64,000 nucleotides of DNA, from contig NZ_KI912183.1 of assembly GCF_000189755.2 (NCBI RefSeq), positions 2,966,255 to 3,030,254 of the forward strand. Reading direction: 5' to 3'. A model generated the notes under the pieces. It saw only the letters and a program-made list of their open reading frames with translations, had not been told where the DNA came from and did no database searches. Source of the DNA: Desulfotomaculum nigrificans DSM 574. GTDB lineage: Bacteria > Bacillota > Desulfotomaculia > Desulfotomaculales > Desulfotomaculaceae. Below are positions 1-64,000 of the stretch, in pieces (the stretch's first letter is position 1; every line of letters begins with the position of its first letter). A program made the translations under genes and the position numbers.

Positions 1-149
1 TTTACTTCAGTGGTTAGTTTATGTCAATAACTTTTGCCTTCCCTTGTGGGATGATTTGATTTTGGTCAGTGGTGTTTATTATTAAATTTTGAACAGCGGT
101 AACGGGTTTATTGATCTCTTTTTGGCTTTAAGTTCCAGAGAAAAAAGTA
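1..149. other. window edge, no gene seen
   Basis: AT-rich sequence with no credible ORF on either strand. It is probably the downstream flank of a gene outside the window plus the distal promoter region of the T-box leader. No terminator hairpin was recognised. Confidence 0.4.
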
Positions 150-179
150 TTGACGGCTCCTTTGATGCTGTGGTAATTT
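150..179 (+). promoter_or_regulatory. candidate sigma-A promoter of the T-box leader
   Basis: TTGACG at 150-155 and TAATTT at 174-179 with an 18-bp spacer and a TG just before the -10. Transcription would begin near 186, shortly before stem I of the T-box. The -10 match is poor, so this is a candidate only. Confidence 0.4.
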
Positions 180-204
180 GTTTTTAATATCATAACTCAA
201 CGAC

Positions 205-464
205 TATGATGGAGAAAAGTAGATCGTTCCCAGCCTTCCAGGGAGAAGAAGCCTTGACTGGAAGCTTCTTTAAGGTATGGTTGATTGAAGTTCTCTTCGG
301 AGTTGCTGTACTGAACTTTGAGTAGGTGCAGTCGGGAGTTCCCGCCGTTAAAAGGGAAGAGGTATCGGATTGATATGTCCAGTACCGGTAAAGTGGCCTT
401 TTGGCAATTAGGGTGGTACCGCGAAATCAAGCATTTCGTCCCTTGGCGGATGAAATGCTTTTTT
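205..464 (+). promoter_or_regulatory. T-box riboswitch (complete first unit)
   Basis: tRNA-sensing leader. The T-box core AGGGTGGTACCGCG lies at 410-423. It is followed by an intrinsic terminator whose arms (431-441 and 448-458) precede a T run at 459-464. Upstream are a stem I base (GAGAA paired with TTCTC at 291-295), an AGTA motif in the 5' side of the specifier loop, a distal hairpin around 234-265, and the stem III/linker signature ending in CCGTTA near 345-350. The base-pairing I can draw places GAA (Glu) at the specifier position, followed by G. TGG (Trp) at 278-280 lies higher in the stem. The UGGU bulge fits a tRNA with discriminator A. The specifier is my manual folding and not certain. 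Confidence 0.88.
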
Positions 465-489
465 ATTTACCGGTGGGTAATCATTCCCG

Positions 490-574
490 TACCTATTGAG
501 GTGGGCCTTAGGCCAATTTGGGTGGTACCGCGGATTAACTCTCCGTCCCGAGCGTGGGATGGAGAGTTTTTTAT
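490..574 (+). promoter_or_regulatory. second, truncated T-box antiterminator/terminator unit
   Basis: A second T-box core, GGGTGGTACCGCGG, lies at 520-533. It is followed by its own terminator (arms 537-549 and 556-568, then a T run). Only about 55 nt separate it from the first terminator, so there is no room for stem I. The 40 nt before the core resemble the matching part of unit 1 (a GTGGCC..GGCCAA hairpin), which suggests partial duplication of the antiterminator domain. Both terminators must be passed before the ABC importer genes at 663 onward are transcribed. Confidence 0.8.
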
Positions 575-662
575 TTTAGGTGAAAGGAGGTTTAACTGTC
601 AGGCATGATCTGTTGAGTCATACCTTACTAAATAAAAACTTAAAACTAAGGGGGAAGAGATA

Positions 663-1652
663 ATGAAAAAATTAGTATTAACCTTATTAGGATTGTTGTT
701 AGTTCTCGGGCTGACCGGCTGTGGTGGCGGTGACCAACCGGCTAACTCCCAGAATCAGGATCAGGTGAAATTAGGGATTATCCAAATTGTGCAGCACCCG
801 TCCCTGGATGCGGCCAGGCAGGGATTTTTAGATGTGCTGAAGGAAAACGGCTACGTTGACGGTCAAAAACTGGCGGTGGATTATCAAAATGCCCAGGGGG
901 ATCAGGCCAACCTGCAGACCATTGCCCGCAAGTTTGTACAGGATAAATGCGATCTGGTGCTGGCCATTGCCACCCCTTCAGCCATGACGATGGCAAACGA
1001 AACCACTGAAATTCCTATCCTGATTACCGCCGTTACCGATCCGGTCAGCGCCAAGCTAGTAAAAAGCCTGTCTAAGCCGGGTACCAACGTTACCGGCACC
1101 ACTGATATGAACCCGGTTAAGGACCAGTTAAAGCTGATTAAAGACCTTGTACCCACAGCCAAAAAAGTCGGTATTATTTATAACTCCAGTGAAATCAATT
1201 CTCAGGTACAAGTGGATGTGGCGGATAAAGCGGCACCGGAATTGGGTTTGCAATTAGTTAAGGTGACGGTCACTGCCAGTAACGAAATAATGCAGGCTGC
1301 CCAGTCACTGGTGGGCCGGGTGGATGCCATTTACCTACCCACCGATAACATGGTGATTTCCTCGCTTTCGTCAGTAATTAAAGTGGCTGAAGAGAATAAA
1401 ATTCCGGTGATTGCCGGTGAAAGTGAATCCGTGGAAAAAGGTGCCCTGGCCACCATCGGCATTGATTACTACCAGTTGGGCAGGACCACCGGTGAAATGG
1501 CGTTACGCATCATAAAAGGGGAAAAACCCCAGGATATGGCCATTCAAGGCCAGGATGGCACGAATATCGTACTTAACCTGCAGGCAGCAAAGAAAATGGG
1601 TGTGACTGTTCCGGAAGCATTACAGGCCAAGGCTAAAAAAGTAATTAAATAG
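663..1652 (+). CDS. ABC transporter solute-binding lipoprotein, TrpX-like (COG2984)
   Basis: 329 aa. It has a lipoprotein signal with lipobox LTGC (Cys20), so it should be anchored on the outer membrane face. The body matches the ABC_sub_bind family (PF04392), with paired Rossmann-like lobes and features such as IPILITAVTDPVSAKLV and LGIIQIVQHPSLDAA. The start is the ATG after a GGGGGAAGAG ribosome site. It is the first gene of a three-gene operon with permease and ATPase, behind the tandem T-box. Family members related to TrpXYZ are thought to import an aromatic amino acid or precursor. The substrate here is not shown, and the possible Glu specifier does not support Trp. Confidence 0.88.
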   Translation: MKKLVLTLLGLLLVLGLTGCGGGDQPANSQNQDQVKLGIIQIVQHPSLDAARQGFLDVLKENGYVDGQKLAVDYQNAQGDQANLQTIARKFVQDKCDLVLAIATPSAMTMANETTEIPILITAVTDPVSAKLVKSLSKPGTNVTGTTDMNPVKDQLKLIKDLVPTAKKVGIIYNSSEINSQVQVDVADKAAPELGLQLVKVTVTASNEIMQAAQSLVGRVDAIYLPTDNMVISSLSSVIKVAEENKIPVIAGESESVEKGALATIGIDYYQLGRTTGEMALRIIKGEKPQDMAIQGQDGTNIVLNLQAAKKMGVTVPEALQAKAKKVIK

Positions 1653-1662
1653 GGTGATTGAA

Positions 1663-2580
1663 TTGACAACGATTTGGCTTGGCGTATTAGAACAAGGTTT
1701 ATTATGGGGGGTCATGGTCCTGGGGGTATATATTACTTTCCGGGTACTGGACTTTCCGGACCTGACGGTAGACGGCAGCTTTACCCTGGGGGCGGCGGTG
1801 GCGGCCCGCATCATCTTTGCCGGTTATGACCCCTGGTTGGCTGCCGGCCTGGCCCTGGTTTGCGGTGTGCTGGCCGGGCTGGTGACCGGCTTATTAAACA
1901 CCAAACTGCGTATTGCCCCCTTATTGTCCGGGATTTTAATGATGATTGCCCTATATTCAATCAACCTGAGGGTCATGGGCAATAAATCCATGCTGTCGCT
2001 CTTGCGCATGGATACCATTTATACGGACGTGGCGGCCTTCGGTTTACCCCGTGAGTTAGTGGTGGTGACTCTTGGCCTGGCGGTGGTCACCCTGACCACC
2101 TATCTGCTCTATTTGTTTTTGCAAACCGAGGTGGGCCTGGCCCTCAGGGCCACCGGTGATAATGAACGTATGATTCGCAGCCTGGGGGTCAACACCGACT
2201 CTGCCAAGATTCTCGGCCTGGCCCTGGGCAACGGATTGGTGGCTCTTTCGGGGGCGCTGGTGGCCCAATATCAAAGTTATAGCGATGTAGGCATGGGCAT
2301 TGGCATGATTGTGGTGGGGTTAGCCTCGGTCATTGTGGGCGAGGTGGTCATTGGTAACCGCACCTTGCTGCAAACCCTGGTGGCGGTGGTGATTGGTTCC
2401 ATGATCTACCGAGCGGTCATTGCCATTGTTATGCAAATGGGCCTGCCTGCCACCGACTTGAAGCTGTTTACCGCCGCCCTGGTGGTACTGGCCATGTCAT
2501 CACCCATCATTAAGGAAAAGTTGTCCCTCCGCCCGGGGTTAAAAGGGGGTGCTTACCGTGTTGTCAATCGTGGGGATTAG
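1663..2580 (+). CDS. ABC transporter permease (COG4120, TrpY-like)
   Basis: About 305 aa, strongly hydrophobic with eight or more membrane segments. It belongs to the branched-chain-type permease family that pairs with COG2984 binding proteins. The conserved VLDFPDLTVDGSFTLGAAV segment near the N-terminus and the LALRATGDNERMIRSLGVN cytoplasmic loop that contacts the ATPase are visible. The frame could open at GTG 1654, but that codon sits inside the GGGTG ribosome-binding sequence, so TTG 1663 is preferred. It overlaps the ATPase gene. It forms the membrane channel of the importer. Confidence 0.85.
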   Translation: MTTIWLGVLEQGLLWGVMVLGVYITFRVLDFPDLTVDGSFTLGAAVAARIIFAGYDPWLAAGLALVCGVLAGLVTGLLNTKLRIAPLLSGILMMIALYSINLRVMGNKSMLSLLRMDTIYTDVAAFGLPRELVVVTLGLAVVTLTTYLLYLFLQTEVGLALRATGDNERMIRSLGVNTDSAKILGLALGNGLVALSGALVAQYQSYSDVGMGIGMIVVGLASVIVGEVVIGNRTLLQTLVAVVIGSMIYRAVIAIVMQMGLPATDLKLFTAALVVLAMSSPIIKEKLSLRPGLKGGAYRVVNRGD

Positions 2581-3358
2581 AAAAACATTTAATCCCGGCA
2601 GTGTCAATGAACGCCTGGCCCTGGCCGGGGTATCCCTGCAGCTTAAGCCTGGCGATGTGGTGACAGTCATTGGCGGTAACGGGGCGGGTAAATCCACTTT
2701 GCTCAATATCATCGCCGGGGTCTACCCGGTGGATGAAGGGCAAATATTGATTGATGGCCAGGCGGTAGAAAATTTACCCGAACATGTGCGAGCTTCGTTC
2801 ATTGGCCGGGTGTTCCAGGACCCCATGCAGGGTACCGCCGCCTCCATGACCATTGAGGAAAATCTGGCTATGGCTATGAAAAGAGGTGCCCGCCGCAGAC
2901 TACGCCGGGGCATTAAAGCCAGGGACAGAGAATTTTTCCGGGAGCAGTTGAGTCATTTGGGCCTGGGGTTGGAAAACCGGTTAACCACCCGGGTGGGGTT
3001 GCTGTCCGGGGGCCAGCGGCAGGCCTTAACTTTATTAATGGCCACCCTGGTGCCACCCAAAGTATTACTGCTGGATGAACATACCGCGGCTTTGGATCCC
3101 CACACCGCCCAAAAGGTGCTGGAACTCACTGAACGAATCGTGAGAAAACATCAACTAACTACTTTAATGGTAACGCATAATATGGAAGATGCTCTGCGCA
3201 TGGGCAACCGCACCGTTATGATGCATGAAGGACGCATCATCCTTGATTTACAGGGCCGGCAGCGCCAGAACACCGGCATTTCGGATTTGTTAGAGATGTT
3301 TAGACAGGCCAGCGGCCAGTCCCTGGTCAGCGACAGGATGTTACTGGCTGGCTCCTAG
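2558..3358 (+). CDS. ABC transporter ATP-binding protein (COG1101, TrpZ-like)
   Basis: About 266 aa nucleotide-binding subunit. Walker A is GGNGAGKST, the signature is LSGGQRQALT, Walker B is VLLLDEHTAAL with a switch His in MVTHNMED. It powers the importer with the two preceding genes. The frame opens at GTG 2549, but the ribosome site GGGGGTG covers 2545-2551, so GTG 2558 (or TTG 2561) is the better start, giving an overlap of about 23 bp with the permease. The stop codon lies inside the terminator hairpin. Confidence 0.9.
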   Translation: MLSIVGIRKTFNPGSVNERLALAGVSLQLKPGDVVTVIGGNGAGKSTLLNIIAGVYPVDEGQILIDGQAVENLPEHVRASFIGRVFQDPMQGTAASMTIEENLAMAMKRGARRRLRRGIKARDREFFREQLSHLGLGLENRLTTRVGLLSGGQRQALTLLMATLVPPKVLLLDEHTAALDPHTAQKVLELTERIVRKHQLTTLMVTHNMEDALRMGNRTVMMHEGRIILDLQGRQRQNTGISDLLEMFRQASGQSLVSDRMLLAGS

Positions 3359-3386
3359 CAAATATGCTAGGAGCTGTTTTAATTTT
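3351..3386 (+). terminator. intrinsic terminator of the ABC importer operon
   Basis: Near-perfect hairpin with 10-bp arms GCTCCTAGCA and TGCTAGGAGC, followed by TGTTTTAATTTT. It overlaps the stop codon of the ATPase gene. Confidence 0.85.
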
Positions 3387-3473
3387 ATATAGATTTCTTT
3401 TTGGTACTGGAGGAAAAACTATTTAGATGTAGAATTCTGAAAAAGGGTTATCACTGTTATTAAGGGAGAAAAA

Positions 3474-5519
3474 ATGCAAAAGAGAGATTCGGTCCCTATG
3501 AACAGGTATCTGCCTGATATGAAAAATCAGTTAGCATATATTGAACTCTCAAGTGAAATAATCCGCTGTACCGATAAGGAAGCTTTTGCCGGAACAGCAG
3601 TAAGGCATCTTTCGCAAATTGTTAAAGCAGAAAAAATTTTTGTTAAACTTAAGCAAGAGGGCAATTATTTCAGGGTTTACAGTGTTGGCCCGGATGGCAG
3701 TATTAATATTGCCACCAAGCAAAAATCCCCGGATTGTAATCTGAATACGGCAGTAGATTTCCCGGTGGAATCTTGTCTGGATTGTTATGCTGCGGTGACC
3801 GGAGAGCGACCGGACCCCGAAACCGTCCATGGGTTTTGTGTGCCTTTGACGGAAAACGAGGCCAAAGTAGGCAGTATCGTGGTGGTGAACCACCGTGACC
3901 CGACCCACCTGGAGCCAGACCGCCATTTTGTTTCGGTTATCGCTAACCTTTTTAGCGCGGCTTTAACCAAGCTGAACCTGGTGGAAAAACTGACCGTTCA
4001 TTTAGAAAACCAAAAAAGAATTGCCATGCTGTCCAGTCAAATCATAAAGAACCTGCATACGGAAAATTTACTCCCTTCCGTGGTGGCCTCGGCCAAGGCT
4101 GTGATTGGCACCAATGCATGCATGCTGGGGCTCATTGATCGTCAACACAATGTCATTCACTTCCCCTATGTATACAATATGCCGGAATCAGTTCGTTACT
4201 TAAATATTCCCATAGAAAAGTCGGCCCTGGCCACTGAGGCCCATTCCCAGCAGGCCATAATAATTCAAGATTACCCGTCTCATAAACTGGCCCACCCGGA
4301 GTTTGTCCGCATAGGCATCAAGAGCATTTTAGGGATACCCATTGTCATTGAAGGTGAAGTGGAGGCTGTATTGGCCCTGGTGGATTTAAATGATTACCGG
4401 CAGTTCACCCCCCAGGACGTGGACCTGGCCGAAATCATTGCCATGCAAACCGCCGTGGCCTTAGACAACGCCAAATTGGTGGCCAAGTTACGGATGGCCA
4501 GTATGACTGATCCTTTAACCGGTTTATACAACCGGGGATACTACAATCATTTAGTCAGCCAGGTGGAATCAGGTGATGAGCGGGTCTACCCCTTGTCCAT
4601 GATGGTAATTGATCTGGATGGGTTAAAGATTGTCAATGATACCCAGGGGCATGACAAAGGGGATCAAATCATCAAGGTGGCAGCCCAAACAATAGCTTCA
4701 GTTATGCAGGGCAAGGGCGGCATTAGTCGGATGGGGGGAGATGAATTTGCTATTCTTCTGCCCAACACCGACCTGGCTGAAGCCAACTGGTATCGTCAAC
4801 AAATTTTGGCAAAGGTTGATGAGCTAAACCAGGCTTATCCTGACCTTAACTTAAGTTTATCCATTGGTATAGGGTGTGCTAAGGATGGTTCTACTTCTAT
4901 TAAAGAGCTGTACCGGGCCGCCGACCATGATATGTATGTCTGCAAACGGAATACCTCCTTTAGTTTTAAAAAAAATATCGTTTTAGCCCTGCGCATGATG
5001 TTGGCTGACTGTGAACCACAGTTGGAAGCCAGGTCTGCCTGGGTCGAAAAAGTTGCCCGGGAATTTGCCCGAGCCGTGGGCTTAAAAGGCGGCCAGGTAT
5101 TTGATTTTATTACCGTTGCTCTGGTGCATGATGTAGGTAAAGTGGGGGTTGCCCGGAGCATATTAAATAACCCCGGGCCGCTGAATAAGCAAGAATATGA
5201 AGAGATTAAACAGCATTCACAAATAGGTTATCGCATAACTATAAACTTAAATGAATTGGCTAATATTGCCACCCATATTCTTTATCACCATGAGAGATGG
5301 GATGGTAAGGGTTATCCGGATGGATTAAAGGGAGGGCAAATACCCCTGCAGAGCAGAATGTTAGCCCTGCTGGACAGCTATGAAGCTATGACCAGTGACC
5401 GGGTTTACCGTCAGGCCATGTCGCATCAGGAAGCGGTGTCGGAGATTAGGGCTGGGGCCGGATCACAATTTGACCCGCACCTGACGGAAATATTTTTAGA
5501 TGTAGTGAACAGCATCTGA
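3474..5519 (+). CDS. GAF-GAF-GGDEF-HD-GYP cyclic-di-GMP turnover protein
   Basis: 681 aa, no membrane segment. Two GAF-like sensor regions (about 25-165 and 185-340) are followed by a diguanylate cyclase domain (about 345-505, motif RMGGDEF near 421). The C-terminus is an HD-GYP phosphodiesterase domain, with HDVGKVG near 551 and HHERWDGKGYPDG near 605. All catalytic motifs look intact for both synthesis and hydrolysis of c-di-GMP. The RxxD inhibitory site that often precedes GGDEF is not seen. The gene stands alone after a terminator and 20 bp before a small hypothetical gene. The start is the ATG after AAGGGAG. Which activity dominates cannot be told from sequence. Confidence 0.9.
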   Translation: MQKRDSVPMNRYLPDMKNQLAYIELSSEIIRCTDKEAFAGTAVRHLSQIVKAEKIFVKLKQEGNYFRVYSVGPDGSINIATKQKSPDCNLNTAVDFPVESCLDCYAAVTGERPDPETVHGFCVPLTENEAKVGSIVVVNHRDPTHLEPDRHFVSVIANLFSAALTKLNLVEKLTVHLENQKRIAMLSSQIIKNLHTENLLPSVVASAKAVIGTNACMLGLIDRQHNVIHFPYVYNMPESVRYLNIPIEKSALATEAHSQQAIIIQDYPSHKLAHPEFVRIGIKSILGIPIVIEGEVEAVLALVDLNDYRQFTPQDVDLAEIIAMQTAVALDNAKLVAKLRMASMTDPLTGLYNRGYYNHLVSQVESGDERVYPLSMMVIDLDGLKIVNDTQGHDKGDQIIKVAAQTIASVMQGKGGISRMGGDEFAILLPNTDLAEANWYRQQILAKVDELNQAYPDLNLSLSIGIGCAKDGSTSIKELYRAADHDMYVCKRNTSFSFKKNIVLALRMMLADCEPQLEARSAWVEKVAREFARAVGLKGGQVFDFITVALVHDVGKVGVARSILNNPGPLNKQEYEEIKQHSQIGYRITINLNELANIATHILYHHERWDGKGYPDGLKGGQIPLQSRMLALLDSYEAMTSDRVYRQAMSHQEAVSEIRAGAGSQFDPHLTEIFLDVVNSI

Positions 5520-5540
5520 TTTTACAATCAAGGAGTTAGG

Positions 5541-5915
5541 ATGGATAAGGAATCGTTAATTAAAGATATCTTGTTTGTGGGGAAGAATTGGGAAAGCAGG
5601 CGGGAAAAGGCGAAGCAAAAGATAGCCAATTTATTGCCGGCCTTCCCGGCTTGTTCTATCTGCGGCAATGCCCATGCCGGGGCCAATCTGTTTTGGGTGA
5701 TAGAAGAAGAGACAACCGGCCTCCTGGTGAAGAAAACAAGGTATGATGTTTTTTCGGTTTGCAGTCTTAAATGTTTGTTTGACCATGGGCTTAAGCAGAA
5801 GGCTTATTATTCGGTGGTGGCCAGGTTGGCTAACGGGAAAGTGCTGGCCACCGGTTTTCAGGGGCGCAATGCCGTGGCCATCAATGAATTTGCGCTGGAT
5901 ATAGCTAAGGCTTGA
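5541..5915 (+). CDS. hypothetical protein with a probable zinc-binding Cys cluster
   Basis: 124 aa, start ATG after AAGGAG. Cysteines occur as CSICG near residue 39 and VCSLKC near residue 73, a spacing that suggests a small zinc ribbon. The N-terminus is Lys/Arg-rich. It lies 20 bp after the GGDEF/HD-GYP gene and may be co-transcribed with it. I do not recognise the family. Confidence 0.65.
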   Translation: MDKESLIKDILFVGKNWESRREKAKQKIANLLPAFPACSICGNAHAGANLFWVIEEETTGLLVKKTRYDVFSVCSLKCLFDHGLKQKAYYSVVARLANGKVLATGFQGRNAVAINEFALDIAKA

Positions 5916-5931
5916 AAGGGCTGGTTAAAGG

Positions 5932-5992
5932 GTGGCAAGGGGACGTTTCGTCCGCCACATGAAACGTGGCAAGAGAAACGTCCCCTTGCCAC
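5932..5992. repeat. perfect 18-bp inverted repeat with a nested hairpin (REP-like)
   Basis: Arms GTGGCAAGGGGACGTTTC (5932-5949) and its exact reverse complement (5975-5992) are separated by 25 bp. Inside the loop a second hairpin forms from GCCAC (5954-5958) and GTGGC (5966-5970). There is no T run, so it is not a standard terminator. The GGGGACGTTTC wording resembles palindromes linked to REP-associated tyrosine transposases in Clostridia. No such transposase is in the window. Confidence 0.75.
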
Positions 5993-6112
5993 TTCTACTT
6001 TCCTAAAACTTTACTGTGTGGGGATATTTTATGGCTTGTCTTTCTCTTATTTTTAGGGTTACTATGGATTATATATAGACGGTATAGATACTATAGCGGA
6101 GGAGGTAGGAGG

Positions 6113-6892
6113 ATGCATCCGATTTTATTTTATATAGGAAGTTTTCCGGTACGGGCCTGGGGCGTAATGGTCTCCCTGGGGGTTTTGGCTGGTACCCTTT
6201 TGGCCTGCCGGCTGGCGCGGAAAGAAAAAATTAATCCGGATAAAGTGGTGGATTTTGTTCTTTATGCTATGATCGGTGGTATCCTGGGGGCCCGGTTATG
6301 GGAAATCATTTTCGGTTGGGAGAAATTTGCCGCTAACCCGGTAGAAGCATTAAAATTTTGGGCCGGTGGACTTTCCATTCAGGGCGGAGTAGTGGCCGGC
6401 CTGCTCATCTGCCTTTGGTTTGTGGGTAAACACCGGCTGCCGGCCTGGAAATTTGCTGATATACTGGCACCGGGGTTAATTTTAGGCCAGGGCATCGGCC
6501 GGGTTGGTTGTTTGTTAAATGGGGATGCATACGGTATTCCCACTAACCTACCCATTGGCGTGGTCTACGCTCCGGGTACACCTGCTTACCAGGCCTACGG
6601 CTCACGGCCTTTATTTCCGGCGGAAATTATAGAAGGAATAGCTGACATTATCATTATGTTTGTCTTACTGCGGTTGTTTAGAAAAAAACCCTTTGACGGG
6701 GCAGTGGCTTTAGCTTATTTTATACTTTATTCCCTGACCCGGTTTACCTTAGAGTTTTGGCGCTCCGATAGTCTTATCATTTTCGGGGGCCTAAAAGCCG
6801 CGCAAATTACCACTTTAGCTACGGCGGCCGTTGCTTTAACTTTGTTTATTCTTAAATGGCAAACCGCTAAACGAAAAGCTAAAACCTGCTAA
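6113..6892 (+). CDS. lgt: prolipoprotein diacylglyceryl transferase
   Basis: 259 aa, integral membrane enzyme that transfers diacylglycerol from phosphatidylglycerol to the lipobox Cys of prolipoproteins. The Lgt signature is clear (GRVGCLLNGDAYG), with the N-terminal RAWGVMVSLG and a catalytic-region LSIQGGVVAG. The frame is open from 5966, but that stretch runs through the inverted repeat. The ATG at 6113 follows GGAGGTAGGAGG and gives the standard N-terminus MHPILFYIG. Its substrates in this window include the lipoproteins at 663, 9612, 33952 and 37200. Confidence 0.96.
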   Translation: MHPILFYIGSFPVRAWGVMVSLGVLAGTLLACRLARKEKINPDKVVDFVLYAMIGGILGARLWEIIFGWEKFAANPVEALKFWAGGLSIQGGVVAGLLICLWFVGKHRLPAWKFADILAPGLILGQGIGRVGCLLNGDAYGIPTNLPIGVVYAPGTPAYQAYGSRPLFPAEIIEGIADIIIMFVLLRLFRKKPFDGAVALAYFILYSLTRFTLEFWRSDSLIIFGGLKAAQITTLATAAVALTLFILKWQTAKRKAKTC

Positions 6893-6905
6893 TAAATGAC
6901 CAAAA

Positions 6906-6928
6906 GCCAGGGTAACCTGGCTTTTTAT
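6906..6928. terminator. terminator between lgt and a convergent gene
   Basis: GCCAGG (6906-6911) and CCTGGC (6916-6921) flank a GTAA loop, followed by TTTTTATAT. It lies between convergent genes and may serve both, although the T run favours lgt. Confidence 0.75.
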
Positions 6929-6940
6929 ATGTCTCTGATT

Positions 6941-7288
6941 TTAACAGCGATCCCGCAACCGCTTGCACATCTCAACAATGCCCTCAAACTCTTCATCAGT
7001 GGACTTACCAAGTTGAACCAGAAAATTAACCAAACTTTCGTCCATACTTTGGCGGTTTAAGGCCAGTTTCTCCTCATCAGTAAGCGGCGGGCGTTTGCCT
7101 TCCCTGACTTCGGTTACAACTTTCATCATTCTTTTGGCACTTTCTTCACTTAACTGCATCGGTATATACATTTTTAATAATTCCTGTTCTTCCGGGGTTA
7201 GCAGGCTAAGTGGTTGCTCCTGGGAGGGTATTTCTTTTCTTAATCTGGTTAACAGGGCCAGCAGTTCATCCTCTGTTAGGTGGGGCAT
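6941..7288 (-). CDS. hypothetical acidic helical protein
   Basis: 115 aa, highly charged and rich in Glu and Leu, predicted all-helical, with no signal or membrane segment. An upstream ATG at 7303 is in frame, but GGAGG sits between the two ATGs at a good distance from the one at 7288, so the shorter form is preferred. It is a single gene with a terminator shared with lgt. Family not recognised. Confidence 0.6.
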   Translation of the reverse strand: MPHLTEDELLALLTRLRKEIPSQEQPLSLLTPEEQELLKMYIPMQLSEESAKRMMKVVTEVREGKRPPLTDEEKLALNRQSMDESLVNFLVQLGKSTDEEFEGIVEMCKRLRDRC

Positions 7289-7303
7289 AAAGGGATCCTC
7301 CAT

Positions 7304-7681
7304 TCTACACTTAAATTACGGGGACAAGCCCCGCGATTTTATTTTACCAGATTAACAACCAGGGTAAATATCAGTAGTTATATCGTTTTTTTTTAACAAG
7401 CGAACTAAAAAACCGGTCCATGTCTGTCGTGTACCTTACAATATAATATCAAGTTGCTGACCATAATGGGTGACCGGAAAGCAGGTGGTTATGGAATATC
7501 CCTTATATTTCAAGGCTTTAAGGTTCGGGGGGAGGTTAAAACGAAGAAGGCAAAAGATTGAGATATTTGGAGCAATAAGGAGGAAAGTGAATAAAAGTAT
7601 TAGGGCAAAGTGGTTTACCTTTGTTTAAAATAGGAGTATGATGAAGATGTAAGAGAAATCTAACGTACGGGGGCGCATAAT
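7304..7681. other. intergenic region, no recognised element
   Basis: 378 bp between the acidic protein gene and a tiny ORF. A TATAAT-like sequence occurs near 7442-7447 but without a convincing -35. No hairpin followed by T residues, tRNA or known riboswitch core could be recognised. Confidence 0.4.
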
Positions 7682-7801
7682 ATGTTAGAAGTAATCAAAG
7701 ACATTGTGGGTATAGCGTTCCTAGTGGCTATCATAGTAATTCCTGTGGTTGACCATCATAAACGCAGATCCGGTTTTAGCAATTGGATTCGGCTGACCTA
7801 A
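7682..7801 (+). CDS. possible small membrane protein
   Basis: 39 codons starting ATG, with a GGGGGCG purine stretch 6-12 bp upstream. The N-terminal half is one hydrophobic segment (IVGIAFLVAIIVIPVV), followed by a basic tail (DHHKRRSG). An intrinsic terminator follows at 7838. Function unknown. Support is the ribosome site, the membrane-segment pattern and the terminator only. Confidence 0.45.
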   Translation: MLEVIKDIVGIAFLVAIIVIPVVDHHKRRSGFSNWIRLT

Positions 7802-7837
7802 GATTGCTGTTCAAACCCCAAATAATCCCTGTAAAAA

Positions 7838-7870
7838 GATTCTCGCTTATTTAAGCGGGGATCTTTTTTT
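7838..7870 (+). terminator. intrinsic terminator after the 39-codon ORF
   Basis: GATTCTCGCTT pairs with AAGCGGGGATC (G-U pairs allowed) around an ATTT loop, followed by eight T residues. Confidence 0.85.
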
Positions 7871-7960
7871 ATCCTGGCTGCAGAAATATATAAAATTATC
7901 AGCCTGAAATATCACACTTTAAATTAACCGGCAATATTTTGTTAAAAAGGAGGGATTGCG

Positions 7961-8077
7961 ATGGGTCTGGCCTTAGAAAGATGTGGATTGGGACCTAACT
8001 GGCTAGTCATTTTATTGGCTATTCTATTAGTTTTAATCATTATTGGTATTATTTGCTGCTGCATCTTCCTATTATAG
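7961..8077 (+). CDS. small hydrophobic protein, YjcZ-like in character
   Basis: 38 codons after a strong AAGGAGG site with 7-bp spacing. A short polar start is followed by one long membrane segment (WLVILLAILLVLIIIG) ending in CCC. The size and hydrophobic core recall the small spore-associated YjcZ-type proteins of Firmicutes, but the Gly-rich N-terminus of that family is weak here. It is followed by a terminator-like hairpin at 8099. Function unknown. Confidence 0.6.
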   Translation: MGLALERCGLGPNWLVILLAILLVLIIIGIICCCIFLL

Positions 8078-8098
8078 TCTTGAAAACTTACCTTCCTT

Positions 8099-8154
8099 AC
8101 AAAAGCACGGTTATCGGGTGCTTAGCACTGTAAACCAGTGCTTTTGTTATTTTC
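8099..8154 (+). terminator. long hairpin, probable terminator
   Basis: ACAAAAGCAC (8099-8108) pairs with GTGCTTTTGT (8138-8147), with a nested AGCACTG/CAGTGCT hairpin, followed by TATTTT. It separates the small hydrophobic ORF from the cwlD transcription unit. Confidence 0.6.
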
Positions 8155-8237
8155 CTGGCATAATTTTTAGAAATTTTGCCCGTGGCTGCATGGCCGGGGG
8201 AGCGGTTAGAGAAAATATCCCTGAAGGAGGAATTCAT

Positions 8238-8306
8238 GTGAGTAACTTGGAATTCGAGGCTAAGGTGGCTTTGAAAACTTGTCTTGGGATAGACCATGTA
8301 TATTAA
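8238..8306 (+). CDS. 22-codon ORF overlapping the cwlD start
   Basis: A strong GAAGGAGG site (8223-8230) precedes GTG 8238 by 7 bp. The ORF encodes 22 residues and stops at 8304-8306, 11 bp inside cwlD, whose ATG (8296) has no ribosome site of its own. This is the arrangement expected for translational coupling, although the peptide itself may have no function. An alternative is that the annotated cwlD start is wrong and initiation is elsewhere. Confidence 0.5.
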   Translation: MSNLEFEAKVALKTCLGIDHVY

Positions 8307-9027
8307 GGGGCCTTATTATCAATCAAGTAAACACAACTGGATTTGGCTTAGCCTGCTGATTATTGGTATCGTGCCCCTTATTGTGCTACTGGCGGACAAA
8401 CCTTATAAATTAGGTAACAATTCCACTAAACCCGCCAAAAAACCGTTAACCGGCCGGGTGGTCATCATAGATCCGGGACACGGAGGAAGCGACCCGGGGG
8501 CTTGCCGGGCTGGTGTTATGGAGAAGGATATTAACCTGGCCATAGCCAAAATGGTGGCCCGGGGTATAGCCTCAGCCGGTGGGCCGGTACACCTGACCAG
8601 AGAAACAGATAAGGATTTTACCCGGCAAGGTGTATACACCAAAGCAGCCGAACGCTATGACCTAAATAAAAGGATCCAGTTGGCCAAAAGTTTTGGTGGG
8701 GAAATTTACGTCAGTGTGCATGTAAATGCGGGGCCCGGAGAGCACAGTGGGGCCGAGGTTTATTACGACCGGCGCAGGGAAAGCAGCTTTAAGTTGGCCA
8801 GCTTGATTCAAGAGGAACTAAACAACGTGCCGGGCATGCCCTTTCGAAAACCCAGGGCAGGTCAGTATTATCTATTTGATAATATTGACATTCCGGCGGT
8901 GATTGTGGAGACCGGTTGGATCTGTAATAACCGGGAAAGGAAAATGCTGCAGGACCCGGTACATCAAGCCCGGCTGGCTAAGGCCATAGAGCGGGGTATA
9001 TTAAATTTTTCCCGCACAAGTAAATAA
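8296..9027 (+). CDS. cwlD: N-acetylmuramoyl-L-alanine amidase CwlD
   Basis: 243 aa, Amidase_3 family zinc hydrolase with one N-terminal membrane segment (about 13-33). Metal and catalytic motifs are visible: IDPGHGGSDPGA with the first His, MEKDINL with the Glu, YVSVHVNAG with the second His, and IPAVIVETGWI with the catalytic Glu. CwlD is needed to make muramic-delta-lactam in the spore cortex, so it acts on peptidoglycan in the forespore-mother cell space. It is preceded by the overlapping 22-codon ORF. Confidence 0.88.
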   Translation: MYIKGPYYQSSKHNWIWLSLLIIGIVPLIVLLADKPYKLGNNSTKPAKKPLTGRVVIIDPGHGGSDPGACRAGVMEKDINLAIAKMVARGIASAGGPVHLTRETDKDFTRQGVYTKAAERYDLNKRIQLAKSFGGEIYVSVHVNAGPGEHSGAEVYYDRRRESSFKLASLIQEELNNVPGMPFRKPRAGQYYLFDNIDIPAVIVETGWICNNRERKMLQDPVHQARLAKAIERGILNFSRTSK

Positions 9028-9055
9028 CGGATCCCTGGCCGGATCCGTTATCTAA
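9026..9055 (+). terminator. hairpin after cwlD
   Basis: AACGGATCC (9026-9034) and GGATCCGTT (9041-9049) are exact reverse complements around CTGGCC. The T run is poor (TATCT). It lies between convergent genes and could end both transcripts. Confidence 0.55.
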
Positions 9056-9067
9056 AAACCAATCCCT

Positions 9068-9436
9068 TTATTGAGTATTTTGTGGAGTATTTTGTGTTTG
9101 GGTCGGGGCTGCATTAAAGAAGCCACCGCAGAAACCGCGGCCACCCCAACCGGGGCCACCCTGGCCACGACCTATGCCGCCACCGGGGCAGAGGTAGCCA
9201 TTTTGAGCATGGAACTGTTTCATTTGCTCAAAATGTTGTTTCCAGGCCTGGCCTTGTTCCGGGGTTAGCTGACCATTTTTAACTGCCTGGTCCACATAGG
9301 CTTCCTTGGCAGCAAACATTTGGTCAAACCAGGCTTTGGCCTGGTCAGTTACATTGCTGCCGGCAAAGGCGGCGGGAACCAGCATTGCAGTGGCAACCAG
9401 CACCACTAACCCAATCACCAGAAAACGTTTTCTCAT
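9068..9436 (-). CDS. secreted DUF2680-like protein
   Basis: 122 aa with a typical signal peptide (MRKRFLVIGL, then a hydrophobic stretch, cleavage after AFA near residue 26). The mature part carries a helix-turn-helix-like repeat of the DUF2680 kind (YVDQAVKNGQLTPEQGQAW) and a Gly-rich then Gln/Thr/Asn-rich tail. The start follows AAAGGAGGT. Such proteins are probably exported to the cell envelope; role unknown. The frame is open further upstream but only through the promoter region. Confidence 0.72.
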   Translation of the reverse strand: MRKRFLVIGLVVLVATAMLVPAAFAGSNVTDQAKAWFDQMFAAKEAYVDQAVKNGQLTPEQGQAWKQHFEQMKQFHAQNGYLCPGGGIGRGQGGPGWGGRGFCGGFFNAAPTQTQNTPQNTQ

Positions 9437-9611
9437 TATCTTACCTCCTTTTTTGATTTTGTAATTATAGTATAACCTTAAAATATCACAAATTAGTTTC
9501 CTAAATGTTACGAAATTGTCACAGTTTTGGTATAAGTTTTTGAAGATGACATTACCCGGTGTTTCTAATAAAATAAAATAGACGGAATTAGAGCGCAGAA
9601 GGAGAGATGAA

Positions 9612-10466
9612 ATGAAGCGATTACTTTTGCTGTTAGCGTTACTGCTGCTGGTTGTCACCGGCTGTGGCCAACAGTCAGTATCAACCAACCAGTCCCCACC
9701 GGAGGGAACAGGTGGGCTGCAGGTGCACTTTATTGATGTGGGCCAGGCAGATGCCATCCTGGTGCAGAGTGATGGCCGGAACATGCTGGTGGATGCTGGC
9801 AATAATGGGGATGCCGATCTAGTGGTTGATTATCTAAAAAAACAGGGCATTGATAAGTTGGATGTAATTATCGGCACCCACCCGCACGAAGACCATATAG
9901 GCGGCCTGGATGCGGTGATTAAGAACTTCCCCATCGGTCAGGTCTATTTGCCAAAAGTTAACCACACCTCCAAAACCTATAAAGATGTGCTGGTGGCCCT
10001 GAAGAAAAAACAAATCAAAGCCACCCCGGCCCACGGGGGCCAAAATTTTGCATTAGGTCAGGCGCAGGTGGAAATAATGGCCCCCAACGCTGATAAATAT
10101 GAAGAACTCAACGATTACAGTGTGGTATGCAAAATAACCTATGGTCAAACCAGTTTTCTTTTAACCGGTGATGCGGGTGTAAGATCAGAAGAAGAGATGC
10201 TGCAAATGGGTTATAACCTAAAGGCAGATGTGCTCAAAGTGGCCCATCACGGCAGTCATTCTGCCACCGGTAAAGCCTTTTTGCAGGCGGTAGCACCTAA
10301 AATAGCTGTTATTTCGGTGGGCCAGCCCAATGATTACGGTCATCCGCACCGGGAGACCCTGCAAAAACTGGCTGCCCGGGGGATCAAAGTTTATCAGACC
10401 GCCCAGGTGGGAACAATAAAAATGATTTCCGACGGGAAGCAAATTGAGGTGAAAACTACCAGGTGA
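9612..10466 (+). CDS. lipoprotein metallo-beta-lactamase fold hydrolase, ComEC C-terminal type
   Basis: 284 aa. Lipobox VTGC (Cys19) indicates membrane anchoring outside the cell. The MBL fold starts at HFIDVGQADAILV, with the metal motif THPHEDHIGG near residue 95, further ligands in LLTGDAG and a late KVAHHGSHSA. This is the stand-alone form of the ComEC/Rec2 metallo-hydrolase domain, without the channel domain. An extracellular nuclease or phosphodiesterase role is plausible but not shown. The stop overlaps the start of the DUF3006 gene. Confidence 0.87.
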   Translation: MKRLLLLLALLLLVVTGCGQQSVSTNQSPPEGTGGLQVHFIDVGQADAILVQSDGRNMLVDAGNNGDADLVVDYLKKQGIDKLDVIIGTHPHEDHIGGLDAVIKNFPIGQVYLPKVNHTSKTYKDVLVALKKKQIKATPAHGGQNFALGQAQVEIMAPNADKYEELNDYSVVCKITYGQTSFLLTGDAGVRSEEEMLQMGYNLKADVLKVAHHGSHSATGKAFLQAVAPKIAVISVGQPNDYGHPHRETLQKLAARGIKVYQTAQVGTIKMISDGKQIEVKTTR

Positions 10467-10669
10467 TGAAAGCAATTATTGACCGGTTTGAAGGAACCAT
10501 AGCAGTGCTGGAGGTGGATGACACCACCATGTGGCACGTGCCCAGGAAATTTCTGCCCGATACGGCCAGGGAAGGGGATGTGGTGGAGTTTTCCTTTAAA
10601 TTGAACCCGGCCGCCACCGAAGCAGCCAAAGCAGCCAACCGGCGGTTATTGGATGATGTCTTTAAGTAA
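10463..10669 (+). CDS. DUF3006 family protein
   Basis: 68 aa, GTG start overlapping the previous stop by 4 bp (an ATG follows at 10466). It begins MKAIIDRFEGTIAVLEVDD, the usual opening of DUF3006 proteins, which are commonly found next to ComEC-like MBL lipoproteins. It is likely translationally coupled to and functionally tied with the upstream hydrolase. Molecular role unknown. Confidence 0.82.
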   Translation: MMKAIIDRFEGTIAVLEVDDTTMWHVPRKFLPDTAREGDVVEFSFKLNPAATEAAKAANRRLLDDVFK

Positions 10670-10730
10670 TGTATCACGGTTAGATAATTGGGCATACTAC
10701 TTCTTGGATAATTTTAAAGGAGTGGTAAAA

Positions 10731-10955
10731 ATGGATACACTGTCCAGAGTTGCACTGGTACTAGTCATTGTGGGGGCATTGAACTGGCTTTTGGTGGGAC
10801 TGTTTAGCTGGGATTTGGTAGCGGCCGTATTCGGCGGCGATGCCACCCGTGCGTCCTCTGTGCTAAGTAGAATTATCTATGGTTTAGTGGGTCTTTCCGG
10901 GTTAGCCTTAATCCCCATGCTGTTCCGGGAACGGACACCTGTAGAAGAAAAATAA
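10731..10955 (+). CDS. DUF378 family membrane protein
   Basis: 74 aa with two membrane segments. The DUF378 pattern is clear (VALVLVIVGALNWLLVGLF) with a conserved Tyr-Gly pair in IIYGLVGLSGLA. The start is the ATG after AAAGGAG. An upstream extension of the frame to 10653 lacks a ribosome site. Function unknown. Confidence 0.85.
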   Translation: MDTLSRVALVLVIVGALNWLLVGLFSWDLVAAVFGGDATRASSVLSRIIYGLVGLSGLALIPMLFRERTPVEEK

Positions 10956-10972
10956 TCTGGTACAAAGAAAGA

Positions 10973-11005
10973 ACACCCCTCGCCTGGCGAGAGGTGTTTT
11001 TTGTA
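10973..11005. terminator. terminator between convergent genes
   Basis: ACACCCCTCGCC and GGCGAGAGGTGT pair with minor mismatch, followed by TTTTTTG on the plus strand. It ends the DUF378 transcript and may also stop the persulfide operon from the other side. Confidence 0.8.
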
Positions 11006-11016
11006 TAGGTATTAGA

Positions 11017-11484
11017 TTAAATAAACAGGTTTACATTAGCCTGGTCGGCTTCGCCAAGATAACTGGCTACACCGGCAAACTCCAGGCCATCAATTAACTC
11101 TTCGGGCTTAAAGCCCATCACATCCATCGACATAGTGCAAGCAATAAACTTTACCCCTAACATACGAGCGGTTTCCATCAGGCTCTGCAGGCTTTCCACC
11201 TGCTTTTGTTGCATAATCTTTTTCATCATGACAGCTCCCAGACCGCCAAAGTTCATTTTAGAAATCCCCAGTTTATTTACCCCTTTAGGCATCATCCAGC
11301 CAAACATCTTTTCCATAAAGGATTTCTTAGTGGGGATACGTTCGGGTTTGCGCAGGGCGTTAAGCCCCCAGAAGGTAAAGAACATGGTCACTTCATCGCC
11401 CATTGCTGCAGCCCCGTTAGCGATAATAAAGGAGGCCATCACCTTGTCCAGATCGCCGCTAAATACAATGATTGTCTTTTTCAT
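11017..11484 (-). CDS. DsrE/DsrF-like sulfurtransferase family protein (DsrE2 type)
   Basis: 155 aa, start ATG after AGGAGGG. The N-terminus IIVFSGDLDKVMASFIIANG and the C-terminal FIACTMSMDVMG with a single candidate persulfide Cys fit the DsrE/DsrF/DsrH-like family (often mislabelled peroxiredoxin). It lies 12 bp after tusA and is last in the arsR-CoADR-tusA-dsrE operon. TusA and DsrE2 partners pass sulfane sulfur between proteins in the cytoplasm. Confidence 0.85.
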   Translation of the reverse strand: MKKTIIVFSGDLDKVMASFIIANGAAAMGDEVTMFFTFWGLNALRKPERIPTKKSFMEKMFGWMMPKGVNKLGISKMNFGGLGAVMMKKIMQQKQVESLQSLMETARMLGVKFIACTMSMDVMGFKPEELIDGLEFAGVASYLGEADQANVNLFI

Positions 11485-11496
11485 AGGCTAGCCCTC

Positions 11497-11721
11497 CTAG
11501 TTTTTCTTGATGACCGCCTTGATTACACCGTCTTGTTCTTCCATAGAAAGAATTTCGCAATTGGTTTTCTTGGCCCAGGCGTAGACATCTTTCTTAAAGC
11601 CTTGCTCAGTTACCTCAATAACAATGGTGTCGCCGCTGTTACACTTCTTATAAGTACCAAACAATTGCACAATGGGGCCGGGGCACTGTAATCCGCGGGC
11701 GTTAACCTGATATTCAGCCAT
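11497..11721 (-). CDS. tusA: TusA-like sulfur carrier protein
   Basis: 74 aa. The family motif LQCPGPI with the persulfide-carrying Cys at residue 13 is present, and the IRA-type two-layer fold fits the length. An ATG at 11730 directly abuts the GGAG ribosome site, so the ATG at 11721 (MAEYQVNARG) is preferred. It sits between the CoA-disulfide reductase and dsrE genes, which points to sulfane-sulfur transfer rather than tRNA thiolation. Confidence 0.9.
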   Translation of the reverse strand: MAEYQVNARGLQCPGPIVQLFGTYKKCNSGDTIVIEVTEQGFKKDVYAWAKKTNCEILSMEEQDGVIKAVIKKN

Positions 11722-11753
11722 TTCAAACATCTCCTTCAGTTTAATTAGTTCTG

Positions 11754-13415
11754 CTATGCCAGTTCAAAGGGATAGGCGGAAATACCACCATCTAATATGG
11801 AAACATTGGTGAAGCCCATTTGCTTTAGCTTCAGGCTGGCCACATAGGCCCGCACACCAACTTTACACACCAAAATGATCTCTTGATGTCTGTCCATATC
11901 CGCCAGCTGTTTAGTCAGTTCCCGGAAAGGAATGTTTTTCGAGCCAGGAATGGCATAAATCATATGTTCCTCGGGCAACCGTACATCTATAACTACAGCC
12001 CCGGCGGTTTGTCGCTCGGCCAAATGCAGGGGCGACACCCCCTGGAATTTGCCTCGCAACTTGTTCAACATCACATTGGCTGCCAGGATGGTGGGACCCA
12101 TAGCAGAAGAGAAGGGAGGCGCATAGGCTAAATCCATACTGCTTAAATCATCCACCTTGGCCTTTAAACCAATGGCTGTGGCCAGTACATCAACCACCTT
12201 ATCGGCGGCGCCTTCACCAACCACCTGACCGCCTAATAACCGGTGGGAAGATTTTTCTGCCACCAATTTAACCACCAGCTGGCGATTGCCCGGGTAGTAA
12301 TGGGCTTTATCCGGAGTTGGTACCAGCACGGTTTCCACATCATATCCCTGGGCCCGGGCCTCCCTTTCGGTGAGGCCGGTTTTACCGGCAGCCACGTCAA
12401 AGACCTTAACAATGGCCGTACCCAAAGCACCGGGGAAGGATAAATTGTTTTCTCCCACGGCATTGGCCCCGGCCACCCGACCGGCCTTGTTGGCCACGGA
12501 CCCCATGGGCATCCAGGCAGGCTTGCCGGTTACCTGGTGGGTGACCTCAGCACAGTCTCCCACGGCATAAATGTCCGGCTGGTTAGTTTGCATGTACTGG
12601 TTTACTTGAATGGCTCTGGTTGGTCCCAGCAGTATGCCGGCCCTTTGGGCCACTGCCACATTGGGGCGGATACCGGCGGAAACCACCACCAAATCTGCGG
12701 GGATAGTCCCGTCAGAGGTTTCCACAGCCTTGACCTGGCCGGCGCCGTTATCAATAAAGCCGGTTACCTTAACCCCGGTTTTAACGGCAACTCCTTTTTC
12801 CTGCAGGTGGGTCTGTACCTTAAGGGCAATTTCAGGATCAAAGGGGGGCAGCACTTGGCCGGCCATTTCCACAATAGTTGTATTAATACCCCGGTGTACC
12901 AGGTTTTCCGCCACTTCCAGGCCGATCAAGCCGCCGCCGATGATTACCGCCTCTTTAACTTGGGACTGGTCAATTAGTTGGCGAATGACGTTGCCGTCGG
13001 TTACTTTGCGCAGGGTATAAATATTTTCTAATTGAATGTTGGGGATAGGAGGTAACACCGGGTCGGCCCCGGTGGCAATGATTAACTTGTCATAATGAAA
13101 TTCTTTGGCTTCGCCGGTTAACAAGTCGGTGGCCAGAACCTTTTTTAAATCCGGCATTATTTCCGTTACTTCATGACGAGTTAGGACATCAATGTCATAA
13201 TCCAGTTTAAAATCTTCGGGGAAACGAACTAAAAGTTCCCTTTCTTCACTAATCACACCGCTTAAGTAATAGGGCAGACCACACCCCGCATAGGAAATGT
13301 GCTGATCCCTGGTTAATACGGTAACCTGCCAATGGGGATTTTCCCTTTTGGCTTTAGCGGCAGCTTTGGTTCCTGCTGCCACGCCGCCAATTACCAACAA
13401 GGTGGGGCTTTGCAT
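11754..13415 (-). CDS. CoA-disulfide reductase with C-terminal rhodanese domain
   Basis: 553 aa. The flavoprotein part (about 1-450) has the FAD motif VIGGVAAGTKAAAKA, the single active Cys45 in SYAGCGLPYYLSG, an NAD(P)H motif VIIGGGLIGLEVAENL and the second FAD site YAVGDCAEV. The rhodanese domain (about 460-553) has its active loop CKVGVRA near residue 517. Such fusions reduce CoA disulfide, CoA persulfide or polysulfide in the cytoplasm. With ArsR, TusA and DsrE it forms a persulfide-handling operon. Confidence 0.92.
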   Translation of the reverse strand: MQSPTLLVIGGVAAGTKAAAKAKRENPHWQVTVLTRDQHISYAGCGLPYYLSGVISEERELLVRFPEDFKLDYDIDVLTRHEVTEIMPDLKKVLATDLLTGEAKEFHYDKLIIATGADPVLPPIPNIQLENIYTLRKVTDGNVIRQLIDQSQVKEAVIIGGGLIGLEVAENLVHRGINTTIVEMAGQVLPPFDPEIALKVQTHLQEKGVAVKTGVKVTGFIDNGAGQVKAVETSDGTIPADLVVVSAGIRPNVAVAQRAGILLGPTRAIQVNQYMQTNQPDIYAVGDCAEVTHQVTGKPAWMPMGSVANKAGRVAGANAVGENNLSFPGALGTAIVKVFDVAAGKTGLTEREARAQGYDVETVLVPTPDKAHYYPGNRQLVVKLVAEKSSHRLLGGQVVGEGAADKVVDVLATAIGLKAKVDDLSSMDLAYAPPFSSAMGPTILAANVMLNKLRGKFQGVSPLHLAERQTAGAVVIDVRLPEEHMIYAIPGSKNIPFRELTKQLADMDRHQEIILVCKVGVRAYVASLKLKQMGFTNVSILDGGISAYPFELA

Positions 13416-13434
13416 GGGGATTCTCTCCTTTCAG

Positions 13435-13710
13435 CTAGTCTTCTAATAATAAGGAGACAATTTTTTTAGCCTTTTCATTAACCACCGTGTAAACAACTTC
13501 CGTGCCCTGCCGCCGCCCCTCGATAATCCCTTTACTACGCAAGATGGCTAAATGCTGGGATACTGTGGACTGGGGAATTTCCAAGCAAGCTTGCATATGC
13601 GTGACATTACATTCGCCACCCATTAAGCCGTCAACAATACAGAGTCTGGTGGGGTGGGCTAAAGCCTTTAAGAGCTCGGCGTGTTCATTAAATTTGCTTA
13701 CATTAGTCAT
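13435..13710 (-). CDS. ArsR-family regulator, probable persulfide or thiol sensor
   Basis: 91 aa winged helix with the ArsR pattern LLKALAHPTRLCIVDGL and recognition helix IPQSTVSQHLAILRSKG. Cysteines 24, 34 and 42 could bind metal or react with persulfide; the order differs from the classical ELCVCDL metal site. It is the first gene of the sulfur operon and probably represses it. Operator candidates are the two ATATCTAA repeats just upstream. Confidence 0.87.
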   Translation of the reverse strand: MTNVSKFNEHAELLKALAHPTRLCIVDGLMGGECNVTHMQACLEIPQSTVSQHLAILRSKGIIEGRRQGTEVVYTVVNEKAKKIVSLLLED

Positions 13711-13723
13711 TGTGGGGCCCCCA

Positions 13724-13784
13724 ATATCTAATGATTTATATATCTAAATATTACAATAATATGGTAGTATGCGTCAATACTTTT
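13724..13784 (-). promoter_or_regulatory. promoter and candidate operator of the arsR sulfur operon
   Basis: On the minus strand TTGACG and TAATAT form a sigma-A-like pair with an 18-bp spacer (reading back from about 13784). Between it and arsR, ATATCTAA occurs twice on the plus strand (13724-13731 and 13740-13747), 16 bp apart within an AT-rich partly palindromic stretch. The position over the start site fits autorepression by ArsR. Inference only. Confidence 0.5.
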
Positions 13785-13838
13785 TGTGAAAAAAAGACCA
13801 TGCACAATACGGTAAATGTTGGAGAGTAACTCCGGTTC

Positions 13839-14135
13839 TTAGTCGGTAAGGGGAGAGTTTTGGTAATAATTTTGGGTAAAGCTGTCCAACCACTCGTCTT
13901 TGTAAATAATCATATTAGGGTCGGAGGGGCTTGCCCCTTCCCGGTAGTCTACCAATTTTAATTGCTTCAATTTACGGAGGGCCTGGTGTACTTCTAGATC
14001 TGAATAGCCTAACATGCGGCCCATTTCCCGAATGGGGTAGATTAGCATACCGTTCGGTGATACATGTTCACGGACGAAAATTAATACGTTACGCTCGATT
14101 TCATCCAGATTAGCCAGACTGCGGGCTTTTAACAA
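13839..14135 (-). CDS. winged-helix DNA-binding protein of unknown role
   Basis: About 98 aa. The segment IYPIREMGRMLGYSDLEVHQALRKLKQLKLVDY has the layout of a winged helix-turn-helix. GTG at 14144 abuts the AAGGAG site, so TTG 14135 with 8-bp spacing is preferred. It is transcribed divergently from sbcDC. No ligand domain. It could regulate its neighbours, but nothing in the sequence proves it. Confidence 0.6.
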   Translation of the reverse strand: MLKARSLANLDEIERNVLIFVREHVSPNGMLIYPIREMGRMLGYSDLEVHQALRKLKQLKLVDYREGASPSDPNMIIYKDEWLDSFTQNYYQNSPLTD

Positions 14136-14220
14136 AACAAGCACCTCCTTTGGGGCTTAGTATTGCTCAAACCTGGCATGTTCATCCGCGGTTGGGTATA
14201 ATTGAGGTAATTAGTCGGGG

Positions 14221-14272
14221 GCAGTCCATTATTTCGCTCACTCCACGTGTTTGCTTTTTAATAATGGATTGC
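14221..14272 (+). repeat. hairpin in the sbcD leader
   Basis: GCAGTCCATTATT (14221-14233) pairs with AATAATGGATTGC (14260-14272) with one mismatch. It is followed by no T run and ends about 17 bp before the sbcD ribosome site. It may be an mRNA leader hairpin or a protein-binding site. Confidence 0.45.
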
Positions 14273-14301
14273 CTCCCGAAAAGTTAAGGAGAGTGCAGTT
14301 G

Positions 14302-15687
14302 ATGCCGGGTTTAAAATTTATCCATTGCTCCGATCTACACCTGGGGCGCCAGCGGCTGGGCGGTAAGCTGCCGGATACTGATTTAGCCCGGGCCTTTCAG
14401 TATATCTGCCAGTACACTGTTACAGAAAAGGCCGATGCCTTACTGATTGCCGGGGATATTTTTGATTCTCCCCAGATCCAGCCCACCTGGCTCACCCAGG
14501 CCACCGAATGCTTACTGCCCCTCAAGGAAGCAGGCATACCGGTTTTTGCCATTGAGGGTAACCATGATCGGGCTACCATTACCGGAGAGGCCCATACCTG
14601 GGTTAAGTACCTGAATGATATTGGTTTAATTAATCTGCTAACCATTCCCTTTACTGCCCAGGGACCGGTGATTAGCCCCTGGGATGAGCGTTCCAGAAGT
14701 GGTTCTTACATTGATTTTAAAGGCACCCGGATTATCGGCGCCGGCTATCTGGGGGCCGGTACCATTAAACGGGCCCGGCTGATTGCGGAGAGTTTACGTC
14801 GGTGGCAGGAGGCCGGCACCCTGCCTGGGGCGGTGATCATGCTGCTGCATGCCGGGCCGGACTATGTGGTGCAGGAGGGGGGCGGTTTCTCTAAAGAAAA
14901 TTTGGAGTTCTTACATGAAACGGTAGATTATCTGGCCCTGGGCCATATCCACAAACCCATGCAGCACGGCGGCTGGGCTGTTAATCCCGGTTCGCCGGAA
15001 CACGTGCGGCTGGAGGAATGCCGCTATGATGGACAACCCCGGGGTATGGCGCTGGTGGAAATTGATCCCACCAGTGAACGGACTCTGCAAAGGGTAGAGG
15101 TTCTGGCGGTGCCCAAGCGCAAGGTATATACCCTGCGCTATGACTGTTCCCCCCACGGCAACCGAACCAAGCGGGCGATGGATGCCATCCAGTCCGATAT
15201 TATGGCCCGGTTACGGGAGATGGGGGTGGAACCGGAGGCTGCCGTGCGGTTAGAACTGACCGGGGCTGTGAACCTGGGGCGGATTAAGCTGGACACCGAG
15301 GCCCTGGCGGCCTATTTGGAAGCCAGCCTGCCGGTGCAGGCGGTGGAGGTCAACTCCGGGGGGCTCCAGTTATCCCTGGATAACCGGGCCACCGGGGAAC
15401 TGGCGGGTAAAGAAGCATCCCGGGAAACCCTGGAGCTGGCTGCCATCAGGGAATTGGTGGCCAACAACCCGCTGCCGGGACTGGAGGATCAAGCCGCACA
15501 GCTGGCTCAGTTGTTTTATGAATTAAAAGAAGATGTCCGCACCGGGGCCGGGGTGCAGGAGATCAGGGAGCGGCTGGAACGCCACCCGCTGGTGGAACGG
15601 CTGGTTGCCGGGGAATTGGCTGAATTGTCGGCAGAACAAGTGGTGGCCGCAGGCCGGGAAGGGGGCCGGGAAGAATCGTGTGGATAG
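14302..15687 (+). CDS. sbcD: DNA repair exonuclease SbcD (Mre11 family)
   Basis: 461 aa metallophosphoesterase. The metal motifs are HCSDLHLG (residues 8-15), AGDIFD, EGNHDR and a late ALGHIHKP. The start ATG follows AAGGAGAG; the in-frame extension to 14251 has no ribosome site. It overlaps sbcC by 10 bp. The pair forms the Mre11-Rad50-like nuclease that opens hairpins and processes DNA ends. Confidence 0.9.
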   Translation: MPGLKFIHCSDLHLGRQRLGGKLPDTDLARAFQYICQYTVTEKADALLIAGDIFDSPQIQPTWLTQATECLLPLKEAGIPVFAIEGNHDRATITGEAHTWVKYLNDIGLINLLTIPFTAQGPVISPWDERSRSGSYIDFKGTRIIGAGYLGAGTIKRARLIAESLRRWQEAGTLPGAVIMLLHAGPDYVVQEGGGFSKENLEFLHETVDYLALGHIHKPMQHGGWAVNPGSPEHVRLEECRYDGQPRGMALVEIDPTSERTLQRVEVLAVPKRKVYTLRYDCSPHGNRTKRAMDAIQSDIMARLREMGVEPEAAVRLELTGAVNLGRIKLDTEALAAYLEASLPVQAVEVNSGGLQLSLDNRATGELAGKEASRETLELAAIRELVANNPLPGLEDQAAQLAQLFYELKEDVRTGAGVQEIRERLERHPLVERLVAGELAELSAEQVVAAGREGGREESCG

Positions 15688-18626
15688 CCCAAATTAGATT
15701 AAAAAACATTAAAAGTTACGGAGCCGGTCCGGACGGAGATGGTATTTATATCCAATTGGAACCGGGAGTTAACCAGATTGCCGGCAAGAACGGCGTGGGC
15801 AAAAGCACGCTGATTGAGGCCATCGGCTATGCCCTTTTTGACGCGGAGCCGGTGGTGCGGTTGGCTAAAAATACATATTTATTGAGAAATGGCTGTAAAT
15901 CCGGGGAAATTGACGTGTGGGTCTGGCATCAGGATTGCCTCTATCGGGTGGAGCGGGATGTGGGTGCCGGGGCCCGGCGCTGGAAAGTGGTGCGGCAGGA
16001 CGACGATTTCATCGAGGCCGAGGGAGACCAGGAAGTGAAGGCTTTTATGGCCAAACTCACCGGGGTGGACCGGCCGGAGCGGCTGGCGGACGTTTTTCAC
16101 AGCCTGCTGGGAGTAAAGCAGGGCCGGTTCACCCTTCCCTTTGATTTGACGCCAAGGGATGCCAAAAACCACTTTGACCCCCTTTTAGATGTAGATATTT
16201 TCCGCCAGTGTTTTGATTATTTGAAGGAACCATGTGACGGAATCCGCCAGGATATGGCCAACTTGCGCAATATCATCAGCGGCCTGGATGGGCAAATTAC
16301 CCAGCTGCAGGATGCCCCCGGCAAGCTGGAGGAGAGCATCCGGCAGCAGGCCACCCTGGAACTACTGGTAGACAAATGCCAGCAGCAACTAAACACCGCC
16401 AGCGGCATCTTACAGCAACACCAGCAGCTGATGAAAAAGTGGCAAGCGGCCCAACTAAAGGTCAGCGAGGCCCGGGGCCAGTTGGAGCGGGGCCAATCAG
16501 ACTTGCAGACGGCGGCAGCCAGGGTGGCTGAGTCCCGTTCAGCACAGCAGGTGCTGGCCGAAACCGCCGCCCATTACCGGCAATATCTGCAAGTGGAGCA
16601 ACTGATCCAGCAACTGGAGCAACAGCGGCAAACCCGGGACGGGCTGGTGCAAAGCTTAACCGCCCGGCAAAAGGAAGAAACGGGCTTAACCCGTGATTGG
16701 CAGGCCAAAACTGACCAGGCCGCCCGGGACCGTGCCCAGGCCGCCCGGAAAAATGAGGAATATCAAGCCCGGTTGACTGCCTGGCAGCAGCACCGGAAGG
16801 AGTTTCAGGCCGGGGAAGAGCAGTGCTTGGCCTTGAGAGAGCGGGCGGAAAAACTCAAGAGCTGCATGATCCAGGTGGTGCAGTGGCTGAAGAGTATGAG
16901 TACCCTGAACCACCAGGCCATTGGCCAGCTGGCGGATTTGCAAGCTAACCTGGACCATATTGATCAAAGGGTACCTGAACAGCTGGCTCTGGCCCAGGCC
17001 GCCCTGGAGCAGGCCGAAAGGGATGAGCAGGAGTGCCGGGGCCGGTTGGAGCGGACCAGACAGGAACAGCTGACCCTGCAAAAACAACTTGCCCAGCTGT
17101 CCACCGGCCTGTGCCCCCTGTTAGGCACCGGCTGTGCCCAGTTTAACCCGGACACCGCTCGCCAGGATCTGGCCCGGCTTACCGACAAGGTTAAGGAAAT
17201 AGAAAGGGAACACCGGCAAAAACTGACAGCTTTGGCCCAAGCCAAAGGGGAGCTGGAAAAATTGCAGCGGGTGGAGAAAGAACAGCTGAGGCTGGTGACC
17301 GAGGCTAGGCAGCAGGCGGCGCATATCAGTAAATCCTATCATTTAATGGAGGACGCCGCCGCCAGGTCAGCCTGTGAGGTGCTGGGACTGGAACTGCAGG
17401 GTCTACGCCCGGACCTACCCCAACTACCGGGGATACCGGAAACAGCGGAAATAACCCCGGCACCCTACCAGACAGCGGTGGATCGAATGAAAGAATTGTT
17501 TAACCGAGTGCTGGGTTACCACCGGCAGTGGCAACCGGCGGTGGAGGAATTGCTGCAGCAAGCCCGGGAAACCGAAAATTTCCGGGCCGGCTGCCGGCAA
17601 GAGTTGGCCGCCGAGGAAAAAGCCCTGCAGTCCCTGGCGAAAGATATAAAAACCCTGCTGCAGAATGCCGGGGAGGCAGAGCAACAGGCTGCCGACATCA
17701 AGCAGGCCATCGATAAAACCAGGGAACAAATTAAAGCCCTGGAGGAACAACTAAAGCCCTTTGCTGAACTGGATCAACAGCTGGCCCGGGCCGGTCAAGA
17801 AAGGACCCGCTACCAGCCGGGCTATACCCGCTACCTGCAAAACCTTCCGGTGGCCGAACAACTGGCCCAGCGGGTAAAACAACTGGACAGCTGCCAAAAA
17901 CAGCTGGCCGATTTAGAGCGAGAACTGGCCGCCGCGGAAGAAGCCCTGAGCCAGGCAGCCGCTGCCTACAACCAGGCTGAACATCAACAGGCCCAGGAAG
18001 AGTATGCCAAAGCCAACCTGGCCCTGGGCGAAGCCCGGAGTAAGTGGGAAGAAGCCAAACGGGCGGTGGTAGAGCAGCAAAGGCGGGTGCAAACCCTGGA
18101 TCGGCTGAGTAAACAAAGAACCGAACAAATGCAGGAACTAATTCGCCTGCAAGCCCAGGAAAAAATACTGGAAAAGGCCCGGCAAACCTTAAAACACGCC
18201 CAGGAAGCAGTGGCCAGGGACCTAACTGCCAGGGTAGCCGCCCAGGCCCAGATTATCTATAACGCCATTAGCCAGGAAGCGGCCCAGTTTAACTGGCGTT
18301 CCAGCGACTACACCCTGACCGTCGCCAACGTGTCCGGAGAAAAAAGATTTGCCAGCCTGTCCGGCGGCCAGCAAATGAAAGCCGCCCTGGCCATGCAACT
18401 GGCCCTGGTCAAAGAATTTTCCGCTGCTGGTTTTTGCGCCTTTGACGAACCCACCTACGGCCTGGACGCCGACAGTAAGACCATGCTGGCCGAAGTTATC
18501 GCCAAAGTCCAGGCAGAATGCCGGTTTGAGCAGTTACTACTGGTATCTCACGACAACTCCTTCGACGACAAAGTAGAACACGCCCTGAACCTGCAATACT
18601 CCCCCGTGGAAGGTACCAAACTATAA
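15678..18626 (+). CDS. sbcC: SbcC/Rad50-like SMC ATPase
   Basis: 982 aa, GTG start. The N-terminus has Walker A GKNGVGKST and the C-terminus has the signature LSGGQQMKAALA, Walker B FCAFDEPTYGLD and a switch His in LLVSHDNS. Between them are two long Gln/Glu/Ala-rich coiled-coil arms (about 200-480 and 500-850). At the turn (about 479-486) two cysteines appear as CPLLGTGC (CX6C), not the usual zinc-hook CXXC. It works with SbcD in double-strand-break and hairpin processing. Confidence 0.9.
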   Translation: MWIAQIRLKNIKSYGAGPDGDGIYIQLEPGVNQIAGKNGVGKSTLIEAIGYALFDAEPVVRLAKNTYLLRNGCKSGEIDVWVWHQDCLYRVERDVGAGARRWKVVRQDDDFIEAEGDQEVKAFMAKLTGVDRPERLADVFHSLLGVKQGRFTLPFDLTPRDAKNHFDPLLDVDIFRQCFDYLKEPCDGIRQDMANLRNIISGLDGQITQLQDAPGKLEESIRQQATLELLVDKCQQQLNTASGILQQHQQLMKKWQAAQLKVSEARGQLERGQSDLQTAAARVAESRSAQQVLAETAAHYRQYLQVEQLIQQLEQQRQTRDGLVQSLTARQKEETGLTRDWQAKTDQAARDRAQAARKNEEYQARLTAWQQHRKEFQAGEEQCLALRERAEKLKSCMIQVVQWLKSMSTLNHQAIGQLADLQANLDHIDQRVPEQLALAQAALEQAERDEQECRGRLERTRQEQLTLQKQLAQLSTGLCPLLGTGCAQFNPDTARQDLARLTDKVKEIEREHRQKLTALAQAKGELEKLQRVEKEQLRLVTEARQQAAHISKSYHLMEDAAARSACEVLGLELQGLRPDLPQLPGIPETAEITPAPYQTAVDRMKELFNRVLGYHRQWQPAVEELLQQARETENFRAGCRQELAAEEKALQSLAKDIKTLLQNAGEAEQQAADIKQAIDKTREQIKALEEQLKPFAELDQQLARAGQERTRYQPGYTRYLQNLPVAEQLAQRVKQLDSCQKQLADLERELAAAEEALSQAAAAYNQAEHQQAQEEYAKANLALGEARSKWEEAKRAVVEQQRRVQTLDRLSKQRTEQMQELIRLQAQEKILEKARQTLKHAQEAVARDLTARVAAQAQIIYNAISQEAAQFNWRSSDYTLTVANVSGEKRFASLSGGQQMKAALAMQLALVKEFSAAGFCAFDEPTYGLDADSKTMLAEVIAKVQAECRFEQLLLVSHDNSFDDKVEHALNLQYSPVEGTKL

Positions 18627-18659
18627 ATGCTGGGCTGCCCGATACCCTATATAGCCAAG

Positions 18660-18690
18660 AAAGGCGCCAGATCAATTCTGGCGCCTTTCC
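18660..18690. terminator. terminator between sbcC and azlD
   Basis: Exact 11-bp arms AAAGGCGCCAG (18660-18670) and CTGGCGCCTTT (18678-18688) around ATCAATT. The A/T ends allow it to act in both directions between convergent genes. Confidence 0.8.
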
Positions 18691-18697
18691 TACCAAG

Positions 18698-19018
18698 TTA
18701 GAGAAAATTATTCAACAAAACCACCGTAACCATCCCAGTAATAACCGTAATAAAAATATTTTTAGTATAAACCCCGGCCAGCACACAGGGTATAGCCGCC
18801 AACAAATAAGTATTAGATAAATTAATACTCAGGTGTCCGTTCTTAAGCAATAACTCCGGTGCCAGCAGAGCCGATAAAACCGCCACCGGTACATAACCAA
18901 GCCAATTCAATAACCCCTGCGGAATATTAACCCGGGACAAAACCGCCATCGGCAACATGCGGGGGATATAGGTGACCAACATCATGCCAATGATGATTGC
19001 GATGACTTTTGCATCCAT
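18698..19018 (-). CDS. azlD: branched-chain amino acid exporter subunit AzlD
   Basis: 106 aa with about four membrane segments. The AzlD pattern is visible in GMMLVTYIPRMLPMAVLSR and the C-terminal TGMVTVVLLN. It overlaps azlC by 37 bp, so the two are one transcription unit. AzlCD exports branched-chain amino acids or analogues across the cytoplasmic membrane. Confidence 0.88.
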   Translation of the reverse strand: MDAKVIAIIIGMMLVTYIPRMLPMAVLSRVNIPQGLLNWLGYVPVAVLSALLAPELLLKNGHLSINLSNTYLLAAIPCVLAGVYTKNIFITVITGMVTVVLLNNFL

Positions 19019-19686
19019 TTATCAACCAACACTCCAATCGTTGCAGAAATAACGGTAGCCAGGATAATGTTCCAACTGCCGGCCAGCCCCAATTTAAAAC
19101 CAATGGATAAAGCCCCGGATATAACAATAATGGCAATGGCCTTCTTATGCCTTACCTGCAAAATCAACAGGGCAATAAACATGGCCGGTAGCGCAAAGTC
19201 CAACCCAAACCGCTGTGGGTCAGGAATAAAGTTACCCACCACCGCCCCCAACACCGTGCTGCAGATCCAGGCCAGGTGGGCGGTAAGAAATAACCCCAGA
19301 AAATACCCTGCGCTTTTCTGCTCCTTGGCTACGGTGCTGATGGAAACAGCATAACTCTCATCAGTAAGCCAAAAGCTAAGCACAGATAACAACCTACTCC
19401 CTAAATTTTTTACATAGGGAACCAGTGAGGCACTCATTAACAAGTGCCGGGAATTAACCAAAAAGGTGGTCAGGATAATGGTGCCGGCGGATGCCTGGGC
19501 GGCCAGCAGACCGGCGGCAATAAATTGGGCAGAACCGGCATATACCAGTAAGGACATCAAAAAAATTTCCCCAATACTCATGCCCGATTGGACAGCTAAT
19601 ACCCCAAAGGCCAGGCCGATGGGAAAGTAACCAAAAACAATGGGTAAGGCAGACTTAAAACCTAATCGGAAATCTGAACTAACCAA
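18982..19686 (-). CDS. azlC: branched-chain amino acid exporter subunit AzlC
   Basis: 234 aa, TTG start after GGGGAGG. Signature ALPIVFGYFPIGLAFG near the N-terminus, then LVYAGSAQFIAAGLL and LVNSRHLLMSASLVPY, all typical of AzlC. About six to seven membrane segments. First gene of the azlCD pair. The 225 bp between it and the IS element hold its promoter, which I could not fix with confidence. Confidence 0.9.
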   Translation of the reverse strand: MVSSDFRLGFKSALPIVFGYFPIGLAFGVLAVQSGMSIGEIFLMSLLVYAGSAQFIAAGLLAAQASAGTIILTTFLVNSRHLLMSASLVPYVKNLGSRLLSVLSFWLTDESYAVSISTVAKEQKSAGYFLGLFLTAHLAWICSTVLGAVVGNFIPDPQRFGLDFALPAMFIALLILQVRHKKAIAIIVISGALSIGFKLGLAGSWNIILATVISATIGVLVDKWMQKSSQSSLA

Positions 19687-19911
19687 CTAACTACAACCTC
19701 CCCGTAATGCGTCAATTTAAAGTGATAAATAAATAATAACAAACTTTTGACCGACAGTACATCCGCACATGGACAATTGTTTGCTTACTACCTACAATTT
19801 TTCTAATAAGTGAAAAAACACATCTTATAGTTAACATGAATATGTAAAATGATGGATGCCCCAAAAAGTTCTGTTTAATTCTTATACCGGCAGGAACATC
19901 AAACATTACCG

Positions 19912-19925
19912 CGAATAAAAATAAA
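19912..19925. repeat. left target-site duplication of IS copy 1
   Basis: CGAATAAAAATAAA, identical to 21249-21262 on the other side of the element (14 bp). Confidence 0.85.
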
Positions 19926-21248
<1,323 letters not shown>

Positions 21249-21262
21249 CGAATAAAAATAAA
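21249..21262. repeat. right target-site duplication of IS copy 1
   Basis: CGAATAAAAATAAA, repeat of 19912-19925. Flank bases beyond the 14 bp differ. Confidence 0.85.
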
Positions 21263-21428
21263 ATTAATAACTAATAATAATCGTTGACAAACTTTATTGA
21301 GATATATATAATAAATAAATGTCCGCAGGGAATGCTGTGATTAAAGGACAAAACAAAACAAGTTTAAATAATACTTGACAATATGTTTTGCCTTTGGTAA
21401 TATAATTCCTGCGAGTTCAAGCTCTGTG

Positions 21429-21505
21429 GTGGATATAGCTCAGTTGGTCAGAGCACCAGATTGTGGCTCTGGGGGTCGTGGGTTCGAGTCCCATTATCCA
21501 CCCCA
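21429..21505 (+). tRNA. tRNA-His (anticodon GTG)
   Basis: Acceptor GTGGATA pairs with TATCCAC. The anticodon stem CCAGA/TCTGG encloses GTG at 21463-21465. Discriminator C is followed by encoded CCA. A G at 21428 can form the extra G(-1):C pair typical of tRNA-His. First of four clustered tRNA genes. Confidence 0.95.
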
Positions 21506-21523
21506 CAAATTTAATATCTACAT

Positions 21524-21598
21524 TGGGGTGTCGCCAAGCGGTAAGGCATCGGTCTTTGGAACCGACATTCGTAGGTTCGAATCCTGCCACCCCAGCCA
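21524..21598 (+). tRNA. tRNA-Gln (anticodon TTG)
   Basis: Acceptor TGGGGTG pairs with CACCCCA. The anticodon stem TCGGT/ACCGA encloses CTTTGGA, giving TTG. The T arm GTAGGTTCGAATCCTGC is intact and CCA is encoded. Confidence 0.95.
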
Positions 21599-21602
21599 GC
21601 GT

Positions 21603-21678
21603 GACCCATTAGCTCAGTCGGTAGAGCACCTGACTTTTAATCAGGGTGTCCCGCGTTCGAGTCGCGGATGGGTCACCA
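21603..21678 (+). tRNA. tRNA-Lys (anticodon TTT)
   Basis: Acceptor GACCCAT pairs with ATGGGTC, with discriminator A and encoded CCA. The anticodon stem CCTGA/TCAGG encloses CTTTTAA, giving TTT. Only 4 bp separate it from tRNA-Gln, so the genes are co-transcribed. Confidence 0.95.
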
Positions 21679-21705
21679 TTATTTATCCACAATAATTTTG
21701 TAAAT

Positions 21706-21790
21706 GCGGATGTGGCGGAATTGGCAGACGCGCCAGACTTAGGATCTGGTACCGCAAGGTGTGGGGGTTCAAGTCCCTTCATCCGCACCA
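21706..21790 (+). tRNA. tRNA-Leu (anticodon TAG)
   Basis: 85-nt class II tRNA with a long variable arm. Acceptor GCGGATG pairs with CATCCGC, followed by ACCA. The anticodon stem CCAGA/TCTGG encloses CTTAGGA, giving TAG. Confidence 0.95.
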
Positions 21791-21794
21791 CTAA

Positions 21795-21830
21795 GGACTA
21801 ACTGGTAAAAGGTTAGTCCCTTTTATTTTA
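21795..21830 (+). terminator. terminator of the tRNA cluster
   Basis: GGACTAAC (21795-21802) and GTTAGTCC (21812-21819) form a hairpin followed by CTTTTATTTTA, 5 bp after tRNA-Leu. Confidence 0.85.
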
Positions 21831-21930
21831 CCTTTTTAAAATAACTGAACCCGGCATATAAAACCAACACCACCACCAGCCCGCTTAACAGCCAGGTTAG
21901 TACTTGATAGATTGTCCAACCGGAAAACAT
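21823..21930 (-). CDS. possible 35-residue single-pass membrane protein
   Basis: ATG after AGAGGTG with 6-bp spacing. The product is one hydrophobic helix (VLTWLLSGLVVVLVLYAG) with a basic end (FKKVK). It converges on the tRNA cluster and its 3' end overlaps the T run of the tRNA terminator. No homologue recognised; the support is the ribosome site and the membrane-segment pattern. Confidence 0.45.
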   Translation of the reverse strand: MFSGWTIYQVLTWLLSGLVVVLVLYAGFSYFKKVK

Positions 21931-22012
21931 ACGTATCACCTCTGATAATAACTAGGTTAAACCAATAATAACTATGTTAAACCAACAAATTTTAGTGGTC
22001 ATGACAAAAGTT

Positions 22013-22040
22013 TTGCAAACCAAAAACATTATGGTATAAT
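22013..22040 (+). promoter_or_regulatory. sigma-A promoter of tig
   Basis: TTGCAA (22013-22018), 16-bp spacer, TATAAT (22035-22040) preceded by TGG (extended -10). Transcription should start near 22047, leaving a leader of about 215 nt before tig. Confidence 0.75.
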
Positions 22041-22046
22041 TGGGAC

Positions 22047-22261
22047 TGATAGTATGGCCAGGGTTATGCCCTGGTATTTTAATTATAAAGTCAGATGGAA
22101 AAAATTACCCTTTTTGGCTGGGAATGATTCGACTCCGGCAGGAAGTTACCAGGCCCTTGTAGAACTAGGTAATAAGGCTAAAATTTAGGACAAACCTTGC
22201 AAGATAAGGTTACTGTAACCGTTTTACAAACAAACCAAGTTTTTAAGGAGGAGCATTTACA
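22047..22261 (+). other. long tig leader with hairpins
   Basis: The leader begins with CCAGGG/CCCTGG (about 22058-22074) followed by TATTTT, which may act as an early terminator or pause. The rest holds GATTCGACTCCGGCAGGAAG and other GC-richer words in an AT-rich background, which suggests structured RNA. No known riboswitch or CtsR/CIRCE heat-shock operator was recognised. Confidence 0.45.
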
Positions 22262-23566
22262 ATGAAAGCCACTGCAGAAAGGATAGAAAAAAACACCGTC
22301 CTGTTAGAAATCGAAGTTGAGGCGGAAAAGATGGATCAGGCGATGGACCAAGCCTACCGCAAGATTGTAAAGCAGGTAAATATCCCTGGTTTCCGTAGAG
22401 GTAAGGCCCCCCGGTTTATGGTTGAACGATATGTGGGTAAAGAGACTTTGTTTGGTGAAGCTGCTGAGATTGTGGTACCTGAAGCCTACACCGAAGCTTT
22501 AAAAGAAACAGAGACGGAGCCCATTGCCCAACCTAAAATTGATATTGTTCAGGGTGAACCCGGTAAACCCCTCATCTTTAAAGCTACCGTAGAGGTTAAA
22601 CCGGAAGTTACCCTGGGTGAATATAAAGGTTTGGAAGTTAAGCGTCCTTCCACCGAAGTTACTGAAGAAGATGTAAACAAAGAACTGGAGCGTCTGCAAA
22701 ATCGTCACGCCCGACTGATCACTGTGGAAGACGGCGAAGTACAAAACGGCGACACCGCCATCATTGATTTCACCGGTTATGTTGACGGCGAGGCCTTTGA
22801 GGGAGGTACCGCCGAGAATTATTCCCTGACTATTGGCTCCGGCACCTTTATTCCCGGCTTTGAAGAGCAGCTGGTAGGGGTTAAAGTGGGCGAGGAAAAG
22901 GATGTTAATGTAACCTTCCCGGAAGATTACCATGCCGAAAACCTGGCCGGTAAGCCAGCTACCTTTAAAGTAAAAGTTAAGGAATTAAAGCGTAAAGAAC
23001 TGGCTCCCCTGGATGACGAGTTTGCAAAAGACGTCAGTGAATTTGATACCCTTGAGGAATTAAAAAATGATATCAGGAATAAGTTAAAGCAAACTGCTGA
23101 GGAGCAGGCCAAAGCTGCCGTAGAAAACGGTGCTGTAGATGCTGCTGTGGCCAATGCCACGGTGGAAATTCCGGAGGTTATGGTTGAGCAAAAGGTTGAC
23201 CAAATGCTAAATAATGTAAACCAGCGGTTAATGCAGCAGGGCATTAACTTAGATCAATATTTCCAATACACCAACTCCAGTGTAGATGAAATGCGCCAGC
23301 GCATGAAACCGGATGCTGAAAAAACAGTTCGTAACGAATTAGTTCTTGATGCCATTGCCAAGGCTGAAAAAATTGAGGCCAGCGAAGAGGAAATCAACGA
23401 AGAACTGAAAAAAATCGCCGAGTATGTCCGGCAGGATGTGGAAATTGTTCGTAAAACACTGGAATTACAAGGTGAAATGGGGCATATCATTCAAGATATA
23501 GTCCGCCGTAAAACTGTTTCCTTCCTTGCTGAAAATGCTAAGGTGATCGAAGACACAACTGAATAA
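22262..23566 (+). CDS. tig: trigger factor, ribosome-bound chaperone and prolyl isomerase
   Basis: 434 aa. The N-terminal ribosome-binding domain has the signature GFRRGKAPRFM near residues 43-53. The FKBP-type isomerase domain (about 160-245) reads GDTAIIDFTGYVDGEAFEGG. The C-terminal helical arms complete the chaperone cradle. The start ATG follows AAGGAGGAG. First of the tig-clpP-clpX set, which links nascent-chain folding to proteolysis. Confidence 0.97.
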   Translation: MKATAERIEKNTVLLEIEVEAEKMDQAMDQAYRKIVKQVNIPGFRRGKAPRFMVERYVGKETLFGEAAEIVVPEAYTEALKETETEPIAQPKIDIVQGEPGKPLIFKATVEVKPEVTLGEYKGLEVKRPSTEVTEEDVNKELERLQNRHARLITVEDGEVQNGDTAIIDFTGYVDGEAFEGGTAENYSLTIGSGTFIPGFEEQLVGVKVGEEKDVNVTFPEDYHAENLAGKPATFKVKVKELKRKELAPLDDEFAKDVSEFDTLEELKNDIRNKLKQTAEEQAKAAVENGAVDAAVANATVEIPEVMVEQKVDQMLNNVNQRLMQQGINLDQYFQYTNSSVDEMRQRMKPDAEKTVRNELVLDAIAKAEKIEASEEEINEELKKIAEYVRQDVEIVRKTLELQGEMGHIIQDIVRRKTVSFLAENAKVIEDTTE

Positions 23567-23630
23567 CATTGGGAATATGGTAGTATAGTAAGCCTAAAAG
23601 TTTTTACTTTTATTCCAAGGAGGCGGTATC

Positions 23631-24218
23631 ATGTCAGCATTAGTACCAATTGTTGTGGAGCAGACCAACAGAGGCGAGCGGGCGTACGATATTTATTCCA
23701 GATTGTTAAAGGACCGGATCATTTTTATTGGGGGGCCCATTGACGATCACATTGCCAATCTGGTCATTGCCCAGTTTTTATTCCTGGAGGCAGAAGACCC
23801 CGAAAAGGATATCCATCTTTACATTAACTCACCTGGTGGTGTCGTCACCGCTGGTTTAGCCATTTACGATACCATGCAGTACATAAAACCTGCAGTTTCT
23901 ACCATTTGCTTAGGGCAAGCTGCCAGTATGGGTTCTTTTCTACTGGCTGCGGGAGCTAAAGGAAAACGTTATGCCCTTCCCCAGGCCCGGATTATGATTC
24001 ACCAGCCCCTGGGCGGTGTGCAAGGTCAGGCCACGGACATTGATATTCACGCCAGGGAAATTTTGCGCATGAGAGAAATTTTAAATGAGAGACTATCTCA
24101 CCACACTGGCCAGCCCTTGGAAAAAATAGCTCGGGACACCGAGCGGGACTTCTTCATGTCAGCGGAGGAGGCTAAGAAATATGGCATCATTGATGAGGTG
24201 ATGCCATATCGGAAGTAA
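23631..24218 (+). CDS. clpP: ATP-dependent Clp protease proteolytic subunit
   Basis: 195 aa, normal length. Catalytic Ser near residue 98 in [11 protein letters not shown], His near 123 in MIHQPLGG, and Asp near 172 in ARDTERD. It forms the tetradecameric barrel that degrades substrates fed by ClpX. The start ATG follows AAGGAGG. clpX follows after 19 bp. Confidence 0.97.
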
Positions 24219-24237
24219 AGATAAAAGAGGTGAAAAT

Positions 24238-25488
24238 ATGTTTAACGAGAAAGGCCAGCTAAAGTGCTCTTTTTGCGGTAAGCTACAGGACCAGGTGAAA
24301 AAGCTTGTAGCGGGACCCGGGGTATATATCTGCGATGAGTGCATTGAGTTGTGCAATGAAATCATCGAAGAAGAGCTAAATGATGACCTTAGCTTGGACA
24401 TGGGCGATTTACCCAAGCCCAAAGAAATTAAAGCAATTTTAGATCAGTACGTGATTGGTCAGGAGTCAGCCAAAAAGCAGCTGGCTGTGGCGGTATATAA
24501 CCACTACAAGCGTATTAATTTGGGCGGCAAAGTTGAAGATGTTGAGCTGTCCAAGAGTAACATTATCATGCTTGGTCCTACGGGCTCCGGTAAAACATTA
24601 CTGGCCCAAACGCTGGCTCGCTTGTTAAACGTACCCTTTGCCATTGCAGATGCCACCTCTTTGACGGAAGCTGGATATGTGGGTGAAGATGTTGAAAATA
24701 TCCTCTTAAAATTAATTCAAGCCGCTGATTATGATGTGGAAAAAGCAGAAAAGGGCATCGTTTATATCGACGAGATTGATAAAATTGCCCGCAAGTCGGA
24801 GAACCCCTCCATTACCCGGGACGTATCCGGAGAGGGAGTACAGCAGGCTTTGTTGAAGATACTGGAAGGAACCATTGCCAGTGTGCCGCCCCAGGGTGGC
24901 CGCAAGCACCCCCATCAAGAATTTATCCAGCTGGATACCACCAATATCCTGTTCATTTGCGGTGGTGCCTTTGACGGGATTGAAAAGATTATTCAAAACC
25001 GTACCGGCAAAAAGACCATGGGCTTTGGGGCAGAAATCCAGTCTAAAAGGGAACAAAAAATCGGTGAAATTCTGGCCCAGATTTTACCCGAGGATTTACT
25101 TAAGTTTGGTTTAATCCCCGAGTTTGTGGGCCGCCTGCCGGTCATTGTTACGCTGGATGCCCTGGATGAGGGTGCCCTGGTGCGTATCCTCACCGAACCC
25201 AAAAACGCTCTGACCAAACAATATGAAAAGCTCTTTGAACTGGACGGCGTCAGCCTGGAAATTCAACCGGATGCTTTAAGAGAAGTGGCTAAGGAAGCCC
25301 TCAAACGTAAAACCGGGGCCCGTGGTCTCCGGGCTATTATGGAAGAGGTTATGCTAAATATCATGTATGACATTCCTTCCCGTGAAGACATTTCCAAGGT
25401 GGTTATCACCAGAGATGCCATCCTAAAAAAGGGTGAGCCGCTGCTTATAACAGTGGACCACAAAAAGAAAAAAGAGGAAAGCGCGTAA
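24238..25488 (+). CDS. clpX: ATP-dependent Clp protease ATP-binding subunit ClpX
   Basis: 416 aa. N-terminal zinc-binding domain with Cys10, Cys13, Cys32 and Cys35. AAA+ core with Walker A GPTGSGKT, pore loop GYVGEDV, Walker [12 protein letters not shown] and an MGFG loop of the ClpP-docking type. It unfolds tagged or native substrates and passes them to ClpP. It ends at a strong terminator. Confidence 0.97.
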
Positions 25489-25500
25489 GCTGACAGGTCA

Positions 25501-25532
25501 AAACACGGAGTCTTTGGACTCCGTGTTTTTGC
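25501..25532 (+). terminator. terminator of tig-clpP-clpX
   Basis: Perfect 12-bp arms AAAACACGGAGT and ACTCCGTGTTTT around CTTTGG, ending in a T run. Confidence 0.9.
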
Positions 25533-25539
25533 TTTCGGG

Positions 25540-25792
25540 TCAGCTGTTAGCCGTTAGACTAATACTGCATTTCCTGGGGTCCTGTCGTTAGACTAATACT
25601 GCATTTCTTTGTGGTCCTGTCTTAGTACCTTGAGTATTTTCTGGGGTCTTAGCATACACTGACCAGAAAGAAATGCCTAGATACTAACAACAGGACCAAA
25701 AAGAAATACCTATAAGACTAACTACAGGACCGAAAAGGAATACCCATAAGCCCAGACTGAACCCCAAAGAAATGCCCCATAACGACTAAAAT
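25540..25792. repeat. long imperfect palindrome of iterated units, copy A
   Basis: The left arm repeats a unit of about 34 bp three times (GGTCCTGTCGTTAGACTAAT then ACTGCATTTC). GGTCCTGT occurs at 25579-25586 and 25614-25621. The right arm carries the reverse complement units, with ACAGGACC at 25691-25698 and 25725-25732. The symmetry centre is near 25660. The whole could fold as one long hairpin. The same family occurs at 61950 and 63513. It contains no ORF. Confidence 0.8.
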
Positions 25793-25847
25793 TCTCTTAT
25801 ATTTGCAATAATACAAAGAGAAGTTTGGCCAAAAGGAGGCATTACGG

Positions 25848-27563
25848 ATGGGGGAACTTACCAGTTTGGGCGGGTTTCTCACCTTTATACAGGTATTCTT
25901 TGCTGTTGTTATCGGACTTTACTTTTGGAATTTGCTCAAGGCCCAGCAGGGCAATAAATCTGCGGTGGAGAAAGAATCCCGCAAGGAAATGGAAAAACTA
26001 CAGCGGCTCAGGGCTATTTCTTTGACGGAACCGCTGGCGGAGAGAACCCGGCCGAAAAATTTTGATGAAATTATCGGTCAGGAAGAGGGGCTACGCTCTC
26101 TGCGGGCAGCTTTATGCGGTCCTAACCCGCAGCACGTTTTAATATATGGCCCCCCGGGGGTAGGCAAAACTGCTGCCGCCCGGTTGGTGCTGGAGGAGGC
26201 CAAAAAATCACCCAGTTCACCCTTTAAGGAAAAAGCCAAGTTTATTGAACTGGATGCCACCACCGCCCGCTTTGATGAGCGGGGTATTGCTGACCCCCTG
26301 ATTGGTTCGGTGCATGACCCCATTTACCAGGGAGCCGGGCCAATGGGTATGGCCGGCATTCCGCAGCCTAAGCCAGGGGCGGTGACCAAAGCCCACGGGG
26401 GTATACTGTTCATTGATGAGATTGGAGAACTGCACCCCATTCAGATGAATAAACTGTTAAAGGTACTGGAAGACCGCAAGGTGTTCCTGGAGAGTGCTTA
26501 CTACAGTTCCGAAGATACCAACATTCCTAGCCATATTCACGATATCTTCCAAAACGGCTTACCGGCGGATTTCCGTTTAGTGGGGGCCACCACCAGAACG
26601 CCGGAAGAAATTCCTCCGGCCATTCGCTCCCGCTGTCTGGAAATTTATTTTCGGTCCCTGTTGCCGGATGAAATTGAAAAAATTGCCGCCAATGCTTCGG
26701 AAAAGATTGGCCTGCCGTTGGAAAGAGGGGCTTTAGACGTGATTAAACGTTATGCCACCAACGGCCGGGAGGCCGTGAACATAATTCAAATTGCCGGTGG
26801 TATTGCCTTAACCGAAGGGCGTCAGGAAATTAAGGTAAAAGATGTTGAATGGGTGGTACATAGCGGCCAATATAGTCCACGGCCAGAACGTAAGATTAAT
26901 TCTCAGCCCCAGGTGGGGGTGGTCAACGGTTTAGCCGTTTATGGCCCCAATATGGGTATCTTGTCTGAAGTGGAAGCCACAGTTATTCCCACCGCTGCCG
27001 GCAGCGGACGGATTACCGTCACCGGCGTGGTGGAAGAAGAAGAACTCGGCGGCGGCGGCAAAAGGGTCCGCCGCAAGAGCATGGCCCGCAGTTCGGTGGA
27101 AAATGTGTTGACGGTACTGCGCCGGGTGATGGAAGTGGATCCCCGGAACTATGACATCCATGTCAACTTCCTGGGCAGCGGTCTGGTGGATGGCCCTTCT
27201 GCCGGGGTCACCATTGCCACCGCGGTGTATTCGGCCATTAAGGGCATCCCGGTGGACAACACCGTGGCCATGACCGGAGAAATTTCCATCCGGGGTCTGG
27301 TTAAGCCCGTGGGCGGCGTGGTGGCCAAAGTGGAGGCAGCCCGCCAGGCAGGGGTTAAAAAGGTGTTTATACCCAAGGAGAATTACCAGGAAATATTTAA
27401 AGATATGGAAGGCATTAACGTGGTGCCGGTGGAGTACCTGTCTGAGGTGATTAAAGGGGCCCTGCTGGAAATGCCGGAAACCGAGGTACAGTGGGAACCC
27501 ATGCCCGCCACCATGGACATTCCGGCTGCCGCCTTCTTATCCCAAAAGGCTTCCAAAACCTGA
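25848..27563 (+). CDS. lonB: Lon-like ATP-dependent protease LonB
   Basis: 571 aa. N-terminal membrane segment (about 8-28), AAA+ domain with Walker [14 protein letters not shown] and Walker B GGILFIDEIGEL, and a C-terminal Lon protease domain with catalytic Ser in DGPSAGV and Lys about 43 residues later in the KVEAARQAG region. It lacks the Lon N-terminal substrate domain. In Bacillus subtilis lonB is a forespore gene; a sporulation role here is by analogy. Start ATG after AAAGGAGG. Terminator at 27642. Confidence 0.93.
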   Translation: MGELTSLGGFLTFIQVFFAVVIGLYFWNLLKAQQGNKSAVEKESRKEMEKLQRLRAISLTEPLAERTRPKNFDEIIGQEEGLRSLRAALCGPNPQHVLIYGPPGVGKTAAARLVLEEAKKSPSSPFKEKAKFIELDATTARFDERGIADPLIGSVHDPIYQGAGPMGMAGIPQPKPGAVTKAHGGILFIDEIGELHPIQMNKLLKVLEDRKVFLESAYYSSEDTNIPSHIHDIFQNGLPADFRLVGATTRTPEEIPPAIRSRCLEIYFRSLLPDEIEKIAANASEKIGLPLERGALDVIKRYATNGREAVNIIQIAGGIALTEGRQEIKVKDVEWVVHSGQYSPRPERKINSQPQVGVVNGLAVYGPNMGILSEVEATVIPTAAGSGRITVTGVVEEEELGGGGKRVRRKSMARSSVENVLTVLRRVMEVDPRNYDIHVNFLGSGLVDGPSAGVTIATAVYSAIKGIPVDNTVAMTGEISIRGLVKPVGGVVAKVEAARQAGVKKVFIPKENYQEIFKDMEGINVVPVEYLSEVIKGALLEMPETEVQWEPMPATMDIPAAAFLSQKASKT

Positions 27564-27641
27564 TAAATGAAAAAATATATGTGAAAGGTGAAAAAACCTG
27601 TCAGGGAGAATATGCTTCAATAATTGTGTGCAGGCTTCCCC

Positions 27642-27667
27642 AACCCAGCTATTGCTGGGTTTTTTCC
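27642..27667 (+). terminator. terminator of lonB
   Basis: AACCCAGC (27642-27649) and GCTGGGTT (27654-27661) around TATT, followed by TTTT. Confidence 0.85.
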
Positions 27668-27778
27668 GTTATTGGTAATTATTGTTGTGGCAGGCTCTTA
27701 AACTTTTATGGTATCATTACTGTATTCTGATTCACTAGTTAACTGGCTACTGCTTAAAATACTAAAGGAGGTGCGGCA

Positions 27779-30211
27779 GTGAATTCCGAAATCAAATCTT
27801 TACCTTTACTCCCTTTACGGGGTATCCTGGTTTTCCCCTATATGGTGATTCATCTGGATGTGGGAAGGGAGAAATCCGTCCAAGCCATTGAAGAGGCGAT
27901 GGTTGAGGATAAAATAATTTTCCTGGCTACCCAAAAGGAAGCACAGACCGACGAACCGGATGTAGATGATATTTATCAAGTGGGCACGGTGGCTGAGGTT
28001 AAACAACTGTTAAAGTTGCCCGGTGGCACCATTAGGGTGTTGGTGGAAGGCATTGCCCGGGCCAAAATATTAAAATACCAGTCAACTGATCCCTATTTCC
28101 GGGTGGAAATCGAACAGTATGCCGAGTCAAATGAGAAGAATGCTGAAATAGAAGCCTTGATGCGCAGTCTGGTGTACCAGTTTGAACAATATGTTAAACT
28201 GTCCAAACGCATTCCACCGGAAACCGTAGTGTCGGTGGTGAACCTGGAAGAACCCGGCCGTTTGGCTGATATTATTGCTTCCCACCTGGCCCTGCGCATC
28301 GAAGATAAACAAAAGGTTTTAGAGGCCGTTGATATTGTGGCCCGCCTGGAGAAGCTCTGCGCTATTGTGGCCAAGGAATTGGAAATCGTGGAGCTGGAGC
28401 GCAAAATTAACATCCGGGTGCGCAAGCAAATGGAAAAATCCCAAAAGGAATACTACCTGCGGGAGCAAATGAAGGCCATCCAGAAGGAACTGGGCGAAAA
28501 GGATGAACGGGCTGCCGAGTGTGAAGAACTACGGGAAAAAATTGCCCGTATTAAACTGCCCAAGGAAGTGGAAGAAAAGGCCCTGAAAGAGGTTGACCGG
28601 TTGGAGAAGATGCCTCCTATGGCCGCCGAAGCAACCGTTGTCCGCAACTACCTGGATTGGTTGTTAAGCCTGCCCTGGAGCAAGAGTACCAGGGACCGGC
28701 TGGATATTAAAGCTGCCGAACAGATTTTAGATCAGGATCACTATGGATTAAAAGTGCCCAAGGAAAGAATTATTGAATATCTGGCTATCCGTAAGCTGGC
28801 CAAGAAAATGAAAGGCCCCATCCTGTGCCTGGTGGGACCGCCGGGGGTAGGTAAAACATCCCTGGGACGTTCCATTGCCCGGGCCCTGGAGCGCAAGTTT
28901 ATCCGTATCTCCCTGGGTGGCGTGCGGGATGAAGCGGAAATTCGCGGCCACCGGCGTACCTATGTGGGGGCCATGCCCGGTCGGGTGATCCAGGGCATGC
29001 GCCAGGCCGGTTCTAAGAACCCGGTCTTCCTGCTGGATGAAATCGATAAGATGGCCAGTGACTTCCGTGGTGATCCGGCCGCAGCCCTGTTAGAAGTACT
29101 GGACCCAGAACAGAACAGCACCTTTAGCGATCACTACATTGAGTCACCCTTTGATTTATCCAACGTAATGTTTATTACCACTGCCAATAATATGTGGAAT
29201 ATTCCCCGGCCGCTGTTGGACCGGATGGAAGTAATTCAAATATCTGGGTATACTGAAGAAGAGAAACTGGAAATTGCCAAACGACACCTGCTGCCCAAGC
29301 AAATTAAGGAGCACGGCCTCACCGAGGAAATGCTCACGGTTTCTGAAAACACCATCCTTAAGGTGATCAGAGAGTACACCCGGGAATCTGGTGTGCGTAA
29401 CCTGGAACGCAATCTAGCCTCCCTGTGCCGAAAGGCAGCCAAGAAGATTGTGGTCGGCGAAGCGGCAAAGGTGAAGATCACCACGCAGAACCTGGAACAG
29501 TTTCTGGGTATCCCCAAATACCGCTACGGTGTAGCCGAGCAAAATGATGAAGTGGGCATCGTTACCGGGATGGCCTGGACTGAAGTGGGTGGTGACACCC
29601 TGGTGATTGAGGTCACCACCTATAAAGGCAACGGCCGCCTGACCCTTACCGGTAAACTGGGGGATGTGATGAAGGAATCTGCCCAGGCGGGCTACAGCTA
29701 CGTGCGCAGCCGGGCCGGCGAGCTGGGCATTGATGAGGAACTGTTTGAAAAATGGGATATGCACATTCACATTCCCGAAGGTGCCATTCCCAAAGACGGA
29801 CCCTCAGCCGGTATTACGATGGCCACTGCCATGGCTTCGGTGCTGACTGGCCGTAAGGTCCGCCACGATGTGGCCATGACCGGTGAAATTACCCTGCGGG
29901 GCCGGGTACTGCCCGTTGGTGGTATTAAAGAAAAGGTGATGGCCGCTCACCGGGCCGGTATTAAGGTAATCATCCTGCCCAGAGATAATCAAAAGGACCT
30001 GGAAGATATTCCTGCCAACATTAAAAAGCAGTTGCAGTTTAAACCGGTGGATCATATGGATCAAGTGTTGGAAATCGCGCTGCTGGAGAAGGAGGAAGTT
30101 GCTGCCATTGTATCAACTCCGGAAGCAGCAGCCACCCTGGAGAACCCTCATTTCACTCCGGTGGAGCACCAGGAGGTTCAAGAACAAGGAGGAACCCAGT
30201 TACCATCGTGA
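27779..30211 (+). CDS. lon: ATP-dependent protease La (Lon)
   Basis: 810 aa, full length. N-terminal substrate-binding domain ([20 protein letters not shown]), coiled-coil linker, AAA+ domain with Walker [13 protein letters not shown] and Walker [11 protein letters not shown], and a protease domain with catalytic Ser in [10 protein letters not shown] and Lys in [17 protein letters not shown] start after AAAGGAGGT. It degrades misfolded and regulatory proteins in the cytoplasm. It overlaps engB by 4 bp. Confidence 0.97.
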
Positions 30212-30801
30212 AAATAGTTACCGCAGAATTTGTCACCAGTGCCGTCAACCCCGGGGGTTATCCTCCGGAGGATTTACCGGAAGTGGCCTTTGTCGGCCGC
30301 TCCAATGTAGGTAAGTCATCTTTAATCAATAAATTGGTCAACCGCCGGGGGCTGGCGAAGACCAGCAGTACGCCCGGCCGTACCCAGCTAATTAACTTTT
30401 TTAAAGTAAACAACCGGTTCTTACTGGTGGACCTTCCCGGCTACGGTTTTGCCAAAGTACCGGAAACAGTCCGGGCTAAGTGGGGCCAAATGATCGAAGG
30501 TTACCTAAAGAACAGGGAATCATTAAAGGGCGTGTTCCAATTGGTGGATTGCCGCCATACCCCCACCGTCCAGGACCGGCAAATGTATGAATGGCTGCTG
30601 CACTACCAGGTGCCCACCGTGGTGGTGGCCACCAAAGTGGATAAGCTGTCCAACAACCAGTGGGCTAAACAGCAGGCAGTGATTAAAAAAACCCTTTCCC
30701 TGGCACCGGAGCACCTGTTAATTGCCTTCTCGGCAGAAACCGGCCGGGGCCGGGACGAGTTGCTGCAAGTGATCAGCCATTGGGTATTTACCGCCGATTA
30801 A
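30208..30801 (+). CDS. engB: ribosome-biogenesis GTPase EngB/YsxC
   Basis: 197 aa, TrmE-Era-EngA-EngB-Septin family. G1 [13 protein letters not shown]2 region STPGRTQ, G3 [11 protein letters not shown]4 TKVDK. The GTG start overlaps the lon stop (GTGA), so it is coupled to lon, a pairing widely conserved in Firmicutes. It helps assemble the 50S subunit. Confidence 0.95.
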
Positions 30802-30817
30802 TAAGGCGGTTTTTTTA
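30790..30817 (+). terminator. terminator of lon-engB
   Basis: ACCGCC (30790-30795) and GGCGGT (30805-30810), followed by TTTTTT. It overlaps the engB stop codon. Confidence 0.85.
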
Positions 30818-31160
30818 TGCCCATATACTTTTTCAACATAGGCTTTTATAGCAGTAACTAAGGTCACAAAAATTATCTTTAGCATTAGTTTTAAGAAAAA
30901 ACTGAATAATTGAAAAGTGTAGTAAGCCTTGCGGCCTATGGTGACACGATTTTGTTTAAATGTTTTTTGCTCCGGCATGCATAAATGGCAGTATAAGAGT
31001 AAGAATAAATATTCAGCAAAGGCGATACGAAACTTTTAGACCGGATACATTATCGCTGCTGTTCTCTGTAAAGGCGGTTTTCTAAAATTCGCTGGATATT
31101 CGCAGCCGGCATAATGGTGGCTGAAGAAAATCCAGGTTAGGCTCAGGGGAAGTGGAACCA
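30818..31160. other. intergenic region before the germination operons
   Basis: About 340 bp with no credible gene. It should hold the promoter of the first germination operon, expected to be forespore sigma-G type. I did not find a -35/-10 pair with correct spacing. Confidence 0.4.
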
Positions 31161-32264
31161 ATGCGGGAGGAAGGAAAAATTTCGGCCTATCAGGCTATGG
31201 TTTATCAAGTGAGCATTGTTTTGGCTACAGCCATCTTATTCGTCCCGACTATTACAACAAGGCATGCAAAGCAGGATGCCTGGCTGTCCGTAATCATGGC
31301 CTGTATTTTTGGCTGTCTTCAGGTTTGTACAGCCGTCAGCCTGTCCCGGCGCTTCCCGAATGCATCGGTTGTGCAGTATACACCACTAATTCTCGGTAAG
31401 GTGCCGGGCAAGGTGGTGGGATTTGTTTATCTCTTCTATTTCTTCTACGTTGGTTATTTCATATTGCAAGAATTTGCCGCCCTGATGTGTTCCTCCTATA
31501 TGCTGCGAACGCCTTCTATTGTTTTTATGCTTGTTCTTTCTCTGCTTGCTGCTTATGCGGCTTATGGCGGGCTTGAGGTGATCTGCCGGACGAGCTCTAT
31601 TGTTTTGACGGTTGTAATGGCAACGCTGGTATTAATAGCTGCCTTAATTATCAAAGATATTAAAATATGGCGCTTCTTACCTGTTCTGGAGAACGGGTTC
31701 GGCCCAATGTTGCTGGGAGCAATTTCACCCGGCGGATGGTTTGGGGAAACCGCCGTGATCCTGATGCTCTACCCATTTATAAATAATAAAGAAAAAGTGG
31801 TTAAGACCAGCTTCCTGGCCATTCTAATCCTTTTTATAACCATGGAGGTGGTAGTTACCGGAGCAATTGGACTACTCGGCCCGACGGAAACAGCCTCTTT
31901 TCTTTTCCCCACCTTCAATATGGCCCGTCGGATTAAATTAGAGGCGCTACCGTTTTTGGAACGGCTGGATGCTCTTTTCATGATGGTCTGGGTGGCGGCT
32001 ATGCTGATTAAGTTAACCACTTTCTTTTTCGCCGGGGTGCTTGCCCTGTCGCAGTGGCTCAACGTCAAAGACTATCGCCCGTTAATCTTACCCTCCATGG
32101 CCATAATGGTAGCGCTGGCGGTACAGGCCTGGAAAAATATTACCGAGTTATTTACTTTTTCCAGAGAAGTATTCCCCTTAACTATTATTTTTGTCAATTT
32201 TATAATCACCTTTTTTCTTTTAATCATCGCCGGTTTTCGCAATATTTCCACCAGGAATACATGA
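31161..32264 (+). CDS. spore germination receptor B subunit (GerAB/Spore_permease family), operon 1
   Basis: 367 aa, about ten membrane segments of the APC-like Spore_permease fold (PF03845). It opens with KISAYQAMVYQVSIVLATAI, typical of GerAB proteins. GTG 31152 is also in frame, but the GGGGA site favours ATG 31161. The B subunit binds or transports the germinant in the spore inner membrane. It is first in the order B-A-C. Confidence 0.88.
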   Translation: MREEGKISAYQAMVYQVSIVLATAILFVPTITTRHAKQDAWLSVIMACIFGCLQVCTAVSLSRRFPNASVVQYTPLILGKVPGKVVGFVYLFYFFYVGYFILQEFAALMCSSYMLRTPSIVFMLVLSLLAAYAAYGGLEVICRTSSIVLTVVMATLVLIAALIIKDIKIWRFLPVLENGFGPMLLGAISPGGWFGETAVILMLYPFINNKEKVVKTSFLAILILFITMEVVVTGAIGLLGPTETASFLFPTFNMARRIKLEALPFLERLDALFMMVWVAAMLIKLTTFFFAGVLALSQWLNVKDYRPLILPSMAIMVALAVQAWKNITELFTFSREVFPLTIIFVNFIITFFLLIIAGFRNISTRNT

Positions 32265-32305
32265 CTATTACTTGCGGCGCTATAAAAAAGGAAGGTGTTC
32301 TTTCT

Positions 32306-33955
32306 GTGCGAAAGCGTATTGTAAAAAAGCTGCACCGTTTGATCCGGAATTATGCATGTAAGACCACAGAAAAAAACATCTGCCCGGATGACATGGACTG
32401 GGTTCATCAAACTGCTGTGGAAAAGTACGATTTGGAGCGTATTCCCATCGAGGCGGACCTGGCGGCCAATATTAAGCGTCTGAAGGGAATATACGGTGTT
32501 TGTCCGGATTTCATTATCCGACAGTTTGAAATAGGAGGCGGCATCGCGGAAGCGGCGGTAATTTTCCTGGATGGTATGGTAGAACGGGTACTTTTAAGCG
32601 AAAACCTGCTCAAACCGTTAATGATCCATTACAGGCCACTTAAACCAGTGCAGGGTTCCTTCCTGGAGCAAATTTTACGTGTTGTCCTTCCCGTGGACGT
32701 GGTCAGAAAGTGTGTTAACCTGCACGACGTAATCGATCATGTTATGGAAGGCGCTGTTGTTCTTTTAGTGGACGGCGAACCAAGGGGTCTGGCGCTGGAG
32801 GCCGCCGGGTTTAAAACCCGTGTTCCGGAAGAACCGATGACAGAAGCGGTGGTACGGGGGCCCCGGGAGGGATTTACCGAAGCTTTGCATACCAACATTA
32901 CCCTTCTGCGACGGCGGCTCAAGACGCCAAACCTGCTACTGGAAAGCATGGTCCTCGGACGGATCAGCCATACGCAGGTTGTGGTGGGATACGTCAGGGG
33001 CCTGGCTGCGCCGGAACTGGTTGCCGAAGTCAGGGAGAGGCTTCAGCGTATCGATATCGACGGTATTCTCGAATCAAATTACCTGGAGGAAATGCTGCGG
33101 GATCATCCTCTTTCCTTTTTCCCGCAGGCCATTACTACCGAACGGCCGGACCGGGTGGCAGCCAACCTGCTTGAAGGACGGGTAGCTATATTCACTGAAA
33201 ACACACCTCATGTCCTCATTTTGCCAGGTGAATTTGTAGCCCACATGCAGAGCCCGGAGGATTTTTACCACCACTTTGTCCTGGGCGTTTCTATTCGCCT
33301 TTTGCGCTGGAGCGCTTTCGCCGTTTCTCTTCTCCTCCCGTCCATTTATGTGGCTGTGACCACCTTCCATCAGGAAATGATTCCCACCAGGCTTCTTTTA
33401 AGCATCGTCGCCGCACGTGAGGGGGTGCCTTTCCCGGCCGTGGTGGAAGCACTGGTGATGGAAATTGCCTTCGAAATTTTAAGGGAGGCCGGTGTGCGTT
33501 TGCCCAGGGCGGTAGGTCAGGCAGTAAGCATTGTCGGTGCGCTGGTGATCGGTGAAGCAGCGGTAACGGCAGGTATAGTATCGCCGCTGATGGTAATTGT
33601 GGTGGCCTTAACAGGGATTTCCTCCTTTCTCTCACCTTCCTTTGATCTGGCTATTTCCATCCGCATTTTGCGCTTTATAATGATGATCCTGGCCGGTTTG
33701 CTGGGCCTTTTCGGCGTGGCCGCAGGAGTGCTTGCCATCCTGATCCATCTCTCCGGGATGCGTTCTTTTGGAGTGCCGTACCTGGCCGGATTAACCCCTT
33801 TTCACCCTGATGACTGGAAAGATGTTTTTATCAGAGCACCGATATGGGTGATGAGCAGGCGTCCCGCAGAACTTTCCAAAAGCAACCGGAAACGGCAGGC
33901 GCCCGGTCTAAAGCCTGAACCGCCAGACCGGCACCATCAGGGGGGAAGATCTTGA
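32306..33955 (+). CDS. spore germination receptor A subunit (GerAA family), operon 1
   Basis: 549 aa. A soluble N-terminal domain (about 1-290) with FLDGMVERVLL and EAVVRGPREGFTEAL, then membrane segments including RLPRAVGQAVSIVGALVIGE, the hallmark of GerA/KA proteins. The frame extends upstream to 32054 inside the B gene, but GGAAGG followed by GTG 32306 marks the start. It overlaps the C gene by 4 bp. It acts as the channel-like subunit of the receptor. Confidence 0.9.
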   Translation: MRKRIVKKLHRLIRNYACKTTEKNICPDDMDWVHQTAVEKYDLERIPIEADLAANIKRLKGIYGVCPDFIIRQFEIGGGIAEAAVIFLDGMVERVLLSENLLKPLMIHYRPLKPVQGSFLEQILRVVLPVDVVRKCVNLHDVIDHVMEGAVVLLVDGEPRGLALEAAGFKTRVPEEPMTEAVVRGPREGFTEALHTNITLLRRRLKTPNLLLESMVLGRISHTQVVVGYVRGLAAPELVAEVRERLQRIDIDGILESNYLEEMLRDHPLSFFPQAITTERPDRVAANLLEGRVAIFTENTPHVLILPGEFVAHMQSPEDFYHHFVLGVSIRLLRWSAFAVSLLLPSIYVAVTTFHQEMIPTRLLLSIVAAREGVPFPAVVEALVMEIAFEILREAGVRLPRAVGQAVSIVGALVIGEAAVTAGIVSPLMVIVVALTGISSFLSPSFDLAISIRILRFIMMILAGLLGLFGVAAGVLAILIHLSGMRSFGVPYLAGLTPFHPDDWKDVFIRAPIWVMSRRPAELSKSNRKRQAPGLKPEPPDRHHQGGRS

Positions 33956-35166
33956 AACGCCGCATCAGGTTGATTATACTGGTTTTTCTTATTTGCTTAA
34001 TCGCCGGTTGCTGGGACATGCGGGAAGTAGAGGATCTCGGTTATGTTATGGCTATGGCCATCGATAGGAACCCTCAGGAGCAAATCCGGATCATTGCCCA
34101 GGTGCCCAATCCGCGTGTACTCGGAGGTGGAGAGCGGGGAGGAATTACACCCGGGGCCAGTATTGCTGCCAAGCCTTACCGCAACTATGAGGGAACCGGC
34201 CCCACCGTTTTTGATGCGCTGCGGGAGATTTCCCATGAATCATCCCGGCGGCTGTTTTTTGCCCAGAATCGTACCCTTATCTTCAGTGAAGCAATGGCTG
34301 AAAAAGGTGTGAATGATGTACTCGACTTTTTAAAACGCAGTGTAGAGATCCGGCGTGGTTTAACAATGGTCTTCGTTGCCCGCGGAGAACCGGCAAAAAT
34401 ACTCGATACTCCTAACCCCCATGCTATTTTACCGGCGCTCCGTATAGATGACATCGTGCGCTGGCGAGGACAAACTTCCAGGTTTGCACCTGTTCCTCTA
34501 TCCCGGTTTTTGGAAGCTTTGAGCATGGAAGGACAGGAACCTTATGCAGGTGTAATTGAAGTGGCTTCAAACCCTAAGGCACAAGTCAAGGAGGGTGAAA
34601 AGGCAGCTCCCGAACCGTCCTCAACCATCCGGCTTACCGGGGCCGCCCTCTTCCGCAATGACCGTATGGCGGGGTTTCTTGATGAAACCGAAACTCGCGG
34701 ACTTTTATGGGTACTCAACGAGGTGAGAGGAGGGCAAATTGTTTTCCCTTGCCCCGGCCAGGAGGAGAAAAAGGTTACCGTAGAAATTATGCGTGCCAAT
34801 GCTAAGATTGAACCGGAAATTACAGAAGACGGAATTATTATGACGGTAAAAATCCGGGAAGAAGGTAACCTTGTTGAAGTGGAAGGACCCCTTGATGTCT
34901 CTAAACCGGAGGTAATTAAAGAACTGGACCGTTTGCACGCGGCGGCTATCAGCAATGAAGTAATGGCTGCCGTGTATAAAGCACAGGAATTGGGCTCCGA
35001 CGCCTTCGGTTTCGGAGAAGCGTTCCGACGTAAATTCCCCCGGGAATGGAAGAAAATTAAGAAAGATTGGCCGGAAATTTTTACGGGCATTAAGGTACGC
35101 GTCCAAGTAGTTGCCCACATTCGACGCATCGGGATGATCGGCCCACCACCGCTTTTGGTTCATTAA
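33952..35166 (+). CDS. spore germination receptor C subunit (Ger(x)C lipoprotein), operon 1
   Basis: 404 aa, TTG start overlapping the A stop (TTGA) after GGGGGAAG. Lipobox IAGC (Cys20), followed by WDMREVEDLGYVMAMAIDR, typical of GerC proteins. It lies on the outer face of the spore inner membrane and needs Lgt. It completes the B-A-C receptor. Confidence 0.9.
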   Translation: MKRRIRLIILVFLICLIAGCWDMREVEDLGYVMAMAIDRNPQEQIRIIAQVPNPRVLGGGERGGITPGASIAAKPYRNYEGTGPTVFDALREISHESSRRLFFAQNRTLIFSEAMAEKGVNDVLDFLKRSVEIRRGLTMVFVARGEPAKILDTPNPHAILPALRIDDIVRWRGQTSRFAPVPLSRFLEALSMEGQEPYAGVIEVASNPKAQVKEGEKAAPEPSSTIRLTGAALFRNDRMAGFLDETETRGLLWVLNEVRGGQIVFPCPGQEEKKVTVEIMRANAKIEPEITEDGIIMTVKIREEGNLVEVEGPLDVSKPEVIKELDRLHAAAISNEVMAAVYKAQELGSDAFGFGEAFRRKFPREWKKIKKDWPEIFTGIKVRVQVVAHIRRIGMIGPPPLLVH

Positions 35167-35212
35167 ATAATTGCATTTAAAACTCAAACCGTTTGAGACA
35201 GGATGGTTGAGA

Positions 35213-35455
35213 ATGCTGTTAAATGTTTTACTGATTTTAACCGGCTTTGCGGTTATCGCCGCCATGGAGCTGCCCAGGTTAATTAAACAAAAAATTTACC
35301 GCGAAATAGTAATTTTCTTTGTTTTGATTGCCCTTGGAATCACTTTAAGTCTGGGTCAAGTTTTGCAACTGCCCATACCGAATGTTACAAAGGGCATTGA
35401 AACCGTTACCAGCCCAATATTTAAGTCTATGGAAAAAATTCTTTCGCCTGAGTAA
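35213..35455 (+). CDS. small membrane protein after germination operon 1
   Basis: About 80 aa from ATG 35213 (the frame is open from TTG 35171). Two hydrophobic stretches, LLNVLLILTGFAVIAAMELP and IVIFFVLIALGITLSLGQVL, are separated by a basic RLIKQKIYRE loop. Small two-helix proteins of this kind often accompany ger operons and may modulate receptors, but the role here is unknown. The ribosome site is weak. Confidence 0.65.
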   Translation: MLLNVLLILTGFAVIAAMELPRLIKQKIYREIVIFFVLIALGITLSLGQVLQLPIPNVTKGIETVTSPIFKSMEKILSPE

Positions 35456-35646
35456 TTGTTATAGAACCTAATTACATTGGCATCACGGTTAATATCGCAC
35501 GCTGGGAAGAAGAAACTACAGTTTGGCAGGCATAGTCCTTGGTTTGAAACTTTACATCGGCAAAATACAAATTTTATCACTAACATCAATCCGTAATAAA
35601 TTTAATGGTGCACTGCGCATAGATTGAGATTCTTAGAGGGGATCCC

Positions 35647-37203
35647 ATGTTCAAAAAGGTTATCAAAAAACTGCTGACCGAAAACAAAAAACCATCTTCC
35701 GGCCGCCAAGACCAACAACAACCGGTGGACGCCGATTTAAACCAGGTGATGAGAGAACTAAAACAACACTTTGGCCAAACCTCAGACCTGGTGTTGCGCA
35801 AACTGCTGGTGGGTTCCGGTACCACATCGGCCCTGGTGGTATACCTGGAAAACATGGTTGACCTCAAGGTAGTAAATGAAAGTATTATCGCCAAGTTACA
35901 GGTAGCCCCGGCGGAAATGATGAAAGATATCAATGTGCTGGCTTATTCCGTGCTGGCCGTCCACAAAGTAAACCTGAGTGATGATATGAACCAGGTGATC
36001 CAGTCCATCCTGGAGGGGAGTACCGTCATTTTTATCGGCGGTGCTGGCCGGGCTATGATTGCCGTCAACCCCGGCTATGAAAAAAGAAGCATTTCGTCCC
36101 CGGAAATTGAGGTCAACGTGGAGGGGCCCAGAGAGGCCTTTATAGAGAGCCGCCCGGTTAACTTGACTATGGTCCGTCGGCGGATTAAGGACAGCAACCT
36201 GCGTTTTGAAAACTTCACTATCGGCACCAGAAGCAACACCACCGTCACCCTGGGGTACCTACAGGGCATAACTGACCCCGGTATTGTAGAAGAAGCCAGG
36301 CGCCGGCTAAAATCCATCAAAATAGACGGCTTTTTAGGCATGGAGATAATACAAGAGTATCTAAAGGACCAGCCCCTGTCGGTTTTTCCCACCATTATGA
36401 AAACCGAAAGACCGGAAAAGGTGGCGGCCTGCCTTTTGGAAGGTCGGGTGGCCATATTTGCTGATGGCTACCCTTACGGTATGGTGGCCCCCATCACCTT
36501 TACCCATTTTCTACAGGCCGGTGACGATTATTATGAAAACTTTTACTTTGCCACCTTCGTGCGCTGGATGCGCATTCTTGTTTTTATCACCACCCTAACT
36601 TTGCCTTCTTTATATGTAGCCCTGGTGACCCATCACTGGGAGATGATGCCCACATCCCTGGCTTTAAGCATTGCCGGCGGTCGGGAAGGAGTACCTTTTC
36701 CAGTGCTGGTGGAAGCTCTGGCAATGGAGTTTATCTTTGAGATACTAAGGGAAGCCGGTGTCAGATTGCCCCGGGCAGTGGGGCAGGCAGTCAGCATTGT
36801 GGGGGCATTGGTAATTGGGCAATCGGCAGTGCAGGCAGGGCTGGTTTCCCCCGGTATTGTTATTGTTGTGGCCTTTACCGGTATTGCTTCCTTTGCCATT
36901 CCCATTTACACCGCATCAATCCCTTTCCGGATATTGCGGTTTCCTCTGATGGTTATTTCTTCTCAGGTTGGTATACCGGGGCTGGTGGCCGGGGTGCTGG
37001 TGATCTGGGGGCATATGACTTCCCTCACCTCTTTTGGAGTCCCCTACCTGGCCCCCTTAATGCCCTTTCAAGCTAAAGATATGAAAGACTCACTGTTTCG
37101 GGTTCCCCGCTGGGCGATGGTCACCCGGCCCCAATCTGTCCCGTCGATGGATCCGGACAGGTTAGATGTGTACAATGTTCCGCCGGGGGAGAAAAATAAA
37201 TGA
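35647..37203 (+). CDS. spore germination receptor A subunit (GerAA family), operon 2
   Basis: 518 aa, ATG after AGAGGGG. The same architecture as the A subunit of operon 1, with the shared RLPRAVGQAVSIVGALVIGQ segment and EVNVEGPREAFIESRPVNLT. It is a paralogue, not a recent copy, since the N-terminal 100 residues differ strongly. First gene of operon 2, which runs A-C-B. It overlaps the C gene by 4 bp. Confidence 0.92.
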   Translation: MFKKVIKKLLTENKKPSSGRQDQQQPVDADLNQVMRELKQHFGQTSDLVLRKLLVGSGTTSALVVYLENMVDLKVVNESIIAKLQVAPAEMMKDINVLAYSVLAVHKVNLSDDMNQVIQSILEGSTVIFIGGAGRAMIAVNPGYEKRSISSPEIEVNVEGPREAFIESRPVNLTMVRRRIKDSNLRFENFTIGTRSNTTVTLGYLQGITDPGIVEEARRRLKSIKIDGFLGMEIIQEYLKDQPLSVFPTIMKTERPEKVAACLLEGRVAIFADGYPYGMVAPITFTHFLQAGDDYYENFYFATFVRWMRILVFITTLTLPSLYVALVTHHWEMMPTSLALSIAGGREGVPFPVLVEALAMEFIFEILREAGVRLPRAVGQAVSIVGALVIGQSAVQAGLVSPGIVIVVAFTGIASFAIPIYTASIPFRILRFPLMVISSQVGIPGLVAGVLVIWGHMTSLTSFGVPYLAPLMPFQAKDMKDSLFRVPRWAMVTRPQSVPSMDPDRLDVYNVPPGEKNK

Positions 37204-38372
37204 AAAAATTGCTGGTTATCTTAGTCTTTCTTTGGTCTTTTCTGGTGAGTGGTTGTGTGGAACACAAGGATATTAACGAACGGGACCTGGTACAGGGAGC
37301 GGTCTTTGATTATAACAAACATGATCAAAGGTATGAGGTGCATGTGCAAATAGCCAATAACGCCGCTTTTAACCGGGGAACCACCGGTGGTGGTCAGACT
37401 CAACAAACATTTTTTATTTGTGACGGTGCTGGGAATACCGTTTTCGAAGCTATTCGGGATGTATCCAAAAATGTCAATAAACGGCTATTCTGGTCCCATT
37501 GTGATGTCTACATTGTGGGGGAAGAACTGGCCCGGCGCGGTATTTTTCCACTCATTGATTATCTTATGCGGGATAATGAAATAAGGGAAGCATCTTTATT
37601 TTTTGTCAGTCAGGCCCCGTTAACTGAACTGATGTCAGTAAAGAACGTGGGGGCCCAGGTGCCCCTGCAAACGATAAAAAACATGATTGATGTTGGGCTC
37701 AGCAGCCACGGCACTACCTTTAAAAAAAGAATAATTGAGCTCTACCAGGATTTGTTTACGGATAACAGTTGCTACGTGGTGCCGGTGGTCAGTGTCAGGG
37801 AACCTAACAAGAAATCCAAAGGTGATATCCCCAAATTTCATGTATCCGGAGCGGCGGTATTTAAGGGTGACAAAATGATTGGGCAACTCACCCCTTTAGA
37901 AGTCAGAAGTTATTCATTCATTGCCAACCAAATCAAGGATACTGTGATTCCGACGATGGTTCAGGACAAAAAGGAAACAATGGAGGTGATTGGATCCAGG
38001 GCGGAAATCAAACCCCATATTGCAGGGGGGCGGGTTTCTTTTACCATTAAGGTAAAACCCAGAATCAATTACGGCGAAGTAGCTCAACCGGTGAACCTGG
38101 CAGACCCCGGATTTGCTAGGAAGACGGAACAAGCCTTTAATGAGACGCTGCGTAAAGAATTGATAAACAGCATTAACCGGGCTAAAGAGATGAAAGCAGA
38201 TTATTTTGGCCTGGCCAGGCAGGTTCAAATGGCCGACAAAGAATTATGGAAAAGTGTTAAAGATATTTGGTCAGAGGAAGTTTTTCCGGATGTACCCATC
38301 AATGTAGAGGTGGATTCCAAGTTAATCAGAACCGGGCTGGTTATTTCCACCAAAATGGAGGTGGGCAAGTGA
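37200..38372 (+). CDS. spore germination receptor C subunit (Ger(x)C lipoprotein), operon 2
   Basis: 390 aa, ATG overlapping the A stop (ATGA). Lipobox VSGC (Cys19) then VEHKDINERDLVQGAVFDY. The GerC pattern NKRLFWSHCDVYIVGEELA is visible. Outer-face lipoprotein of the receptor. It overlaps the B gene by 4 bp. Confidence 0.92.
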   Translation: MKKLLVILVFLWSFLVSGCVEHKDINERDLVQGAVFDYNKHDQRYEVHVQIANNAAFNRGTTGGGQTQQTFFICDGAGNTVFEAIRDVSKNVNKRLFWSHCDVYIVGEELARRGIFPLIDYLMRDNEIREASLFFVSQAPLTELMSVKNVGAQVPLQTIKNMIDVGLSSHGTTFKKRIIELYQDLFTDNSCYVVPVVSVREPNKKSKGDIPKFHVSGAAVFKGDKMIGQLTPLEVRSYSFIANQIKDTVIPTMVQDKKETMEVIGSRAEIKPHIAGGRVSFTIKVKPRINYGEVAQPVNLADPGFARKTEQAFNETLRKELINSINRAKEMKADYFGLARQVQMADKELWKSVKDIWSEEVFPDVPINVEVDSKLIRTGLVISTKMEVGK

Positions 38373-39466
38373 ATAAGAGTAATAACCTGATAAGCTCCAG
38401 GCAAACGGTGTTTTTAATCCTCACCAGTATACTGACCACGGTGGATGTGTTTTTACCGGCTGAAGTTGCCAGATATGCCGGGCGGGATGCCTGGATGTCG
38501 GCTATCCTGGCTACTTTTATCGGTTACTTTATTTACCGGGTGATTGTAGCCTTGTGCCTTTTATTTCCTGATTACTCCCTGGCCGGGTTTAATCGTCTGT
38601 TGCTGGGTAAGTATTTAGGAGGGGTACTGACAGTTTTTTATATTATAGCGATGCTGACTGTTAGTACCGGGGTTACAGTTCAGTTTGCCGTGATCATGGG
38701 TACTGCCTTTAAACCTGAGAGTTCGCCATATATCTGGTACCTGATGGTATTAATTCCGGCCCTTTATGTTACTTCCCTGGGTATTCATGTACCCGCCAGG
38801 ATGAATGAATTACTGCTGCCTTTTGGTTTAATCATGCTTTTGGGGGTAATGGTGTTAAATATACCGGAAATGGATTTTAAGGAGTATTTACCGATGTTCT
38901 ATCACGGTTACTTGCCGCTTGTTAAAGGAGCCTTTGTTTCTGGGGCTAAGCTGGCCTATTCGGTCATGATTTTGGCCTTGATACCGTTCATTGAAAAAAA
39001 GAAAAAATTACCCCGCCAAGGATTACCTGCTTTTATTTGTGTGGGTTTAGCTTTGCTGGCCGGTACCACTGCCATTGCCCTGATGGGGCCTAAACTGACT
39101 GCTATGACCCTTTTCCCGGCCCTGGAGCTGGTACGCCATATAGATATAGGTTTTCTCACCCGGCTGGATGTCATTATGATGGCCATCTGGCATACCGGTT
39201 TTTTTATTTTCCTTTGCGTCAGCATTTACTTTGCAGCTTCTTTAACAAGAGAACTGTTCAACCTGAGAGGCTATAAGTTGATACTCTGGATTTATGGCCT
39301 GGTAATCTTCATTGGGGCTAACATTTATATTACTAGTGTACCGTTAATTCGTTTTCTGCTGGGAATACCTCTGGCGGTTTTGTTGTATACAGTGGGTTTG
39401 GTGATACCTCTGTTTTTGTATTTAATAGCCAGGTTCAGGGGTTATTCTAAAAAAAAGGCAACATAA
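38369..39466 (+). CDS. spore germination receptor B subunit (GerAB family), operon 2
   Basis: 365 aa with about ten membrane segments. The start is GTG 38369, overlapping the C stop (GTGA), after GGAGGTGG; the upstream extension of the frame lies inside the C gene. ISSRQTVFLILTSILTTVDV then a conserved ARYAGRDAWMSAILA mark the Spore_permease family. It ends at the terminator of operon 2. Confidence 0.9.
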   Translation: MNKSNNLISSRQTVFLILTSILTTVDVFLPAEVARYAGRDAWMSAILATFIGYFIYRVIVALCLLFPDYSLAGFNRLLLGKYLGGVLTVFYIIAMLTVSTGVTVQFAVIMGTAFKPESSPYIWYLMVLIPALYVTSLGIHVPARMNELLLPFGLIMLLGVMVLNIPEMDFKEYLPMFYHGYLPLVKGAFVSGAKLAYSVMILALIPFIEKKKKLPRQGLPAFICVGLALLAGTTAIALMGPKLTAMTLFPALELVRHIDIGFLTRLDVIMMAIWHTGFFIFLCVSIYFAASLTRELFNLRGYKLILWIYGLVIFIGANIYITSVPLIRFLLGIPLAVLLYTVGLVIPLFLYLIARFRGYSKKKAT

Positions 39467-39469
39467 AAC

Positions 39470-39497
39470 GGCCTGGCAAATACCCAGGCCTGTTTTG
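39470..39497. terminator. terminator of germination operon 2
   Basis: GGCCTGG (39470-39476) and CCAGGCC (39484-39490), followed by TGTTTTGTGTTT. It lies between convergent genes. Confidence 0.8.
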
Positions 39498-39506
39498 TGT
39501 TTATTT

Positions 39507-40622
39507 TTATTTATTGGGGTTTCCCGGTGTCGGCGGCAGAATACTTTTTTGGGTCCAGTCTACGCGTACCAATTCTAAGATATCACCGGCATACTTTAAA
39601 ATCGGAAAATTGGTACGGTAAATTAACTGTTTAACCACCGGCAGGGTACCAAAGGTGATCAGACGATCATAGTCATCATTGCGCATGGTGTTGATAATCT
39701 CCCGGAGGCGTACCGATCTTCTCATTTCCTGGTCCAGGTGTTTAACTATCTTACCGTAGGGTTGGTGTTTGGCAATGGCCCGGGCCGCCAGCACACCGCT
39801 GCGCAGGCAGGACACGGTGCCAAAGCCCAGGAAGGATTCCATAAAACCCCCGGCTGCCCCCACTAAAATGATATTATCCACCTGATGGGGATAAACTGTG
39901 CCGGCAACGTGGGACAGCAGGAAATTTTCGTTAATATGGAGTTTGTCTAATTTTTCTTTTTTTAAAAATGTTTCCCAGTGCCTTTCCATTTCTTCCTTCT
40001 TGGCATTGGCATGGATCAGCACAAGGCTGGCTCGGGTGGGGCTAAAGGGGGTTAAATAGGCATAGGCTCCCAAGGCGTAGTCGTTATTCACCCACATAAT
40101 CAGCTCCTCCGGGTTAAAATTCCCCAGCACCATGGCTCCCCGTACCAGGGTTGTAAAAATATTTTTCCAAATTCCCAGGCTGGCCGCTACTTCCCGGTTG
40201 CCGGTGGCCACCACCACATAGTCATATTCCCGGGCCAGTTCGCTGTAATTAGCCCGGCAGTTGTAGTGGATCCGGGTTTTAAGGCTGCGGGAAAGTTGGC
40301 TTTCCAGGGATTTTTCCCCCTGCCCCCGTTCCACGAAATAACCAAACCTGGGGGATGTAACCACTCTGGTCACCTTGGGAGAGTGCATGGTAATTTTCCT
40401 CCAGGTGGCTAGGGGCTTTATTTTAATGTTATAATCTTTAGCCAACCATTCCAGTTGATCGTGCACCGGACGGTTCATCAGTTGCAGCAGTCCCCCCACA
40501 TGTGAGAAGAGCTCTCCCGAACGGGAGCGCTCCTCAAATACATCCGGGAAAATGCCCAGCTGTTCCAATTCATGGGCACAGGCCAGACCGGATATACCGG
40601 CTCCGATAATGGCAACTCGCAT
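39507..40622 (-). CDS. FAD-dependent oxidoreductase of unknown substrate
   Basis: 371 aa, ATG after GGAGGTG. The N-terminal dinucleotide motif VAIIGAGISGLACAHELE, a mid VVVATGNREV and a C-terminal ILVGAAGGFMESFLGFGT site fit flavoproteins of the geranylgeranyl reductase or squalene epoxidase-like type. No membrane segment. It is followed upstream on the same strand by a solute-binding protein, possibly unrelated. Substrate unknown. Confidence 0.78.
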   Translation of the reverse strand: MRVAIIGAGISGLACAHELEQLGIFPDVFEERSRSGELFSHVGGLLQLMNRPVHDQLEWLAKDYNIKIKPLATWRKITMHSPKVTRVVTSPRFGYFVERGQGEKSLESQLSRSLKTRIHYNCRANYSELAREYDYVVVATGNREVAASLGIWKNIFTTLVRGAMVLGNFNPEELIMWVNNDYALGAYAYLTPFSPTRASLVLIHANAKKEEMERHWETFLKKEKLDKLHINENFLLSHVAGTVYPHQVDNIILVGAAGGFMESFLGFGTVSCLRSGVLAARAIAKHQPYGKIVKHLDQEMRRSVRLREIINTMRNDDYDRLITFGTLPVVKQLIYRTNFPILKYAGDILELVRVDWTQKSILPPTPGNPNK

Positions 40623-40688
40623 GACCCACCTCCGGTTATGATTCAGTATATCATTATTGTGCCCGGCATTTTTCCGGTTATTAAATTT

Positions 40689-41834
40689 TTAGAAAAGGAT
40701 TACTTTATATGCGCTGTCAAACATCTCATCCCCTGATGGTTCTCCAAAACATAAGCGTCTTATTTTTTCCCACAGGGTAGGTTCCTTTTGCTGCTCCGGC
40801 GGAATGTAACGCACGGTCTTGCCGGCTTTGGCGGCGAATTTATTGTTTACCCCATCGGCATAAGCCACCGGGTTGGTTAACTCACCGGCCCGCCGCACAT
40901 AATCCTGCAATCGCTCGTAGTCCCCTTTGGCAATCACCGGCGATTTATCCCACAGGCCAATTTTTTTATACCGATCAATAATTTTGATCAGGGTGGTTTC
41001 ATTTAGCCCGGGAAAATAGGGGGCCGCTACTTTGGCTGCTTCTTTTGTGCTGTGGTAATCCAGCCACAGCATGCCCTTGCACAGGCCGTTGACTAGTTTT
41101 TGTACGGCGTTACTTTGCTGTTTTAAATAAGCCGGCGGGGCCGCTAGCACCAGGGCGGGAATTGGCTCCACTGTGGAGCCCAGGGATGCCACCACATGGC
41201 CCAAGCCTTTGGCCTCAACTTTGCTGGCCATTGGCTCGGCCATCTGGGCAAAATGGCCCACTTCAGCTTCAAAGGCTCCCTCCTTTAACTCCGGGGGTAG
41301 ATTTTGAATGATGATAACTTGATGTTGCAGGGAAAGCTTGTTTTGCCGCAAGGCCTCTTCCAAAATGATATTAGATTGTTCATCCGGTGCATCCCCCAGG
41401 ATAGTTTTGCGTTTTACTTTATCCCAGTCAAATGCCTCGTCATTGTTTCGACCCACCAGAAAAGTGCCGTCCCGGCGAGCCAGCTGGGCAAAAGCCACCA
41501 AATCTCCCCCGGTGCCCAAAGGACGGGTGAACAGAGTTTCACTAAGATTACCCAGCAGCACTATGTCTTGCTCCTCAAGCTTGGATTGATCTAGGGAAAT
41601 TTCTGCCTTGACCGGCTCCACCTTTAATTTTTGCTCCTGATAAAACCCCTGGGCGGTGGCAATGTAATGGGGTAGGGCCAGTAATGAATGTTCCAACTCC
41701 ACCAATCTAATTTTGTCCCATACCTCAGTCTGCTTACTATTTAAAATATAAGTCCGCACCCCAAAGGTACTTAAACTACCCAGCACGACAACAACCAAAA
41801 GCCCAAATAGCAACTTTCGATACCTTTGCACCAT
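40689..41834 (-). CDS. orphan ABC solute-binding protein (NitT/TauT, SsuA-like)
   Basis: 381 aa with an N-terminal membrane anchor (about 7-27) and no lipobox. The periplasmic-binding fold of the NMT1/THI5-like family is seen in ELEHSLLALPHYIATAQGFY followed by lobe segments. No permease or ATPase gene is adjacent, so it either serves a system elsewhere or acts as a sensor. ATG start after GGGGAGG. Confidence 0.78.
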   Translation of the reverse strand: MVQRYRKLLFGLLVVVVLGSLSTFGVRTYILNSKQTEVWDKIRLVELEHSLLALPHYIATAQGFYQEQKLKVEPVKAEISLDQSKLEEQDIVLLGNLSETLFTRPLGTGGDLVAFAQLARRDGTFLVGRNNDEAFDWDKVKRKTILGDAPDEQSNIILEEALRQNKLSLQHQVIIIQNLPPELKEGAFEAEVGHFAQMAEPMASKVEAKGLGHVVASLGSTVEPIPALVLAAPPAYLKQQSNAVQKLVNGLCKGMLWLDYHSTKEAAKVAAPYFPGLNETTLIKIIDRYKKIGLWDKSPVIAKGDYERLQDYVRRAGELTNPVAYADGVNNKFAAKAGKTVRYIPPEQQKEPTLWEKIRRLCFGEPSGDEMFDSAYKVILF

Positions 41835-41987
41835 TAATTACCTCCCCGGATTCAGTGCATCAAAAATTCCTCTTATATATGTATTGGGCCTGCAAAAAAT
41901 AATGCCAACATCTGGCCGGAAAGGAATATATTTAGTAAACAAGCATAAATATTTTATAAGGAAATTTTTGGTAGGAGGTTGGACAAG

Positions 41988-42434
41988 TTGAGCAAACTAA
42001 CCTTTGTACGCTGGAATAAATACGGGGGGCCGGGTGAAAAGATGTTTAAAAAAGGCGCCGTGGGGGCCGGCCTGGTCCGGGGTTTCAGTGTTATGCTGGC
42101 GGTCTTTTTTATGCTTGGCTTTGTGGTGGCGGTAACCAGCCAACCGGTATACAACTTCTCCACGGCCATTCTAGTTACCTTTTTGGCCGCTGCCATGTTA
42201 GGAGCAATCAAAGCCGGTGCCGTCGCCGGCATCAGGGGCTGGCAACACGGGGGCATGACCGGTGTGATCTTTGGTATGTTGTTGGCATTGATGGGCTTCG
42301 CCCTGGGTCTGCCCATATTTGACCCGGTGTTAATAACTGCCGCCATGGGTGCCCTGGGCATCATCGGCGGCATCATCGGCGTAAACCTGCCCCGCAGCAA
42401 ACGCCGCCTGCTACGCCGGAATGCTTTTATGTAG
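41988..42434 (+). CDS. small four-helix membrane protein, TIGR04086/YrzE-like in character
   Basis: About 148 aa with four predicted membrane segments rich in Gly and Ala, and a basic C-terminus (SKRRLLRR). TTG 41979 abuts the AGGAGG site, so TTG 41988 is the better start. Length and helix pattern recall the TIGR04086 family, but the match is by feel only. Function unknown. It precedes the valS leader. Confidence 0.6.
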   Translation: MSKLTFVRWNKYGGPGEKMFKKGAVGAGLVRGFSVMLAVFFMLGFVVAVTSQPVYNFSTAILVTFLAAAMLGAIKAGAVAGIRGWQHGGMTGVIFGMLLALMGFALGLPIFDPVLITAAMGALGIIGGIIGVNLPRSKRRLLRRNAFM

Positions 42435-42440
42435 GATTTG

Positions 42441-42469
42441 TTGACATAGGAAGATAAAAACATTAATAT
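42441..42469 (+). promoter_or_regulatory. sigma-A promoter of valS
   Basis: TTGACA (42441-42446), 17-bp spacer, TAATAT (42464-42469). A near-consensus promoter just ahead of the T-box leader. Confidence 0.85.
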
Positions 42470-42475
42470 ATGGGT

Positions 42476-42732
42476 AGGCAAAGTCGAAGAAGGGGAGTTC
42501 CCGGATAAATTTGGTCCCAGAGAGGGAGACCCCAGGCTGCAAAGTCTCCTGTCCAAATCCCAGGATGTCGCCCCGGAGTCGCCAGGCTGAAATTGATTAG
42601 GCCTGGACGGGTCAGCCCGTTACAGCTTAATTGAGTTGCCACCCAATATAACTTTATTTTGACAATGGGTGGAAACAAGGTGGTACCGCGGAAGCAAACT
42701 TCCGTCCTTGAGTGGACGGGAGTTTTTTGTTT
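42476..42732 (+). promoter_or_regulatory. T-box riboswitch of valS (Val specifier GTC)
   Basis: The T-box core AAGGTGGTACCGCGG lies at 42678-42692. It is followed by the terminator AACTTCCGTCC/GGACGGGAGTT and a T run. Stem I opens with GGGG and closes with CCCC, with GTC at 42567-42569 in the specifier position followed by G, which matches tRNA-Val. The linker CCCGTTA is at about 42617-42623. Uncharged tRNA-Val should allow readthrough into valS. Confidence 0.92.
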
Positions 42733-42829
42733 TAGGAAATATGCTCCTAGGATAAAATGTGCTACTAGGATAAGATGGTACTTCCGTTGTACCATTAACC
42801 CCTACATAGAACAAGGAGGAAATACTTTC

Positions 42830-45478
42830 GTGTCTGAAGCCAGAGAAACCAACATCCCAACCGTCTATAACCCCAAAGAAGTAGAAGGCAAATGGTATCG
42901 CCACTGGGAAAATAGCAAATACTTCCATGCCGAGGTAGAAAAGGATAAGAAGCCCTTCTGCATCGTCATGCCCCCGCCAAACGTAACCGGCCAACTGCAC
43001 ATGGGCCACGCTCTGGATAACACCCTGCAGGATATCCTGACCCGCTGGCGCCGCATGCAGGGATATAACGCCATGTGGGTACCCGGCACCGACCATGCCG
43101 GCATCGCCACCCAGGCCAAAGTAGAAGAACAACTGGCCAAAGAAGGTCTGACCAAATACGACCTGGGCCGGGAAAAATTCCTGGAGCGGGTGTGGGCCTG
43201 GAAAGAACAATACGGCAACCGCATCACCACCCAGTTACGCCGCCTGGGGGCATCCTGCGACTGGGACCGGGAACGCTTTACCATGGACGAAGGCTGCTCC
43301 AAAGCGGTACAGGAAGTCTTTATCCGCCTATTTGAACAGGGCCTGATTTATCGGGATTACTATATTACCAACTGGTGCCCCCACTGCCAGACCACTATTT
43401 CTGACATCGAAGTGGAGCACCAGGACAAGCCTGGTCAACTTTATTACATTAAATACCCTTGTAAAGATAACCCGGACGAATATATTACCATCGCCACCAC
43501 CCGTCCGGAAACCATGCTGGGTGACGTAGCTGTAGCCGTTAACCCGGAAGACGATCGCTACCTGCATCTGGTGGGCAAAACCTTAATTCTGCCCATTGTG
43601 GGCCGTGAAATTCCGGTCATTGCCGATGCTTACTGTGACCCCACCTTTGGTACCGGTGCCGTGAAAATGACCCCGGCCCATGACCCCAATGACTTTGAGA
43701 TTGGCCGCCGGCATGGCTTGCCGGAAGTACAGGTCATTGACAAGTTCGGTAAAATGAACGAAAATGCCGGTAAGTACCAGGGGCTGGATCGCTGGGAATG
43801 CCGCAAGCGTATTGTGCAGGATCTAGAGGCAATGGGAGCTCTGGTAAAAGTGGAGGACATTAGTCACGCCGTGGGCCACTGCTACCGCTGCAACACCGCC
43901 ATTGAACCCATGCTGTCCAAGCAATGGTTTGTCAAGATGAAGCCCCTGGCTGAGCCTGCCATTGAAGTGGTTAAAGATGGCCGGATCAAGTTTATCCCGG
44001 AGCGATTTACCAAGATTTATTTGAACTGGATGGAGAACATTCGTGACTGGTGCATTTCCCGTCAGCTTTGGTGGGGCCACCGGATTCCGGTGTACTACTG
44101 CCAGGACTGCGACGAAATGGCAGCATCCACCACTCCGGTGACCAAGTGCAGTAAATGCGGCGGTAAGATGGAACAGGACCCCGATGTGCTGGATACCTGG
44201 TTCTCCTCCGCCCTGTGGCCCTTCTCCACCCTGGGTTGGCCGGAAAAGACCGCGGAATTGGAGCATTTTTATCCCACCTCGGTGCTGGTTACCGGCCGTG
44301 ATATTATCTTCTTCTGGGTGGCCCGGATGATTTTCTCAGGCATGTATAACATGCATGAGGAACCCTTTAAGGAAGTGTTCATCCATGGTCTGGTGTTGGA
44401 CGCCCAGGGCCGGAAGATGAGTAAATCCCTGGGTAACGGGGTTGACCCCCTGGAGGTTATCGACAGCCACGGCGCTGATTCCTTACGCTTTATGCTGATT
44501 ACCGGCAATACCCCCGGCAACGATCTGCGCTTCCACTTTGAGCGGTTGGACGGGGCCAGAAGTTTTGCCAACAAGCTATGGAATGCCTCTCGCTTTGTGA
44601 TGATGAACCTGACTGACTATGACCCGGCAGCGCAAGGTGGCCCCTACACTCTGGCTGACCGCTGGATATTAAGCCGGCTGCAAGGGACGGTGGCGGATGT
44701 CACGGACTTCCTGGAACGCTATGAGCTTGGCGAAGCAGCCAGGGTGCTGTATGATTTCATCTGGAGCGAGTTCTGTGACTGGTATATCGAGCTGGCCAAA
44801 CCCCGTTTATTTGGTAAAACCACACCGGAAGACAGAATTACCACCCAGCAGGTATTGGTGCAAGTGTTAAGGAAGACCCTGGAGTTGCTACATCCCTTTA
44901 TGCCCTTTATTACCGAAGAGATCTGGCAGAAATTACCCCACCAGGGTGAAACCATCATGCTGGCCCCCTGGCCCCAGGCAGATGAAAGCCTACGCGACCC
45001 GGCAGCCGAGGCTGAGATGGCCGTCCTAATCGAAGCCATCACCGCTGTCCGCCGTATCCGCGGGGAAATGAACGTGCCCCCCGGCAAAAAAGCGGAAGTT
45101 ATTCTGGTGGCCGGTGATGCAGAAATCCGCAGCACCCTGGAAAGAAATATCACCTACCTGCAGGGGCTGGCCAATGCCCAGGCCAGAGTGCTGGCTGAAT
45201 TAAAAGATAAACCGGATCAAGCCGCCACCGCCGTTACCCGGGGGGTAGAGATTTTTGTGCCGTTGCGGGGACTGATCGATATTGATAAGGAAATAGCCCG
45301 TTTAAATAAAGACCTAAAGGCCGTACAAGCAGATCTGGCCCGAGTGCAAGGCAAGCTAAATAACCAGGGCTTCCTGGCCAAAGCCCCGGCCGAAGTGGTA
45401 GAGAAGGAGAAGGCCAAGGAGCAGGACCTATCGGCTAAAGCTAAGGCGCTTAAAGATAGATTGGCGATGTTGACTTAA
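42830..45478 (+). CDS. valS: valyl-tRNA synthetase
   Basis: 882 aa, class I synthetase. HIGH motif as [20 protein letters not shown] as [11 protein letters not shown], a large editing domain between them ([19 protein letters not shown]), and the C-terminal coiled coil that grips tRNA. The frame is open upstream into the T-box, but GTG 42830 after AAGGAGG is the start. Charges tRNA-Val and removes mischarged Thr. Controlled by the preceding Val T-box. Confidence 0.97.
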
Positions 45479-45513
45479 GGGTAGGGAAGAAACAAGGAAA
45501 GGGTGAAACACAC

Positions 45514-45741
45514 GTGCCACTCAAATTCGAAGAGGCCATCGCCCCCCAGCCCGAGGGTGGCTTGGCGGGGGAAATTAAGGTGCGGATTCGCGTGCTGGTG
45601 GAAGCGGACCATGAGGACGGTGGTTTTTACGCCGTGACCCCGGATATTCCGGGCTGTGCTTCCCGGGGTGCCACCGAGGAAGAAGCCATCGAAAATTTCA
45701 AGGAAGCGGTGCGGTTTTTGTTAATTGAGAATTGCCACTGA
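45514..45741 (+). CDS. HicB-like protein without a HicA partner
   Basis: 75 aa, GTG start. The HicB/UPF0150 partial RNase H-like fold is visible in FYAVTPDIPGCASRGATEEEAIENFKEA, with no DNA-binding tail. No HicA mRNA interferase ORF is adjacent on either side. It is therefore probably a stand-alone HicB-like protein rather than a toxin-antitoxin pair. It sits between valS and folC. Confidence 0.72.
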   Translation: MPLKFEEAIAPQPEGGLAGEIKVRIRVLVEADHEDGGFYAVTPDIPGCASRGATEEEAIENFKEAVRFLLIENCH

Positions 45742-45794
45742 TTTGAGAATTGGGATGTGAAAGGTTAGAGGTGAGAGTTTAGTCAACTGTGACC

Positions 45795-47102
45795 ATGAAC
45801 TATGACGAAGCTATAGATTATTTGCAGGGCCTTACTAAATTTGGGGTTAATTTTGGTCTGGGACGAATCAAGGAACTTTTACGGCGGTTGGGTGACCCCC
45901 ACCGCCGCCTTAATATTGTGCATATCGGTGGCACCAATGGTAAAGGCTCCACCACGGCCATGATTGCCAGCATCTTGATGGAGGCCGGGTATAAAGTGGG
46001 TATGTTTACCTCCCCCCACCTGCACAGCTATACCGAGCGGTTTGTAATAAACGGAGAATGCATTGCAGAAGCTCAACTGGCCCAACTTATTACCACCGTT
46101 AAGCCTCACCTGGAGGCAATGGTGGCCGAGGACTACGAACACCCCACCGAATTTGAGGTGAGCACCGCTCTGGCGCTGTATTACTTTGCCCAGGCAGAAA
46201 CCGACTTTGTGGTTCTGGAGGTGGGCCTGGGCGGGGCCATTGACTCCACCAACGTGGTTACCCCACTGGTTTCTGTAATTACCAATGTGACTCTGGACCA
46301 TATGGATTACCTGGGCCCCCGGGTGGAGGATATTGCCCGGGTGAAAGCCGGGATTATTAAAAAAGGTGTGCCGGTGGTTACCGCAGCAGACGGCGTGGCC
46401 CTGGAGATTATCAAGCAGGTAGCCGGTGAAAATAACAGTAAATTAATCCAGGTGGGGCAGGATATAACTTGGACACCCTTATCTAGTGAAAGTGAGAAAG
46501 GTTACCAGGAGTTTTTAGTCAAGGGCTTACAAAATCATTATCATGTGCGGCTGCCGCTGTTGGGTCCCCACCAGCAAATCAATGCCTCCACGGCCATTGC
46601 TGCGGTGGAAATGCTGTTCCGATGGGGCCATCATATTCCCGCCCAGGCTGTGCTGGCAGGACTAAGCAAAGTTCGCTGGCCTGGCCGCATGGAAATAGTC
46701 CGGCAGCATCCCACCGTGATCATTGACGGTGCCCATAACCATGCCGGAGCTGTGGCCCTGCGCCAGGCATTACAGCAGCACTTTCCCCACCGGGACATAA
46801 TTTTGGTATTGGGCATGCTGGCCGATAAAGAGCGGGCCAAAGTGGTGGCGGAACTGGCCCCGCTGGCCAGGACGGTAATTGTCACCCGCTCCAACAATCC
46901 CCGGGCGGGTGATTGGACGAGGCTAGCGGATTATGTTAAAGTTTACCTGGATGATGTGATGATTGAGGAAAACGTGACCGAGGCAGTCAAAAAAGCCGTC
47001 TCCCTGGCCCACCAGGACCAGCTGGTGTGCATCACCGGTTCATTATACATGATCGGGGAGGCCAGAGAGGCCCTGGGTCAGTTGACTCTACAGAGGAAAT
47101 GA
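45795..47102 (+). CDS. folC: folylpolyglutamate synthase / dihydrofolate synthase
   Basis: 435 aa, Mur ligase family. P-loop HIGGTNGKGSTTAMIASIL, then SPHLHSYTERFVINGE, and the C-terminal GAHNHAGAVALRQAL. It adds glutamate to dihydropteroate and folates. GTG 45789 and ATG 45795 are both possible; ATG is chosen. It commonly follows valS in Clostridia and Bacilli. It overlaps or abuts the sigma-54 activator gene. Confidence 0.93.
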   Translation: MNYDEAIDYLQGLTKFGVNFGLGRIKELLRRLGDPHRRLNIVHIGGTNGKGSTTAMIASILMEAGYKVGMFTSPHLHSYTERFVINGECIAEAQLAQLITTVKPHLEAMVAEDYEHPTEFEVSTALALYYFAQAETDFVVLEVGLGGAIDSTNVVTPLVSVITNVTLDHMDYLGPRVEDIARVKAGIIKKGVPVVTAADGVALEIIKQVAGENNSKLIQVGQDITWTPLSSESEKGYQEFLVKGLQNHYHVRLPLLGPHQQINASTAIAAVEMLFRWGHHIPAQAVLAGLSKVRWPGRMEIVRQHPTVIIDGAHNHAGAVALRQALQQHFPHRDIILVLGMLADKERAKVVAELAPLARTVIVTRSNNPRAGDWTRLADYVKVYLDDVMIEENVTEAVKKAVSLAHQDQLVCITGSLYMIGEAREALGQLTLQRK

Positions 47103-47107
47103 TTGAG

Positions 47108-49018
47108 ATGATCGAAAGAATTTGCTTTATCGCACCATATCAGGAACTTGCGGATATTGCAGAGCAGGCCAAACGGGAGCTTAAACTTGATCTAGACATC
47201 CGCATGGGTAATTTAGAAGAAGGGATTGTACCGGCCCAGGAGGCGGAACGTGAAGGGGCTCAGGTCATTATCAGCCGGGGCGGTACAGCATCCATTATTA
47301 GAAATCATGTGGAGATTCCAGTGGTGGAAATCCCGGTGACCGGATACGACATCCTTAAAGTCTTATACCCGCACCGTGAGAGCAAAAAGGTCATCGGCAT
47401 TGTCGGATATGAAAGCGTGGTCAATGGCTGTCGTACCATCAGCCAGATTTTACAGCTGCCTTTTCATGATGTGACTATTCCCAATGAAGATGAAAATATC
47501 TATTGGCAGCGGATTCAACAAGAGGTATCAAACCTGAATAACCAGCATGGTATCGAGGTAATCATTGGTGATACTACTGTAATAAGTAAAATCGATGTTC
47601 CCGGTGCCCAAATTCATTTGATTACTTCCGGCCGGGAAGCTGTTTTACAAGCCATTGAAGAGGCCAGGCACATTGCCAGGGTGAGGGAGGCAGAGAAGGA
47701 AAAAGCCAAAAGGTTCCAGGTTGTACTGGACTTTTCCCAGAATGCCATTATTGCCACTGATGAGCGGGGTTTACTTACGTTGGTAAACCCGGCGGCAGAA
47801 GAAATCTTTCATATTAAAAGAGAACAGGTTATTGGTAAACCTGTTCAAGAGGTCATTCCTAATACGGAAATTAACAGGGTACTGCAAACCGGTATCCCGG
47901 AGGTGGATCAGTTGCAGGAGGTGCCCGGAGGGCACATTCTCACAAGCCGTATCCCCATTATCGTGGGTGGCCAAGTGAAAGGGGTGGTGGCCACCTTTCA
48001 AGAGGTAACAAAAATTCAGGGGGCAGAGCAAAAAATACGGGAGAACCTGTATGCCAAAGGATTCGTCACTCGCTACAATTTTAATGATATATTAACCAAG
48101 AATCCTCGTATGGAACGGCTGATTGAAATTGCCAGGGGCTTTGCCAAAACAGATGCTACGGTGTTGATCACCGGCGAAAGTGGCACCGGTAAGGAAATTT
48201 TGGCCCAAAGTATTCATGCCGGCAGTACCCGGCACAATCACCCATTTGTAGCTGTCAACTGTGCCGCCTTACCACCCCAATTGCTGGAAAGCGAGTTGTT
48301 TGGCTATGTGGAAGGTGCTTTTACCGGAGCTAAAAAAGGAGGTAAAATCGGCCTCTTCGAATTAGCTCATAACGGGACTATCTTTCTGGATGAAATCGGT
48401 GAAATGGATAAGGGTTTACAGGCCAGATTACTCCGGGTGCTGGAAGAAAAACAGGTTATGCGCCTGGGTTCGGATAAAATCATACCGGTCAATAACCGGG
48501 TTATTGCTGCTACCAACGTAAATCTGAAGGAACAGGTGGGCCGCGGAGAATTTCGTATGGATTTATATTACCGGCTTAACGTACTGAACCTGCATACTAT
48601 ACCATTGCGAGAAAGGAAAGATGATATAATCTATCTGGCCAACCACTTTATCCGGAGAACCAATCGAAAGTATGGCCGACAGGTGGGGAAACTGGCCCCG
48701 GAAGTGATAGATCTGTTGACCAATTATTCCTGGCCCGGTAATATCCGGGAGTTAAAAAACATTATAGAAAGGATTGTCCTTTCCACCAATAAAGAATATG
48801 TTACCTTAAAAGATATTGAGTTTTTGGTGCAAGAGTTAAAACAGAAGGAAGTTCCAATGTCTGACCACCGGTATGCCGATGATCTATTAAAGGGAACGTT
48901 GCAAGAGATAAAGCAAAAGGTGATACTGAAGGTATTGGCCGAGGAAGGTTATAACAAAAGCCGAGCGGCCAAACGACTGGGAATCGACCGCTCCACTATT
49001 GAACGAAACATCAAGTGA
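47108..49018 (+). CDS. sigma-54-dependent activator with PrpR-type sensor and PAS domain
   Basis: 636 aa. A PrpR_N-type ligand domain (about 1-180), a PAS domain (about 205-310, SQNAIIATDERGLLTLVNPA), an AAA+ domain with Walker A GESGTGKE near 356, the sigma-54-contacting GAFTGA near 404 and DEIGEM near 428, and a C-terminal Fis-type HTH (NKSRAAKRLGIDRSTIERN). ATG 47099 overlaps the folC stop but is too close to AGAGG, so ATG 47108 is chosen. It should activate the sigma-54 promoter at 49103. Confidence 0.92.
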   Translation: MIERICFIAPYQELADIAEQAKRELKLDLDIRMGNLEEGIVPAQEAEREGAQVIISRGGTASIIRNHVEIPVVEIPVTGYDILKVLYPHRESKKVIGIVGYESVVNGCRTISQILQLPFHDVTIPNEDENIYWQRIQQEVSNLNNQHGIEVIIGDTTVISKIDVPGAQIHLITSGREAVLQAIEEARHIARVREAEKEKAKRFQVVLDFSQNAIIATDERGLLTLVNPAAEEIFHIKREQVIGKPVQEVIPNTEINRVLQTGIPEVDQLQEVPGGHILTSRIPIIVGGQVKGVVATFQEVTKIQGAEQKIRENLYAKGFVTRYNFNDILTKNPRMERLIEIARGFAKTDATVLITGESGTGKEILAQSIHAGSTRHNHPFVAVNCAALPPQLLESELFGYVEGAFTGAKKGGKIGLFELAHNGTIFLDEIGEMDKGLQARLLRVLEEKQVMRLGSDKIIPVNNRVIAATNVNLKEQVGRGEFRMDLYYRLNVLNLHTIPLRERKDDIIYLANHFIRRTNRKYGRQVGKLAPEVIDLLTNYSWPGNIRELKNIIERIVLSTNKEYVTLKDIEFLVQELKQKEVPMSDHRYADDLLKGTLQEIKQKVILKVLAEEGYNKSRAAKRLGIDRSTIERNIK

Positions 49019-49027
49019 TGCAATTTG

Positions 49028-49071
49028 CCACACTGCTGCGGCAAAAAACAACAGCAGTGTGGTTATTTTTT
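49028..49071 (+). terminator. terminator of the sigma-54 activator gene
   Basis: Perfect 11-bp arms CCACACTGCTG (49028-49038) and CAGCAGTGTGG (49052-49062), followed by TTATTTTTT. As an inverted repeat about 40-75 bp upstream of the sigma-54 promoter it could also be the activator-binding site. Confidence 0.8.
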
Positions 49072-49102
49072 GCGCAATACCCGACAAATAGTACTTTGGA
49101 TG

Positions 49103-49118
49103 TTGGCACTGGTTTTGC
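49103..49118 (+). promoter_or_regulatory. sigma-54 (-24/-12) promoter
   Basis: TTGGCACTGGTTTTGC at 49103-49118 matches the consensus, with invariant GG and GC separated by 10 bp. It lies about 50 bp before the first gene of the dehydratase-permease operon and downstream of an enhancer-binding protein gene. Confidence 0.88.
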
Positions 49119-49169
49119 TATATATATTTAGCGTAAATCATTTTTAATCTAGCTAAGGAGGATGACATT

Positions 49170-49478
49170 ATGGTAAAACGTGCAGTTGTCATAAAAGAAA
49201 CTGACAATGTTGCCACCGCGACCCAGGATCTAAAAAAGGGAGATAAGGTTAGTATGTTTGTGGGTCAGCAAGAAGTAGAAATTGTATTAAATGAAGATAT
49301 TGCCTATGGCCACAAATTTGCTATCAAGGATATCTCCTTACACGGCCAGGTAACCAAATATGGTGAGTCAATAGGACGGGCTACCAGAGACATTAAGGCT
49401 GGGGACCATGTTCATGTGCACAATGTGGAGAGTGAACGGGGACGTGGCGACTGGGAAGCCCTAAAAAATAACCATTAA
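49170..49478 (+). CDS. UxaA-family dehydratase small subunit (SAF domain)
   Basis: 102 aa, ATG after AAGGAGG. SAF domain as in the N-terminus of altronate/galactarate dehydratases (KKGDKVSMFVGQQEVEIVLN, YGHKFAIKDI). In many enzymes it is fused to the large domain; here it is a separate gene 21 bp upstream. The same split occurs in sulfolactate sulfo-lyase SuyA, so the substrate is open. Confidence 0.85.
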   Translation: MVKRAVVIKETDNVATATQDLKKGDKVSMFVGQQEVEIVLNEDIAYGHKFAIKDISLHGQVTKYGESIGRATRDIKAGDHVHVHNVESERGRGDWEALKNNH

Positions 49479-49499
49479 TTTTATCGGAGGTGCTTAGAT

Positions 49500-50657
49500 A
49501 TGAAATTTAAAGGTTATAAACGTCCGGATGGTAAAGTTGGTACTCGTAATTATGTGCTGTTATTACCCACCAGTGTATGTTCCACCCAAGTGGCTACCGA
49601 AATTGCTAATAAAGTAAAAGGCTGCACCGTTGTTAACAACTCCTTTGGCTGCTGCCAGGTGGCCGGTGACGCCAAGCTCACCTATAAAACTGTGGTGAAT
49701 GTTGGCAAAAACCCCAACGCCGGAGCTGTTATCGTGGTTGGTTTAGGTTGTGAAGGTGTCGAGCCCCATAAGGTAGCCGAGGAATTAAAGGAAACTGGTA
49801 AGCCGGTGGCCACTGTGGTTATTCAAGAAGAAGGCGGCACTTTGAACGCACTGGCCAAAGGTTGTGAAATTGCCCGTGATTTTGCCCAGCAGCTGTCCCT
49901 GCAGGAAAGAGAAGAGGTGGACATCAGCGAACTTATTCTGGGTATCGAATGCGGTGGTTCCGACACCACTTCCGGTCTGGCTTCCAACCCTGCCTGCGGT
50001 GTGGCTTCCGATATCCTGGTAAGTCTTGGTGGTACCTCCATGCTGTCTGAGACCACTGAGTTAATTGGTGCCGAGCACGTGCTGGCCCGTCGCTGCGTGA
50101 ATGAAGAAGTAGCCAACAAGTTGCTCCACATTGTAAGAAGATGCGAAGAGCGGGCTAAAGCTCTAGGTGAAGACATTCGTGGTGGACAACCCACCCCCGG
50201 TAACATTGCCGGTGGTTTAACAACCATCGAAGAAAAATCCCTGGGCTGCATCCACAAAGCTGGTTCCGCCCCCGTGGTAGATATCCTGGAATATGCTGAT
50301 ATTCCTACCAAGAAAGGTCTTCATGTAATGGATACCCCCGGCCAGGATATTGAGTCCATTTCCGGCATGGTGGCCGGTGGTGCGCAAATTATTATCTTCA
50401 CCACGGGTCGGGGAACTCCTACAGGTAACCCCCTGGCGCCGGTTATCAAAATCACCGGTAACAGCAACACCTATAATAAAATGAAAGCCAACATTGATAT
50501 TAATGCCGGCGGTATTGTAGAGGGTAAAAACACCATTGAAGAAATTGGTCGGCAAATCTTTGATGAGATCGTTCAAGTTGCCAACGGAAAAACAACCAAA
50601 GCTGAAGAACTTGGCCATAACGAATTTTCCATCTACAAGATTGCGCCTACTTTCTAA
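49500..50657 (+). CDS. UxaA-family dehydratase large subunit
   Basis: 385 aa, ATG after GGAGG. The family is clear from FKGYKRPDGKVGTRNYVLLL, the Cys-containing SFGCCQ and ILGIECGGSDTTSGLASNPA, probable iron or metal sites. It removes water (or sulfite, in the SuyB branch) from a sugar acid or hydroxy-acid. Partner of the SAF subunit and of the KdgT-like permease. The real substrate cannot be assigned. Confidence 0.87.
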   Translation: MKFKGYKRPDGKVGTRNYVLLLPTSVCSTQVATEIANKVKGCTVVNNSFGCCQVAGDAKLTYKTVVNVGKNPNAGAVIVVGLGCEGVEPHKVAEELKETGKPVATVVIQEEGGTLNALAKGCEIARDFAQQLSLQEREEVDISELILGIECGGSDTTSGLASNPACGVASDILVSLGGTSMLSETTELIGAEHVLARRCVNEEVANKLLHIVRRCEERAKALGEDIRGGQPTPGNIAGGLTTIEEKSLGCIHKAGSAPVVDILEYADIPTKKGLHVMDTPGQDIESISGMVAGGAQIIIFTTGRGTPTGNPLAPVIKITGNSNTYNKMKANIDINAGGIVEGKNTIEEIGRQIFDEIVQVANGKTTKAEELGHNEFSIYKIAPTF

Positions 50658-50711
50658 TTCCAACGGGCTGCCGGTTTATTCCGGCGGCCCCCTAAAAAAG
50701 GGGTGAGTTAG

Positions 50712-51683
50712 ATGCAAATTAAAAAAACAATTGAAAAAATTCCCGGAGGCATGATGGTTGTTCCCCTGCTGCTTGGTGCATTAATTAATACCTTCTGGCC
50801 CGAAGTTCTGGAGATTGGTGGTTTTACTACTGCCATTGCCAAAGGAGCCATGCCCATCCTGGGTGTCTTCCTCTTTTGTATGGGTTCCCAAATGACCTTT
50901 AAAGCAGCTCCCAAAGCCCTAAAGAAAGGCGTTAGCATTACATTAGCCAAGTTCCTTGCCGGTGTGGCTGTAGGTCTTGGGGTAGACTATTTCTTTGGTG
51001 AGCAGGGATTGCTTGGCCTCGGTTCTCTGGCCATTATTTCTGCCATGACCAACTCCAACGGTGGTCTATTTGCTGCTTTAACCGGTGAGTTTGGGGACGA
51101 AACTGATGTTGGGGCTATTTCCATTATTTCCTTAAACGACGGTCCTTTTCTGACACTGGTTGCTTTGGGCACCGCAGGTGTAGCACAGGTTCCCATCATG
51201 ACACTGGTGGCCGTAGTTCTGCCCATCGCTCTAGGTATGATTGTAGGTAATTTGGATAAGGATATGAAAGAATTTTTAGCCAGCGGCGGTACCTTGTTAA
51301 TTCCCTTCTTTGCCTTTGGACTGGGTGCCGGAATTAACTTCAACATGCTGCTCAAGGCCGGTATACCAGGTATCATCCTGGGTTTAATGACAGTAATAAT
51401 CACCGGTGTTGCCTGTATTTTTGCGGACAGAATTGCCGGCGGTTCCGGCATTGCCGGTGCTGCCACCGCCAGCACGGCGGGTAACGCAGTGGCCACGCCG
51501 GCCGCAGTGGCCCTAGCCGACCCAAGCCTCAAAGCCATTGCCGATATTGCCACTGCCCAAGTTGCTGCTTCCACCATCATTACTGCGCTGCTGGTGCCAG
51601 TTTTGACCACTTATGTGGCCAAGAGAGTTAAAAACAAAGGAAATTCAAAAATAATTAGCAAATCAGCTGAATCATTTTCTTAA
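50712..51683 (+). CDS. 2-keto-3-deoxygluconate permease family transporter (KdgT-like)
   Basis: 323 aa, about ten membrane segments. KdgT pattern in [20 protein letters not shown], then [16 protein letters not shown] and the [20 protein letters not shown] helix. A proton-coupled importer of KDG or a related acid. No KDG kinase or aldolase gene is adjacent, so catabolism would finish elsewhere. ATG after AAAGGGG. It ends at the terminator beside IS copy 2. Confidence 0.88.
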
Positions 51684-51687
51684 CGGC

Positions 51688-51718
51688 AAAAATCCCCCGA
51701 TATCAGGGGGATTTTTAT
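51688..51718 (+). terminator. terminator of the dehydratase-permease operon
   Basis: Perfect arms AAAAATCCCCC (51688-51698) and GGGGGATTTTT (51706-51716). IS copy 2 is inserted directly after it, and the distal arm is part of the target duplication. Confidence 0.88.
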
Positions 51719-51721
51719 GTT
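51709..51721. repeat. left target-site duplication of IS copy 2
   Basis: GGATTTTTATGTT, identical to 53045-53057 (13 bp). It comprises the end of the terminator arm plus its T-rich tail. Confidence 0.85.
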
Positions 51722-53044
<1,323 letters not shown>

Positions 53045-53057
53045 GGATTTTTATGTT
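53045..53057. repeat. right target-site duplication of IS copy 2
   Basis: GGATTTTTATGTT, repeat of 51709-51721. Confidence 0.85.
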
Positions 53058-53391
53058 CGGTCCGGCAGCCGGTTTTAGGGTGCATGTGAAAGAATAATTT
53101 GGTACAATAATAAATTGTGCTGGCTATATATAAAAATGTTTGGTAAAATTTAAGGATCATGTACAAAATGGTTAGTATTGTGTCGAATATTGTCGGAAGT
53201 TTTTCTCTTAAATGGTCAGGGCCTTGACTGCTTTCTTTAATGTGATGGAAGTAAAATGTCACAAAATTCACAAACGGTCTATGCAACAAGCTTTTTTACT
53301 ATTATAATAATATTAGAAAAAAATTTAACTAACATTTGAATAACATAGTATACGAAAAATTTTGACATAATATTAGCAGGGAGGGGACAAA
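53058..53391. other. intergenic region upstream of rex
   Basis: 334 bp, very AT-rich. It contains two tandem TCACAAA words near 53259-53275, half-sites resembling the Rex operator but not as a full palindrome, and a TTGACA at 53361-53366 too close to rex for a promoter. The rex promoter is not resolved and no gene was seen. Confidence 0.4.
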
Positions 53392-54024
53392 GTGAAAGCG
53401 CTAAAAATTCCGGAAGCAACCATCCAAAGGTTATCGATATATTCCAGGTTCTTGAAAAGATTAGATAAGAAAGGTATCACCACTGTCTCCTCGGGTGACA
53501 TCGCCGAAGGGGTAGGAGTAAGTCCGGCTCAGGTGCGTAAGGATTTAGCTTACTTTGGCGAGTTTGGCACCCGCGGGGTAGGATATAATGTAAAGGATTT
53601 GATTCGTTATACCGTAAAAATTCTGGGTCTTTCCGAACCATGGAACCTGGTCCTGGTGGGTGCCGGTAACCTGGGTTCCGCCCTGGTGACTTACCGGGAA
53701 TTCAGGGACAGGGGTTTCACCATTGTGGGAGTTTTTGATAATGATTTAACTAAGATAGGTAAACGCATTGCTGATTTGGAAGTGTTGCCGTTAGAAAAAT
53801 TGACAGAGGTAGTTAAAGAGAATAATGTACGAATTGGTATTATCGCGGTGCCAGCCAAAGCAGCCCAGGAAATTGCGGACATCATGGTCAAGGCAGGTCT
53901 GGAGGCGTTACTAAACTTTGCCCCCATCGCTCTTAACGTACCGGATCACGTTGAGGTGCGCAACGTTGACCTATCCGTTAAGTTAGAAATTCTAACCTTT
54001 AACCTGGCTTTAAGGGAAAAGTAA
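53392..54024 (+). CDS. rex: redox-sensing transcriptional repressor Rex
   Basis: 210 aa, GTG after GGGAGGGG. N-terminal winged helix ([20 protein letters not shown]) and a C-terminal Rossmann fold ([19 protein letters not shown]) that senses NADH/NAD+. It represses fermentation and respiration genes when NADH is low. Single gene with its own terminator. Confidence 0.96.
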
Positions 54025-54028
54025 CCTG

Positions 54029-54058
54029 AAGGTGGGATAATTCCCACCTTTATATTTT
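54029..54058 (+). terminator. terminator of rex
   Basis: AAGGTGGG (54029-54036) and CCCACCTT (54043-54050), followed by TATATTTTGG. Confidence 0.8.
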
Positions 54059-54194
54059 GGTTTTCTTTGAAATTTTTTATCTAACTATGGGAGACAATTA
54101 AAGTATCTGTAATTGCTTGTCAGAGAAAACACCTAATGTTAAACTTATAAGGAAGTGTGTTTGACTTTCCATTACCTTTCTTACAGGTGAAAAC

Positions 54195-54452
54195 ATGGGT
54201 AAAACTTTTAAAACTGGCAAAGGGCCCGGTACATTATTGATTTTGCTGCTGGCAGGCGGGGTGACCGGAAGTGTCCTGGGGGCGTTAGCAACACCTTATA
54301 GCCCCTGGCTAAAGAACTTCACCAATATTGGCTTGCCCACCACCACCTTAAACCTGCTCTTTTTACAGCTCACCTTTGGCTTAAACATGTCACTGGGACC
54401 CCTTACCGTCCTGGGATTATTAATAGGTTTTTTCTTGTACCGTAAGTTATAG
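54195..54452 (+). CDS. DUF4321 family membrane protein
   Basis: 85 aa, ATG after ACAGGTG. Two membrane segments around GTLLILLLAGGVTGSVLGAL and a C-terminal FGLNMSLGPLTVLGLLIG, the usual DUF4321 shape. This family is often found just upstream of maf in Clostridia, as here. Function unknown. Confidence 0.82.
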   Translation: MGKTFKTGKGPGTLLILLLAGGVTGSVLGALATPYSPWLKNFTNIGLPTTTLNLLFLQLTFGLNMSLGPLTVLGLLIGFFLYRKL

Positions 54453-54512
54453 TCAAAAATCTCCCAGGTTGACCAAACCAAATTTCTGCTCCAATTAGGA
54501 GGTTGATTGCTT

Positions 54513-55088
54513 GTGGTGCCAATCATCCTAGCTTCTGCCTCGCCGCGGCGTCAGGAACTACTCAAAAACCTGGGGTTAGACTTTACAGTTAGGGTCAGTG
54601 AGGTCGATGAGACATTAGAGGAAAACCTGGCCCCGGCCCAGCAGGTGGAGAGGTTGGCAGAGCGGAAAGCCAGAGCAGTTGCTTCTGAAACAACCAAGGG
54701 ACTGGTTATCGGGGCCGATACACTGGTTGTGTTTGAAGGTACACCACTGGGTAAACCGGCAGATACCCGGGAAGCCGTTAGCATGTTAAGTAAGCTGCAG
54801 GGTCAAAGCCATCAGGTATTCACCGGTTTAGCCGTCATTAATGCTGCCACCGGCAAGTCGGTGGTGACCCATGAGGTTACGACAGTTCACTTTAAACCCA
54901 TGTCCCGGGAGCAAATTGAACGCTATGTGGCTACCGGGGAACCGATGGACAAGGCCGGCGCCTACGCGGTGCAGGGCAAGGCCTCTATTTTTATTGAGGG
55001 TATCAGAGGCTGTTACTTTAACGTGGTTGGCCTGCCGGTAGGCAAACTGGCTGAAGCTTTAAAGGAATTTGGGGTAGAAATTATATGA
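54513..55088 (+). CDS. maf: Maf-family nucleotide pyrophosphatase
   Basis: 191 aa. Opens VPIILASASPRRQELL with the nucleotide-binding loop, then VIGADTLVVFEG, GKPADTREA and the C-terminal NVVGLPVGKL. It hydrolyses non-canonical or canonical NTPs and is linked to septum control. Starts at TTG 54507, GTG 54513 and GTG 54516 are possible; GTG 54513 is chosen on spacing from AGGAGG. It overlaps radC by 4 bp. Confidence 0.92.
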   Translation: MVPIILASASPRRQELLKNLGLDFTVRVSEVDETLEENLAPAQQVERLAERKARAVASETTKGLVIGADTLVVFEGTPLGKPADTREAVSMLSKLQGQSHQVFTGLAVINAATGKSVVTHEVTTVHFKPMSREQIERYVATGEPMDKAGAYAVQGKASIFIEGIRGCYFNVVGLPVGKLAEALKEFGVEII

Positions 55089-55768
55089 GTTATCCAGTGA
55101 TACGGGAATTACCCCCTGAACAGCGTCCCCGGGAGCGTATGATTAAAGAGGGACCGGGGAGTCTTTCGGATATTGATTTACTAGCCATCATGCTGCGGAC
55201 GGGAACGGCCAAGGCTTCGGCGATGGAGTTGGCAGCCGAGATCATTGGCCGGTTTAAGGATTTGCGTGCCCTTGCCCAGGCCACGGTGGAGGAGCTAAGT
55301 GCCATTAAAGGGATTGGCCCGGTCAAAGCAGTGCAGGTAAAAGCTGCATTGGAACTGGGAAGACGTTTAGCTGCTTTACCAACGGAGGAGAGGACTGTTA
55401 TCCGCTGCCCGGAAGATGTGGCTGCTTTGTTGATGGAAGATTTAAGGGATTTGGATCGAGAACATTTTCTGGCACTGTTGTTAAATACCAAAAATCGGGT
55501 GCTATCCAAGGAGACCATCTCCATTGGTACCTTGAATTCATCGATGGTTCATCCCCGTGAGTTGTTTAAAATAGCCATCCGCCGCAGTGCAGCAGCGATT
55601 ATTCTGGCGCATAATCATCCCAGTGGTGATCCCACCCCCAGCCGGGAGGACATTATGCTGACCAAAAGATTAATAGAGGTTGGGCAAATTATCGGAATTG
55701 ATGTCCTAGACCATATTATTATTGGAGATAATAGATTTACCAGTTTAAAGTCCAAGGGACTTATTTGA
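55085..55768 (+). CDS. radC: RadC family JAB/MPN-domain protein
   Basis: 227 aa, ATG overlapping the maf stop (ATGA). An N-terminal helix-hairpin-helix (LSAIKGIGPVKAVQVKAALE) and a C-terminal JAB metalloprotease-like domain with HNHPSGDPTPSRED. Despite its name a DNA-repair role is not established. It sits in the conserved maf-radC-mreB order. Confidence 0.94.
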   Translation: MSYPVIRELPPEQRPRERMIKEGPGSLSDIDLLAIMLRTGTAKASAMELAAEIIGRFKDLRALAQATVEELSAIKGIGPVKAVQVKAALELGRRLAALPTEERTVIRCPEDVAALLMEDLRDLDREHFLALLLNTKNRVLSKETISIGTLNSSMVHPRELFKIAIRRSAAAIILAHNHPSGDPTPSREDIMLTKRLIEVGQIIGIDVLDHIIIGDNRFTSLKSKGLI

Positions 55769-55786
55769 AACCTAAGGGGGCCTTAA

Positions 55787-56821
<1,035 letters not shown>

Positions 56822-56836
56822 AGGGGTGTGTCTGTT

Positions 56837-57697
56837 TTGCCCCGTTCAGTTTCATATAAAAATATTATTTTGATGGCTGTTCTGGTGGCCGTTACCCTGC
56901 TGGTGATGCGCTTTACCCAGGTGGGGCGGGCCCATTTGACCCCGCTGGAAGCGGCCATTAAAGATAGCCTATCGCCCCTGCAAGGAGGTTTAACCAGAGC
57001 AGGGGAGACAGTTAACAAAGGGTTGGGATTTTTTTCTTCACTGGGTCGGCTGGCAGATGAGAACAAGGCACTAAAACAGCAGGTGGATCAGCTGAAAGGC
57101 CAGTTATACTTACAGGAAGAGCTGAAGCAGGAGAACCGCCGGCTGAAGGAACTACTGCAATACCATGACCAGTACCAAAGGAATTTCCAAACCAAGGTGG
57201 CAAAAGTTATTGGCCGTGACCCGGGCAACTGGTTTGGTATGATTACCTTGAACCTGGGGCAGAAGGATGGTATAGTTAAAAATATGCCTGTGGTGACACC
57301 ATCCGGACTGGCTGGCCGGGTGGTGGCGGTGTCCGATAATACTTCCCAGGTTATGTTAATTTCTGATCCCCGCAGCGGCGTGGGGGCAATGGTGCAGGAC
57401 ACCAGGGTGCCCGGGGTGCTGGAAGGTACCACCGCAGCCAGCGGTGAAACCAGGCTGATTGATATTCCCAAGGACACCAATTTGCAGCGGGGACAGGTTG
57501 TTATTACCTCAGGCATTGGTGGCACATTTCCCAAGGGTATACCGCTGGGTCGCATTGTTGGTGTAACAAATGAACCCACCGGCTTGTTTAAAACTGCTAC
57601 CGTAGAACCCTTTGCCGATCTTAATCGCTTAGAGGAAGTATTAATTATTACCACAGTTTATAATCCGGATATTGTTCCTTCGACGGAGGGTGGTTAA
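56837..57697 (+). CDS. mreC: rod shape-determining protein MreC
   Basis: About 286 aa. One N-terminal membrane segment (IILMAVLVAVTLLVM), a coiled coil (ENKALKQQVDQLKGQLYLQE) and a beta-rich C-terminal domain (GLAGRVVAVSDNTSQVMLIS). GTG 56828 lies within the ribosome site, so TTG 56837 is preferred. It bridges MreB to PBP2 outside the membrane. Confidence 0.93.
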   Translation: MPRSVSYKNIILMAVLVAVTLLVMRFTQVGRAHLTPLEAAIKDSLSPLQGGLTRAGETVNKGLGFFSSLGRLADENKALKQQVDQLKGQLYLQEELKQENRRLKELLQYHDQYQRNFQTKVAKVIGRDPGNWFGMITLNLGQKDGIVKNMPVVTPSGLAGRVVAVSDNTSQVMLISDPRSGVGAMVQDTRVPGVLEGTTAASGETRLIDIPKDTNLQRGQVVITSGIGGTFPKGIPLGRIVGVTNEPTGLFKTATVEPFADLNRLEEVLIITTVYNPDIVPSTEGG

Positions 57698-58198
57698 TTG
57701 CGTTCCCTTGTGCTATTAGCCTTGGTTGTCTTAGCCCTGCTATTGCAATCCACCGTATTTGCTATTTTTCAGGTAGCTGGGGTAAAACCTGATTTGATTT
57801 TAATGCTGGTTGTATTCAATGGCTTCCTCCAGGGTTCCAGGGAGGGGGCTTTTTTGGGTTTTTTGGCAGGTCTGCTACAGGATTTTTTTACCGGCAGTTA
57901 CATTGGCCTCAATGCTTTAACCAAGATGCTGGCAGGTTACCTGGTGGGTCTGGCGGAAGGCAGGCTTTATAAGGAAAGCGTTGTTCTGGCTGCCATAATG
58001 ACCTTTCTGGCCAGTATAGTAAGCCAATTTGCATACTACATCTTACTGTTTTATCTGGGGATTCAGGTACCCCCGTTAATAGCTGTTTTACAGGTGATTA
58101 TTCCTACAGCCATCTACACGTCCCTGCTGGTACCTTTAGCCTATTGGAAATTCATGCGTTCTAATGAAAAGGGCTGGCTAAGATACCGCGAACCGTAA
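57698..58198 (+). CDS. mreD: rod shape-determining protein MreD
   Basis: 166 aa, TTG start directly after the mreC stop, with GGAGGGTGG upstream. Five to six membrane segments, with QVAGVKPDLILMLVVFNGF and FLAGLLQDFFTGSYIGLNAL typical of MreD. Membrane partner of MreC in the elongasome. Confidence 0.93.
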   Translation: MRSLVLLALVVLALLLQSTVFAIFQVAGVKPDLILMLVVFNGFLQGSREGAFLGFLAGLLQDFFTGSYIGLNALTKMLAGYLVGLAEGRLYKESVVLAAIMTFLASIVSQFAYYILLFYLGIQVPPLIAVLQVIIPTAIYTSLLVPLAYWKFMRSNEKGWLRYREP

Positions 58199-58226
58199 TT
58201 TGTGAGGTGTGGGGGAGGAGAGTTTT

Positions 58227-60203
58227 TTGGACAGGAAAAATATTAACAAAAAGACAAAAGTGCTCCTCTTTATTGTGTCTTCCATCTTTTTGGTTTTGGT
58301 AAGTAGGCTAGCCTACATGCAATTGATAGAAACCGAGCGTTTTGAAACTTTGTCCAAACAAAATCACATGCGGTTAAATCCCATTATCGCCCCTCGGGGA
58401 GAAATTTACGATAATCATGGCGTGAAGATTGTCGGCAATCAACCGGTGTATACAGTTTCACTGGTGTACCTGGGCCTTAAAAATACCGACCAGGTGGTTA
58501 ACCGGGTGGCCAATATCCTGGGTATGGACCCCAAGGTGATTATGGACAAATTAGAAAAACAGCAATTGCGCCTGTACCAACCGGTACGGTTAGCCACCAA
58601 TGTGCCTCTGGAGACTGTCACCGCCATCGAGGAACAGCGGTTGGATTTGCCAGGTGTGGTCATTGACGTGGAACCCATCCGCTCATATCCCTTCGGCTCC
58701 ATGCTGTCCCATGTGCTGGGCTATGTTCAGGAAATCAAACAGGACCAGTTAAAAGCCAACCAGGATAAGGGTTATAACCTGGGAGATATGTACGGCCAGG
58801 ATGGGTTGGAAAACTCCTTTGAATCTGTTTTGAGGGGTGAAGACGGGGCCCGGCAGGTGGAGGTGGATGCCCAGGGCCGGCCGGTGCGGGATCTCGGCGT
58901 AAAGGAACCGGTGCCGGGGAACAACCTGCACTTAACCATTGATACCAAGCTGCAGCAGGTGGCTGAACAATCCCTGGAACGCCAAGTACTGGCCATGCGT
59001 AGGCAGGGATATGAGGCCAAGGGCGGGGCCACGGTGATGATTGATGTACGCACCGGTGCCATCCGGGCCATGGCCAGCTACCCCACCTATAATCCGTCCA
59101 TTTGGATTAACGGGTTAAGCCAGGCTCAATGGGAAAATTTACAAAAAAGCGGTGCTTTACCCAATCGGAATCTGCAGCTTTACCCGCCGGCCTCTACCTT
59201 TAAAATGGTGCTGGCGGCGGCAGGTCTGGACACCGGTAAAATTACCGCCAACTGGAGTATCTCTGACCCGGGACATTATGTATTCGGTAACAAAACCTTC
59301 AATGACTGGGATCCCAGGGGACACGGCCGGGTCGATGTGCGTAAAGCCATTGCCCAATCCTGTGACACCTTTTTTTGGACCTTGGGCCACCGTCTTTTGG
59401 GGGTAGAAACCATCGGTAAGTATGCCCATATGTTTGGGTTGGGAGAAAAAACCGGCATCGAAATTCCCGGTGAACCGGCCGGCGTGGTACCCACACCTGA
59501 GTATAAATACAAGCGTAACAAGGCCTTTTTAGATGCTGTCTACGGTCCTAAATTTAAGGCCATTGAGGAAAAATACAAGCCTTTACTGGCCAGCGCCACT
59601 GACCCGGCCGAGCGGGAGCGGTTGGAAAAGGCTAAGCAAAAGGAGATCCAGGCCGTGGAGAAGGACCGTAACCAGTATACCTGGGACCTGAACTGGCAGG
59701 TTTACGATACCTTGAACATGTCCATCGGGCAGGGTTATAACGCCTATACACCTTTACAGGTGGCTAACTATATCGCCACCATTGCCAACGGGGGCACCAG
59801 GTGGAAACCATACCTGGTGGAAAAGATCACCCGCCCGGACGGTAAAGTAATCCAGCAGTTTAAGCCGCAAAAACTGGGCCAGGTTAGTATTAAGCCGCAG
59901 GATATGAAGGTTATTCAAGAAGGTATGCACATGGTCACCACTGTGGGTACCGGGGCTGGTGTATTCAGAAATTTCCCTGTTCAGGTGGCCGGTAAATCCG
60001 GTACCGGCGAGGTTGCCGGTCACGACAACCATGCCTGGTTTGTGGCCTATGGTCCCTTTGACAATCCGGAAGTGGCCGTAGCCACGGTTATTGACTATGG
60101 CGGTCACGGTGGTTCGGCGGCCGGTCCTGTGTGCCGGGATTTGCTGGCAGCATACTTCGGCGTTAAGTCTGTGCCGCAGCAAACCGGCTACTCTCCGGAA
60201 TAG
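58227..60203 (+). CDS. mrdA: penicillin-binding protein 2, elongasome transpeptidase
   Basis: 658 aa. N-terminal membrane segment (LLFIVSSIFLVLVSRLAYMQ), a PBP dimerisation domain, and a transpeptidase with active Ser in PASTFKMV and the KSGTGEVAG motif. The frame opens at GTG 58209, but the GGGGGAGGAGAG site lies downstream of it, so TTG 58227 is the start. It cross-links side-wall peptidoglycan. It ends the mre operon. Confidence 0.93.
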   Translation: MDRKNINKKTKVLLFIVSSIFLVLVSRLAYMQLIETERFETLSKQNHMRLNPIIAPRGEIYDNHGVKIVGNQPVYTVSLVYLGLKNTDQVVNRVANILGMDPKVIMDKLEKQQLRLYQPVRLATNVPLETVTAIEEQRLDLPGVVIDVEPIRSYPFGSMLSHVLGYVQEIKQDQLKANQDKGYNLGDMYGQDGLENSFESVLRGEDGARQVEVDAQGRPVRDLGVKEPVPGNNLHLTIDTKLQQVAEQSLERQVLAMRRQGYEAKGGATVMIDVRTGAIRAMASYPTYNPSIWINGLSQAQWENLQKSGALPNRNLQLYPPASTFKMVLAAAGLDTGKITANWSISDPGHYVFGNKTFNDWDPRGHGRVDVRKAIAQSCDTFFWTLGHRLLGVETIGKYAHMFGLGEKTGIEIPGEPAGVVPTPEYKYKRNKAFLDAVYGPKFKAIEEKYKPLLASATDPAERERLEKAKQKEIQAVEKDRNQYTWDLNWQVYDTLNMSIGQGYNAYTPLQVANYIATIANGGTRWKPYLVEKITRPDGKVIQQFKPQKLGQVSIKPQDMKVIQEGMHMVTTVGTGAGVFRNFPVQVAGKSGTGEVAGHDNHAWFVAYGPFDNPEVAVATVIDYGGHGGSAAGPVCRDLLAAYFGVKSVPQQTGYSPE

Positions 60204-60234
60204 CAGCCAATTTGTCTAATTATCTCAGAATATC

Positions 60235-60257
60235 GGGGCGTATAGCCCCTTTTTTTT
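60235..60257 (+). terminator. terminator of the mre operon
   Basis: GGGGC (60235-60239) and GCCCC (60245-60249) around GTATA, followed by eight T residues. Confidence 0.85.
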
Positions 60258-60330
60258 ATCCATCTTTAGAAGGATTTGGTTATTTGGCGTAGAATTCAAA
60301 TTAGCATTGGTAATGCAGGGGGTAAGTATT

Positions 60331-60756
60331 TTGACTAAAGAGACAGTCAATAATTCATCTACACCAAAGCCGTCGGTGGAAACCAGTTTTCCCCTTGATC
60401 TGGAGGGACTGGTGGACGAAAACACCATCCTGGTGCAACGAACACTGCGTTCAGGACAAAGTGTTTATCATGACGGCAATGTAGTAGTACTGGGGGATGT
60501 GAATCCGGGGGCGGAGGTTGTGGCCTCTGGTAATGTTATTGTGATGGGTGCCCTGCGGGGGGTAGTCCATGCCGGAGCTAAGGGAGACAGTGACGCGTTA
60601 GTGCTGGCCTTTCGCTTGAGACCGACCCAGCTGAGAATTGCCAACCACATTACCAGGCCACCGGAAGATGAGTCATCTGACCCCGAGTATCCTGAAATGG
60701 CTCGGATAAAAAACGGTGTAGTAACCATAGAGACCTTTAACACACAAATGAGGTAA
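60331..60756 (+). CDS. minC: short MinC (C-terminal domain only)
   Basis: 141 aa from TTG 60331 after AGGGGG; TTG 60307 is also in frame but has no ribosome site. Residues about 20-110 form the MinC C-terminal beta-helix (GQSVYHDGNVVVLGDVNPGA, ASGNVIVMGALRGVVHAGA) that binds MinD. The usual N-terminal FtsZ-inhibiting domain of about 100 residues is missing, since the start lies only about 80 bp after the previous terminator. It is followed by minD and minE. Confidence 0.88.
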   Translation: MTKETVNNSSTPKPSVETSFPLDLEGLVDENTILVQRTLRSGQSVYHDGNVVVLGDVNPGAEVVASGNVIVMGALRGVVHAGAKGDSDALVLAFRLRPTQLRIANHITRPPEDESSDPEYPEMARIKNGVVTIETFNTQMR

Positions 60757-60823
60757 GGAAATCGCTGTTATTTTAGGAAAGATTCGGGAAATGTGATAGT
60801 GCATAGTAAGGGGGACATTAAAT

Positions 60824-61618
60824 ATGGGTGAAGTTATTGTAGTCACTTCCGGTAAGGGAGGGGTTGGCAAAACCACCACCACGGCTAATATTGGGACAGG
60901 CTTGGCCTCTTTGGGTAAAAAGGTTTGCCTGGTGGATGCCGATATCGGACTGCGTAACCTTGATGTTGTATTGGGATTAGAAAATAGAATTGTTTACGAT
61001 ATTGTTGACGTCACCAGCGGCGTCTGCCGGATCCGGCAAGCCCTGATTAAAGACAAGCGGTTTGAGAGCCTGCACTTGTTGCCGGCAGCCCAAACCAAAG
61101 ATAAAACGGCTGTCAGTCCGGAACAAATGAAGGAACTGTGTGCCGAGCTGAAAAAGGAATTTGATTATGTCATCATTGATTGCCCGGCAGGTATTGAGCA
61201 AGGTTTTAAAAACGCCATTGCCGGGGCGGACCGGGCCATTGTAGTAACCACCCCGGAAGTGTCAGCAGTGCGGGATGCTGACCGCATCATCGGCCTGTTG
61301 GAGGCCGCTGACCTGAAGGATCCCAAATTGATTATTAACCGCCTGCGGCCCAAGATGGTGAAGCAGGGCGATATGATGAGCATTGATGACATGATTGAGA
61401 TCCTGGCCATTGATTTGCTGGGTGTGGTGCCGGAGGATGAATTGGTTGTAATCACCACCAACAAAGGTGAAACGGTGGTACGGGATGAAAAATCCCAAAG
61501 CGGCCAGGCCTATCGCAACATAACCCGTCGCATCTTGGGAGAATCAGTGCCTTTAATGAATTTAGAAGAATCAAGCGGCTTTTTTGGCGCTTTAAGGAAA
61601 ATGATTGGACTGAAGTAG
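60824..61618 (+). CDS. minD: septum site-determining ATPase MinD
   Basis: 264 aa. Deviant Walker A GKGGVGKTTTTANIG, DCPAGIEQGF and a C-terminal amphipathic membrane helix (GFFGALRKMIGLK). It recruits MinC to the membrane and oscillates with MinE. ATG after AAGGGGGA. Confidence 0.96.
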   Translation: MGEVIVVTSGKGGVGKTTTTANIGTGLASLGKKVCLVDADIGLRNLDVVLGLENRIVYDIVDVTSGVCRIRQALIKDKRFESLHLLPAAQTKDKTAVSPEQMKELCAELKKEFDYVIIDCPAGIEQGFKNAIAGADRAIVVTTPEVSAVRDADRIIGLLEAADLKDPKLIINRLRPKMVKQGDMMSIDDMIEILAIDLLGVVPEDELVVITTNKGETVVRDEKSQSGQAYRNITRRILGESVPLMNLEESSGFFGALRKMIGLK

Positions 61619-61633
61619 AAAGGGGGTACCGGA

Positions 61634-61912
61634 GTGTTAGATTTTTTAAGCAGGGTTTTTGGCCGTGATTCAACCAGCAGCAAGAATGTGGCCAAAGAAA
61701 GACTTAGACTGGTATTGGTACACGACCGGGCCAATGTTTCACCTGAACTACTGACGTCCCTCAAAAATGACTTAATCAAGGTTATTTCAAATTACATGGA
61801 AATAGACGAGAAGGCTCTGGAAGTAAGCCTGGACAGCAGCGAGGACCAGGTAGCCTTAGTCGCCAACATACCGGTGAAGAGAATGAAAAGAAGCGTGAAA
61901 AGTCCGGCCTAA
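61634..61912 (+). CDS. minE: cell division topological factor MinE
   Basis: 92 aa, GTG after AAAGGGGG. The N-terminal amphipathic LDFLSRVFGRD, then SKNVAKERLRLVLVHDRANV and LKNDLIKVISNYMEIDEKAL match MinE. It triggers MinD ATP hydrolysis. It follows minD by 15 bp. Confidence 0.94.
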   Translation: MLDFLSRVFGRDSTSSKNVAKERLRLVLVHDRANVSPELLTSLKNDLIKVISNYMEIDEKALEVSLDSSEDQVALVANIPVKRMKRSVKSPA

Positions 61913-61913
61913 A

Positions 61914-61945
61914 AACAGGAGGTGCGAAAGCACCTCCTGTTTTTA
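61914..61945 (+). terminator. terminator of minCDE
   Basis: Perfect 12-bp arms AAACAGGAGGTG and CACCTCCTGTTT around CGAAAG, then TTTAG. It overlaps nothing else. Confidence 0.88.
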
Positions 61946-61949
61946 GGCT

Positions 61950-62215
61950 GGGGTATTTCTCTTGGGTACCGCTGTTCGCTATTCGCCTATGGGGTATTTC
62001 TTATGGGTCCTGTTGTTAGACTATGTGGTATTCCTCTCGGGTCCTGTCGTTAATATACAAGTATTCCTTGCAGGCCTAGTTACTAAGCGGCTGGGTCTAT
62101 TTTATTGGCTCAAGGCCTTATATAGAACCAAACCTGTCAAGTAACCAAAAGCGAAAAGCGAAGAGCGAACAGCGAATAGCCTGCCCGTAAGCCTGTGCCC
62201 CAAAGTTTCCCCCTT
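61950..62215. repeat. long imperfect palindrome of iterated units, copy B
   Basis: Left-arm units begin GGTATTTCTTATGGGTCCTG and carry GGTCCTGT at 62006-62013 and 62040-62047. The right arm holds degenerate reverse units. The outer parts GCTGTTCGCT (61971-61980) and AGCGAACAGC (62164-62173) are inverted. Its centre matches copy C well, for example TGGCTCAAGGCCTTATATAG against the sequence at 63661. A 60-codon ORF in it has no ribosome site or coding character. Confidence 0.78.
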
Positions 62216-62270
62216 CCGTTTTCTCATGCAGTATTATATAATCTAAAGGTTAGGGGGTGAATGAAGTTTT

Positions 62271-63512
62271 ATGGTGGACAAACGGTTTATTAGGAGCCTT
62301 GATTATACACTGGTTATTGCTGTCCTTTTAATTATCTGCTTTAGTTTGGTCATCATCAGCAGTGCTACCTTGGTTAGCAGCCCCAAGGATATTCGGGCGC
62401 ACCAGGAAATGTTAAATAATAACGTATCCGGGGTAAATAGCGGCAACACCGTCGACGAACCCCTGAGCGTAACCATTGCTAAATACAGTAAGGTTTTATT
62501 TAGTGAATTTGTCAAAAAGCAGATTCTTTGGTTTATTCTAAGTTTATTTTTGGTGCTGGGGATACTGTCAGTACCTTATGAAGATTTCCGACGCCACCGG
62601 AAAACAATATATTTAGTCAATATTCTTTTACTATTGGTGGTTTTATCACCCTTAGGTCATAGCGCCAAGGGTGCCACCAGGTGGATTAACCTGGGGCCCT
62701 TTTTGCTGCAACCTTCGGAATTTGCCAAACTATTTATCATCATTACCTTTGCCGACTTCTTAACCAGAAGAGAGGGTAAATTAAATAATCTGAAAGAGCT
62801 GCTGCCCTGTTTTGTCCATATCGGTGTTCCCATGCTGCTAATCCTGAAACAGCCGGATTTAGGTACCTCACTGGTGTTCATTGCGATTATGTTTGGAATG
62901 CTGTTTGTGGCCGGCGCTAACCCCAAATTACTGGCCACCCTGTTTTTTGGCGGCCTGGCGGTCGGTATAACCTGGGTATGGGCGCACTTCCAATTTGGCC
63001 TGTGGATACCTATGAAGGAATACCAACTGGACCGCCTGCTGGTTTTCCTGGACCCATGGAAACAGTGGCAGGGTGCCGGTTATCACGTGGTCCAGTCCCA
63101 GATTGCCATTGGTTCTGGTGGCTTAACCGGTAAGGGCATCTATAACGGCAGCCAGAACCAGCTCAACTTCTTACCCGAACAACACACCGACTTTATCTTT
63201 TCAGTGGTAGGAGAAGAACTGGGCTTTGTCGGTGTGACGACACTATTGCTCTTGTTCTTCATTGTTTTATACAGAGGGATTCGCATCGCCTCCCAGGCCA
63301 GAGACTTAAACGGTGCCCTGCTGGCCACCGGAGTAGTATCCATGCTAACCTTTCATATTTTAATTAACGTGGGCATGGTTTCCGGCATCATGCCTGTAAC
63401 CGGTGTGCCCTTGCCATTGTTCAGTTACGGCGGCAGCAGCATGTTTACCAATATGTCGGCCATTGCTGTTTTGTTAAATGTGTATATGCGAAGGCAGAAG
63501 ATAGTGTTCTAA
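62271..63512 (+). CDS. rodA: rod-shape/elongation glycosyltransferase RodA (SEDS family)
   Basis: 413 aa, about ten membrane segments. SEDS signatures GATRWINLGPFLLQPSEFAK, LKQPDLGTSLVF and the C-terminal GMVSGIMPVTGVPLPLFSYG. It polymerises glycan strands with PBP2. An extra loop of about 40 residues between the first two membrane segments (about 33-75) is longer than usual. ATG after GGGGGTG. Confidence 0.93.
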   Translation: MVDKRFIRSLDYTLVIAVLLIICFSLVIISSATLVSSPKDIRAHQEMLNNNVSGVNSGNTVDEPLSVTIAKYSKVLFSEFVKKQILWFILSLFLVLGILSVPYEDFRRHRKTIYLVNILLLLVVLSPLGHSAKGATRWINLGPFLLQPSEFAKLFIIITFADFLTRREGKLNNLKELLPCFVHIGVPMLLILKQPDLGTSLVFIAIMFGMLFVAGANPKLLATLFFGGLAVGITWVWAHFQFGLWIPMKEYQLDRLLVFLDPWKQWQGAGYHVVQSQIAIGSGGLTGKGIYNGSQNQLNFLPEQHTDFIFSVVGEELGFVGVTTLLLLFFIVLYRGIRIASQARDLNGALLATGVVSMLTFHILINVGMVSGIMPVTGVPLPLFSYGGSSMFTNMSAIAVLLNVYMRRQKIVF

Positions 63513-63800
63513 GTGGTATTCCTTTGGGGGCAGCTGTTAGCCTTTAGGGTATTCCTTACGGGTCCTGTTGTTAGATTAAGGGATATTCCTTTGCGGTCCT
63601 GTTTCTAGTATTCGGGTATTTCTCGGGGGTCCAGTCACTGAGTGGCTGGACCTTTTCAGCTGGCTCAAGACCTTATAAGAAACCAGGCCCGTAAGGCCAA
63701 CAACAAGACCCCAAGGCCTTACCCCTAAGTCTAAAAGCCAAAAGCCAATGGCCAACAGCTAACAGCCGCCCCCAAAGAAACTCCCATAAGCCAAGTAGAG
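63513..63800. repeat. long imperfect palindrome of iterated units, copy C
   Basis: Left-arm units begin GGTATTCCTTACGGGTCCTG, with GGTCCTGT at 63561-63568 and 63595-63602. The central part resembles copy B (TGGCTCAAGACCTTATAAGA at 63661 on). The right arm is rich in GCCAAAAGCC-type words complementary to the left end (GCAGCTGTTAGCC against AACAGCTAACAGCC). It contains no gene. Confidence 0.78.
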
Positions 63801-63804
63801 CTTG

Positions 63805-63832
63805 TCATATTTGTCCCTCCCCGTCATATACT
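63805..63832 (+). promoter_or_regulatory. candidate sigma-E-type sporulation promoter
   Basis: TCATATT (63805-63811) and CATATACT (63825-63832) with a 13-bp spacer resemble the mother-cell sigma-E consensus of Bacillus subtilis. It lies about 50 bp before the last gene of the window. Confidence 0.5.
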
Positions 63833-63881
63833 GTAGTAATCATCGGACAGCTGTAAAGAAATACCCTGGGAGGGACAGGAA

Positions 63882-64000
63882 ATGAAAATCGGAAGAATTA
63901 GTTTTAGCAAGTTTAAAAAGAAGCGGATGGAACCCCTGAACACTTACTATAACCCCGACGACTGGGCTTCGGCTTACAATTACAGCAGTCGCTGGCGGCG
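63882..64000 (+). CDS. start of a gene cut by the window edge
   Basis: ATG after GGGAGGGACAGG. Only 39 codons are present: a basic start (KIGRISFSKFKKKR) followed by a Tyr/Asn/Trp-rich stretch. In related genomes a SpoIVFA-like M23 peptidase often follows rodA, which would fit the sigma-E-like promoter. Nothing in the visible residues proves it. Confidence 0.6.
   Translation, partial: MKIGRISFSKFKKKRMEPLNTYYNPDDWASAYNYSSRWR

What the first reader, a model, noticed from the sequence alone, without database searches (positions are those of the whole stretch)
61950..63800. Two more copies of the palindromic family flank rodA (copies B and C)
Copies B and C share the same left-arm units (GGTATTTCTTATGGGTCCTG type), a common centre (TGGCTCAAGGCCTTATA) and inverted ends, and lie on both sides of rodA. 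B and C are closer to each other than to A. Three copies in 64 kb suggest a dispersed intergenic family, perhaps a non-autonomous mobile element or a structural DNA repeat. I know of no name for it.
Basis: partly seen in the sequence, partly recalled or inferred. Interest (0 to 1): 0.65.

Follow-up and report, generated by a model that had tools for sequence, protein, structure and literature searches.

The report
Gene-edge hairpin repeats built from 7-mers
The two repeats beside rodA belong to a family of roughly 85 DNA hairpins that fill the gaps between neighbouring genes, often starting right at one gene's stop signal and ending just before the next gene's ribosome-binding site, and they seem to be copied mainly between nearby gaps.

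Summary
Observation confirmed and extended. Copies B (61946-62213) and C (63509-63790) flank rodA; A lies at about 25535-25780. They are three of about 85 non-rRNA loci in this 3.05-Mb genome. The invariant part is an 18-nt cap P (GGGTATTYCTTTGGGGTC): 211 genomic matches at up to 3 mismatches against 6 for the reversed control. P faces inward on both sides in 54 of 55 two-sided loci. The ends pair (median folding z -5.1). Elements often fill a gene gap edge to edge, 0-7 nt after a stop codon and about 20 nt before a start codon; they also sit in rRNA spacers. Neighbouring copies resemble each other more than distant ones, and B resembles C more than its orthologues. Occupancy of the minE-rodA gap is patchy among relatives. 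No near-identical copies, target duplication or mobilising gene were found. Best reading: a non-autonomous, locally spreading hairpin repeat family that varies in 7-nt steps. Expression, RNA processing and the copying mechanism are untested. Rfam and the held literature gave no match.

The parts
61946..62213 (.). Copy B: caps at 61951, 61992 and 62027 facing right, heptad arrays, centre with TGGCTCAAGGCCTTATA, degenerate inward-facing cap at about 62195-62213
   Evidence: fold of 61949-62215: -88.1 kcal/mol, z -3.1
62271..63512 (+). rodA, the gene between B and C (not part of the element; context)
   Evidence: orthologues
63509..63790 (.). Copy C: caps at 63514, 63547, 63581, 63614 facing right and 63707, 63768 facing left; starts within the rodA stop codon (TAA G TGGTATT)
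   Evidence: z -6.9
63628..63656 (+). Centre of C: 11-bp hairpin GGTCCAGTCAC/GTGGCTGGACC followed by TTTT, terminator-like
   Evidence: (read directly)
25535..25780 (.). Copy A: caps at 25599 facing right and 25661, 25694, 25728, 25760 facing left; two-arm hairpin
   Evidence: z -4.0
61904..61951 (+). Perfect hairpin plus T run just after minE, abutting copy B; an ordinary terminator, also present in relatives without the element
   Evidence: (I1)

Best explanation
A, B and C are ordinary members of a dispersed, non-autonomous intergenic repeat family. Each element is a long imperfect hairpin: inward-facing caps (CTTAnGGGTATTYCTTTGGGGTC) at both ends and, between them, arrays of degenerate heptads, often interrupted by further caps, so that length varies in 7-nt steps (pattern shown; slippage as its cause inferred). 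Elements fill the space between neighbouring genes, from the stop codon to just before the Shine-Dalgarno sequence (shown, with a heuristic gene caller). The ends pair, so in RNA or single-stranded DNA the element folds out and leaves stop codon and ribosome-binding site side by side, which would make it tolerable inside operons (inferred). Copies arise or are homogenised mainly between nearby gaps (shown as excess similarity of neighbours); the copying step, by template switching or gene conversion at hairpins or by an unidentified enzyme acting in trans, is inferred.
For: Cap: 211 matches against 6 control. Inward rule 54 of 55. Period 7 in cap spacing (p 2e-25; 6e-9 without the 34-nt class) and in the spacer DNA. 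Hairpin folding, 48 of 52 with z below -2, ends paired. Gene-edge placement in G000 and again in G001. Patchy occupancy of the minE-rodA gap, at least two changes forced on the RodA tree. Neighbours within 4 kb more alike, 64.3 against 42.1 bits, 0 of 10,000 permutations; B of G000 closer to C of G000 (97 bits) than to any orthologue (at most 46), and the same in G009 (275 bits).
Against: No recent copies: no pair at 90% identity over 80 nt in G000 or G001. No target duplication could be read. No partner gene: 16 loci with Y1 transposases carry no cap, and G010 has caps but no Y1 gene. Neighbour similarity could also come from gene conversion between old copies without any new insertion. Many junctions are filled in both G000 and G001, as vertical descent would give.
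Confidence: 0.55

Rival explanations
1. The elements are kept for a function in RNA: intercistronic hairpins that are cut (for example by RNase III) or that insulate or couple adjacent cistrons, and therefore come to occupy whole spacers.
For: Placement exactly between stop codon and Shine-Dalgarno sequence in co-directional pairs; presence in rRNA operon spacers, which are transcribed and processed; ends pair with ends. Precedent: NEMIS/Correia transcripts are RNase III substrates (PMC2229807, PMC10969869).
Against: Element length, sequence and presence at a given junction change quickly between relatives; divergent and convergent gaps carry them too; no sense-strand bias of terminator-like hairpins (10 of 34 sense, 8 of 34 antisense); only modest arm-arm co-fit within elements.
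Confidence: 0.25
2. Classic MITE: short derivatives of an insertion sequence, mobilised by its transposase acting on the terminal inverted repeats.
For: Inverted ends with a conserved sequence, patchy occupancy of sites, dispersed intergenic copies.
Against: Internal repeats of the end sequence in 20+7n steps, variable length, no near-identical copies; no target duplication read; no insertion sequence with these ends seen, though only Y1 transposases were searched.
Confidence: 0.12
3. Vertically inherited spacers that only expand and shrink in place by slippage, without movement.
For: Many junctions filled in both G000 and G001 with different length; heptad periodicity.
Against: The same 18-nt cap at about 85 unrelated loci cannot arise by slippage in place; neighbours resemble each other across genes; the rodA site needs several gains or losses on the tree.
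Confidence: 0.08

Closest known systems
Paired 7-8-mer arrays of Geobacter metallireducens ('predicted global regulator binding sites', classes 1-3; PMC2700814)
   Same: Multicopy arrays of 7-8-nt tandem units occurring in pairs on opposite strands at variable distance
   Different: Repeat consensus sequences differ (GTTGCTYN, TCTCCGTS, MTYCTGA); no conserved cap is described in the text; explained there as IHF/HU sites; alignments are in supplements that could not be read
TAACTGA heptamer repeats of Beggiatoaceae and Cyanobacteria (PMC4679880)
   Same: Intergenic heptamer arrays close to start codons, some overlapping the stop codon of the gene before, indels in 7-nt steps
   Different: Single-direction arrays, almost no inverted pairing, no cap, and they take the place of the Shine-Dalgarno sequence instead of stopping before it
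NEMIS/Correia, ERIC and RUP small mobile sequences (PMC2229807, PMC10969869)
   Same: Intergenic 100-200 nt repeats with inverted ends whose transcripts fold into long stem-loops
   Different: Fixed size, one sequence per family, target duplications; here length varies in heptads, copies are diverged and no duplication was seen
REP/REPIN repeats with RAYT transposases (PMC3733652, PMC3116915)
   Same: Dispersed inverted pairs in intergenic DNA
   Different: The cap itself is not a palindrome, shows no GTAG/CGTC tag, and has no link to Y1 transposases
Heptameric G-rich repeats of Xanthomonas and Nostoc (PMC4692102)
   Same: Intergenic heptamer arrays with length and sequence changes between relatives
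   Different: Mostly single-direction G-quadruplex-forming arrays without caps

Membership tests
MITE | Conserved terminal inverted repeats | tested here: met
   Inward caps in 54 of 55 two-sided loci; end consensus CTTAnGGGTATTYCTTTGGGGTC
MITE | Target-site duplication | tested here: inconclusive
   Filled and empty junctions of G000 and G001 compared; flanks too diverged to read a duplication
MITE | Fixed size and near-identical copies | tested here: not met
   No pair at 90% over 80 nt; sizes 38 to about 700 nt
MITE | Related insertion sequence with the same ends | tested here: inconclusive
   None at 16 Y1 transposase loci; other transposase families not searched
REP/REPIN with RAYT | Short palindrome with GTAG or CGTC tag | tested here: not met
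REP/REPIN with RAYT | RAYT (Y1) transposase associated with the repeats | tested here: not met
   G010 has 37 caps and no Y1 gene; no cap near 16 Y1 loci
NEMIS/Correia-type hairpin repeat | Transcript folds end to end into a long stem-loop | tested here: met
   Median z -5.1, ends paired in most elements, prediction only
NEMIS/Correia-type hairpin repeat | Cleavage of the transcript by RNase III | not testable with these tools
   needs RNA data
NEMIS/Correia-type hairpin repeat | Family sequence and constant 106-158 nt size | tested here: not met
   Size varies in 7-nt steps; different consensus
Paired heptamer arrays (Geobacter type) | Tandem 7-8-mers in opposite-strand pairs | tested here: met
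   Period 7 and inward pairing
Paired heptamer arrays (Geobacter type) | Same repeat consensus | tested here: not met
   GCTGTTA/TTCGCTG/GTCAGCC types here against the published consensus sequences
Rfam families | Covariance-model match at gathering score over an element | tested here: not met
   No hit over elements in the window or in 111 kb of other element loci

The most novel reading that the evidence does not exclude
A new class of bacterial repeat: a conserved 18-nt cap brackets an exchangeable short-tandem-repeat interior (7-mers in this family, 9-mers of the ACAGGATTA type in other families of the order), and copies spread by local, hairpin-templated copying into adjacent gene gaps, seating themselves between stop codon and ribosome-binding site, without a dedicated transposase.
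Probability: 0.25. Interest if true: 0.75.

Novelty: new variant of a known kind. Interest (0 to 1): 0.55.

Why it matters
It joins three things usually described apart (MITE-like hairpins, heptamer arrays, RNA structure at operon junctions) in one genome with about 85 natural copies, many seated exactly between two cistrons, and with filled and empty versions of the same junction in relatives. It also offers a case in which a repeat family seems to spread between neighbouring spacers, which makes the open question of how small repeats multiply without a visible transposase testable by comparing strains.

Tried and rejected
Rfam family or riboswitch: no match. REP/RAYT: no link to Y1 genes. 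Intrinsic terminator as the general role: no sense bias, although the centres of B and C look terminator-like. Insertion inside 16S, 23S or 5S genes: elements lie in the spacers, genes intact. Strong arm-arm covariation: only a modest excess (22.1 against 17.6, sd 1.0), and arm length is not controlled. Naming the host: the genome contigs pattern scan returned one distant MAG only, near relatives may be left out there. Target duplications: flanks too diverged. Literature search by sequence strings: nothing.

Full report
OBSERVATION. The window is G000:C1:2966255-3030254 of a 3.05-Mb genome. Copies B and C are real: 171 nt align at 72%, and the unit pattern occurs 8 times against 0.04 expected. 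They flank rodA (62271-63512). C begins in the rodA stop codon (TTC TAA G TGGTATTCC). Copy A lies at about 25535-25780.

FAMILY. A BLAST of B against its genome gave 110 matches at some 40 loci. The common denominator is not the 34-nt unit but an 18-nt cap P, GGGTATTYCTTTGGGGTC: 211 genomic matches at up to 3 mismatches against 6 for the pattern read backwards. I fetched stretches that hold 197 of these and made a weight matrix. At score 12 it finds 306 caps (26 in the reversed control) in 99 clusters; 14 clusters are rRNA- or 5S-linked or near copies of such loci and were set apart, leaving 85. Caps face inward: 71 of 72 multi-cap clusters read >*<*, and 54 of 55 two-sided clusters are convergent. 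Outside the cap the end consensus is CTTAn.

HEPTADS. Distances between successive caps in one direction peak at 27, 34, 41, 48, 55, 62 and 69, that is 20+7n. A Rayleigh test for period 7 gives R 0.62, p 2e-25, and p 6e-9 when the 32-36 class is left out; the self-match of spacer DNA is 0.44, 0.41 and 0.36 at lags 7, 14 and 21 and 0.23-0.30 at the others. In G001 and G009 the period 7 is strong inside the caps only (0.43 and 0.59 inside, 0.27 and 0.26 outside). In G036, of another family of the order, the DNA inside the same cap carries 9-mers of the GACAGGATTAACAGGAT type (lag 9: 0.35, nine caps only); in G010 the same 9-mers are weaker and also lie outside the caps.

HAIRPIN. Of 52 elements folded as RNA, 48 have z below -2 and 34 below -4 (median -5.1), and in most of them the first and last 24 nt pair with each other. 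With caps masked, arms of one element fit each other better than swapped arms (22.1 against 17.6; 1 of 10,000 permutations), but arm length is not controlled and single elements often do not rank first.

PLACE. With a heuristic gene caller (ORF length plus Shine-Dalgarno), 59 of 79 classified non-rRNA loci lie between co-directional genes, 13 between divergent and 7 between convergent ones. Element ends hug genes: 27 caps lie 0-7 nt from a stop codon, in two peaks (0-2, where the stop codon is made by the element end CTTAG or CTAA; and 5-7, where CTTAn follows the stop directly), and 24 caps lie 18-23 nt before a start codon with the Shine-Dalgarno sequence in between. At nine complete elements both sides are tight (for example 2559335: 5 and 22 nt; 2188350: 6 and 20 nt). 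G001 shows the same peaks. Elements also occupy rRNA operon spacers: 16S-23S (20207-20557; 23S starts at 20573) and 23S-5S (23597-23774; 5S starts at 23789); the rRNA genes are intact.

RELATIVES. Caps are enriched throughout the genus, in G009 of the same family and in some other families of the order (G010 37, G036 83, G038 19 at up to 2 mismatches, controls 0-2). Of 398 genomes of the phylum only 18 had a match at 1 mismatch, most with one or two. The minE-rodA gap holds an element in G000, G001 and G009 and none in G003, G004, G006, G007 and G008; after rodA there are elements in G000, G001 and G009, partial ones in G004 and G006 and perhaps G008, none in G003. On a RodA tree the filled genomes do not group: G000 pairs with empty G004 (80/96) and G001 with empty G003 (97/98); well-supported branches force at least two changes. 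Of 52 junctions located in both G000 and G001, 36 hold caps in both, with unlike sequence and length, and 16 do not; at one of them (2188350) G001 has a different palindrome instead. The G001 stretches were chosen for caps, so the shared fraction is biased upwards.

SPREAD. No two elements of G000 or of G001 are 90% identical over 80 nt. Elements within 4 kb of each other are more alike than others (64.3 against 42.1 bits; 0 of 10,000 permutations), with mutual best pairs such as 2084858/2085826, 2168728/2169867 and 2345085/2346630. B of G000 matches C of G000 (97 bits) better than any orthologue (at most 46), and B and C of G009 match at 275 bits. Clusters are concentrated at 2.0-2.5 Mb (53 of 99). 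This fits local copying, or gene conversion, between spacers.

MECHANISM. Shown: the cap, the inward rule, the 7-nt quantisation, predicted folding, gene-edge placement, patchy occupancy, neighbour similarity. Inferred: that lengths change by slippage; that hairpin-templated repair keeps arms alike; that the folded element leaves stop codon and ribosome-binding site adjacent and so is tolerated; that copying is local. Unknown: the enzyme, if there is one. The main rival, a selected intercistronic RNA element, is not excluded and could be true in addition. Terminator-like hairpins are no general feature (10 of 34 sense, 8 of 34 antisense).

KNOWN KINDS. Nearest in anatomy are the paired opposite-strand 7-8-mer arrays of Geobacter metallireducens (PMC2700814) and the TAACTGA arrays beside start codons in Beggiatoaceae (PMC4679880). 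Nearest in behaviour are NEMIS/Correia-type hairpin repeats, whose transcripts are RNase III substrates (PMC2229807, PMC10969869). Membership in MITE, REP/RAYT and NEMIS fails on at least one tested feature each. I found no description of this cap, but the library lacks most subscription journals and supplements were not readable. Hence: new variant of a known kind.

LIMITS. Gene ends come from a heuristic. Only G001 was compared at many junctions; the others only on both sides of rodA. There are no expression data. Only one class of transposase was searched.

Noticed in passing
L055:9640-9915 (G000:C1 about 2480582-2480857): Upstream of a lone 5S rRNA-tRNA pair, two element arms enclose a good sigma-70-type promoter (TTGACA, TATAAT), so arms can lie on both sides of a functional sequence.
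   Followed up: partly
G000:C1:2097696-2098389 (in L044): Left and right arms enclose a small ORF of about 40 aa (MAKAIDIKALDARRKML...) with its own terminator; not a transposase by inspection.
   Followed up: no
G000:C1:2000000-2500000: More than half of all element clusters lie in this sixth of the genome; cause unknown.
   Followed up: no
G001 orthologue of junction G000:C1:2188350 (in L123): The same gene gap holds a different palindrome (GGGTCAGACCCC...GGGGTCTGACCC), and the gap after rodA in G007 holds AAAAACCGTCCCC...GGGACGGTTTTTT: unrelated hairpin families occupy the same kind of gap.
   Followed up: no
G003:C1:16468-17381: Caps recur in a tandem array with a 259-nt period (four copies).
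   Followed up: no
G009, minE-rodA gap (L063): The minE terminator found in the other genomes is missing and the element runs up to the rodA -10 box; its centre carries a terminator-like hairpin, as if element DNA had replaced the old spacer.
   Followed up: partly
window 197-446 and 42478-42712; 21429-21787: Two T-box leaders and a cluster of four tRNA genes.
   Followed up: no
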